Of a stretch of 35,290 bases of DNA, positions 1-35,290 are shown piece after piece. This DNA is from a virus. The notes below the pieces were generated by a model, which saw only the letters and a program-made list of their open reading frames with translations, was not told the DNA's origin and made no database searches. The first letter of the stretch is position 1; every line of letters begins with the position of its first letter. The stretch lies in the IMG/VR virus record IMGVR_UViG_3300048597_000138, positions 1-35,290 of that record; one strand, 5' to 3'. The position numbers and the translations under genes are program-made.

Positions 1-47
1 AGCCCAAACCAATGGAGTCGCTAACACAGAGGCCAGGCAACAACACT

Positions 48-65
48 CGCGTCATTCATGACGCG
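48..65. repeat. Short perfect hairpin left of the glycosyltransferase gene
   Basis: Positions 48-54 (CGCGTCA) and 59-65 (TGACGCG) form a 7-bp stem around a TTCA loop. It lies downstream of the last leftward gene, so it could help end the late transcript, but no strong T-tract follows on the minus strand. Apart from this hairpin I see no supported gene in positions 1-201. Confidence 0.4.
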
Positions 66-201
66 GGCAATGTAGCAGCATGAAGATCGATCGAATAGAT
101 CAGGCCCCCCTTTGGGTCCTTTTCGCATCTCGAATTCGACTGCCTGTAAGGTGGTATCGCAGTTGTAGACACACTTTCTTTCGATCTGAAGCCGAAAAAA
201 A

Positions 202-1779
202 TTAGACCAGGTGCTCGCAGTAGACGGATCGGTCGAGGATCCACTGGTAACCCATGTGATGGACTCGAACGCCGCAATTGATGTCGTACCAAATGCACCG
301 CGGATCGTCGCCGCTCAGTCCAAGGCGACTAAGCACTGATCGACGGGCAAGAAGACAACCGAATCCTGTGCTGATCACGTGCTCGATTTCCGGTCCGGTC
401 ATGTCGCGGTGAGCTCGATTATTCTGCGGGGTACCAAAAGCCACCGCCGTCGGCTCGTAGCGGCCGCGATACACTGCGGAGACAGCCGCGACTTGTGGTC
501 CGACGCTGCGGAATAACTGTGCGATCGCATCAGGCCGCTGAGGTATCACATCGTCCTCGCAAAACAGCATCCATTCGCCAAAGGCCATCGCGATCGCTCG
601 GTTGTAGAGACCTGCGACGGCGCTGTCGACTTGACGTTGGATATCGGCTCGGCCGCGTCGGTCCTGATCGGCCAGCTGCGGAAAGCCGACGTCGATGCGT
701 TCGATCTGCAAAGACGATCCCCAATCACCGAGACCAAGGTCATTCGCACTGACAGCCCGGTGAGTCGAGTTCAGAATCATGAGTCGCGTCTGCTTCACCG
801 GCCAATCGTTCCCTCGGATCCAGTCACGGAGTTTCCACCATGCCTCCCAGCGGCCGCTGAATGCCACCACGATCGTCACGACTTCGTTGGCAATGTTGGC
901 CTGCAGCTCGTACCGGTGAAAGTCTGATCCTTTCGTCATTTGGGTGGCGTGCTGGCGATAGTACAAAGGCACTCCTGTCTTCACGGCGTGCCATGGTCCC
1001 GATCGCAACACCGTGCGAATCGTGATCCAGTCACTGCAGCCGCATCCGCGAACTCGATCGAGCTGCAGGGCCAGCGACTGACGAAGGATGTCCGAGCGAA
1101 ACATGCTGCCAGCCGGACACCAGTTTCGTGATTCGATATCCTGCCATCGGACAACGTCAGGAGCTCTGTCTGTCTGATGGCAGCAGCCGACACCGTCGCC
1201 GAATGCTTCGAGGTAAGGAAAGGCACAAGCGGCCTCACGATCGGCCTGCAACATCTGCACGGCCGTCGCAAGGTAATCCGGATGGATCTTGTCATCAGCA
1301 TCCAGAAAGAGGCAGTACGTGGTTTCGACAAGGTTGAAACCGTAGCGGCAAGTCAAAGCCTGGCTTCGGTACCGAACGCAATGGAAGTCGATTCGGAACT
1401 TGAAATGCGGCAGCTCCAATTGTGAAGGCTGTGACTCCGGATTGCTGGCATCATCGATCACGATGACACGGACCGGCTGCAGCGTCGACGCGGCGATCGA
1501 CTCAAGGCACTCCCTCAGGTAGTGAGCATAATTGTGGCACGGGATTACGATCGTGATTTCGGCAGAAGTGTCAGCCGCCTCGATCGAAGCCGTTTCCGAA
1601 TCGCTCTGTCGATCACCCTTCAGATCCGTATCGATCGCCGCCTGCACTGTGGCGAGATCCAGTTGCAGGTCAGCCGCCCAGGACTCGACCATGAGCCGAT
1701 GCGTGCGAAGCCAGGCGACGCCTTTGGCAATCGCCTTGGACCGAGTCGGACAGGCCGCGAAAAGTTCGGCGGTTTGCAT
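202..1779 (-). CDS. Two-domain family 2-type glycosyltransferase
   Basis: This 525-residue protein probably transfers sugars from nucleotide-sugar donors. The first GT-A domain begins near residue 74 (ITIVIPCHNYAHYL) and has an acidic metal-binding motif at about 158-163 (FLDADD). A second domain starts near residue 290 (TIVVAFSGRW) and has LFCEDDVIPQ near residue 405, so there are two catalytic-like modules. No signal peptide or membrane segment is visible, which suggests a cytoplasmic enzyme. It is the last gene of the leftward late operon, downstream of the tail fibre. In phages such genes modify host surface glycans, tail proteins or DNA, and the target here cannot be told. The family call is firm; the role is inference. 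Confidence 0.85.
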   Translation of the reverse strand: MQTAELFAACPTRSKAIAKGVAWLRTHRLMVESWAADLQLDLATVQAAIDTDLKGDRQSDSETASIEAADTSAEITIVIPCHNYAHYLRECLESIAASTLQPVRVIVIDDASNPESQPSQLELPHFKFRIDFHCVRYRSQALTCRYGFNLVETTYCLFLDADDKIHPDYLATAVQMLQADREAACAFPYLEAFGDGVGCCHQTDRAPDVVRWQDIESRNWCPAGSMFRSDILRQSLALQLDRVRGCGCSDWITIRTVLRSGPWHAVKTGVPLYYRQHATQMTKGSDFHRYELQANIANEVVTIVVAFSGRWEAWWKLRDWIRGNDWPVKQTRLMILNSTHRAVSANDLGLGDWGSSLQIERIDVGFPQLADQDRRGRADIQRQVDSAVAGLYNRAIAMAFGEWMLFCEDDVIPQRPDAIAQLFRSVGPQVAAVSAVYRGRYEPTAVAFGTPQNNRAHRDMTGPEIEHVISTGFGCLLARRSVLSRLGLSGDDPRCIWYDINCGVRVHHMGYQWILDRSVYCEHLV

Positions 1780-1793
1780 GAGATCCTCATTGA

Positions 1794-2099
1794 TCAGGAT
1801 GGTCGAGTGTTGCTGCGGACGGCGTTTGCGCGTGTTGCTGTCAGGATGCCCAGAGATTCCATGGCATTGATCGCTGCCAGGAATCTCGCGTCATCCAGAG
1901 CGATCGGATTGATCGCCGCAAAAAACTGAGTTCTAAAAGCGACCACGACAAGGTTGGTCGACTGTTCAAGGGCAAGCAGCTCAGACGGCGTGAACAGTGC
2001 CACAATATCGATGGGCATCAACGTCGCCGCCGGTGGGTCTGGAATCGTTTCTGTGCCGATCAGATTGCCGTTTTGATAGATTTCTCGGAGTGCCATCAT
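1794..2099 (-). CDS. Small conserved tail-region protein, function unknown
   Basis: This protein of about 100 residues starts at tandem ATG codons (2099 and 2096), overlapping the stop of the tail-fibre gene, which points to translational coupling. The N-terminus (MALREIYQNGNLIGTETI) is followed by a mostly helical, alanine-rich stretch containing INPIALDDARFLAAINAME. It has no membrane segment or cysteine cluster. Its place directly after the fibre fits a fibre chaperone or a small tail accessory protein, but I recognise no named domain. Confidence 0.7.
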   Translation of the reverse strand: MMALREIYQNGNLIGTETIPDPPAATLMPIDIVALFTPSELLALEQSTNLVVVAFRTQFFAAINPIALDDARFLAAINAMESLGILTATRANAVRSNTRPS

Positions 2100-3676
2100 G
2101 GAGTCCTTATCCAAACGCGGGGAGGAATTGTGCTGGCTTGCCACACGACGGAGCTGATGGTGGGCAGGTTGGCGGACGTGTGCTGGAAATAGCACAGCGA
2201 ATTCACCGACGCGGATCCGGACAACATTCCGAGATTGTAAGTCAGCATCTGATTGAAGAAGTCCGCACTGATGACCGCGTTGCAGTCGGCTACGCTCGCG
2301 AGCCAATACAGACCGGGTGTCAGCACCTGGCTGACTGTAATTTCCTTTTCGCCCGTCGTTCCGACGTTGACAGTGCCGGCATCGAGCAGCGCCGCTCCGG
2401 ACGGGACGCCTGCAACAGAATTGTAAATTCCCAGACGCATCGTGCCGGTGACTCCCGTGGTCACGTTGACGCCGATGCGAGTCACCGTGATCTGATGCGG
2501 TATGAAGATCGGCGTGAAGAAGATGCGATTGATCGTCATCGTCCGTGGTGACGTGGTGCCGGAGGGGTAGCTTGAGTAGTACAGATCCGAGCGAATGCCG
2601 GGCAAAGTCTGCAGGTGCAGCGTGTCCACTCCAATCGTCGTACGCATCGCAGCCGCGTCAGCATCGTCCAACAGATTGCGACCGGCTGGCGTAACGGTCA
2701 TCAGAGCGGCCGTGCCTGGGCCTGTGAAATACGGCGCTTTGTCGGCTGCTGATGCCAGTCCAGCAATGGCCTGCAGCTCCGCATCAAACGCCTGCACATT
2801 ACTGCCGATCACGAGGCCGAGTGTCGATCTCATTGCAGCAGCGTTCGCATCATCCAGCAGCCCACGTGCGGCTGGGGTCACTGTCATCAGAGCCGCCGTG
2901 CCGGAGCCAGTGAAGTAAGGGGCCGTGTCGGCTGCTGAGGCTAATTCGGCGATCGCCTGCAGCTCCGCATCAAACGCCTGCACATCACTGCCGATCACGA
3001 GGCAGAGTACTGCCCGAGCCGTCTCTGCATTCGGCGTCGGTCCTAGAGCCTGCAGGATTGGCCCGAACCCCTGAGCGACACACACATCCGAAGCCGTAAA
3101 CAGCAGGATGCAGTCCGCCGAAGTACTCACACCCGCCATCGCCGTCAGAGTCGCATCGACTGGCTGCCGAGCGTTCAGAGCCGCCTGCAGGTCGGTCTGA
3201 TCGGAAAGCGTGCCGCTGATAGATCCCCAGCTACCGCCACCATACCCGCCCGAATCGCAGAGCAGATGAACAGAGCCATCGCGGTGACACCAGTAGAGAT
3301 GCCCATCGTTCACGCCTTCAAAAATCGTGCCGAGTGGCGGAGTGCCGTGATCGTCGTACAGACCTGGCCGGATGCCTTTCGGGATTGAGACCATGTCAGA
3401 CGTTACGGTGATGTCGCTGAGATGTGAAAGCGTGTGGTTATGCGAGCTGGCAGCCTTCCCATTCAGAGCGGTCTGCAAATCGGTCTGGCTGCTGAGCGTT
3501 CCCACAATGGAACCCCACGACGGCGTACCGCTGCCACCGCTCTGCCAGACTGTGCTGCCGAGCTGTGAATTGATTGCGGAAACAATGGCAGAACCGCTCA
3601 TCGCGGCCGCTGCGAGCAACGCGTCGACGTCCATGACGGCGCCGCCCGTGATGTCGATGATGAAAGTCGGAACCAT
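2096..3676 (-). CDS. Tail fibre / receptor-binding protein with tandem repeats
   Basis: This 526-residue protein begins by overlapping the stop of the upstream Ig-like gene. Its N-terminal part has tail-fibre-type phrases such as SSQTDLQTALNGKAASSHNH and SDQTDLQAALN. The centre has two copies of a 62-residue unit containing VQAFDAELQAIA, APYFTG and AALMTVTPA. The C-terminal 170 residues look like a beta-rich head domain, possibly the receptor-binding tip. Its position at the end of the tail genes and the low-complexity repeats support a fibre. The receptor is unknown. Confidence 0.8.
   Translation of the reverse strand: MVPTFIIDITGGAVMDVDALLAAAAMSGSAIVSAINSQLGSTVWQSGGSGTPSWGSIVGTLSSQTDLQTALNGKAASSHNHTLSHLSDITVTSDMVSIPKGIRPGLYDDHGTPPLGTIFEGVNDGHLYWCHRDGSVHLLCDSGGYGGGSWGSISGTLSDQTDLQAALNARQPVDATLTAMAGVSTSADCILLFTASDVCVAQGFGPILQALGPTPNAETARAVLCLVIGSDVQAFDAELQAIAELASAADTAPYFTGSGTAALMTVTPAARGLLDDANAAAMRSTLGLVIGSNVQAFDAELQAIAGLASAADKAPYFTGPGTAALMTVTPAGRNLLDDADAAAMRTTIGVDTLHLQTLPGIRSDLYYSSYPSGTTSPRTMTINRIFFTPIFIPHQITVTRIGVNVTTGVTGTMRLGIYNSVAGVPSGAALLDAGTVNVGTTGEKEITVSQVLTPGLYWLASVADCNAVISADFFNQMLTYNLGMLSGSASVNSLCYFQHTSANLPTISSVVWQASTIPPRVWIRTP
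2650..3025 (-). repeat. Tandem 186-bp repeat inside the tail-fibre gene
   Basis: The sequence CTGCAGCTCCGCATCAAACG occurs at 2771 and again at 2957, a period of 186 bp (62 codons). The flanking bases in the two copies are similar but not identical, so the duplication is old or under selection for protein sequence. Expansion or loss of units would change fibre length. Confidence 0.8.
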
Positions 3677-4560
3677 TACGCCTCCGCATCCAGCCGAATG
3701 AATTCGGCGATGTTAAAGCTGTCAGAATTCGGAACGGTGAACGTGTTGCGGACGGAGCTGCTGCGAACGGCGAACGGTGAAGCCGCCTCGATCGCTGCTT
3801 CCCCGCTCCAGACAGCGTAAGTTGCACCGCGAATAAGATTCGGAAACTGCACATCACCGGAAGCGTCACTGGTTGCGGTGCGAATCTTCTTGTCGAGTGA
3901 AAATCCAGCCACGCCGCGGCCGCTCACGAGCTGCAAATGAACGTTGACGCCTCCTTCCGGCTGTGCTTCTTCATCCAGAACTTTCAGAATTCCAGTCGAC
4001 ACCAACGGCGATGCCGGCGGCGTCACAGTCTGTGCCGTCAAAGCGTACGTGTGCGTCGTGAGGCCAGACACGACCAGTGTTTGTACCAGTGGCTGGAATC
4101 CCGGAAGCGTGATCGTGACCGTGTACGTGCCAGAATTGAGGGCAAACTTCACGAGACCATCTGGATCGGTGTCATCGGAAGCACTCAAAACTCCGATCGA
4201 GACTCGGACCGTCGCGTTTTCCAGTCCATTCGTGCCGTCTGTGACCGTCAGAGTCACGGGATGAGCCCCTCGACCGTTGTTTGCGATGCGCTCGAGTTCC
4301 GTGAGAATCACGAACGTCGCGGCAACGTCCTGGATTGTGCGAATCCGCGACTCGATGACGACTCCGGACACAATGAGATCGAACAGCAGCTGCCCGGCGT
4401 GGGCTCCGGTAATCGTGCCCGTATAGACGCTGTTGTCGTCGCCGGATCCAGCCGTGAGAGACACGGTTTCAAGCACGGCGAGCGTGGAGAGGTTGCGGAC
4501 CTTGCAGCTCACAGTGAGCCCGGCCGGCAGCGATGGCACTTTGATAGTTTTTGCTGTCAT
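3676..4560 (-). CDS. Beta-sandwich tail protein with carboxypeptidase-regulatory/Ig-like repeats
   Basis: This 294-residue protein shows at least two beta-sandwich segments of the carboxypeptidase-regulatory or Cna-B type. One has VTDGTNGLENATVRVSIG followed by DGLVKFALNSGTYTVTITLPG. A second has LKVLDEEAQPEGGVNVHLQL followed by TSDASGDVQFPNLIRGATY. Such domains on phage tail and fibre proteins usually bind carbohydrate or act as spacers. The ATG overlaps the stop of the Cys-rich gene (ATGA). No signal peptide is present. It is probably a virion tip or fibre-attachment protein; that role is inferred from domains and position. Confidence 0.7.
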   Translation of the reverse strand: MTAKTIKVPSLPAGLTVSCKVRNLSTLAVLETVSLTAGSGDDNSVYTGTITGAHAGQLLFDLIVSGVVIESRIRTIQDVAATFVILTELERIANNGRGAHPVTLTVTDGTNGLENATVRVSIGVLSASDDTDPDGLVKFALNSGTYTVTITLPGFQPLVQTLVVSGLTTHTYALTAQTVTPPASPLVSTGILKVLDEEAQPEGGVNVHLQLVSGRGVAGFSLDKKIRTATSDASGDVQFPNLIRGATYAVWSGEAAIEAASPFAVRSSSVRNTFTVPNSDSFNIAEFIRLDAEA

Positions 4561-4805
4561 TGATTAGCCTCTGGCCGTAGTTCAAAGTGTTTGCAGTCGC
4601 AACAAGAACGCAGCTCCGGAGTTTCGCTGAGACCTGGTGTGCAACTTTCGCCAGGAAACTTCCGGCAGAGATACAGTTGATCGCAGCAACGCCGGTGAGG
4701 TCCACGATGCACGCAGATGTGACCATCCGGTGCTTTGCAATCGTTACACCGTGTTGCAATTGGGTTACCTGTGAGCTGGCAAACTTGTGTGATATCACAG
4801 AGCAA
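4557..4805 (-). CDS. Cysteine-rich small protein in the tail operon
   Basis: This 82-residue product contains 12 cysteines, including CNDC, CC and CCDC groups, so it could bind zinc or be disulfide-rich. I place the start at a TTG codon (4805) because a strong Shine-Dalgarno (GGAGGT) sits six bases upstream and no ATG occurs in this frame. It overlaps the stop of the upstream gene and the start of the downstream gene, so it is fully embedded in the late operon. The family is not recognised. Confidence 0.65.
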   Translation of the reverse strand: MLCDITQVCQLTGNPIATRCNDCKAPDGHICVHRGPHRRCCDQLYLCRKFPGESCTPGLSETPELRSCCDCKHFELRPEANQ

Positions 4806-5727
4806 TTGTCACCTCCGCAGGATAGGTGATGTCCCAGCTTTCCGGTCGACCTGCAAGGTACGAAGGCCACGACTCGCGGCGCAACGTGATCGGAGATCCG
4901 CCGAAATCCGTATCGCAGTTGACGCGTCGCACGTAGGCCAGGACGCCGGCACCGAGAGGAAAGAACTGAGCGCCATTCCAGCGATACGGCGGTGTGGCGG
5001 TAGCTCCGACATTGACATCATAAATGTCGTACGCAGATCGCATGGTGTAGCCGACAGGCGTGACGCGATTGACGCCATTCACGGACGAGTTGTAGATGGA
5101 CTGCGCGGGGATGGTCTCAATGAAGTGATTTATTGCCGATCGGCCGATCACTACGTTCACCATCAGATACCAATGCAACACACCGTCGACGGCAAATTCG
5201 CCAGACTCAGTCAGTCTCACTAACGACAGAGAAGCCGAGTTGATGACATTAGTTTGCGCTCCGGTCAGACAGAACCATCCAGGCTCGTTACACCGAGAAT
5301 CTGAAAACGGTGTGTAAACGCGATTCCATGGATTCTCTGGATCGTCTGCGTTCACTGGTTCGTATAAGGTCTGCTCAAGGACGGGAGAATCGTTGAACTG
5401 AAAATCCCGCATCACGGTTTTTACATTCCGGCAATCAGACCAGAGCCACTCACAGACGCCCGGCAACGGACGACGGTACATTCGTTTGGAACCGTTGAGG
5501 TTTGCGAGCGGCCGCGAGTACGTGTAGTGAGTCGTCTCAGACAGCATGGGCAATCCAAAAAAAGGTCTGGCTGTGAGATCAGATTCGACGTCCACTTGAT
5601 ACTCAGGCATAAGCCAATCAAATCCGCTGCAGGTCAGCGTGATGATTTCTGGCAACGACTTAACAGGAGAACATCCAAAACAGTCCACCTCCGTTGGCTT
5701 ACAGTCCCCGCATATTTGCATCTTCAT
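4795..5727 (-). CDS. Tail tip/baseplate-region protein, unknown family
   Basis: This 310-residue protein begins with two CxxC-type pairs (CGDC near residue 6 and CFGC near residue 16), suggesting an N-terminal metal site, followed by a mostly beta-rich body. It starts at an ATG overlapping the end of the upstream gene and ends inside the start of the Cys-rich gene. It lies three genes downstream of the tape measure gene, where baseplate and tail-tip proteins normally lie. No domain is recognised; the tail-tip role is inference from position. Confidence 0.65.
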   Translation of the reverse strand: MKMQICGDCKPTEVDCFGCSPVKSLPEIITLTCSGFDWLMPEYQVDVESDLTARPFFGLPMLSETTHYTYSRPLANLNGSKRMYRRPLPGVCEWLWSDCRNVKTVMRDFQFNDSPVLEQTLYEPVNADDPENPWNRVYTPFSDSRCNEPGWFCLTGAQTNVINSASLSLVRLTESGEFAVDGVLHWYLMVNVVIGRSAINHFIETIPAQSIYNSSVNGVNRVTPVGYTMRSAYDIYDVNVGATATPPYRWNGAQFFPLGAGVLAYVRRVNCDTDFGGSPITLRRESWPSYLAGRPESWDITYPAEVTIAL

Positions 5728-6119
5728 GGCGAGCCCTCCCTGTTGGCCATCGGTTCACAATCTCCGAAGAACCAGTAATGGCCATCAATTGTGCGAGCCA
5801 ATCCGAAGGTGTTGACGACATGATCTGTCGCTTCAGCGTGGTTCCAGACTTCGATCTGCTTCGTGGTCTCTACGTACTTTCGTTCCGAAGTACTCCAACG
5901 GCATACCGTCGCCAGACAATGCGTCCCACCAGTCAGCGAGTGCGTCGCGGCCGGCAAGTCGGCATCCAGAATCACAGCGTACTCCGGAAACAGGCTCGGC
6001 CGTTGACTCGCCAGCTCTGGCCGGCCACTCACGGACCTGCGACGTCCACGAATGTCACGGCTGACCGTGTCACGGATCTGAGATTCATACTCAACTGAGA
6101 TGTCGACGACTTCCGTCAT
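5724..6119 (-). CDS. Tail-region protein, unknown function
   Basis: This 131-residue protein starts at the ATG at 6119 (MTEVVDISVEYESQIRD), which overlaps the stop of the upstream gene, rather than at a longer in-frame start at 6167. Its last codons overlap the start of the next gene. It ends with a compact, aromatic-rich region (DGHYWFFGDCEPMANREGSP). No membrane segment is visible. The coupling on both sides supports a co-translated tail component; no family is recognised. Confidence 0.6.
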   Translation of the reverse strand: MTEVVDISVEYESQIRDTVSRDIRGRRRSVSGRPELASQRPSLFPEYAVILDADLPAATHSLTGGTHCLATVCRWSTSERKYVETTKQIEVWNHAEATDHVVNTFGLARTIDGHYWFFGDCEPMANREGSP

Positions 6120-7048
6120 AGCTCGATCTCCGGAGCATCGGGCCACGGTTCGACACCCGGAAGCCATGAGTAATCCGCTTCGCGATACTTCTTGACCTTC
6201 AGGAACTTCACATCGTCCGGAGTTGGATTGACGATCTGCGCGCCGAGATCGTCGATCGGAACCGGTTCGCCGGGTTCGCTTCCATCTTCTTCCAGAATTC
6301 GTTCCTTGCGGTAGACGATCGGATCGGCTTCCGGATCCACTGGAACGAGCTGTCGAAATCCTGCATTCATCGGCGTGCCGTAGTGCATGTCGACAGTATC
6401 GATCGCCATCTCGTACGCGAATTCGTAGTACGAGATTTCGTTTCTTGACTTCGGTTCACTCATGAAATCACTGGGAAGGATGAACCGGGCCTGATTCGTG
6501 TTGATATGCCAGCCGCCGATCTTGAACGGAGCGTCGTTTGTCGTATCGACGAGGTCGAGAACCTCCGCAGGAATGTCCGCGACGTTCACTCGCACCGTCA
6601 GCCCAACGAACTGCTGATCGCGCGTCTGGATGACCGGATCACCAGCCGTATTCAGAATGCCTTTGTCGTCGCGGTCCTTAGTGATCGCGATTTCTTTGCT
6701 GCTGGCCACCGGTTTGATGATCGGCAGATCCTTCGTCGGATCTTCGTTTGTTGCGGCCGTCTCCTTGCTGTTCTTGTCGCTGAACTGCGCGGAGAACTTG
6801 TAGACGCCCGGCTCTTCCATGTCGCAGCCAACGTTTCGACAGGTCGCAAAAGGAACGCCCGGGTAAACGGTGCCGACCAGAGGAAGCTGATTGCGAAACA
6901 GATACGCGACGCGGTCCGCCAGCATGTCCACTGGATCCGGCGAGATTGAAACCGTGAGTGTCCACTCGACGTCTGCGGTGAAGATCCCATCTTCGCCACG
7001 GCCGGCTTTGCATTTGGTCATTTCGCAATTGATCGGGGTGGCTGGCAT
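6116..7048 (-). CDS. Tail protein following the tape measure gene, unknown family
   Basis: This 310-residue acidic protein lies directly after the tape measure gene, the usual place of distal tail or tail-hub proteins. It has a long beta-rich central part (QFVGLTVRVNVADIPAEVLD; WHINTNQARFILPSDF) and a proline/acidic-rich C-terminus. Cysteines at positions 8, 13, about 70 and 75 may form a metal site or disulfides. The next gene overlaps its stop. The distal-tail role is inference from gene order only. Confidence 0.65.
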   Translation of the reverse strand: MPATPINCEMTKCKAGRGEDGIFTADVEWTLTVSISPDPVDMLADRVAYLFRNQLPLVGTVYPGVPFATCRNVGCDMEEPGVYKFSAQFSDKNSKETAATNEDPTKDLPIIKPVASSKEIAITKDRDDKGILNTAGDPVIQTRDQQFVGLTVRVNVADIPAEVLDLVDTTNDAPFKIGGWHINTNQARFILPSDFMSEPKSRNEISYYEFAYEMAIDTVDMHYGTPMNAGFRQLVPVDPEADPIVYRKERILEEDGSEPGEPVPIDDLGAQIVNPTPDDVKFLKVKKYREADYSWLPGVEPWPDAPEIEL

Positions 7049-10044
7049 CAGACTTTCCCCGCAACTCTGGAGGATGGTTTGTTACCGGCCATCTTGCCGA
7101 GCAGTTTGGTCTGCTTCTTCGCCTCCGCGAGGTGCTGGCCCGGAACTTTGTCCTTTTGAGCATTAAAGATCGCATTCAGAGCGGCTTCGCTTCCTCGTTC
7201 CAATCCAGACACCGCGAAGTTCGTTCGTTTGTTGCCCGTGCCACCGTCGCCCTGGCCGTCATTCATGCCGCCGGATTTCAGGTTCGGATCGATCTCCGGC
7301 ATGGTTGGAGGCTCGAGCGTCAAAGCGGCCTGCGCTTCAGCCTGCATTTGGTCGTAGCTGTCGGCGAGCTGAGTGCCGATCTGCTCAGTCTGCGTCTGAA
7401 TCGCTTTTTCAAGTTCCGTCATCGCTCGTTCAGGAATGTCCGGCAAAGCGGACACTGTCGATTCGAAACCAGTGAGCAACGGCGTCCAGGCGAGCTCCAG
7501 ATCTGCCGTGCCTCCGGATTTGATGAAATCCCAGATGGCCGTCATCGCGTTGCCGATGTTACTGGCCAGATTCTTGAAAATCGTGGCGGTACCGCTCGCA
7601 ATGTCGACGAAAATGTTGGTCCAGTTTTGGCCGAACCATGTAAGATAGGACGGCAATTTGTCCGTGAGCCAATAGGCCACATCGTTGAACGTCGTTACAA
7701 AGATTCCGCTGAACTTCAGACCGACAAATTGAGCGATCGGAACCATGTTCTCGAATGCCCATCGGAATTTCGTCACCCAGTCCATCGTCACGCCCAGCAG
7801 CCCCTGAAACGTCGCCGCTCCGGCTCCAAAGATTCCCGTGAACGTGTTTGAAACGACCTGCCAGATGCCGCCGAATGCAGCCTTGATGGCCATGAAGGTC
7901 TGAGTGACGACTGGAGCAACAGCTCCGATTGACGTCTTGATCCCCTCGCTGAGAGACAGGACGCCAGCGAGAATCGGCTTGAATGCTTCCAAACCAACGC
8001 CGCTAAGGCCTCCCAGAGCCTGCAGGAGGTTGTTTTTGATCTCGGACAGCATTCCACTGGTCGTTCCGGCTAACGTCTCCAGAGAGCCCGCGTAGATGCC
8101 ATTTCCCTCGGTCAGATGAGCCAGAGCGGCGTCCATTTCGGCCACGCCAATCTTTCCGCTGCTGATCATGTCAGTCAGCGCGGCACCGCTTTTGCCTGTT
8201 GTCGCTTCGAGAGCGTGGTAAATGTCGATACCCCGCTCGGCCATCTGATTGATCTTGTCCTGGCCGTAGCTGCCTCGGTTCGCTCCCTGCTGATAAATTC
8301 GAGTCAGGTCGCCAAGCTCGGTCGACGTCGCGGCCGCGATCGTGGCGAGCTGCTCCGTTTTGCCCTTGAGGTCAGTCGCGGCGACGCCGGCTTTGAACAG
8401 CAGTCGCCCGGAGTTCAGGACCTCGTCATTGTCGAACAGTCCAATCGCGTCTGAATTCTGCAGGCTGGCAACAACGGCCTTGCCCTGATCCATGTCCTTC
8501 AGCATCACGCCGAAGACTGCCTGATTCTTTTCGGTGGCCATGGCGAACTGTGCACCGAAGCCACCGGCAGCAACGGCCATGGCTCCCAGAGCGGCAGCTC
8601 CCATCATCGCACGGCCTGGCAGTGCAGACAGGAAGCTGGTTGCGGATCCACTCGCCATCTTCGCACCAGCGGTTCCGACGCGTGACAGAGCTCCGGCGGT
8701 TGTCGACGCGGCCGCTGACACGCCTCGCAGAACGATTCCGGCTTTCTGGCCACCGACGGCAACGCCATCGAGTCCGACCTTTGCGGCTCTGGCTGGTCTG
8801 ACGAGATTCCAGATCTGTGTTCCGACCCATGTGATCGGCTTCGCAGCTGTTGCGACAACTCTCATCGCGGTGGCTGTGAAGTACGTGGCATGCGAGAACG
8901 CGCGGAATGCACGAGTGCCGAGCTGCAGGCCTTCCGTGAGCGGTGGCAGGTTTGCCCGCAGTTCCCGGAGTTCGCCGCTGCTCTTTTGAAACGCCATCGA
9001 AACGGCGTGTACCGGAGCTGTCACCGTGACGAATGCTCGCCGCATCAGCGTGAGACTGCCCTGGGCGAACTTCGCCTCGAACGCCATGAGCCGAGTCGGC
9101 AGCAGCGCGTGATACGCTCCGCGAGCGTACAGGTCTGCCGACGTGCCGGTCTTTGCGAACGTTCCCGTCGCGATGTACGCGAGATTGCGTGCACCGATCG
9201 TCGCCTCTCGGACTGATGCGTTTGCTTTGTCAACCTGCTGAGCGACCTTCTCGGCTGCAGGTGCCACGAAGTCCATCGCTCGCTTCAGAATGTCGACGGC
9301 CGTTCCTGTGGTCGGGTAGATCTTGGCGACGCGGTCCAACGCCTGACGCTTCAGATCGAACTGTGACGCGATTTTGCTGACGGTGGCCTGTAAGTTGTCG
9401 CCGGCGCCCATGACAGTGCCCATGCCGCCAGCGATGGCCTGCATGATGGCCGGAATGCCCTGAATCGTGGCATCGCCCATGCCTCGAAAACCTTCGACAG
9501 CTCCAGAGATTTTGCTGGTGATGTTCTGGATCGTCGACGGCAATGTGTTCAGAGCGGGGTTGACCTTCGGAGCGGCCATCCCGATACGAAAGCGATCCAA
9601 CGCGCTGACCGTTGTCGTGGTCGACGTGCCGATGTCGCGGATCGCCGTTCTGGCTTTCGTCATTGCGGACGAAACACTGTTCACAGCCTTCACGGCCAAC
9701 GCAGCAGACGCCAGCTTGACCAGATCCATGCCCTGAGGTTGTTGCGGTCGTTGTGGAGCTGTCACGGTTTCGACAACGATCGTCTGAGTGGCCGTTGCGG
9801 CCTGCCGTGCCTGCTCAACGAATCGTCTCATGCTTTCGCTGGAGTTCTGAACGTCGCGATTGACGTACTGCCAGTAGTCGGACAGGTCCGACGTCGACAC
9901 AACCGAACGTTCCACCTCCGGGCCGATGACCGTCAGTTCGTTTCGAACAGAATCGAGCGAACTGGCGACCTGACGAAGTCCCTGAAGAGACTCGCTGAGT
10001 TCGACCTTCAGCCCGAATTCGAGATCGTCGAGATTTCCGCTCAT
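7048..10044 (-). CDS. Tape measure protein
   Basis: This 998-residue protein sets tail length and probably helps DNA passage through the envelope. It is rich in alanine, with long helical stretches. Residues of about 490-690 carry the tape-measure domain signature, including TELGDLTRIYQQGANRGSYG, NQMAERGIDIYHALEATTGK and LAGTTSGMLSEIKNNLLQAL. Several hydrophobic segments follow (LSGVGLEAFKPILAGVLSL and others). It starts at an ATG overlapping the stop of the gpT-like frame. It follows a gpG/gpGT frameshift pair, the canonical arrangement in siphoviruses. Confidence 0.93.
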   Translation of the reverse strand: MSGNLDDLEFGLKVELSESLQGLRQVASSLDSVRNELTVIGPEVERSVVSTSDLSDYWQYVNRDVQNSSESMRRFVEQARQAATATQTIVVETVTAPQRPQQPQGMDLVKLASAALAVKAVNSVSSAMTKARTAIRDIGTSTTTTVSALDRFRIGMAAPKVNPALNTLPSTIQNITSKISGAVEGFRGMGDATIQGIPAIMQAIAGGMGTVMGAGDNLQATVSKIASQFDLKRQALDRVAKIYPTTGTAVDILKRAMDFVAPAAEKVAQQVDKANASVREATIGARNLAYIATGTFAKTGTSADLYARGAYHALLPTRLMAFEAKFAQGSLTLMRRAFVTVTAPVHAVSMAFQKSSGELRELRANLPPLTEGLQLGTRAFRAFSHATYFTATAMRVVATAAKPITWVGTQIWNLVRPARAAKVGLDGVAVGGQKAGIVLRGVSAAASTTAGALSRVGTAGAKMASGSATSFLSALPGRAMMGAAALGAMAVAAGGFGAQFAMATEKNQAVFGVMLKDMDQGKAVVASLQNSDAIGLFDNDEVLNSGRLLFKAGVAATDLKGKTEQLATIAAATSTELGDLTRIYQQGANRGSYGQDKINQMAERGIDIYHALEATTGKSGAALTDMISSGKIGVAEMDAALAHLTEGNGIYAGSLETLAGTTSGMLSEIKNNLLQALGGLSGVGLEAFKPILAGVLSLSEGIKTSIGAVAPVVTQTFMAIKAAFGGIWQVVSNTFTGIFGAGAATFQGLLGVTMDWVTKFRWAFENMVPIAQFVGLKFSGIFVTTFNDVAYWLTDKLPSYLTWFGQNWTNIFVDIASGTATIFKNLASNIGNAMTAIWDFIKSGGTADLELAWTPLLTGFESTVSALPDIPERAMTELEKAIQTQTEQIGTQLADSYDQMQAEAQAALTLEPPTMPEIDPNLKSGGMNDGQGDGGTGNKRTNFAVSGLERGSEAALNAIFNAQKDKVPGQHLAEAKKQTKLLGKMAGNKPSSRVAGKV

Positions 10045-10378
10045 TCGTCAGACCCTGCCAAACGGTTCCTGATTCTTTGCAGAATCTTTTCTGCCTCATT
10101 CAGCGGCGGGCCGTCGCCAAACTGCAGTTGATACTTCTTCGGGCTGTGATCCGCCGGCGGATCGGGCAGCAGCCCAGTCAACATCCAATAGGTTTGTGTG
10201 GCACTTCGCATGTCATCGCGTTTGCTGCCAAACGGACGAATCCGATAGAACGCCTGCCATTCGATGATCTGTGAACGCGTAAGCTGCGATCGCAGGAAGT
10301 CAGGATGCAGGCTGTATGGTCCGCCGACTCCGCACAAACACATCTCGAACAGGATCTGTTCAGCGAAGTCGGCTCTTA
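10041..10378 (-). CDS. gpT-like extension of the tail assembly chaperone (-1 frame)
   Basis: This frame is open without a stop from the A8 slip site to its stop next to the tape measure ATG. In the -1 frame it reads IRADFAEQILFEMCLCGV and continues with SQLTRSQIIEWQAFYRIRPF, which resembles the phage T-type minor tail/DUF4035 chaperone segment. An internal ATG at 10343 could give a separate protein, but nothing like a good ribosome-binding site is needed if frameshifting supplies it. The fused product would have about 230 residues. It would chaperone the tape measure protein and not enter the virion, as for lambda gpGT. Confidence 0.75.
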
Positions 10379-10735
10379 TTTTTTTTCAGCGTCGTCCGCT
10401 TCCTTATCGATCGCCGCTTTCTTCTTGTTGTTCGCCGCCGAAATGACATCGATCAGATCGAGGAAAATCGGGTTGTTTCCCTCGATCAATGCCTTCGCTG
10501 ATTCCTCTGTGAAGAGAGGGCTTCCGTCCTCACCGACAATGGATCGTTGAATCAGCTCCAAACGTGCCTTTTCGCCGTCAGGGCCTTCCTTTCCGGCGAC
10601 GCCAAACAACCGATCGATGTGACCGACAGGGATCTGACGCACGTACACACCTTTGCCGGGATGTCGTGGCAGTGGATGCGGTTCAATTTGGCATGCGATC
10701 GTTTCGCTGATGTTGTGTGATCCGAGGAATTCCAT
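10376..10735 (-). CDS. Tail assembly chaperone (gpG-like)
   Basis: This 119-residue protein starts at ATG 10735 and ends in a lysine-rich tail (ADDAEKK) encoded by an A8 run directly before TAA. Its size, its place two frames upstream of the tape measure gene and the slippery end match the lambda gpG role: it coats the tape measure protein during tail assembly, partly as the frameshifted gpGT form. The body (KARLELIQRSIVGEDGSPLF, NPIFLDLIDVISAAN) is helical. Sequence similarity to known gpG is weak; the call rests on architecture. Confidence 0.75.
   Translation of the reverse strand: MEFLGSHNISETIACQIEPHPLPRHPGKGVYVRQIPVGHIDRLFGVAGKEGPDGEKARLELIQRSIVGEDGSPLFTEESAKALIEGNNPIFLDLIDVISAANNKKKAAIDKEADDAEKK
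10379..10386 (-). promoter_or_regulatory. -1 programmed ribosomal frameshift site (A8)
   Basis: On the minus strand the message reads GCT GAA AAA AAA TAA. Slipping back one base on the A8 run bypasses the TAA and enters the gpT-like frame, which stays open for about 112 codons. A-rich slippery heptamers immediately before the zero-frame stop are typical of gpG/gpGT pairs. Confidence 0.8.
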
Positions 10736-10744
10736 GGTTGCGTC

Positions 10745-11044
10745 CTACTGTTGAAGCTTGTTCTTGAGTCTCGCGATGAACCGGCGTTTGGATTCCGGGC
10801 GGATGCGAGCCCACTGAGTTTTGAAGCGTTTGTGAGTGGGTGTGTTCGTGCCGCCGTAGCGGCGTGGAAACTGCAGAAGGATTCGGGCCGTTGTGCCGTG
10901 ACGTCGGACTCTGACGGCTTGACGAGTTTCAGTGCGATTCGCTGGAGTGGTCTGGCGGATCTCGGCCGCGATTTGCTGAGCTTCCTCAGCAACGGCCTGA
11001 CCACAGGCTTCCTCCAGCGTCTCGATGAACTCTTCAAGCGTCAT
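10745..11044 (-). CDS. Neck/tail completion-type protein (HK97 gp10-like, tentative)
   Basis: This 99-residue basic protein has an N-terminal helix (MTLEEFIETLEEACGQAVAE) followed by a short beta region and an Arg/Lys-rich C-terminus. This is the usual profile of HK97 gp10-like or gpZ-like neck and tail-terminator proteins. It lies just upstream of the gpG-like gene. Homology cannot be confirmed by eye, so the assignment is tentative. Confidence 0.55.
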   Translation of the reverse strand: MTLEEFIETLEEACGQAVAEEAQQIAAEIRQTTPANRTETRQAVRVRRHGTTARILLQFPRRYGGTNTPTHKRFKTQWARIRPESKRRFIARLKNKLQQ

Positions 11045-11048
11045 GGCA

Positions 11049-11090
11049 TGACGTTTTCGGTTTTAGGTTTTCGGTGTTCGGACAATCGCA
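11049..11090. repeat. TTTTCGG-type intergenic repeat (copy 1)
   Basis: The gap between two structural genes contains TTTTCGGTTTTAGGTTTTCG and then GTTCGGACAATCGCAGG, which resembles the core of the longer elements at 12756 and 21903. It is not coding. Confidence 0.6.
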
Positions 11091-11094
11091 GGAG

Positions 11095-11532
11095 TTATTC
11101 CTGTTCCGTGAATCCCGACTCCACAACCGGAGTCGGTGGATCCAGCTGAGTGACGGCAGCGATCGGCGATGGTGACAGGCCCAGCTCCACGGCATAGGCC
11201 TTTTCCATCATCTCCAGCAGTCTGCGATCCTTCTCCCCGAGCTGGTTCGATTTGGCGGCTTCGCGAAGCAGCTTGATATCGGCCACGGTCTGCTGTCGTT
11301 GAGCGTCCGACATGTATGCGAGCACTTTCTTCGTGCACTCTTCATCAGCCGGATAGGCCTTGCCGAGAACACACAACCTCCAGGCATCTGGATCCTCGAT
11401 CTCCTGACCGATCGGGCATTCGAGAAACTCCGCCGTCTCGTACTTCTCGCCCCTCGCCTTTGCCTGACGCTCGGCCTCTTTTGAAAACAGCGGATTGACC
11501 GCTGTTCCTGGTACACTTCGAACCGCCTTCAT
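11095..11532 (-). CDS. Structural-region protein, unknown function
   Basis: This 145-residue protein starts at ATG 11532 and lies between the tail-tube gene and the gp10-like gene. It is charged and helical (RQQTVADIKLLREAAKSNQL, KDRRLLEMMEKAYAVELGL) and has no membrane segment. Its N-terminal half contains three cysteines (ECPIG, RLCVLG, DEEC). Position suggests a tail assembly or neck role, but no family is recognised. Confidence 0.65.
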   Translation of the reverse strand: MKAVRSVPGTAVNPLFSKEAERQAKARGEKYETAEFLECPIGQEIEDPDAWRLCVLGKAYPADEECTKKVLAYMSDAQRQQTVADIKLLREAAKSNQLGEKDRRLLEMMEKAYAVELGLSPSPIAAVTQLDPPTPVVESGFTEQE

Positions 11533-11612
11533 GATCCTGCTCCAGAAAATGTGATGAACTGCGAACTGCTGACGACGTGCCTTTTTGCCCGGTCTCTGCC
11601 GAGCGATCGCGA

Positions 11613-12032
11613 TTAGCTTTCAGGCAGATCGATCTTTTCGGTGATGACGGCTTCGAACTTTCCAGCGATCACGGCAGCCGCCTTCGTGTTCACCGGGAAC
11701 TTTGTCACGAGATACTTCACGCTCACGGTTTTCCCGGTGCCGCCCAGCTTGTACGCTCCGACGACCTCAGTGGCATCGTTAAACGCCATGGCGAGCTTCT
11801 GATGCACGGCATCGGTGGGGTCATACGCCAGCACGTCGGCAGAGATGGAACCGACGCCACGAACACCGGTCGGAATTGGAGTTTCGTAGCCCATGTTCAC
11901 AGCCAGCAGGTTGTGAACCTTGTTTTCCCCGGGATCGACTTCGATGTTGTCGAGAAACGGGATCTCGGTCAGCGTGGAGCTGATCGTCATCTGCAGTTCG
12001 GTGGCGATGGTTTTCTTCGCGGCGGCGGGCAT
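11613..12032 (-). CDS. Major tail tube protein (probable)
   Basis: This 139-residue protein is beta-rich (VGSISADVLAYDPTDA, KTVSVKYLVTKFPVNTKAAA). Its length and its position between head-tail connector genes and the gpG/tape-measure block fit a siphovirus major tail (tube) protein. It starts at ATG 12032. No signal peptide or membrane segment is present. The call is from gene order and general character rather than a diagnostic motif. Confidence 0.6.
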   Translation of the reverse strand: MPAAAKKTIATELQMTISSTLTEIPFLDNIEVDPGENKVHNLLAVNMGYETPIPTGVRGVGSISADVLAYDPTDAVHQKLAMAFNDATEVVGAYKLGGTGKTVSVKYLVTKFPVNTKAAAVIAGKFEAVITEKIDLPES

Positions 12033-12049
12033 GGCTTATGCTTTCATCT

Positions 12050-12088
12050 GAGATTTGAATTTTGAAATTTGAAATGCAGCGAAGCTGC
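12050..12088. repeat. TTTGAAATTTGAAATGCAGCGAAGCTGC-type repeat (copy A)
   Basis: The spacer after the coiled-coil gene holds an A/T-rich run (GAATTTTGAAATTTGAAATG) followed by the small hairpin GCAGC-GAA-GCTGC. A near-identical element occurs at 14420-14466, and both copies sit immediately at a gene end, as recurrent intergenic elements do. Confidence 0.7.
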
Positions 12089-12373
12089 CTACTCCACTGC
12101 GTCCATTCGCTGCAGCCGTGCTTCCATCCGTGCGATGGTGGTTTCCAGTTGGCCGATCCGAACGGCCGAACTCTTGTTTTCGTCCTGAACTTTCTGCAGC
12201 AGGACGAACAGTTTTTGACGATCCTCTTTGCAGTCCTTCAGATCGCCGCGAAATGCTCCCCAGACAGATGCGACGCCCGTCAGAGCCGAGCTGATGATCA
12301 GAACGATGATCCCGCCGACGTTGGATTCACCAGCGAGCGGAATCGTCTGCAGCAATTGAATGAGACAGCTCAT
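12089..12373 (-). CDS. Small membrane protein with C-terminal coiled coil
   Basis: This 94-residue protein has one hydrophobic helix near residues 18-40 (NVGGIIVLIISSALTGVASV) followed by a charged heptad-like coiled coil (QKLFVLLQKVQDENKSS, IGQLETTIARMEARLQRM). I prefer the ATG at 12373, with GGAG upstream, over an in-frame GTG at 12385. It lies among head-tail genes, where it could be a holin- or spanin-like factor or a membrane-associated assembly protein. The function is not known. Confidence 0.6.
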   Translation of the reverse strand: MSCLIQLLQTIPLAGESNVGGIIVLIISSALTGVASVWGAFRGDLKDCKEDRQKLFVLLQKVQDENKSSAVRIGQLETTIARMEARLQRMDAVE

Positions 12374-12375
12374 AA

Positions 12376-12750
12376 CTAACTCCACGGAATTTGCCGACCG
12401 CCGAGGTCGAACATGTTCGAGTGGCTGTTCTGATCTTCGCGAGTCGCGATCTCGACTCGAAAGAATCCGCCGAACACCTTCCCGACACTCACGATCTGAA
12501 ACTCCGTGCCTCGCACGATCGCAATGCTGCAGAGCAATGCTTCGTTCCTGTAACTTTCAGTGAGTCGCAGAACACCCGTCTGAGGCATCGGGCCGTCGCC
12601 GGCCGATCCCACAGACGCGTTGTCCAGACTCACGATCCCGTCCGATATCGGCGTCTCATTGCCCGCAGCTCGCTTCAGTGTGACCGCTTCGCCATGCAGG
12701 CGAGCGGCACACTTCTGAGCAAGATTTGCGGCGGTTGAGGCGATGGACAT
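12376..12750 (-). CDS. Head-tail joining / connector protein (tentative)
   Basis: This 124-residue protein starts at ATG 12750 with MSIASTAANLAQKCAARLHG and has a small beta-barrel-like body (VTLKRAAGNETPISDG ... FFRVEIATRED). Its size and location, three genes after the capsid gene and before the tail tube, fit lambda gpFII-type head-tail attachment proteins. No diagnostic motif is visible, so it is tentative. Confidence 0.5.
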   Translation of the reverse strand: MSIASTAANLAQKCAARLHGEAVTLKRAAGNETPISDGIVSLDNASVGSAGDGPMPQTGVLRLTESYRNEALLCSIAIVRGTEFQIVSVGKVFGGFFRVEIATREDQNSHSNMFDLGGRQIPWS

Positions 12751-12755
12751 CAGAC

Positions 12756-12848
12756 TGGTTTTCGGTTTGAGGTTTACGGTTTGAGGAAACAGGGCAATCA
12801 GTCTTCGGCCTGCGATTGTCCGAAAACCGAAAACTGAAAACCTAAAAC
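12756..12848. repeat. Palindromic TTTTCGG/CCGAAAA intergenic element
   Basis: The left half has GGTTTTCGGTTTGAGG and GTTTACGGTTTGAGG. The right half has CCGAAAACCGAAAACTGAAA. Together they form an imperfect inverted repeat around a core (CAGTCTTCGGCCTGCGATTG). The right half and core closely match the element at 21937-21986 over about 45 bases with only a few differences, so this is a dispersed element. Confidence 0.75.
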
Positions 12849-13345
12849 CTCAGAGACAGCGTCATGCTGACCGTTGACGCGTCGCCGGTGGCTGACTTTG
12901 TCGCTCTCACTGCGACGTATCGCAGAGTGTCCGTCGGGACTCGGAAGCGCTTTGACGCGGCTGCAGCTCCGGCTCCTCCGGCTCCCGTTTGAGTAAGGAT
13001 TCCGGTTTGCAGAACCACAGGGCTACTCATGTCAGCGCTCGCGGAAGTGACGACGTCGTATCTGATCGTGGCCGCGTCTCCCAGCATCGCCGTGGTCACG
13101 GCCGGGGCCTCCAGCAGGAACTCACTGGGCGTCACAAATGTCCCGGTCGCCCCTTCCCCCAGATCGATGCCGTTAGAGGTCACTGCAGAAGCTCCCGACG
13201 GCAGAGCTCTCGTCACACTGAGATTTCCGTCAGTGAATCCGTAGCTGGCGACCGTACCGATCGCAAGAACACCGGCAGAGGCCGGATCGATGAACAGCAG
13301 TACCACAGTGAGTACTGCAAGGCAGAGCGTGAGAATGTTTCGCAT
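12842..13345 (-). CDS. Capsid decoration-like protein with N-terminal signal peptide
   Basis: This 167-residue protein directly follows the major capsid gene. The mature part (NGIDLGEGATGTFVTP, PVVLQTGILTQTG, RVPTDTLRYVAVRATKSATG) resembles Bbp16-type virion proteins of about 130-160 residues found beside capsid genes. Unusually, it begins with a typical signal peptide: MRNIL, a hydrophobic core TLCLAVLTVVLLFI and a probable cleavage after ASA. The sequence does not show whether it is exported or whether the segment is kept. Its decoration role is inferred from similarity in character and position. Confidence 0.55.
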   Translation of the reverse strand: MRNILTLCLAVLTVVLLFIDPASAGVLAIGTVASYGFTDGNLSVTRALPSGASAVTSNGIDLGEGATGTFVTPSEFLLEAPAVTTAMLGDAATIRYDVVTSASADMSSPVVLQTGILTQTGAGGAGAAAASKRFRVPTDTLRYVAVRATKSATGDASTVSMTLSLRF

Positions 13346-13405
13346 GGTTCGATTCCTATCGGAAATTGATTGAAAATGAGTGTTGCAAGTAAGCTGGGCT
13401 GTTCT

Positions 13406-13434
13406 GTTGTGGCCGGTCTCAGACCGGCCACAAC
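13406..13434. repeat. Perfect GGCCGGTCT palindrome (REP-like, possible terminator)
   Basis: Fourteen-base arms (GTTGTGGCCGGTCT and its complement) flank a single central C between the capsid gene and the decoration-like gene. A variant with the same GGTC/GACCGGCCA core occurs at 33271-33292, so it is probably a repeated genomic palindrome. It could fold in RNA and modulate readthrough after the capsid gene. Confidence 0.8.
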
Positions 13435-13442
13435 GTTAGAAA

Positions 13443-14390
13443 CTACGCGGCGACTTCGGTGTTCGTCAGAGACTCGGTTGGCACCAGCGGAATGCCTTCG
13501 AACTCTGTCGGAGTCTGAATTCGCATCGTGCTGCTGGTGATGGCCTGCAGGTTCTGTCGGTACTGCTCCAGCGATCGCGGAGTCAGGAAGATCACATCAG
13601 GGCGGTAAGACAGGCCCATCTTTGTGTTGACCAAATCACCCAGCATGTCGCCGGTCAGAGTCTTGCCAGTGGCAGACGCATGCAGATTCTTGATGCGACC
13701 GACGTAGCGAGTGCTTCCGACGAACAGTCCTGGACGGCTCACGAGTTCCTGAATGATGCCGGTCACTGGCTTTCCGTTGCTGCCGGTGAAATCACCGACG
13801 CGAGGATCAGAAATCACGTTCTGCCCGTTGTTACCGGACAACCACTGCACAGCATCTTCGCCGAACTTGACGGCCCAAACTGAGGACGTCGCGCTTCCGG
13901 TACCGGTCGCGTCGACGGTGTAACTTGAGCTGACCGCTTGCAGGAGTCCAGGGCAGCCTTTTGCGTCGACAGTGGTGCCATAGAAGAACACCTGGCCGAG
14001 CCACTTAAGATACGCGGCCATGAACGCTCGAGCTTCCTTCGCCAACAGCTTCGCGGCGCTGTTGTCGATGGTTTCGGCGAGCTTGTCGATACCCCAGCGA
14101 GGCGTCAGGGCACAGCAGCTGGCCGTCCGCTTTTCAGAGCGTGACTTCTGAGGATCGGTGCCTTCGTTCATGTTACGGGCAGCGATCGTCGGCAGTTCGA
14201 CCAGCGCGGTCGTTTCGTAGGTCACACCGGCGATTGTGCGAGCTGCAGCAACATTCGGAATCTGCTGCTTTGTGAGTGGATGAATACCGGTCACTTCCGG
14301 AGTTGCGACCATGGTTTCGTCGATCACCACGTTCTGATCGCCGAGTCCGGATTTCATGATGTCGAGTAAGTTCAGAAAGCCTGCTGGCAT
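13443..14390 (-). CDS. Major capsid protein (HK97 fold)
   Basis: This 315-residue protein is the probable capsid subunit. It follows the protease and scaffold genes and precedes the decoration-like gene. Features typical of HK97-fold major capsid proteins include the N-terminal segment MPAGFLNLLDIMKSGLGDQN, the core NEGTDPQKSRSEKR, a catalogue of beta-rich inserts, PDVIFLTPRSLEQYRQNLQA (the P-domain strand and helix) and the end FEGIPLVPTESLTNTE. The start is ATG 14390. The fold is inferred from order and pattern. Confidence 0.8.
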   Translation of the reverse strand: MPAGFLNLLDIMKSGLGDQNVVIDETMVATPEVTGIHPLTKQQIPNVAAARTIAGVTYETTALVELPTIAARNMNEGTDPQKSRSEKRTASCCALTPRWGIDKLAETIDNSAAKLLAKEARAFMAAYLKWLGQVFFYGTTVDAKGCPGLLQAVSSSYTVDATGTGSATSSVWAVKFGEDAVQWLSGNNGQNVISDPRVGDFTGSNGKPVTGIIQELVSRPGLFVGSTRYVGRIKNLHASATGKTLTGDMLGDLVNTKMGLSYRPDVIFLTPRSLEQYRQNLQAITSSTMRIQTPTEFEGIPLVPTESLTNTEVAA

Positions 14391-14414
14391 TGTTCTATTC
14401 CTTAAAGGATTTGA

Positions 14415-14466
14415 GCATCAAATCTGAGATCTGAAATTTGAAATTTGAGATGCAGCGAAGCTGCCG
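14415..14466. repeat. AAATTTGAGATGCAGCGAAGCTGC-type repeat (copy B)
   Basis: This is the second copy of the A/T-rich run plus GCAGCGAAGCTGC hairpin seen at 12050-12088, here filling the gap between the scaffold-like and capsid genes. The two copies share the GAAATTTGA...ATGCAGCGAAGCTGCC order. Confidence 0.7.
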
Positions 14467-15033
14467 TTACTTCAGCTTTTCGAGTTTGCTTTCCAGCAGG
14501 CTCGCGTATTCGTCGATGGCAGACTTAGCACCAGTCTTGGCGTTTTCGCTTCCTGTCTTCAGAGGTTCAGTCGTACCGAGAACCTCCTTCGCCAGACTGC
14601 CGGCCTGAGTCTTCAGCGTTTCATTGGACGCCTTCAGCTCGTCAATCTGCTTTGCCTGAGCCTCAATGTGCTTCGCACAGGCCGCGCTGAATTCAACGCC
14701 TTCGGCGAAGTACACGCAGCCCTGAACGTCGCCGAACGCCGCCTTGTACTCAGCGAGGGTTTTGTTCGCTCCAGACGCTGCGGGAGCTTCCTGAGACGCT
14801 GCAGCGGCCTTTGCCGGGGCTGGAGGATCAGTTGGCTTGCCAGCGGTCCCTGCGCTTGCTTCCGGCTCGTCATCGTCGCCGGGGTCATCGCTGCCTTTGT
14901 CTTTTCCGGCAGCCGGAGGCAGACCTGCAGCGCCTCCAGTTCCGGAGTCTGCGGCCGCAGCCGGAGCTTGTGCAGTCTCAGGCAGCTTTTCAGATGGCTG
15001 CTTCACCGCGTCGGTCAGTTTCGGTTTCGTCAT
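14467..15033 (-). CDS. Scaffold-like / head-assembly protein
   Basis: This 188-residue protein has an Ala/Pro/Asp-rich disordered first half and a charged helical second half (EAQAKQIDELKASNETLKTQ, SAIDEYASLLESKLEKL). I place the start at ATG 15033 with GGAG upstream. Longer in-frame starts would run into the protease gene. Its position between the S49 protease and the capsid protein, its coiled-coil content and its disorder fit a scaffolding protein that guides prohead assembly and is removed by the protease. The sequence itself shows no specific family motif. Confidence 0.65.
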   Translation of the reverse strand: MTKPKLTDAVKQPSEKLPETAQAPAAAADSGTGGAAGLPPAAGKDKGSDDPGDDDEPEASAGTAGKPTDPPAPAKAAAASQEAPAASGANKTLAEYKAAFGDVQGCVYFAEGVEFSAACAKHIEAQAKQIDELKASNETLKTQAGSLAKEVLGTTEPLKTGSENAKTGAKSAIDEYASLLESKLEKLK

Positions 15034-15061
15034 TGTGTGGAACTCCAAAAAAGTGTCACGC

Positions 15062-15943
15062 CTACGCGGCGAGGATCTGTTTGCGAACCATCGCCAGTGT
15101 TTCCTGCAGAGTCGAAACGCGGTCGATGATCTTGTTTTCAATGGCCTGAGAGCCGAGCCACCAACGGCCATCACTGACGGCTGCGAACTCTTCGTCGTTC
15201 ATCTCGCGGCCATTCATCACGGACTCGCGGAAGTACGCGAAGTGAGCGTCAACGTTCTCCTGGAGGAATGCCTCCTGCAGCTCAGTCACGGGATCGCCCA
15301 CGATGCCGACGCCTTTGATTGGTCCGGTTCGTTTCACGATCGTGCGAACACCTTCGGCCTCGAAGTACTTCGAGTAGTCGTAGAGAGCTGTCACCGTGCC
15401 GATATTGCCGAGCTGATCTGTTGGTCCGCTGCAGATGGTTCCGCAGCGAGTGGCAAGGTAGTACCCAGCCGAATAGCATCCGCCGTCGTTTTGGGCGATC
15501 GTCAGCTTTTCGTTGCTGAGCAGGTCCAGGGCCTTCGCACATTCGTGCAAACCACTGACAGTTCCACCAGGTGTGTTGAACCGAATCACAGTGGCTTTGA
15601 TGTCCATGCTGTAGCGACATTTGTCGAACGCCGCCGTCAGCAATGGATAATTTGCGGTCCACGGATTGACGAGATTCACCAGTGGGCCGATGACGCTGAC
15701 GATGCCGATGCCGCCTTCGACGATGTCGAGTGGCAACATGTCCAAATCGAACCACTTCGCATAATCGCTGGTAATGTTCCTCCACATGCTGTCTCTGTGG
15801 AGACCACCAGCGGCGTCAGGTGTCAATGTTCCGGCGTTCGCATCGGCGATCCGGGCAATCACAGCGCGGGCGTCCTGATGGCAATCCGGACGGATCGACC
15901 ACAGCAGCGAATCGTGCCAGGCGTAGTGAGGTTGTCGTTTCAC
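15062..15943 (-). CDS. Prohead protease, S49 (SppA/ClpP-like) family
   Basis: This 293-residue serine protease probably processes the scaffold or portal during head maturation. Visible family features are FNTPGGTV at about 122-129 (oxyanion region), the nucleophile context GGCYSAGYYLA with Ser158, the strand LGNIGTVTALYDYSKYF, and the late WLGSQAIENKIIDRV typical of S49 proteases. It overlaps the end of the portal gene by four bases, matching the lambda B/C order. The N-terminal domain (about 80 residues) is unusually distinct and could interact with the portal. Confidence 0.88.
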   Translation of the reverse strand: MKRQPHYAWHDSLLWSIRPDCHQDARAVIARIADANAGTLTPDAAGGLHRDSMWRNITSDYAKWFDLDMLPLDIVEGGIGIVSVIGPLVNLVNPWTANYPLLTAAFDKCRYSMDIKATVIRFNTPGGTVSGLHECAKALDLLSNEKLTIAQNDGGCYSAGYYLATRCGTICSGPTDQLGNIGTVTALYDYSKYFEAEGVRTIVKRTGPIKGVGIVGDPVTELQEAFLQENVDAHFAYFRESVMNGREMNDEEFAAVSDGRWWLGSQAIENKIIDRVSTLQETLAMVRKQILAA

Positions 15944-17481
15944 GCTGCACCCGCTTTCGTTGGCTTCGTCGGTGTGGTTGTCGTGTTCGTTGGAGCTGGT
16001 TTCGCCAGCATGTCTTCCAGTGTCACGTCCAGCCGGGCCGTGTTGATTCGCATGCGGAATCCGAGCTGCTCCGCCTTTGTCAGTTCGTGACGTAAGTTCT
16101 GCAGGTTCTCTTCGAAAAGTCCGCTGCCGGTTTCATCGCACAGGCCTTGCATCGTCGTCAGGCCAGCAGCAACGCGGCCGAGGCCTGCGGAGAGCTGCTC
16201 AGTCGGTTTCCAGAACGGAACGCCGCGCGGAACCCACTTGTAGGTGAGATCCTCGATCGTCATGCTGCGAGGCAGCACGATTTCGCCGGTACCACTCAGG
16301 TCCGTCGGCAGAATCCATCGCCACTGACGCCAGCGAGTCATCCGCTTGTGGAGTCGGAGCTGCGACTGTCGACGGCGATGGCAACTGCGTTCGAATAACG
16401 TCCACGCGGCCTGAGAGCCAAAGAAGTTGGTCTCAGACGGGTTGTAGAAATTCGCTGGCAGATCCAGAGCCAACATGACAAGCTGAATGCACAGCCTCAT
16501 GAACTCGATCGTGTTGCTGCCGGGGCTGTTTGCCTGCAGAATCTCAACCTTCTCACCGACGGTCCGGTCCATGATGACCGGAGCCCCTTTTCCAAAGTCG
16601 TAGTATTCTTCGGCCTCGGTGTCTGGATCATCATCCTCATCGGCACCGTTTTCATTCACTGCGTCCGCAATGTCTTCGTCATCATCCGGATTGCGGAAGA
16701 TGGCGATTCCAAACAATTGCTCGAGCTTGATCTTGGCCCGGGCGAGATCCATCGTTTCGTACAGGTCCCGCATCTCGTTCAGAGCAGCACTGATCGACGA
16801 CAGCCCTCGCACCAGGTTGGCCCGCTGTTCGTACTGGATATGCTGCCACACCTTGCTGGCAGGGACCTGACGATCTGTGAATCGGTTCGAATACGGCGTC
16901 GCCAGGTCGAACTCTCGAAAGTTCCACGCCGTGACTCTGTTTCGACCGTTCAGCTTTGCACCGCTTAACCATGTGCCGCTGGACATATCGCGAGGATTGC
17001 GACAGTAACTGCCTTCGATCAGCTGCAGAGTTCCCTCCTGCAATGGCACGAAAAAGCAGTCGCCGGCGACGATCTTCAGGCCTTCACCGACGCTTCGCAT
17101 GTCGTCCCAGCTCATCCTTCCGACGTAGTCGTTGTTTTCCGGCTCGCAGTCGCGAGTCATCAGAAAACGCAGATCTTTGTTCAGACCTTCGTCCTTCGTC
17201 GTAGGGTGGAAGTCGAACAGAGTGCAGTAGTTGATCGTCTGACGAATCATCCACTGCAGCAGCGAAAAGTTGCGATGAACGTCCTGAGCGTTGGCGTCCA
17301 TCAGATCGCGTCTGCTGGAATTCATCAGCAGATCTTCAGGCTTGATCGTCGACGTGGACGCCGTTCGGCGACGTCCCTTCGGGTTCAACGCGTCGTAGAC
17401 GTCGTCACCATAGGTGGCCGTCGTGCTGCCGGATGGCATCGCCGTGAACGTGGCCGTCTGCCACGGAGCTGGAGCACTCAT
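15940..17481 (-). CDS. Portal protein (lambda gpB-like)
   Basis: This 513-residue protein should form the dodecameric portal through which DNA enters the head. It has the lambda-type portal pattern: an N-terminal stem with NSSRRDLMDANAQDVHRN, the wing segment ending VPASKVWQHIQYEQRANLVRG, an acidic insert (DDDEDIADAVNENGADEDDD) and NFFGSQAAWTLFERSC typical of the crown region. It starts at ATG 17481, overlapping the stop of the gpW gene, and overlaps the protease gene. The acidic insert is longer than I would expect for the family. Confidence 0.88.
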   Translation of the reverse strand: MSAPAPWQTATFTAMPSGSTTATYGDDVYDALNPKGRRRTASTSTIKPEDLLMNSSRRDLMDANAQDVHRNFSLLQWMIRQTINYCTLFDFHPTTKDEGLNKDLRFLMTRDCEPENNDYVGRMSWDDMRSVGEGLKIVAGDCFFVPLQEGTLQLIEGSYCRNPRDMSSGTWLSGAKLNGRNRVTAWNFREFDLATPYSNRFTDRQVPASKVWQHIQYEQRANLVRGLSSISAALNEMRDLYETMDLARAKIKLEQLFGIAIFRNPDDDEDIADAVNENGADEDDDPDTEAEEYYDFGKGAPVIMDRTVGEKVEILQANSPGSNTIEFMRLCIQLVMLALDLPANFYNPSETNFFGSQAAWTLFERSCHRRRQSQLRLHKRMTRWRQWRWILPTDLSGTGEIVLPRSMTIEDLTYKWVPRGVPFWKPTEQLSAGLGRVAAGLTTMQGLCDETGSGLFEENLQNLRHELTKAEQLGFRMRINTARLDVTLEDMLAKPAPTNTTTTPTKPTKAGAA

Positions 17482-17687
17482 TAGCGGTGCCCCATAAAGA
17501 CGGCTCGGTTGCGTTTGCGAGCTGGCAGAATCCCCAGATCACGCTTCAGTCGGGTCATTTCGGCCCGGATTTCTGCAGGGGTGCCGAAGTTGGTCGTAAC
17601 ACCATCGACGGTCGTGGACCGGATGCCACTGCTCAGAATTTCTTCGAGCTGCTCCAGCCGGGCCTGTTTTTGCTCAGTCGTCGCCAT
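17481..17687 (-). CDS. gpW-like head-tail connector
   Basis: This 68-residue protein has the gpW size and pattern: an N-terminal helix (QKQARLEQLEEILSSGIRST), a short hairpin (VDGVTTNFG) and a second helix (PAEIRAEMTRLKRDLG). gpW joins the head to the tail connector and stabilises packaged DNA. It lies directly upstream of the portal gene. The upstream side carries a 20-base repeat also found at 26311-26330. Confidence 0.85.
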   Translation of the reverse strand: MATTEQKQARLEQLEEILSSGIRSTTVDGVTTNFGTPAEIRAEMTRLKRDLGILPARKRNRAVFMGHR

Positions 17688-17698
17688 GCCGGGGAGCG

Positions 17699-17718
17699 TT
17701 GAGCTACAGCTTTTCGAA
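17699..17718. repeat. 20-bp direct repeat TTGAGCTACAGCTTTTCGAA (copy 1)
   Basis: This exact 20-base sequence occurs again at 26311-26330. Here it lies about 12-31 bases upstream of the gpW-like start codon on the minus strand. See the matching finding for the possible interpretations. Confidence 0.85.
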
Positions 17719-17738
17719 TTTCAATCGGATTCTCTGGC

Positions 17739-17797
17739 GGAAATGCAGAGTTTGCATTTCCCGCGCAACGGCGAGCGGCTGGGCGTCAGCCCTCCGT
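17739..17797. repeat. Two hairpins upstream of the gpW gene
   Basis: GGAAATGCA and TGCATTTCC pair around a five-base loop (17739-17761). Just after, ACGG...GGCTG...CAGCC...CCGT (17768-17797) forms a nested stem. They occupy the gap between the leftward gpW operon and the rightward island and look like intergenic genome elements. They could act as a 5'-leader structure for the connector operon or as a boundary element. Confidence 0.55.
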
Positions 17798-17840
17798 GTC
17801 GAGCGTTTTGAAAAATCTCGAAACTTTCTGAATCAACCTC

Positions 17841-17876
17841 TTGCAAGTGATATCACTTGCCGATAATATACCTGCA
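17841..17876 (+). promoter_or_regulatory. Promoter of the rightward island with palindromic operator
   Basis: TTGCAA (17841-17846) and TAATAT (17864-17869), 17 bases apart, form a plausible -35/-10 pair. A perfect 18-bp palindrome GCAAGTGATATCACTTGC (17843-17860) fills the spacer and overlaps the -35, so a protein bound there would occlude polymerase. The ribbon-helix-helix protein encoded at 18898 is the natural candidate regulator. The start of transcription would be near 17876, leaving a leader of about 60 bases. Confidence 0.6.
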
Positions 17877-17898
17877 CACGAGACGCAAAGTGCGACTC

Positions 17899-17939
17899 AG
17901 GATTGAAACCGGCGAAAGCCACAAACGAGGATTGAAACC
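17899..17939 (+). repeat. AGGATTGAAACC leader repeats
   Basis: AGGATTGAAACC occurs at 17899-17910 and 17928-17939, the latter directly before the first start codon of the island, and AGGATTGAAACA at 18219-18230 directly before the second. The AGGA part can act as Shine-Dalgarno; the downstream TTGAAAC is conserved too, which suggests extra function or duplication of the leader. Confidence 0.65.
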
Positions 17940-18161
17940 ATGAGCATGTTCACAACACAGCCAATTGAAGCATCAGAAATGCCAGCAGCACTGGCCGCAA
18001 TCGATCGCATCACAGCACGAGCAATTGCACGAGCATCTAAGCCAGGTGCTGACGTTGGAAAGGAAATGCAAGCTTTGGCTCGTCTGATCACAGAAAGACT
18101 CACCGTAACGGTGCGAACTAGCGAAAATGTTCCATTTGCGGACCCTTCTGGATTGAACTGA
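17940..18161 (+). CDS. Small unknown protein, first gene of rightward island
   Basis: This 73-residue protein is the first of four genes facing against the late operon. It starts at ATG 17940, immediately after AGGATTGAAACC. It is mostly helical (AALAAIDRITARAIARASKP, GKEMQALARLITERLTVTVR) with no cysteine or membrane segment. It is followed by an intrinsic terminator, so it is probably the most abundant product of the promoter. No family is recognised; small size and context are compatible with a counter-defence or regulatory protein. Confidence 0.6.
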   Translation: MSMFTTQPIEASEMPAALAAIDRITARAIARASKPGADVGKEMQALARLITERLTVTVRTSENVPFADPSGLN

Positions 18162-18173
18162 AGCACTGCACCA

Positions 18174-18205
18174 GCCCGGTCTCACAGTGAGGCCGGGCAT
18201 CTTTT
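18174..18205 (+). terminator. Intrinsic terminator within the rightward island
   Basis: GCCCGGTCTCAC and GTGAGGCCGGGC pair around a very small loop (one T-G wobble), followed by ATCTTTT. The stem is GC-rich and sits 12 bases after the first island gene, so only part of the transcripts should reach the three genes downstream. Confidence 0.7.
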
Positions 18206-18230
18206 AAGACCATTTGGCAGGATTGAAACA

Positions 18231-18575
18231 ATGCAAATTTCAGACGCGGTGTACGAGGATTACTGGAACTCTCCCGGTCCAATCGCTCTTTCTAAAAAAC
18301 ACAGCTGGGGAGCGATGGAGCAGCAGGCCATTCGCGAGTTCTCAGAAGAGCTGGAGGCGGCATTGGAATTAGACCGTCGGCCTGACGGCCCGCGAGCGAA
18401 GCGACTAAAGATAAAACTGGCTACGCTGCTTCAGTGCGATTTCGCCCGGGTCCAGCGAGAGGATTCAATCATCGATCGGCAGGGATTTGGAACCGTCGTG
18501 CTGACTCAAAACAGCTATCGCGATGGAATTTTCTGCGCAATGTCGCTTTTAGCATTAGGACGCGTTCCATGCTGA
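18231..18575 (+). CDS. Unknown 114-residue protein, second island gene
   Basis: This protein starts at ATG 18231 directly after an AGGATTGAAACA leader. It begins with MQISDAVYEDYWNSPGPIAL, then has an acidic helix (QQAIREFSEELEAALELD), a basic stretch (GPRAKRLKIKLATLLQC) and a hydrophobic C-terminus. Its stop overlaps the next start (ATGCTGA), so translation of the DUF1874-like gene is coupled to it. No domain is recognised. The coupling suggests a partner function. Confidence 0.6.
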   Translation: MQISDAVYEDYWNSPGPIALSKKHSWGAMEQQAIREFSEELEAALELDRRPDGPRAKRLKIKLATLLQCDFARVQREDSIIDRQGFGTVVLTQNSYRDGIFCAMSLLALGRVPC

Positions 18576-18967
18576 TCGTCTGCACTCTCCCTCCGACACT
18601 GTTTCCCGGAACGTATCGAGTCGCTCAGATTGATCAGCAGACCGCCGCGCGATTTTTGCGCGAGGCGGCGGAAGATGACTCTTTATGCTGCTGCGTGCAT
18701 TTTGGATCGACTGCGAAAGTGCTTCGGAAAATCAGCGGGCTTTCGGAGCGTTTCATTTTCTACGAACAGCGTCCGATGGTGCCACCGCCTCAGGATGGTG
18801 ATTCGTTTCTTTTGGTGCGTCTCGCGACAGGCGTCAGTGCTCGCGATCATCGCGACATGGGACCGAACGACTTCGCTTTTTTTTTTGGGGGAGTACGATG
18901 CCAAAACCAAATGACAGCCCAGTCACTCGTCAGCCGATCGGCCTCTCTGATCTCGCGTGGAAGCTGA
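18569..18967 (+). CDS. DUF1874/STIV-B116-like protein, possible viral ring nuclease
   Basis: I start this gene at ATG 18569, overlapping the stop of the previous gene, giving about 132 residues. The pattern matches the B116/DUF1874 family: GTYRVAQI near the N-terminus, a conserved histidine block (CVHFGSTAKVLRKISG, His44), QRPMVPPPQDGDSFLLVRL with Arg84, and a C-terminal MGPNDFAFFFG strand. Members such as AcrIII-1 cleave the cyclic tetra-adenylate signal of type III CRISPR using a histidine in an equivalent GHxST block. Here the block has one extra residue and the usual Glu after the Arg is not obvious. Activity is therefore uncertain. The last residues run into the next gene across a T10 tract. 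Confidence 0.5.
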   Translation: MLIVCTLPPTLFPGTYRVAQIDQQTAARFLREAAEDDSLCCCVHFGSTAKVLRKISGLSERFIFYEQRPMVPPPQDGDSFLLVRLATGVSARDHRDMGPNDFAFFFGGVRCQNQMTAQSLVSRSASLISRGS

Positions 18968-19146
18968 TCGACGACGCGCTGAAGCTTAACGGCTGCAGCT
19001 CGCGAGGTGAGTATCTGGAGTGGCTTGTGCTCTCTCAGAAGTTCCCGCAAGATGAGGCCGAGGCCCTGTGGAAACTCCGCCGAAAACGCGGTGGTATTGG
19101 TGGTGTGTCGCCTGACCAAAGTAGCCATCTCGCTCCGTCGAGATGA
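18898..19146 (+). CDS. Ribbon-helix-helix DNA-binding protein (probable)
   Basis: This 82-residue protein has the MetJ/Arc pattern: a short strand (VTRQPIGLSD) followed by two helices (LAWKLIDDALKLNG and SSRGEYLEWLVLSQ). RHH dimers bind palindromic operators, and the only perfect palindrome nearby lies in the promoter of this island, so autorepression is a natural inference. A strong GGGGGAG ribosome-binding site precedes ATG 18898. The last codons and the stop are inside a REP-like inverted repeat. The gene overlaps the end of the DUF1874-like gene. Confidence 0.6.
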   Translation: MPKPNDSPVTRQPIGLSDLAWKLIDDALKLNGCSSRGEYLEWLVLSQKFPQDEAEALWKLRRKRGGIGGVSPDQSSHLAPSR

Positions 19147-19235
19147 GCCTTACTGTTCGCCGGTCGAATCGAAAACGCCGCTCCTTTCGAACGCGTGCAC
19201 CCTGCAAGGCTCATCTCGCGGAGCGAGATGGCTAC
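19121..19235. repeat. Paired inverted REP/MITE-like element between convergent genes
   Basis: The left arm (19121-19151) begins GTAGCCATCTCGCTCCG. The right arm (19206-19235) is its near-perfect reverse complement; one T is missing. The arms are about 55 bases apart, and each arm is itself a hairpin (ATCTCG...CGAGAT). The left arm supplies the last codons and stop of the RHH gene and the right arm contains the stop of the zinc-ribbon gene. It may act as a bidirectional terminator. Confidence 0.85.
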
Positions 19236-19489
19236 TCCGCCGCCTTGTATTCGCGGTACAGAAACGCGTTGTCACACTCGGCACAGTTCGCCGTGAAATG
19301 CTTGTACGATCCGACGGCCACGCCCTTGATCGTCGCCGTGGCATTTCCCTCGCGGAGCAGGCGTTTGTTCTTTGGTGGTTTGTCGCAGCCGCACTTCGGG
19401 CACTTGTCGATGACGATTACCCCTGTCACGACGTCTCGCTTTTTGGTGACAGCTCCTGCAGGACGGCCGGTCGATTTCTTGTCGCTCAT
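19232..19489 (-). CDS. Small zinc-ribbon protein next to the terminase
   Basis: This 85-residue protein contains CPKCGC (about residues 30-35) and CAEC (about 69-72), a classic two-knuckle zinc ribbon, with a basic N-terminus (MSDKKSTGRPAGAVTKKRD). Its ATG overlaps the end of the terminase gene, so the two are co-translated. It could bind DNA at packaging or help the terminase. It is too dissimilar to known small terminases to call one. Its stop lies in a REP-like repeat. Confidence 0.7.
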   Translation of the reverse strand: MSDKKSTGRPAGAVTKKRDVVTGVIVIDKCPKCGCDKPPKNKRLLREGNATATIKGVAVGSYKHFTANCAECDNAFLYREYKAAE

Positions 19490-21894
19490 ATCGCCACTCT
19501 GATCTTTCTGCGCTTTCGCTTTTTGGATTCCACTCGCGTTGAACCGCTCAACATCATGCTCGCCGGAAGTCGGCAGCCCAGTACTGACCCGAGAACATCA
19601 TTTCCGACTCCGACGTCCCATAGATGGTTATCGGTATTTGGTTTGAGATGCCACCATTCACTACGAACGCCCGTCGTCTCATTGAAGTTCATTTGCGAAT
19701 ACTCTGCGACGTGATGATCCGCAATCATCCGATGGTCATAGCCTGCGAACCATGTGAGAGCCCCGGGAGCGGCACGATCCATCATCAGACGGTTTCGATG
19801 ATGGCTTTTCCAGTAGTCGGTGTCATAGTTAATGAAACGCATTGTTCCGGTAGCTGGTTTGCGTCGTCGCCAGTTTTCGCCACAGACGTCGCCGTCCTTG
19901 ATTGGCATATCGTTTAACGGCACCCTGCCTCGTGACGATCTGGAGTGAATCGGCCAGAGTTTTCCCGTCAATCCGGCCTTACGAATGCCATCTAGAATTG
20001 TTTCCTTTTCGTCATTTGCATCGATCCCAGCAATATTCAAGCGCAGGACACTCCCGTCCTCCCGTTGAAAATGCGTCTCGAACAGACCGTTGAACAAATC
20101 GCGAATCGCTGCCATGACTCGCACAGCATGTGTCGGCAGATGGGCATACATCTTGTCGATCGTGTGTTGAGCGGTGGCTTGAGTGAAGTACGCTTTCCCC
20201 TGAGCTGGCCAGGTGCCGTAATCAATCGTCCACGATGTAGAGTCCTGCTTCCACGCTCGAACCTCGTACCACAGCACAGGCTTTGAATAGTCGGCATGCG
20301 CTGTGATGAACTCGGCATCTTCTGGGGCCATGTGGGCCTCCAGATGATGTGTCCGCGTTGCGAGCACATGGGCCAGCAACTGAGGCAGCTTGGCGACTTC
20401 GAATTTGTCGGGTTGATTCTGCAGCTCCGACCAAAAACCCTGTCGGCTGCGGAAGTACCAGTGCATGGCCTTTTCGAGCGCGTCAACGTAGTGCTCTGGC
20501 TTGTAGGCCCATTTCCATGTGACCACACAACCGGCGTTCATCGCCTTGTGATGTTTGCGGTAGAACGCGTGAGCCCGCTCGGAAATTGCTTCCTGTTCTA
20601 TTTGTTTTTCACCACTGTCGAAGCCCTGCAGATCTTCGACGCGAATCCGATTCCATTCTTCCCACAGATCAATCGCGTTGTCGTTTGGAAGTGACTCCAA
20701 AAATGACGCTCGAATGCCTCTCCAGTCAGGATTCCGTATTCTGTCGAGAAGTTCGTCAGCAGCGTCTCCTGGCTCAATCACCGTGCAAGTCAACAAGCAA
20801 CTGAACGACTTGTCTCCGCCAGCAAGTCCCTGAATGTCGTCCTTTACGATTTTCAGCCGCTTTTGACATTCCTTGCGCGAGGCCGCTGATGCCCGAGTCT
20901 GAAAGTCATCGATTAGGCCGAGCGTCGGTCTCTCGATGACATCACCGCGTTTTTTACGACGGCCTCGAATCTTGCTTCCTGTGATTCCGCCGGCGTAGAT
21001 GACGGCGCCAGGTTTTCCGTTGATGTCGCCTAAATGCAATTCAAGCTTGTCAGCTTTAACCTTGGTCGCCACTCCGCCAGACGTCTGGCCCTTGCCACGC
21101 TGATTGATTCCCTCGAGCGCCGCGATTGGGAGGCATATCTCCGGGAAGTCCGCCTGCAGCAGCTCGTTTGCTTCGAGTTCGTCTCTTAGGTCTTGAATCA
21201 GATCCATTGCCGCCGCATCGCTGGCAGCAATCAACATAACCATCGTGTGATGACGGTAGGCAACAGCCCACAAGATTGCACGAACGCTGATGAACGTCTT
21301 ACCCCAGCCGCGAGGAATCCCCATGGCAAGTAATGCACATCCAACGAGTACGATCAATTGAATTGTCTCGATCAGCTTCACGTGAACGCTGCTCCAAGGA
21401 TGCCGGGTGTCTTCTGGAAAATATGTGCGAAGAAACAGATCAAAATCCCGCTCACACTTCGCCCGGCGTTGTGGATTTAACGGGGCGGGAATAGGCCCAA
21501 TTTCGCGTTTGTCTTCGCTCTGCAGACGCTGGCGATTGTTCGCACGGACCTTGTGGTCCTCGTAGTTCCCGTCGAAGGGCAGATGGCCATGATCCTCGGC
21601 TGGTTCCGAAGAAGCGGGTTTCGAACGGGATTTCGCGGGGGATGCCGAGTCGATCGCAGAACTCTCTGAGGATGCGGGCACTGACTTCGACAAACGTTTC
21701 TTGCCGCTTTGCTTCGCAGCTGATGACTCCGCTTTCGGAGTCTCCGCCGGCGTTTTTGTCGACTTCTTCTTTGCGGCCTTCTTCGCCGGTTTCTTGCTCG
21801 GCGTTTTCGCTGGCGACCGCTTCACAGCACTCGGCGAACGAGTCACCGGCTTCGAAGATTTGGCGGGCTGTTTTTTGGGTGGTTTGGTTGGCAT
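19486..21894 (-). CDS. Terminase large subunit with histone H1-like N-terminal tail
   Basis: This 802-residue ATPase-nuclease packages DNA. The Walker A motif is GIPRGWGKT (residues 192-200), Walker B LGLIDDFQ (about 325-332). The nuclease half contains the acidic stretches IAGIDANDEKET near residue 625 and WDVGVGNDVLG near residue 775. The first 100 or so residues are a Lys/Ala/Pro/Ser-rich tail (KTPSKKPAKKAAKKKSTKTP) resembling histone H1 tails, much longer than usual for the family. It may bind DNA nonspecifically. No clear small terminase is adjacent. The gene order terminase, gpW, portal, S49 protease matches lambda, with an island inserted after the zinc-ribbon gene. Confidence 0.88.
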   Translation of the reverse strand: MPTKPPKKQPAKSSKPVTRSPSAVKRSPAKTPSKKPAKKAAKKKSTKTPAETPKAESSAAKQSGKKRLSKSVPASSESSAIDSASPAKSRSKPASSEPAEDHGHLPFDGNYEDHKVRANNRQRLQSEDKREIGPIPAPLNPQRRAKCERDFDLFLRTYFPEDTRHPWSSVHVKLIETIQLIVLVGCALLAMGIPRGWGKTFISVRAILWAVAYRHHTMVMLIAASDAAAMDLIQDLRDELEANELLQADFPEICLPIAALEGINQRGKGQTSGGVATKVKADKLELHLGDINGKPGAVIYAGGITGSKIRGRRKKRGDVIERPTLGLIDDFQTRASAASRKECQKRLKIVKDDIQGLAGGDKSFSCLLTCTVIEPGDAADELLDRIRNPDWRGIRASFLESLPNDNAIDLWEEWNRIRVEDLQGFDSGEKQIEQEAISERAHAFYRKHHKAMNAGCVVTWKWAYKPEHYVDALEKAMHWYFRSRQGFWSELQNQPDKFEVAKLPQLLAHVLATRTHHLEAHMAPEDAEFITAHADYSKPVLWYEVRAWKQDSTSWTIDYGTWPAQGKAYFTQATAQHTIDKMYAHLPTHAVRVMAAIRDLFNGLFETHFQREDGSVLRLNIAGIDANDEKETILDGIRKAGLTGKLWPIHSRSSRGRVPLNDMPIKDGDVCGENWRRRKPATGTMRFINYDTDYWKSHHRNRLMMDRAAPGALTWFAGYDHRMIADHHVAEYSQMNFNETTGVRSEWWHLKPNTDNHLWDVGVGNDVLGSVLGCRLPASMMLSGSTRVESKKRKRRKIRVAI

Positions 21895-21902
21895 TCACTG
21901 TG

Positions 21903-21987
21903 GTCGGTTTTCGGTTTACGGTTTGAGGTTTTCGGACAGTCTTCAGTCTGCGATTTTCCGAAAACCGAAAACTGAAAACCGAAAACG
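21903..21987. repeat. TTTTCGG/CCGAAAA intergenic element (longest copy)
   Basis: The gap before the terminase gene contains GGTTTTCGGTTTACGG, GGTTTTCGGACAGTCTTCAG, CTGCGATTTTCC and CCGAAAACTGAAAACCGAAA. Its right half and core closely match the element at 12799-12848. Confidence 0.75.
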
Positions 21988-21988
21988 C

Positions 21989-22285
21989 TTACTCCTGATG
22001 CCATCGCCGCCACAGAGCTTTAATGACGAGGATGGCGAACTTTCGAGCGGCCCAGCCAAAGATCCAGACGGCGGCTGGTGCAATGGCGTTAATAGCGTCC
22101 TGTTCCGATGCGAACGGATCATGGATCATCGCTCGGCAAAAGGTGTTGCAGTACCTTTCAGCCTTCTGCTTTTTTCTCCACTCGGTGATTTCGCTATCGT
22201 GGATACAGGCTAGTGGAACAAAGTTCTGAAGCACGTCCGCCGTCACATTTCGCGCGTGTGAATTAAGTTCGTCAGGCGTTCGCAT
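21989..22285 (-). CDS. Unknown small protein upstream of the terminase
   Basis: This 98-residue protein starts at ATG 22285 ([20 protein letters not shown]), overlapping the last codons of the CsrA gene in another frame, so the two are probably co-translated. It has an aromatic, hydrophobic C-terminus ([20 protein letters not shown]) that could insert in or lie on a membrane. It is not recognisable as a small terminase. An in-frame start further upstream at 22363 would lie inside CsrA and is less likely. Confidence 0.55.
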
Positions 22286-22457
22286 CACGAGCTCCGTCAC
22301 GTTTGATCGCGTCGTAGACTTCTTCCCTATGGACTGCCACATCTCGCGGTGCCTCGATTCCAAGTCTCACCTTGTCGCCGCGAATCTCGATCACCATCAG
22401 CGTGATTGAATCGCCGATCATGATCTTCTCATCCTTCTTCCTGCTGAGAACCAGCAT
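22272..22457 (-). CDS. csrA: CsrA-family translational regulator (canonical form)
   Basis: This 61-residue RNA-binding protein has the full CsrA pattern: [28 protein letters not shown] and [13 protein letters not shown], including the RNA-contacting Leu4/Arg6 region and the conserved Arg of VHREE. CsrA dimers bind GGA motifs in mRNA leaders and block or alter translation. A strong AGGAGG lies five bases upstream of ATG 22457. A second, diverged copy lies at 33031-33231. In a phage it could control late genes or seize host CsrA targets. Confidence 0.92.
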
Positions 22458-22473
22458 GCGAACCTCCTGCCTT

Positions 22474-22506
22474 CATCCGAAAACCGAAAACCGAAAACCG
22501 AAAACA
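22474..22506. repeat. CCGAAAA repeat between csrA and the trypsin-like gene
   Basis: Three to four consecutive CGAAAAC units (CCGAAAACCGAAAACCGAAA) occupy the short gap. This is a simple version of the intergenic element seen at 12756 and 21903. Confidence 0.7.
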
Positions 22507-23970
22507 CTACCGAAGGTGAACCGTCAAATCCGGTGCCCCGGTTAAAAGCATCGTCACGGTGGATAGGTCCGACGTGTACGAAACTCCGTCCAGGGCACAT
22601 GAGTATTGAATCAGCCATTTGTTCAGCGTGACTTTGACGGGCGGGCTGATCTGCAGGCCGTTGTTCGCGACGTTGAACGTCCGCGATGGTCCAGTCCAAT
22701 CGAGCGTGATGCCGGCCGTGTCGAACTGAATCTTCTGAGCGGTCAGCAGCTTCGAGGCCATCGTTCGCCACGTATCAGGTGCGTCGATGGTGATGTCGAA
22801 CAGACTGCCGTACGCGATTGGTTCGTCAGCTGACTGCTGACCGCTCGTTTCTGCAAGATGAGCCGCCAGAGTGGCCGCGAACGTCTCCGGAGTCGGAGTC
22901 GCGTCCCGGACGCTGGCCACGGCCTCGACCTGCTGTCGGTCGACGTCGGCAAGGAACCGACGAATCGTGTCGACGGTCACAGCTCCGACTTCGGAGCCTT
23001 GTCCGATCGCCTGAATCCCTGCGACCTTTTTGTCTGGCGTCAGCAACGGTGAACCTGACATACCGAACTGAGGCGACGAAATACCGAGGCCGTCATAAGC
23101 ATCGAGCGCGATTCCAGCAGACTTTCCACCGGCACGTCGATTGCGGATCTGCAGGCGTTTTGGAGTGTCACCGTGAAGGTATCCGGGGATCTCGATCGCG
23201 TTCGCCGGCAATTCACAAATGTCGTACGTCCGGACTGTCACAGATTCCGGCAGCCGGTACCGGAGAACGGATAGATCTGCAGCCTTGTCGACCTTCACCA
23301 GCTCGGCCGAGATGCGAGCGTAATCGGTTGAGCCAAACGATGACGGGAAGTCTGCATAAAAGCCGTCAGATTGATCGTGATGGCCAACGGTCAGAATCAG
23401 ACCATCACCGATCGCGACACCGGACCATCGGCAGTCGTTCGCGATCAGCCTGCAGGCGCCGTCGCCAGTAAACGGTCGCAGTATTTGTTCGGCCGTGTGG
23501 TAGCCTCGAAACTTTCGAATCGGCATGCCGGCAGCATCACAGAGCCAGACCTGCGGAGCGACGTCGACATTCGGATGCGGCTCACGATCAACGTCGACGA
23601 TTCTGACGCGATATCCTGCTGCCTCCAGTGATTCCTTCACCCCTTCATCGTCCATGCGTTTACAAGGGCCACAGAAGGCCTTCGTGTACATTACAAAGTA
23701 CGCCTCTTCAACGTCCGATTTCACGGACCGCTGAAACTCGATCGACGGTTCTCGCTTCGAGATCGGATCTGGTACCGGATCCAGTGACTCCGGAATCGGA
23801 GTCCCTGGCAGCCGTTCCTTTTCGGCTTCGATCAGTCGCAGTCTGGCTCTCGCCTCCTGAATGTCGTCGCATCGGCCTTCCGAGGAACAGAGGCACAACG
23901 CCAAAAAGGTGGCGATGGTCAGAGCGATGATGAGTTCGAAAGCGTTGACGCGTTTCATGACGGTCCCCAT
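22507..23970 (-). CDS. Secreted thioredoxin-like / trypsin-like fusion protein
   Basis: This protein of about 485 residues has an N-terminal signal or anchor (FELIIALTIATFLALCLC), then a thioredoxin-like domain with the redox motif CGPC (100-103), then a trypsin-like serine protease domain: His197 (LTVGHHDQ), Asp232 (KAADLSVLRY) and Ser307 (GMSGSPLL), and a C-terminal beta-rich domain of about 100 residues. The start may be ATG 23970 or 23958 (MKRVNAFEL). It follows the cysteine protease gene without a gap. It is presumably exported and acts on envelope proteins, but substrate and redox partner are unknown. Fusion of these two domains on a phage is unusual. Confidence 0.85.
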   Translation of the reverse strand: MGTVMKRVNAFELIIALTIATFLALCLCSSEGRCDDIQEARARLRLIEAEKERLPGTPIPESLDPVPDPISKREPSIEFQRSVKSDVEEAYFVMYTKAFCGPCKRMDDEGVKESLEAAGYRVRIVDVDREPHPNVDVAPQVWLCDAAGMPIRKFRGYHTAEQILRPFTGDGACRLIANDCRWSGVAIGDGLILTVGHHDQSDGFYADFPSSFGSTDYARISAELVKVDKAADLSVLRYRLPESVTVRTYDICELPANAIEIPGYLHGDTPKRLQIRNRRAGGKSAGIALDAYDGLGISSPQFGMSGSPLLTPDKKVAGIQAIGQGSEVGAVTVDTIRRFLADVDRQQVEAVASVRDATPTPETFAATLAAHLAETSGQQSADEPIAYGSLFDITIDAPDTWRTMASKLLTAQKIQFDTAGITLDWTGPSRTFNVANNGLQISPPVKVTLNKWLIQYSCALDGVSYTSDLSTVTMLLTGAPDLTVHLR

Positions 23971-24822
23971 TTATGACAGCTTGACGTATCGGCGAGGTGC
24001 ACGTTGTTTTGGGACGTCACCGGGTCCCAGCGAAATGTCCGACACACCGACGGCGACGAATGCAGGATCCTTGTCCTGAGCTTCCACGAACTCTTCAGAG
24101 TGGTACGAGAACCCGTTGTCACCAAAGGTGCGAAAATGACTGTTCGCCTCGACCAGAAACACTTCGCCGCGAATCGTGATCCAGTCGACGTAAGCCCTCG
24201 CGTGATACGAACCGCTGTAGCGAGTGGTCCGGACAAACTTCCGGCAGATGCCGTCGCGGCCTGGCTTCCAGTTTCCCCATGATCCGCCGTTGACGATCGC
24301 TCCCTGATTCGCCTGCAGGAAGTTCAGCTTCGCTTTGAAGCCCGGAACTGCCACTGAGTAGCCAACTTTTCGCTGAGCTGCGATCGCGGCCGCTTCTTTC
24401 GGGTACCGGAATCGATAGTTGTCACGAGGATATGAGAATTCCAGTTTGCCGTCGTTCTCGACGTCCTGAACCAGCAGGCCGAAACGTTTCGCCGCTTCGA
24501 CCACGCCGCGGATGGACACGCCGCTGTCGGTCTTTCGTCCGTCGATCTGCTGGCCCATGATGTAGGCCCAGTGCGGGTTGAATTCGCGGAAATCGCCGGT
24601 CTGCAGCCACCAGCAGACTTGCCCGGTATGGGCCATTCCGAAGCCACCGCAGGAATTCATGCGGTACTGATCCTCGCGGGTCATCATGTCCTTTATGCCG
24701 CGAGTTTCGGGGATCTCTCCGGAGCAGACGAACTTTGAAAAGTCGTAATCGAGACAGGCCGCGTACAGCTTTTCCTTGTCCTCGAAACTCGGATCGTATC
24801 CGGTAAAAGTGAGGTCACTCAC
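23971..24822 (-). CDS. Papain-like (C1-type) cysteine protease
   Basis: The 283-residue product starts at GTG 24822, with AAAGGAGA seven bases upstream, rather than at the longer in-frame 24852. The catalytic elements are visible in order: Cys58 in YRMNSCGGFGMAHT, His207 in GSYHARAYVDW and Asn227 in EANSHFRTFGDNGF, matching the papain Cys-His-Asn triad and the NSWG-like motif. No signal peptide is present. It sits just downstream of holin-like genes and upstream of the trypsin-like fusion, where an endolysin would be expected. A role in lysing a protein-containing envelope, or as a head/tail protease, is inference. Confidence 0.75.
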   Translation of the reverse strand: MSDLTFTGYDPSFEDKEKLYAACLDYDFSKFVCSGEIPETRGIKDMMTREDQYRMNSCGGFGMAHTGQVCWWLQTGDFREFNPHWAYIMGQQIDGRKTDSGVSIRGVVEAAKRFGLLVQDVENDGKLEFSYPRDNYRFRYPKEAAAIAAQRKVGYSVAVPGFKAKLNFLQANQGAIVNGGSWGNWKPGRDGICRKFVRTTRYSGSYHARAYVDWITIRGEVFLVEANSHFRTFGDNGFSYHSEEFVEAQDKDPAFVAVGVSDISLGPGDVPKQRAPRRYVKLS

Positions 24823-25289
24823 GGAGTTCTCCTTTGCGGATCTTGTCGGCACAGTCGGAAACTCGGTTGGCCTTGATGGCCGCTGCGATCGCTTCGTTCA
24901 GCGGCACGAAACTGGCTTCGATCACGTCGTGGATCTTTTCATTTATCGCTTCTTCACGAGCTTGCTCCGTGTCGAACTTCTTTCCGGCGAATTCGTCCAG
25001 AGCATCGGCCAGGAGCGCACGGCCGGCGATGCCGCATCTGTCGACGATGTCGGGAACTCGCTGCGGGATCACAGGTGCCACCGGATTCGGAGTCGGAAGC
25101 AGCTGCGGACCGAGCAACAGAGCAAGGCCACGCGCTGAAGATGGTCGTTTTGCTGTCGACCTTTGGTTTCAGCGATGTCACTGTGTCGCGAATCTTTTGA
25201 ACGGCGGTCGCTCCGAAGTTCTGAATGAGCCACAGAACGGCCGCTGCAATGCAGCCCACGATTTGCCAGTTTTGTTGAATCCAGTTCAT
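24815..25289 (-). pseudogene. Membrane-anchored protein with an apparent frameshift
   Basis: The gene starts at ATG 25289 with one transmembrane helix (WQIVGCIAAAVLWLIQNFGA) and a coding-like stretch up to about VDSKTT (near 25140). After that this frame becomes an Arg/Ser-rich shadow, while the +1 frame carries a well-behaved acidic helical protein (RCGIAGRALLADALDEFAGK, VIEASFVPLNEAIAAAIKAN) ending at 24815. The two parts look like one protein broken by a one-base change around 25120-25145. The downstream part overlaps the start of the protease gene. Alternatives are a programmed frameshift, two separate genes (TTG start at 25117), or a sequencing error. The role is unknown, possibly lysis. 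Confidence 0.55.
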
Positions 25290-25300
25290 GGTCGCTTCGC

Positions 25301-25325
25301 TCCGGTTTTCGGTTTGAGGGTTTCA
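25301..25325. repeat. TTTTCGG repeat before the holin-like gene end
   Basis: CCGGTTTTCGGTTTGAGGGT occurs between the frameshifted gene and the holin-like gene; it belongs to the same intergenic family as the elements at 11049, 12756 and 21903. Confidence 0.6.
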
Positions 25326-25342
25326 GATCTCGGTGAATGACA

Positions 25343-25519
25343 CTACTGAACGCTGGCGTCGCGGGCAGCCAGGCCGAGGCCTAGCATGCCGAAGGCCGCG
25401 ACGATTTCAGTGAAGCACGGATTTGTCTGCGGATCAGCATCGAACAGCGTCGAAGCCTGTCCCAGCAGCAACGACAAACCGGCCAAAACTCCGCCCAGCG
25501 ATGTCTTCCAACTCTTCAT
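25343..25519 (-). CDS. Holin-like small membrane protein
   Basis: The real start is ATG 25519 with AAAGG eight bases upstream, not the much longer open frame. The 58-residue protein has a short basic N-terminus (MKSWKTS), a hydrophobic segment (LGGVLAGLSLLLGQASTLF), a polar linker with one Cys and a second hydrophobic segment (IVAAFGMLGLGLAARD). Two short membrane segments in a tiny protein upstream of protease genes fit a holin. Sequence alone does not prove it. Confidence 0.6.
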   Translation of the reverse strand: MKSWKTSLGGVLAGLSLLLGQASTLFDADPQTNPCFTEIVAAFGMLGLGLAARDASVQ

Positions 25520-25532
25520 CTGACTGCCTTTC

Positions 25533-25562
25533 CGAAAACCGAAAACCTCAAACTGAAAACGA
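25533..25562. repeat. CCGAAAA repeat upstream of the holin-like gene
   Basis: TCCGAAAACCGAAAACCTCA followed by AACTGAAAAC lies in the short gap, another member of the dispersed intergenic family. Confidence 0.65.
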
Positions 25563-25571
25563 TCGAATTGT

Positions 25572-26228
25572 TCACAATGCCCCCCGCTTCGAGCGGCCTG
25601 ACGTTGATGGTGTTCGCCGCCGTTGTGGCTTAGTCGTTGACTGGCCACGCGATTTCGGTTTCGGCGCTGGGATATAGGTCAGCAGCTCCTCAGCTGCGGG
25701 GGCAATTCGGTACTGCTGGCCAGCGATCGTGAGCTCGGCGATGTTGGCCAGCTTGTAGTCTCGGAGCACGATTTCGCGTTCGACTCCCTGACGTTCGTTT
25801 CGCTCCGCCTTCTTCAGCCATTTGGCCAGGGAGCTTTCTTTGACGCGACGGCGAGTCTTCGGGTTGAAGTAGTGAAACGTCCGTCGTTCAATCTTGACTT
25901 CCAGATACAGCGTGATGTCTTCTTCGCCTTCATCAGTCTCCACTGAGCGTTTGACGAGTGGAGTACCGTGAAGCCTTGTTCCCCAGCGGCGTCGAAGTGC
26001 ACGGAACGTCTGAGGTTTTGATTCTCGCCCTCTCTGGCGGTTCACCGTTCTGCTGTAGGTCCAGTTGATAACACCGACAACGATCGAGACTTTTCGCGTC
26101 CCGAAATACGGGTTAGCTCGCTTGCGCATGTCGGGATCGGTAACGCTGACAAACGAGATGAATTGCGTCTCTTTTGTTGCGAAAAGTATTCGCTCGAGTT
26201 CCGATTGTGTTATTGATTTCACGGCCAC
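25572..26228 (-). CDS. Conserved phage protein of unknown function
   Basis: This 218-residue protein starts at a GTG (26228; the codon set is VAVKSITQSELERIL). It carries a pattern I associate with a widespread uncharacterised phage family: MRKRANPYFGTRKVSIVVGV, NWTYSRTVNRQRGR, RRRWGTRLHGTPLV, LYLEVKIERRTFHY and VLRDYKLANIAELTIAG. The C-terminus is very basic and disordered (PAPKPKSRGQSTTKPQRRRT), so it may bind nucleic acid. It heads the lysis-to-tail operon on this side and is divergent from the small RHH-like gene at 26430. Confidence 0.75.
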   Translation of the reverse strand: MAVKSITQSELERILFATKETQFISFVSVTDPDMRKRANPYFGTRKVSIVVGVINWTYSRTVNRQRGRESKPQTFRALRRRWGTRLHGTPLVKRSVETDEGEEDITLYLEVKIERRTFHYFNPKTRRRVKESSLAKWLKKAERNERQGVEREIVLRDYKLANIAELTIAGQQYRIAPAAEELLTYIPAPKPKSRGQSTTKPQRRRTPSTSGRSKRGAL

Positions 26229-26247
26229 ATCCGCTAAGACTTGATGC

Positions 26248-26323
26248 TGGAGCCACGGCGAGGGAACCGAAGTTCGATCCTCGCCGGGTCCAGGCTTGGC
26301 GGCCGCGTTATTGAGCTACAGCT
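26248..26323. other. tRNA-like remnant with GGCGAGG hairpin
   Basis: GGCGAGG (26258-26264) and CCTCGCC (26279-26285) can pair around GAACCGAAGTTCGAT, which contains a T-loop-like GTTCGATCC, followed by GGGTCCA. The reverse strand holds GCTGTAGCTCAAT, which looks like a tRNA D-arm start. No acceptor stem pairs in either direction, so it is not a functional tRNA. It could be an att-site remnant or coincidence. Confidence 0.25.
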
Positions 26324-26330
26324 TTTCGAA
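26311..26330. repeat. 20-bp direct repeat TTGAGCTACAGCTTTTCGAA (copy 2)
   Basis: Exact match to 17699-17718. It lies in the divergent gap between the leftward gene starting at 26228 and the rightward gene at 26430, next to the tRNA-like segment. Confidence 0.85.
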
Positions 26331-26335
26331 CAACA

Positions 26336-26420
26336 AGGGTTTTCAGTGTTCGGTTTTCAGTTTTCAGTGAATCGCATTTGTCGTTTCTGAACGCTGGACA
26401 ACGAAAACTGAACACTGGAG
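26336..26420. repeat. TTTTCAG/TTTTCGG repeat in the divergent gap
   Basis: GTTTTCAGTGTTCGGTTTTC is followed by CAGTTTTCAGTG on one side, with the complementary CGAAAACTGAACACTGGAG further on (about 26401-26420). This gives an imperfect palindrome in the upstream region of the 26430 gene. It belongs to the same dispersed family. Confidence 0.65.
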
Positions 26421-26429
26421 AAAGTCCGC

Positions 26430-26666
26430 ATGGTTGCCGCCGCGAAGAAGAATCAGGAGCCGCTCAAGGGCTCATTTGGCAGGCCGCTTCGTCGTTTGCA
26501 GACGACTTCTCTGACGGAAGATGAGTTCAGAGGATTGCAAAAGGTGGCAGGATTCTGCAGCAAATCAGCAGCATTGCGCAAGCTGCTGGGGCCGACTGTC
26601 CTGGAATACCTGGCTCGCGTCGGGCGGGGAGAAATTTCGCTGGATCGTCAGGCGACTGAGAACTGA
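26430..26666 (+). CDS. Small ribbon-helix-helix-like DNA-binding protein
   Basis: This 78-residue rightward gene starts at ATG 26430 with GGAG nine bases upstream. The central part (TTSLTEDEFRGLQKVAGF, SKSAALRKLLGPTVLEYL) resembles a ribbon-helix-helix: a short strand then two helices. It is divergent from the operon starting at 26228 and convergent with the membrane-protein gene. It could be a local repressor, perhaps of the divergent operon. Confidence 0.5.
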   Translation: MVAAAKKNQEPLKGSFGRPLRRLQTTSLTEDEFRGLQKVAGFCSKSAALRKLLGPTVLEYLARVGRGEISLDRQATEN

Positions 26667-26682
26667 TCAATCGTGATTACAC

Positions 26683-26700
26683 ATTCATCGCGGGATGAAT
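26683..26700. terminator. Weak hairpin between convergent genes
   Basis: ATTCATC and GATGAAT pair around GCGG between the ends of the 26430 gene and the leftward membrane-protein gene. The stem is AT-rich and there is only a short T-run (CTTTT) beyond it, so it is at best a weak bidirectional terminator. Confidence 0.4.
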
Positions 26701-26701
26701 C

Positions 26702-27145
26702 CTACTCTTTTGATTTCCTTCTATCGTCTGCTCTCCAATTCTCAACCAATTTGTGCAGAACAGCCCAGAGTAAGATCTGCCAGCACAACACGATCAGTGT
26801 AAAAGTACCAAAGCTCCAATCGAAAACTTCTGCAGCGAGAACCACCGGACAGAGCACCATATGCACGAGAAACGACACGAACGTCGAAAGATTGCTGATC
26901 GGTGGATCAGATTCCAATTTCGTAATGCTGAAGACAAGCCACACGTTTAAAAAGCAAACCGGTGCGCTCAACGCTACGCATAACACCAAACACAGAAAGA
27001 CAGGTAAATCCTTTAAGAGATCCTCCCGAAAGCAAAGCAGCATCAGCGTTCCTGGCACAAAGAGTGCTAAGACGATAGCAATGGTACAGATCATTTCTGA
27101 GGGAGCCCATTTCTTGACTTCCTGCGCGAGCTGATGCAGATCCAC
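26702..27145 (-). CDS. Small membrane protein, AT-richer than its surroundings
   Basis: This 147-residue protein (GTG start 27145 with GAGGA eight bases upstream) has three or four hydrophobic segments, including MICTIAIVLALFVPGTLMLL, LPVFLCLVLCVALSAPVCF, FVSFLVHMVLCPVVLAAEV and FTLIVLCWQILLWAVL. It has a charged C-terminus. Codon and base composition look noticeably more AT-rich than neighbouring genes, as if it were acquired separately. It could be a superinfection-exclusion or immunity protein, or a host-interference 'moron'. This is speculation; the sequence shows only a membrane protein. Confidence 0.6.
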   Translation of the reverse strand: MDLHQLAQEVKKWAPSEMICTIAIVLALFVPGTLMLLCFREDLLKDLPVFLCLVLCVALSAPVCFLNVWLVFSITKLESDPPISNLSTFVSFLVHMVLCPVVLAAEVFDWSFGTFTLIVLCWQILLWAVLHKLVENWRADDRRKSKE

Positions 27146-27202
27146 GTGAAATTCCTCGTCGAACAGAGTGACATTTTTCCGATACCACTTTACAGATCGA
27201 TC

Positions 27203-28072
27203 CTAATCCCGTCGACCGACCCCAAAATGCGAGTCGACGGCCGTCAGCAACGCGTTGCGCTCGAGTTCCGGGAGTCTGCTGAGTTTCTCGATCATGTTCT
27301 GCTCCCGACGAAGCAGTTTGAATCGCTCGCGACGATCCCGGCCCAGATAGCGATAGTCCTGCAGCTCCGTCGGTTCGGGATAATTGCACCAGACATGTTC
27401 GGTGGCCATTCCACCGCGTGTGCTGGATGGAAAATCGAAATGCCGCCAACTGGCCAACTTCGTCGTGTATAGCTTCGAAGAATAGCCACTGATCATGATT
27501 CGGCACGGGAGCTCGTTCACGATCGCCAACAGTCTGACGTGGTCATCATGAGACAACTCATGACGGTACCGTGACTCCGATTTGCGAGTCGAGTGGAGAT
27601 AGGGCGGATCCAGATAAATGAACGCTCGCTGCAGACCGTGGTTTTCATCGTCGATCCGCACTTCGCGGGAGAGATCTTCCAGCAGTTCCAAGCCGCATTG
27701 GTTCTTGACAAGAATTCTCCGCTCTTGTTCTGTCTCCATGTTGAAGAAGTACTTTGCCTCCTGAATTGGAGTCGCCGCCTCGAGGTAACGACGCCACCAG
27801 CGGAACACACTGGCATCCAGATCATTCAGCATGACTCGTTGCGGTAACTGCATGTGTCTCACGATCGCACAATGCCCAGCAAACGGGATGATCAGCCTGT
27901 TGTGGGGCGGGATCTGGTTGATCAGATGTCTGAAGCATCCGCCTTTGCCACCGAAGTAACTCTCCTGCAGCATCTCCGAATCCGGAGTCGTGCGATCGCA
28001 TGTGGTTGTCTCTCCGGGAACTGTCTCCACTTTGCGAGTCGCTCGAGCCGATTTGTAACGCGAAACTGCCAT
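27203..28072 (-). CDS. DNA adenine N6-methyltransferase (D12 class)
   Basis: I choose ATG 28072 (MAVSRYKSARATRKVE), giving 289 residues, over an in-frame start at 28129, since AAAGG precedes it. It has motif I-type glycine-rich FGGKGG (about 40-45), IPFAGHCAI (about 62-70), motif IV DPPY (155-158) and a C-terminal region with a probable target-recognition segment. D12-class enzymes of this pattern often methylate adenine in short palindromic sites such as GATC. No restriction partner is visible, so it is an orphan, probably protective or regulatory. The exact site is unknown. Confidence 0.88.
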   Translation of the reverse strand: MAVSRYKSARATRKVETVPGETTTCDRTTPDSEMLQESYFGGKGGCFRHLINQIPPHNRLIIPFAGHCAIVRHMQLPQRVMLNDLDASVFRWWRRYLEAATPIQEAKYFFNMETEQERRILVKNQCGLELLEDLSREVRIDDENHGLQRAFIYLDPPYLHSTRKSESRYRHELSHDDHVRLLAIVNELPCRIMISGYSSKLYTTKLASWRHFDFPSSTRGGMATEHVWCNYPEPTELQDYRYLGRDRRERFKLLRREQNMIEKLSRLPELERNALLTAVDSHFGVGRRD

Positions 28073-28176
28073 TTTTGGGCCTTTGAAACTGGCTCTAATG
28101 AGCCGCAAGTTGAGTCTGGAGCGTACCAACGGCCATCAAAACGAAATCTCCGACGGCCGTTTTTGTCATCGATGGC

Positions 28177-28992
28177 TCACGGTTCGTGATAGCCGTCCAC
28201 GTCGACCCATGGTTTCGGAACTGAGCTGAGCTGCTTGCGCTTCCGACATGATGCAGTCGCCGTGAGTTGCTTCCCTGACACCGATCGCCCGCATCCGCAG
28301 AGACAATCAGATTCGCGGGGCCCAGCACGGTCCGCGACGGCCGCAGCGAGTGCACGGCCCATCCGGAGAGGCACACCATTCGCCACCGCCTTCACTTTTG
28401 CTGATTTCGACCAGCCTTTGAGCTTGATCGGCTGGTCCAGATCCTGACGACGGCAGACGTCGGTGTAATCTTTCCAACGTTCAGTCTTCGTCGTGACTGC
28501 TTTTGCTGGTCTGCCTTTTTTCCGATTTCGCGTGCAGTCGTTCACACGAATCGGGCGGATCATGTCACCGTGTCTTGAGCCGAACTGAATGTGACGCGAT
28601 CGTAGTTGCACACCGCCGCATTCGCGATGTGTGATCGGGATTCGCTGGACGGTGTAGCCAGCGATTCGCACGTCAGGGACCAAGGGAACGTTCTCGATCA
28701 AAAACCACTCAGGCCGGCACTCCACGATAATCCTGCAAGTGTGCTGCAGCATTTCGCGACTGTGCTGGACGCTGTCATGATCTGCTTTCTTGCGTTTACT
28801 GTTGGCCTGCGAGAACCCCTGACACGGCGGGCCCGCCACAATTCCGTCGATCCGATCCGGGATACCGTGAAACTCACGGACGTCGCCGCCAGTGATCTTG
28901 TCCGCCGCCTGAACGATGCAAAAGCCGTTCGCAGCGAATGCACGGTCAAGAAGTCCGATGCCAGGGAACAACGATAGAACGAGCTCAGTCAC
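28177..28992 (-). CDS. DNA cytosine-5 methyltransferase
   Basis: This 271-residue enzyme has motif I LSLFPGIGLLDRAF, motif IV GPPCQGF with catalytic Cys57, motif VI ENVPLV (100-105), motif VIII QLRSRHIQFG (about 129-138) and a C-terminal helix RMGRALAAAVA. The target-recognition region is short. The last 50 residues contain CLCGCG and a later Cys, resembling a small zinc knuckle. It precedes the adenine methyltransferase, and no endonuclease gene is adjacent, so it is an orphan methylase that may protect the phage from host restriction. Confidence 0.92.
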   Translation of the reverse strand: MTELVLSLFPGIGLLDRAFAANGFCIVQAADKITGGDVREFHGIPDRIDGIVAGPPCQGFSQANSKRKKADHDSVQHSREMLQHTCRIIVECRPEWFLIENVPLVPDVRIAGYTVQRIPITHRECGGVQLRSRHIQFGSRHGDMIRPIRVNDCTRNRKKGRPAKAVTTKTERWKDYTDVCRRQDLDQPIKLKGWSKSAKVKAVANGVPLRMGRALAAAVADRAGPRESDCLCGCGRSVSGKQLTATASCRKRKQLSSVPKPWVDVDGYHEP

Positions 28993-28998
28993 GGCGAC

Positions 28999-29034
28999 AA
29001 CGGTTTTCAGTTTGAGGTTTTCGGTTTTCAGACG
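28999..29034. repeat. TTTTCAG/TTTTCGG repeat between methylase and replication genes
   Basis: CGGTTTTCAGTTTGAGGTTT is followed by TCGGTTTTCAG in the gap between the replication gene end and the cytosine methylase start. Same dispersed family as at 12756. Confidence 0.65.
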
Positions 29035-30065
29035 GGAGCAGGCTCAGCCTTCATCGCCATCAGCTCAGACACGACGCGGCGGTCTTTGGGAGTGGTTTTC
29101 GGTTGGCGGTTTCCTCGGTTCATCCAGACGGTCCGGATCCAGTCGGTGGGATCTCGCACTCGATCCACCGTCGGTGAACTCGGAGCGCTCATGCGATGGC
29201 CTGCCATACTGAAAACCTGCAGCATCAGCTCCGCCTCAGAGACCCTCGCGAAGCCATTGGCCACGGCGTCCCGGAAGTACCCCAGAAACATCCTTCGACG
29301 AATCTCCGGCGTTGGAGTCTTGCCCTGTGGCGAAAATCCAGCGATCCAGCGAACCTCGTCAGGATCGATCTCAGCAAACGATCGTTCCGGGATTTTTTCC
29401 TGTCCAAAAACTGAATCAAAATCCTCCATCGCTCCTGCGTCGTGCTCCTGCTCCTGATCAGGAACAGGAGTGAAGATAGGATTATTATTTAAGACAGGAA
29501 CAGGAGCAGGATTCTTTGAGGGACCGGACAACCCACCGGACAAGGGACCGGACAACCCACCGGACACCCGACCGGACAACGGTAGATTTGTGGTTGATTC
29601 GTCGTCGAACGGATCATGCGACAGCAGATGAGCAACCACTCGACCGGCCGGTGTGTTGAGATCGATCTCAGGCAGATCCATGAACCGAATCAGGCAGAGA
29701 ACATAGTACAGTCGCTCGATCGGCTTTCCATCGTCATTGCGGTCGACCATGAAGCACCTTTTGAGGATGCCGAGGCCCTCCAGTTCCTCCACGACGCGTC
29801 TGACGGCCTTCGTCCTGGAATCCGGCTTGTTATCGCGACTGATGCCCATCAGGTCCGCCAGCACGATCTGTTCGGCCATAAGCCAGAATCGCGTCCGATG
29901 GACGATGCCGCCTTCACAGCCGTCTGCAGGCGTTCCGTTAGCGGCCTGAAACATGATGCGAAGAAATCGACGGCCGTTGTCGCTTATTGGCCGGAGGTAG
30001 AGTTCCTGATCGAACTCGTCACTGCGTTGATATGGCAGTTCTTTTGTCATTGATCGTTCATCCAT
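29028..30065 (-). CDS. Replication initiator, lambda O-type / winged-helix (probable)
   Basis: This protein of about 345 residues has an N-terminal helical domain with winged-helix-like character (RSDEFDQELYLRPISDNGR, RAVRRVVEELEGLGILKRC), a disordered glycine/serine linker with an (L/V)SG(G/P) repeat, and a C-terminal domain (RRRMFLGYFRDAVANGFARV, MNRGNRQPKTTPKDRR). The linker is encoded by tandem 12-bp repeats, as in lambda O where iterons lie inside the gene. No helicase or loader motif is seen. The start is uncertain; ATG 30065 is the first ATG after the upstream stop, and 30050 and TTG 30086 are alternatives. Initiator function is inferred from domain layout and iterons. Confidence 0.6.
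   Translation of the reverse strand: MDERSMTKELPYQRSDEFDQELYLRPISDNGRRFLRIMFQAANGTPADGCEGGIVHRTRFWLMAEQIVLADLMGISRDNKPDSRTKAVRRVVEELEGLGILKRCFMVDRNDDGKPIERLYYVLCLIRFMDLPEIDLNTPAGRVVAHLLSHDPFDDESTTNLPLSGRVSGGLSGPLSGGLSGPSKNPAPVPVLNNNPIFTPVPDQEQEHDAGAMEDFDSVFGQEKIPERSFAEIDPDEVRWIAGFSPQGKTPTPEIRRRMFLGYFRDAVANGFARVSEAELMLQVFSMAGHRMSAPSSPTVDRVRDPTDWIRTVWMNRGNRQPKTTPKDRRVVSELMAMKAEPAPV
29445..29470. repeat. Near-perfect palindrome beside the iterons
   Basis: CTCCTGCTCCTGA followed by TCAGGAACAGGAG forms a 26-base near-perfect palindrome (one mismatch pair). It is followed by an AT-rich tract (29478-29494). It lies within the replication gene and may be part of the origin. Confidence 0.65.
29478..29580. 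other. Candidate replication origin: AT-rich tract plus five iterons
   Basis: Five tandem 12-bp units of the form GGACCGGACAAC / CCACCGGACAAG occupy 29521-29580, with core CCGGACA in every unit. An AT-rich stretch (GATTATTATTTAAG) lies at 29478-29494 and a near-palindrome at 29445-29470. Iterons next to an AT-rich unwinding region inside an initiator gene are the lambda ori design. Confidence 0.6.
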
Positions 30066-30098
30066 GAAGTCGGCGGGAACACTCAAGGATTTCGAGGG

Positions 30099-30662
30099 TT
30101 AAAGCTGAGCTGCGGAGTCAGGAGACGTTTCCCATGCGATCGGCATAAATATCAATTCACCGCGCAGCTCAGATTTCACAAACACGTAGACGCCTTTGCC
30201 CAGGTCTCGGAACAGTCCAAAGACTTTCCAGTTGCAGGTCTCTTTTTTGCCGCCTTCTCGTTCGATCGGCAGCCCGGAGTCGCAGGCGTGCGGCGACTTC
30301 GAAACGCCGCCACAGGCCGGACAGCGAAAGCCCTGACGGCCCAACGCCACCGTGCAATCTTCCACCGTCTCAAACACTCGAACATTCCCGGCGTCGATCA
30401 GTGGCTGGTTCGCGTCCTGGTAGTAGTTCATGTACCAGTACCGGCGTTTCGACTCCCATTGATCCAGCAGAGCGGCGGGATCGAGACTGAGCTTTTCGGC
30501 GTAGTGTTTGACGCGTTCGACAGTCCACGCCAGTTTGCCTCGGTAGTCGTGAAAGTATCGGCCTCGCGTTTTGAAGTGGTGGTCTGTGGCTTCATCATGT
30601 TCCACCGCCGCCAGCAGCTTTTTGAATCCTGAACATTCCTCGATCGGATCACATGTGATCAT
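30099..30662 (-). CDS. Unknown early protein with a CxxC zinc-finger element
   Basis: This 187-residue protein starts at ATG 30662 (MITCDPIEECSGFKKLLA), overlapping the end of the ASCH gene. It has helical segments with RYWYMNYYQDANQPLIDA near the middle, then CPACGG and further Cys residues (HACDSG, ETCNWK), which suggest a zinc site. It lies just upstream of the replication initiator, so a DNA-related role is plausible. It is not recognised by me as a named family. Confidence 0.6.
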   Translation of the reverse strand: MITCDPIEECSGFKKLLAAVEHDEATDHHFKTRGRYFHDYRGKLAWTVERVKHYAEKLSLDPAALLDQWESKRRYWYMNYYQDANQPLIDAGNVRVFETVEDCTVALGRQGFRCPACGGVSKSPHACDSGLPIEREGGKKETCNWKVFGLFRDLGKGVYVFVKSELRGELIFMPIAWETSPDSAAQL

Positions 30663-31138
30663 GTCGCAACTCCCAACAAACTCTGCGCGGCCTGCTCCAG
30701 ATACTTTTCCGGAGTCCAAAGGCCTTGCTGGCCCTGATGTCTGATCGGTTCCTCGAACAACTGAGGTGCGGAACATTCCCAGCCGAAACGGCCCTCGCCA
30801 AAGCTGCCAACGCCGTTTTCGAATTCACTGCCACCGTCGAGCATTGCTTCGCACGATTTCAGATCGACAACCCCTAACGCCTTTCCCAGCGTTTCGTTCG
30901 TCGCCGTGTACATCAGCTTGCGCTGTGCATCCGTCAGACTCTGAGGGGAGAATGCAAGATGGTCCCGCAACAGATTGGCGACTCGAGCGCAGTCAAACTC
31001 ACGATCATCATCCCAACGTTTTGCGGCGTGGATGATGAGCGGGCCGCGATAGCTTGTGCTCCAGTGCCGTGTCTCATATCGCTTCAGGCCCAGCATGATC
31101 AACGTCGCGTACGGCTGCCAGATGGTGATCGCTTTCAT
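30659..31138 (-). CDS. ASCH-domain protein
   Basis: This 159-residue protein starts MKAITIWQPYATLIMLGLKR and continues YETRHWSTSYRGPLIIHAAK, the typical start of a phage ASCH domain (a PUA-like fold that binds RNA or modified nucleosides). The rest (KALGVVDLKSCEAMLDGG and later FGWECSAPQLFEEPI) fits the same fold. Its ATG overlaps the stop of the upstream gene. ASCH proteins are common in phage early regions; their target here is unknown. Confidence 0.85.
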   Translation of the reverse strand: MKAITIWQPYATLIMLGLKRYETRHWSTSYRGPLIIHAAKRWDDDREFDCARVANLLRDHLAFSPQSLTDAQRKLMYTATNETLGKALGVVDLKSCEAMLDGGSEFENGVGSFGEGRFGWECSAPQLFEEPIRHQGQQGLWTPEKYLEQAAQSLLGVAT

Positions 31139-31434
31139 GGTCGCGTCGCTCCCGTTTGAGGTTTTCGGTTAAGGGCTCTCGGAACGGTCGGCACCTGGTC
31201 GGGCGCTCGAGTATCGAACCGGCCGGCATCTTTCCACTCGCAGCCAGGCTCTGCGTTGCGAACCATCAAATCCCAAACTCCCGGCAGAACCATCATGCGG
31301 AGTGCATGATCTTTGACGGCATTGATCGAGGTGGCGTCGATCTCGCCTTTGACCGTGAACGAGGCACAACGCAGATTCACCGCCTGATCTTCTTTTTTCT
31401 GCGATCGATGGAGTTCAAACAGAAACCGCGTCAT
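31135..31434 (-). CDS. Unknown early protein
   Basis: I choose ATG 31434 (MTRFLFELHRSQKKEDQAVN) rather than the longer 31479 start, which would lie in the previous gene. About 99 residues, with a compact beta-alpha body (CASFTVKGEIDATSINAVKD, LRMMVLPGVWDLMVRNAEPG). The stop overlaps the ASCH start. No family is recognised. Confidence 0.6.
   Translation of the reverse strand: MTRFLFELHRSQKKEDQAVNLRCASFTVKGEIDATSINAVKDHALRMMVLPGVWDLMVRNAEPGCEWKDAGRFDTRAPDQVPTVPRALNRKPQTGATRP
31150..31172. repeat. GTTTGAGGTTTTCGG repeat upstream of the ASCH gene
   Basis: CCGTTTGAGGTTTTCGGTTA lies at the start of the ASCH gene (within or next to the end of its upstream neighbour), a short member of the dispersed TTTTCGG family. 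It overlaps coding sequence here. Confidence 0.5.
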
Positions 31435-31709
31435 GACTTTTTTCCCCAGCGAGCATACCTCTGAATTGATCTCGCCCACTGACGGAAGCTTTTGCGACCG
31501 CCAGCGACTAACAAAGGAGAGTTCTCCACCTCGCGGCGTGTGAGGCCGCAGGCAATGACCAGGTTAGGAAAACCTCTCTGAAGCATGACCCAATAGTCAC
31601 GCCCGGACGCCTGAAAGTACGCCATCCGCATCGCGATCGAAATCGACTCTGATTTGTCGCGTTTGGACGCACGGCGAACGTACGGCAGAAACTTTTTGCA
31701 ACGCCTCAT
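31431..31709 (-). CDS. Small basic unknown protein
   Basis: This 92-residue, strongly basic protein (MRRCKKFLPYVRRASKRDKS at the start; SFRQWARSIQRYARWGKK at the end) probably binds nucleic acid. It has a central hydrophobic part (MLQRGFPNLVIACGLTRREV). It overlaps the genes on both sides by a few bases, consistent with a coupled early operon. Confidence 0.6.
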   Translation of the reverse strand: MRRCKKFLPYVRRASKRDKSESISIAMRMAYFQASGRDYWVMLQRGFPNLVIACGLTRREVENSPLLVAGGRKSFRQWARSIQRYARWGKKS

Positions 31710-32077
31710 AAGTCACTGCCTCCGGCAAATGACAATCGCCTCTGACCGCCGCCTGCAACTCGCTTGGCGCGTGGAGCTGGCAACGCCTGTTGCTTCGAGT
31801 CGATGAACTGAGCGGCCTTTTCGAGTTTCACACATGCCGCGAAACAGACTCCACGCGAAACGAACTGAACGTGCAGGTAGCCGTTCTCCGTCTCCGCTTT
31901 CAAGGCACTGCGAGCGATCTTCAGTTGATGATACAAACGAATGATGGCGTCACTGGTGACTTGAATCGCCGGATACGAGCCCGGAAAAGCACTGCAGGCA
32001 ATGACCTCATCAGCCGTCAACTTTTCACGTTCGATCGCTTCGATAGCATCTCGAAGCCGCAACTTGATGCTCTTCAT
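31706..32077 (-). CDS. Unknown early protein
   Basis: The start is ATG 32077 (MKSIKLRLRDAIEAIEREKL) rather than a longer start inside the upstream gene. It is about 123 residues long, helical at the N-terminus, with a central IIRLYHQLKIARSALKAETE, then a beta part and a basic proline-rich C-terminus (RAKRVAGGGQRRLSFAGGS). No family is recognised; it overlaps the gene downstream by four bases. Confidence 0.6.
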   Translation of the reverse strand: MKSIKLRLRDAIEAIEREKLTADEVIACSAFPGSYPAIQVTSDAIIRLYHQLKIARSALKAETENGYLHVQFVSRGVCFAACVKLEKAAQFIDSKQQALPAPRAKRVAGGGQRRLSFAGGSDL

Positions 32078-32093
32078 GAATCTGTGAACTCTC

Positions 32094-32441
32094 TTAAAAA
32101 AGTGCCGCCTGTTTTTTCTTCTCAACGGGCCGCGACTCCGGTTTGCGAGTCGCAGGCCTTGGGACCTGAGCAGACGGAATCTCTACCGGGGGGCTGACGC
32201 CGCCCCGCTCGCCGGAGTACTCCGCTTCGGCCTGATCAATTGTGCGGAGCTGATTGGTGCCCATCTGGTGCAAGACGCCAGAGTCGAGGTTGACGGAAAA
32301 ATCAGTTCGGCGTTCGTCGGTATCCGGCCGAGTCGCGAAGTACCATTTCGTGCGATCGGTACTTGCGAACGGCCGGTCAGTGATCGTGAAACCGATCGCC
32401 GTGTATCGATCATGGATCAACTTCTGAGCTGCTGTCAGCAT
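32094..32441 (-). CDS. Unknown early protein
   Basis: The start is ATG 32441: AGGAG lies eight bases upstream and the protein begins MLTAAQKLIHDRYTAIGFTI. About 115 residues, with a compact first half (DRTKWYFATRPDTDERRTDF) and a basic, disordered C-terminus (RPATRKPESRPVEKKKQAAL). It overlaps the end of the previous gene by about 30 bases. Function unknown. Confidence 0.6.
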   Translation of the reverse strand: MLTAAQKLIHDRYTAIGFTITDRPFASTDRTKWYFATRPDTDERRTDFSVNLDSGVLHQMGTNQLRTIDQAEAEYSGERGGVSPPVEIPSAQVPRPATRKPESRPVEKKKQAALF

Positions 32442-32640
32442 GGGCTTTCTCCTGAAGTTCACGAACGGCACCGATTGCACGATCGTAGGCGGCAAGCTTC
32501 CCGCGAAAGTACGATTGCAAGTTTGTAAATGGTGGGATCACGTGGTTCACTTTGAACCTTAGTGCGTCCGCAATTTCATCAAGCTCCTGTAACACTGCCT
32601 GTATGCCCTCATGCGTCTCTTCGTCTTCAACCGTTGTCAT
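32410..32640 (-). CDS. Small helical unknown protein
   Basis: This 76-residue protein starts at ATG 32640 (MTTVEDEETHEGIQAVLQEL) rather than far upstream, because the longer open frame is a shadow of the zinc-finger gene. It is predominantly helical (DEIADALRFKVNHVIPPF, FRGKLAAYDRAIGAVRELQE) and acidic. It starts within the end of the previous gene and overlaps the next. No family recognised. Confidence 0.55.
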   Translation of the reverse strand: MTTVEDEETHEGIQAVLQELDEIADALRFKVNHVIPPFTNLQSYFRGKLAAYDRAIGAVRELQEKAHADSSSEVDP

Positions 32641-33034
32641 TGCTGAGTGGCCTCCGTTTTTTCGGCTGGTACTTCGGCAAACAACAGTCGAGGCCGATGT
32701 ACGCGATCGGACGGCCGTTGCGGTTGGGGTGATACATGGCTTTTGCAACCTTCGTGCTGTCGATGGCCAGCGAACTTCCGCAGTCGAAGCACTGGCACAT
32801 CTGCAGCTCACCAGCCATGGCCTGACGAGCTGCTCTGGCTGGTGTGACTGCGACGACAAACATGCGGTCCTGAGGCAACCTGAGCTGATTTGGATCAGGC
32901 TTTGGCCGTGGGACCAATCCGACAACCTGAGAGGCTCTCGGAAGCTGCCGAGTGTTCTTCCGCAGGCTTTCACGGCCTGCCATGGTCGCGCTGCGGCTCA
33001 TGCTTTTTTTGTGATGGCCACCTTGTCGGCTCAT
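32627..33034 (-). CDS. Zinc-binding unknown protein
   Basis: This 135-residue protein has a basic N-terminus (MSRQGGHHKKSMSRSATMAG) and a C-terminal cysteine cluster: CQCFDCGSSL at about 80-90 and GLDCCLPKYQPKK later, a likely zinc site. HPNRNGRPIAYIG lies between them, resembling a treble-clef or ribbon arrangement. It overlaps the stop of csrA-like gene 2 (ATGA). It could be a DNA- or RNA-binding early protein. Confidence 0.6.
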   Translation of the reverse strand: MSRQGGHHKKSMSRSATMAGRESLRKNTRQLPRASQVVGLVPRPKPDPNQLRLPQDRMFVVAVTPARAARQAMAGELQMCQCFDCGSSLAIDSTKVAKAMYHPNRNGRPIAYIGLDCCLPKYQPKKRRPLSNDNG

Positions 33035-33231
33035 GAGGCTGTCTCCTGCAGGGCGGGTTCGTCGATCGATCCCTGATCCATAAAGGCCCGCAGCTCCGTG
33101 CGGATGATCCGAAGATTTCGGGGAGCTTCGATCGAGATCTTCACCCGTTCGCCGTCGACCTGGACGACTGTGACGGTGATGTCTGAACCGATTTGAATGC
33201 TCTCTTGTGGCTTGCGAGATAAAACTAACAT
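33031..33231 (-). CDS. Diverged CsrA-family regulator (second copy)
   Basis: This 66-residue protein starts MLVLSRKPQESIQIG, continues ITVTVVQVDGERVKISIEAP and RNLRIIRTEL, and so keeps the CsrA fold and the key Arg, but VHREE is changed to IIRTE. Its C-terminal extension (FMDQGSIDEPALQETAS) is acidic. GGAG precedes ATG 33231 by about eight bases. It lies among early genes, 10.6 kb from the canonical copy, and may have different RNA targets or act as an antagonist. Confidence 0.85.
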   Translation of the reverse strand: MLVLSRKPQESIQIGSDITVTVVQVDGERVKISIEAPRNLRIIRTELRAFMDQGSIDEPALQETAS

Positions 33232-33270
33232 TGAAGCGACTCCATTCGACGATAGAACTAACGGACAGGA

Positions 33271-33292
33271 TGGCCCGGTCAGAGACCGGCCA
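33271..33292. repeat. GGCCGGTC/GACCGGCC palindrome, variant of that at 13406
   Basis: TGGCCCGGTC AGA GACCGGCCA forms a palindrome with one bulged C, matching the GGCCGGTCT palindrome at 13406-13434. It sits in the gap upstream of the diverged csrA gene. Confidence 0.7.
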
Positions 33293-33306
33293 AAACGGTG
33301 GATCAG

Positions 33307-33353
33307 GCCACGCCGGAGAGCTGTTTAGCGACTCGTTCCCGGCGTGGCTTTTT
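33307..33353 (+). terminator. Intrinsic terminator facing rightward
   Basis: GCCACGCCGG (33307-33316) and CCGGCGTGGC (33339-33348) form a perfect 10-bp stem followed by TTTTT on the plus strand. This would stop rightward transcription, although no rightward gene lies to its left, which is odd; on the minus strand it has no T-tract after it. Confidence 0.65.
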
Positions 33354-33673
33354 CATTGGTTTGAGGTTTCAGGCTCTCGGAGTTCGGATTCATCCTGAAC
33401 CGACTCCCGGGCAGCTTTTCTCCTTTCTCGCAGCAGGCCGTATTCGTGGACCAATCTCCGGCCGAGCCATTCGAGATCATTGTTGATGGCGAACAACAGC
33501 AGCTCTCCGACGTGGCTGATGTAGATCGGAACCAACGGATGATTCCTGCAGCTGTGAACCAGCATTTCGACCGCCAGCGATGGCCGAGGCGTTTGCTTTG
33601 ATCTCAAATCGAACGCCGCCAGCAGCTCATTCCGTTCTGAGTTCTGCAGAGTCATTTCGCAGAGAAGGCTCAT
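33353..33673 (-). CDS. Unknown early protein
   Basis: This 106-residue protein starts at ATG 33673, overlapping the stop of the previous gene. It is helical (TLQNSERNELLAAFDLRSKQ; LAVEMLVHSCRNHPLVPIYI; ELLLFAINNDLEWLGRRLVH) with a charged C-terminal tail (RERRKAARESVQDESELREP). No domain is recognised. Gene order suggests an early function. Confidence 0.6.
   Translation of the reverse strand: MSLLCEMTLQNSERNELLAAFDLRSKQTPRPSLAVEMLVHSCRNHPLVPIYISHVGELLLFAINNDLEWLGRRLVHEYGLLRERRKAARESVQDESELREPETSNQ
33354..33378. repeat. TTGGTTTGAGGTTTCAGG repeat at a gene end
   Basis: TGGTTTGAGGTTTCAGGCTC overlaps the C-terminal codons of the 33353-33673 gene, suggesting that this family of elements has been trimmed into the gene. 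Confidence 0.45.
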
Positions 33674-34038
33674 GTGGGCGTCTCCTCTGACAGATTGACG
33701 CCGATGTCGCGGCCGATGACGGCGAGCGTCGCCGCTCGGAAATAGCTACCGAGCCGCGAATGCAACGTGTTGATGTCCGTTGATTCAGCGACGTCTGATG
33801 GAACAGACTTCTGCAGCTCATCGGCCAGATGAACCGCGAACATCAGGTCGTCGAACAACTCAAGACTCAGGCCAGTCGGACAGTGCGACAGAGTGATCTT
33901 TGAGCGTGTATCTTTCACGCGTCCCTTTGAATCTGCCGACAGTCCCAGACTGCTGTGCACAGCGAAATTGCCGAACAGGATCGCCGGAACGGTCAGAGAT
34001 TCTCCGCATACAGTTGGATTGAAAGAGCCGATCTTCAT
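33670..34038 (-). CDS. Unknown early protein next to the integrase
   Basis: This 122-residue protein starts at ATG 34038 with a strong GGAGGG-type ribosome-binding site. It has a beta-rich first half (PAILFGNFAVHSSLGLSADS, KITLSHCPTGLSLELFDDLM) and a helical second half. It follows the integrase stop by about 20 bases, so it is probably co-transcribed. The sequence does not reveal a function; an excisionase is unlikely because it lacks a basic winged helix. Confidence 0.55.
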   Translation of the reverse strand: MKIGSFNPTVCGESLTVPAILFGNFAVHSSLGLSADSKGRVKDTRSKITLSHCPTGLSLELFDDLMFAVHLADELQKSVPSDVAESTDINTLHSRLGSYFRAATLAVIGRDIGVNLSEETPT

Positions 34039-34057
34039 GCGGCCCTCCCTGCGGAGA

Positions 34058-35290
34058 TCACTCTGGCAGCATGCTGACTGGCGACGCGTCTGCAGCTGGC
34101 TTTGGAAACGTCGGCAACAGCTTCACCATGATCGGGAGAACGGTCGCTCGCACAACCTCGTAACTGCGAGCGGCCGTTGTCTTCGTGATCGACGCATGAT
34201 GCAGGACGTACGCTGAAACGTCCTTTGCCAGCCCGGTATCGCTGGTCGCGTTCGCCACGTTGATTCGCCACCAGTTGCTGGAGTACTTCCGGATGGCCAC
34301 AGCATCGCCGCTGCCTTCCGACATTCGCAAAGTTGAATCGACTCCCGCTGCTGCTGCGACCGCGTCCCAGTCGGCAGCCAGAGTCTTTGGACTGAGCGAT
34401 TTCCCGTTCTGCTTCATGCTGGGAAAGACTCGCACATCGTGCTGAGACAATTCGCAGAAGAACTTCAGCGGACCTCTCGCCCAGTCGGGGATCGGAAGCA
34501 GCGTTAATGCCGCGTGCTTCTTTTCGCTCTTGTGAATGCGAATCCAAACCCAGCCGCCGGGATTCATCAGCGTGTAGCCCAGAGCGGCGTTCACGTTTTC
34601 GTCGGGACACTCCGGCGTCCAGATGATGTCCTGTTTTCGCAGCCCCGTCTTGCGAGCCCTGGTACTGATCACATCGTTCGTGCGAAGTCCCCAGCAGGAG
34701 AACCAGCGAACCAAAAAGCGAATCAGGTACGGAGCATGAGCCCCATAACACCGAGTCGCAGCCGTCGCGTGACGTGCCAGGGCGTCGATCTCCTCTTTGG
34801 CCGGACAGATCCGCTTCACGACAACTCGAGCGCCCGAGTTGGAGTTGTGCCCGCCGTCCCGCATCAGCTTTAGTTCGTCCGCTGTGATCTGCGGAAGTGA
34901 AACTCCGTAGGCTCGCATGACCATGCAGACGTGTTGCCAGTACGTCGCGATCGTCTGTTCGGAGACCGGTTTTTTCGTCCGAGGACTGGTCTGATTCAGC
35001 CACCATTCGCAGAACAAATCGCGGATGACAGGCTTCTCCAGCTTCACATCCTGCTCGAAAAGGGGCACCAATGCTACCGGTTTGGGGAACCGGTGGCATT
35101 GTGCAGACATGAATTTGTCGAACGCTCGGCACGACGTTTCGTGCTTGCCTCGCTGGTCGGCTCCCGCCTTTTGTCGCTTCTGGCGAAGGGTGTAGGGAGC
35201 ATTGTGCAAAAGATCCAGCAGCGACTCGCAATCGGGCTCCGGTGTCGTGTCGGCCGTTGACGATGGCTGTGGTTCGGTCTGAGACCTGGC
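34058..35290 (-). CDS. Tyrosine recombinase (integrase), 5' end outside the window
   Basis: The frame stays open to the right edge without a stop, so the gene starts beyond the window; TTG 35209 is only the first in-window start-like codon. The N-terminal core-binding part is helical (QTIATYWQHVCMVMRAYGVS). The catalytic part has the box I Arg (CWGLRTNDVIS), a Lys in HKSEKKHAAL, the Arg of box II in VAIRKYSSNWWRIN (the usual first His is not visible), His in LHHASITKTT and the nucleophile Tyr in AARSYEVV. It integrates or excises DNA at an att site. Its location at the edge fits a prophage end, with att probably just beyond. Confidence 0.9.
   Translation of the reverse strand, partial: ARSQTEPQPSSTADTTPEPDCESLLDLLHNAPYTLRQKRQKAGADQRGKHETSCRAFDKFMSAQCHRFPKPVALVPLFEQDVKLEKPVIRDLFCEWWLNQTSPRTKKPVSEQTIATYWQHVCMVMRAYGVSLPQITADELKLMRDGGHNSNSGARVVVKRICPAKEEIDALARHATAATRCYGAHAPYLIRFLVRWFSCWGLRTNDVISTRARKTGLRKQDIIWTPECPDENVNAALGYTLMNPGGWVWIRIHKSEKKHAALTLLPIPDWARGPLKFFCELSQHDVRVFPSMKQNGKSLSPKTLAADWDAVAAAAGVDSTLRMSEGSGDAVAIRKYSSNWWRINVANATSDTGLAKDVSAYVLHHASITKTTAARSYEVVRATVLPIMVKLLPTFPKPAADASPVSMLPE

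Follow-up and report, generated by a model that had tools for sequence, protein, structure and literature searches.

We found that the virus record IMGVR_UViG_3300048597_000138 carries what we read as a moron-type, self-regulated accessory cassette, inserted in the genome of a tailed phage of a probable PVC host; we assign this reading a probability of about 0.6. The window is the entire stretch analysed, positions 1 to 35,290 of that 35,290-base record. Almost all long ORFs in the window run leftward and include the genes for the terminase, a Zn-ribbon-like protein, the head–tail adaptor and the portal, as well as those for an S49 head protease, the major head protein, the tape measure and the tail fibre. 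The cassette consists of four small rightward ORFs (17940–19146) located between the Zn-ribbon and adaptor genes, and the opposed orientation of four small genes to the late operon that had been described in the original prediction was thereby confirmed. The genes concerned are the following.

15940–17481, leftward: portal, lambda-type
17481–17687, leftward: head–tail adaptor
17940–18161, + strand: gene 1, 73 aa
18231–18575, + strand: gene 2, 114 aa
18569–18967, + strand: gene 3, 132 aa in the frame as given; weak resemblance to DUF1874
18898–19146, + strand: gene 4, 82 aa, putative ribbon-helix-helix repressor
19232–19489, leftward: Zn-ribbon gene
19486–21894, leftward: terminase, GpA-type nuclease domain

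Elsewhere in the window, the ORF at 22507–23970, upstream of the terminase, showed a thioredoxin-like and a trypsin-like protease stretch, both below Pfam cut-offs, and two adjacent DNA methyltransferases, of N6-adenine (D12) and C5-cytosine type, were seen at 27203–28992.

Terminase-based searches yielded five relative contigs, with terminases 66% identical in 3300042691_012580 and 42–45% identical in 3300035698_014752, 3300048833_000277, 3300048834_000678 and 3300048836_000645. Since the last three look alike, the five contigs amount to approximately three lineages. In four of the five the portal is preceded by an adaptor homologue, and in 3300035698_014752 by a 70-aa ORF in the adaptor place; in every case these genes lie no more than about 1 kb from the terminase. 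Because the terminase, adaptor and portal lie close together in all five relatives and leave no room between them, the cassette is an insertion in the present genome. The proposed insertion between the packaging and connector genes was thus upheld, the same junction occurring without the cassette in five contigs. The gene set was not shared by these relatives, as none of genes 1–4 had a match in the five contigs.

The codon-position pattern of genes 1–4 was coding-like, with GC2 lowest in genes 2–4. When ORFs were scored with a codon-usage reference drawn from the long genes of the window itself, and with the 95th percentile of wrong-frame windows as the threshold, genes 1, 2 and 4 scored above it and gene 3 just below (−0.056 versus −0.019); antisense ORFs overlapping the cassette scored at or below the wrong-frame level. 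The four cassette ORFs are probably real genes.

The region upstream of the cassette and its first intergenic gap contain the following signals.

17739–17761: hairpin GGAAATGCA-GAGTT-TGCATTTCC with perfect 9-bp arms, a possible second operator
17841–17867, + strand: candidate promoter TTGCAA-15-GATAAT, a weak reading made by eye
17843–17860: perfect 18-nt palindrome GCAAGTGATATCACTTGC, a likely repressor operator
17899–17938, + strand: tandem leader, copies 1 and 2 of AGGATTGAAAC around a small hairpin
18174–18198, + strand: terminator-like hairpin between genes 1 and 2, an 11-pair stem followed by ATCTTTT
18219–18229, + strand: copy 3 of AGGATTGAAAC, in the ribosome-binding region of gene 2

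The perfect palindrome, the repeated leaders and the internal terminator of the original prediction were all recovered. The palindrome lies in the 252-nt intergenic region upstream of the cassette genes and is the longest perfect one of the window; such a palindrome is expected 0.17 times per 35 kb and 0.0012 times in the intergenic region itself, and no further copy was found in viral contigs. It overlaps the −35/spacer portion of the candidate promoter. The claim that the island has its own promoter proved marginal, as TTGCAA and GATAAT at a 15-nt spacing can be picked out by eye but the sigma-70 scan called no promoter at its threshold in the cassette upstream region. The sequence AGGATTGAAAC occurs exactly three times in the window, each time in a cassette leader. 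Copies 1 and 2 flank the small hairpin GGC-GAAA-GCC, copy 2 forms the ribosome-binding region of gene 1, and copies 2 and 3 directly precede the ATGs of genes 1 and 2. Because AGGA stands 8 nt before these ATGs, copies 2 and 3 are sufficiently explained as ribosome-binding sites, which have possibly been duplicated. The terminator-like element after gene 1 is a strong hairpin with a T-run.

The last gene of the cassette, VTRQPIGLSDLAWKLIDDALKLNGCSSRGEYLEWLVLS, has a strand-helix-helix look. An AlphaFold2 model of medium confidence (mean pLDDT 74) placed helices at residues 18–30 and 36–48, preceded by RQPIGLS; in ribbon-helix-helix proteins the strand pairs only in the dimer. No sequence match for gene 4 was obtained in Pfam, NCBIfam or the PDB, nor a match to any ribbon-helix-helix family profile, and the fold search gave no significant match (best E 2.1), although its non-significant list is headed by a MazEF-mt1 chain (6kyt) and has the AtaR antitoxin (6gto) in eighth place. 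The ribbon-helix-helix gene proposed for the island end is thus compatible with the model but was given no backing by the databases. We regard it as likely that gene 4 encodes a small DNA-binding autorepressor.

Both borders of the cassette are marked by dispersed repeats.

17769–17800, + strand: 32-bp dispersed repeat CGGCGAGCGGCTGGGCGTCAGCCCTCCGTGTC, at the left border
19120–19236: 117-bp REPIN of two GTAG-tagged REPs arranged head-to-head, forming a 31-bp hairpin

The anatomy given in the original prediction was largely correct, but the REPIN at the 3′ end of gene 4 had been overlooked. Its arms (19120–19151 and 19206–19236) form a near-perfect inverted repeat with outward tails and 54 nt between them. 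The element is built of the unit GTAGCCATCTCGCTCC...GAGATGAGCC, a GTAG-tagged REP composed of a GTAG tail and a palindromic body. As RNA the element folds with −72.6 kcal/mol (z −9.4). The REPIN sequence supplies the last eight codons and the stop of gene 4 and also the stop of the convergent Zn-ribbon gene. A scan for the exact 28-mer of the REP in a collection with one genome per species (84,980 species) detected it in 62 stretches, all from entries titled as Planctomycetota or Verrucomicrobiota members. An inverted partner was present in the preceding 130 nt for 22 of 63 host REP copies, mostly 54–65 nt away, and the 17-mer core of the REP occurred in 3–35 copies in each of six of these PVC genomes. 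The 17-mer was not found in four relative phage records. GTAG repeats often occur as head-to-head dimers, PVC bacteria included (PMC3733652), and the present element shows the features of a REPIN, namely the GTAG tail, an imperfect palindrome, many copies in bacterial genomes and an inverted pair with outward tails. A host-type REPIN within a phage genome points to a Planctomycetota or Verrucomicrobiota (PVC) host, and the virus is probably a phage of planctomycete- or PVC-type bacteria. The sequence GGATTGAAACNATG, looked for as a general leader, had 0–1 copies in each of six REP-bearing genomes.

A copy of the left-border repeat that agrees with it at all 32 bp stands at an unrelated place in the sister phage IMGVR_UViG_3300048833_000277, and a further copy (29/30) lies inside the terminase gene of that phage (copies of 30–32 bp at L139 1497–1528 and L135 7187–7216). 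No match to the repeat was obtained in 199 Planctomycetota genomes, even with 3 mismatches tolerated. Around positions 1500–1600 of L139 the sister phage also bears, beside the shared repeat, a second REPIN-like GTAG doublet, GTAGGCCGATCTG...CAGATCGGGCTAC; a search of 199 genomes with one of its arms likewise gave no match. Short dispersed palindromic repeats thus accumulate in these phages, and they may either have carried the cassette in or have inserted next to it.

As an accessory cassette with its own rightward transcription between the Zn-ribbon and adaptor genes, the four genes would be controlled by gene 4, acting as an autorepressor at the promoter-overlapping palindrome. The hairpin after gene 1 would attenuate read-through and so leave gene 1 in excess of genes 2–4, and the REPIN, a strong hairpin between converging transcripts, may serve as a transcription barrier. 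Genes 1–3 would likely function in host takeover or counter-defence, as is the case with many such small cassettes; a counter-defence role of the cassette is possible.

Searches for relatives of the four proteins gave nothing useful for genes 1–4 in Pfam, PHROGs, NCBIfam and PADLOC or for genes 2–4 in the PDB. A match of gene 2 to PrdD (E 0.0023, 17 bits against a cut-off of 320) was discarded as chance. Relatives of genes 2 and 3 were not found in viral contigs, nor those of gene 3 in phages and plasmids. In 392 Planctomycetota genomes gene 3 had 31 weak matches, the best 20 of which were aligned and appeared to be fragments of other proteins, or frames, hit by chance. Genes 1, 2 and 4 had a single weak match, with an internal stop, in 343 Planctomycetota genomes, and none was found for genes 2–4 in 338 Verrucomicrobiota genomes. 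As the searches recovered no relative for any of the four, selection on these proteins is not in evidence.

The original prediction had seen in gene 3 a resemblance to the DUF1874 family and, from it, a possible AcrIII-1 ring nuclease. The profile search on which this could be judged returned no match to PF08960 (curated cut-off 26 bits), either with the window record or with the protein at E values up to 10; gene 3 lies below every curated threshold. Against a profile that we built from 15 DUF1874 members, encoded by archaeal viruses, phages and a planctomycete, gene 3 scored 10.3 bits versus 7.8 for the best of 2000 shuffles; hhalign gave a probability of 55% over 77 columns, with 1 of 200 shuffles close (49%). 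Among 4,594 ORF tiles from the loci analysed, nine scored as high as or above gene 3, and those scoring above it came only from loci themselves fetched by weak PF08960 matches. The claimed resemblance to DUF1874 is thus weakly visible with the purpose-built profile but escapes Pfam, and we regard it as suggestive but post hoc. A planctomycete protein (L088, G104:C12) has a clear C-terminal DUF1874 domain (77 bits) and a long N-terminal part that is CRISPR-associated in look, resembling a Crn2 fusion.

Gene 3 agrees with conserved DUF1874 columns at Ala26, Thr48, Ala49, Arg84 and Gly88. At the Gly-His that is invariant in 15/15 members it has His44-Phe45, and in the invariant R-x-x-E-G motif Arg84 and Gly88 fit with a 4-residue gap and Glu is replaced by Thr87. 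The middle Arg column falls on Pro69, with Arg68 adjacent, and has no clear counterpart; the N-terminal Asn corresponds to Ile or Thr. Of the two residues named in the original prediction, Arg84 does align with the family Arg given this gap, but His44 stands at the invariant Gly column. A distant, non-catalytic relative of DUF1874, in which the fold is kept, catalysis is lost and a cyclic nucleotide or nucleic acid is bound, is possible and would unite the profile resemblance with the lost His and Glu positions, but gene 3 is a single sequence without homologues and its single-sequence AlphaFold2 model (pLDDT 37) is uninformative on the fold; we consider this alternative unlikely.

Another explanation is that the DNA here arrived together with host repeats and that the cassette ORFs in it are open by chance. 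The missing homologues, the position of gene 3 under the 95% coding threshold and the dispersed repeats at both borders would agree with it, but a one-strand codon-position signature, two RBS-like leaders, overlapping gene junctions, a palindrome and a terminator speak against it, and we consider this explanation quite improbable.

A true DUF1874 ring nuclease (AcrIII-1) in gene 3, with gene 4 as its Aca and the whole as an anti-type III CRISPR locus, appears very unlikely. The weak collinear resemblance to the profile and the agreement at Thr48, Ala49, Arg84 and Gly88 speak for it, but the nine equally high-scoring tiles from loci selected by weak PF08960 matches, the lack of a Pfam, NCBIfam or PDB match, the absent Gly-His and Glu and the uncertain middle Arg weigh against it, the active-site His being required in the Csx1-Crn2 protein tested (PMC7293037). 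Because key active-site residues are missing, the ring-nuclease assignment is unsupported, and from its sequence gene 3 cannot be filed as AcrIII-1. Among 28,114 phage genomes, 36 carried AcrIII-1/Crn2 (PMC12409355); in SIRV2, AcrIII-1 under its native promoter has been reported not to work as an Acr (PMC11065993).

We also considered the leader repeats ending in GGATTGAAAC as CRISPR-repeat mimics, i.e. RNA anti-CRISPRs made of solitary repeat units. The ending GGATTGAAAC is a frequent 3′ end of CRISPR repeats, and a weak match to CRISPR-DR10 lies in the tandem leader, downstream of the promoter region. The placement counts in favour too, as Racrs are found downstream of promoters and can adjoin acr genes (PMC10651486). 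The CRISPR-DR10 match reached 18 bits against a gathering score of 39 (E 0.83), the leader copies have only about 10 nt in common and two of them are already accounted for as ribosome-binding sites, so that such mimicry is hardly probable; all other Rfam matches in the region were far under gathering scores.

At the junction of the third and last genes a feature missed in the original prediction was seen.

18877–18886, + strand: T10 run in gene 3, followed by GGGGG (T10G5 to 18891)

In the frame as given after T10G5, gene 3 continues to 18967 (132 aa); of the other two frames, one would stop after 114 aa and the other would read through into gene 4 in frame. The run may mark a slippage site or stem from misassembly. 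That gene 3 is a far-diverged second-messenger sponge of DUF1874 fold, with His and Glu lost, made by the cassette together with the repressor and fused to gene 4 by slippage at the T10 run so as to join messenger and DNA binding, is highly improbable.

With the ring-nuclease claim failing on both residues and profile, an acr–aca locus becomes a guess from layout alone. Of the proposed acr–aca-like arrangement, the insertion and a likely self-regulation stand, but the ring nuclease does not, and no cassette protein had a meaningful match to a known acr or aca homologue in PHROGs, NCBIfam, PADLOC or Pfam. The cassette is probably a self-regulated accessory cassette because it is inserted, has its own palindrome and ends in a small gene that is possibly DNA-binding. 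New counter-defence genes come to light in small orphan cassettes that oppose the surrounding genes of phage late regions, and the phages of PVC bacteria are little explored; here a defined insert, present in this genome and absent in about three relative lineages, provides named proteins for testing. The bacterial-type REPIN inside a phage genome offers both a hint of a PVC host and a possible route of cargo into phages. If gene 3 were indeed a non-catalytic DUF1874 protein, the ring-nuclease family would be extended to sponges.

Compared with DUF1874 proteins (PF08960: STIV B116, AcrIII-1, Crn2), gene 3 is similar in length and shows a weak collinear resemblance with the RLxxG and TA motifs, but the GH and E that are invariant in the family are lost and the middle R is uncertain. 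The order of the small genes, with that of a putative small DNA-binding protein last, and the palindrome in the promoter region are reminiscent of acr–aca loci, but none of the known Acr or Aca proteins is matched by a cassette protein; the archaeal-virus protein Aca8 is predicted to be wHTH, not ribbon-helix-helix (PMC11065993). The right-border element shares the GTAG tail, palindromic body, head-to-head dimer and many PVC genome copies with the GTAG REPs and REPINs of PVC bacteria and differs in residing in a phage genome, between converging genes to which it gives both stop codons. Unlike phage moron or accessory cassettes, the present one encodes four proteins all without detected relatives and has dispersed palindromic repeats at its borders; in common with them it is a small inserted set directed against the late operon, absent from relatives and equipped with its own regulatory signals.
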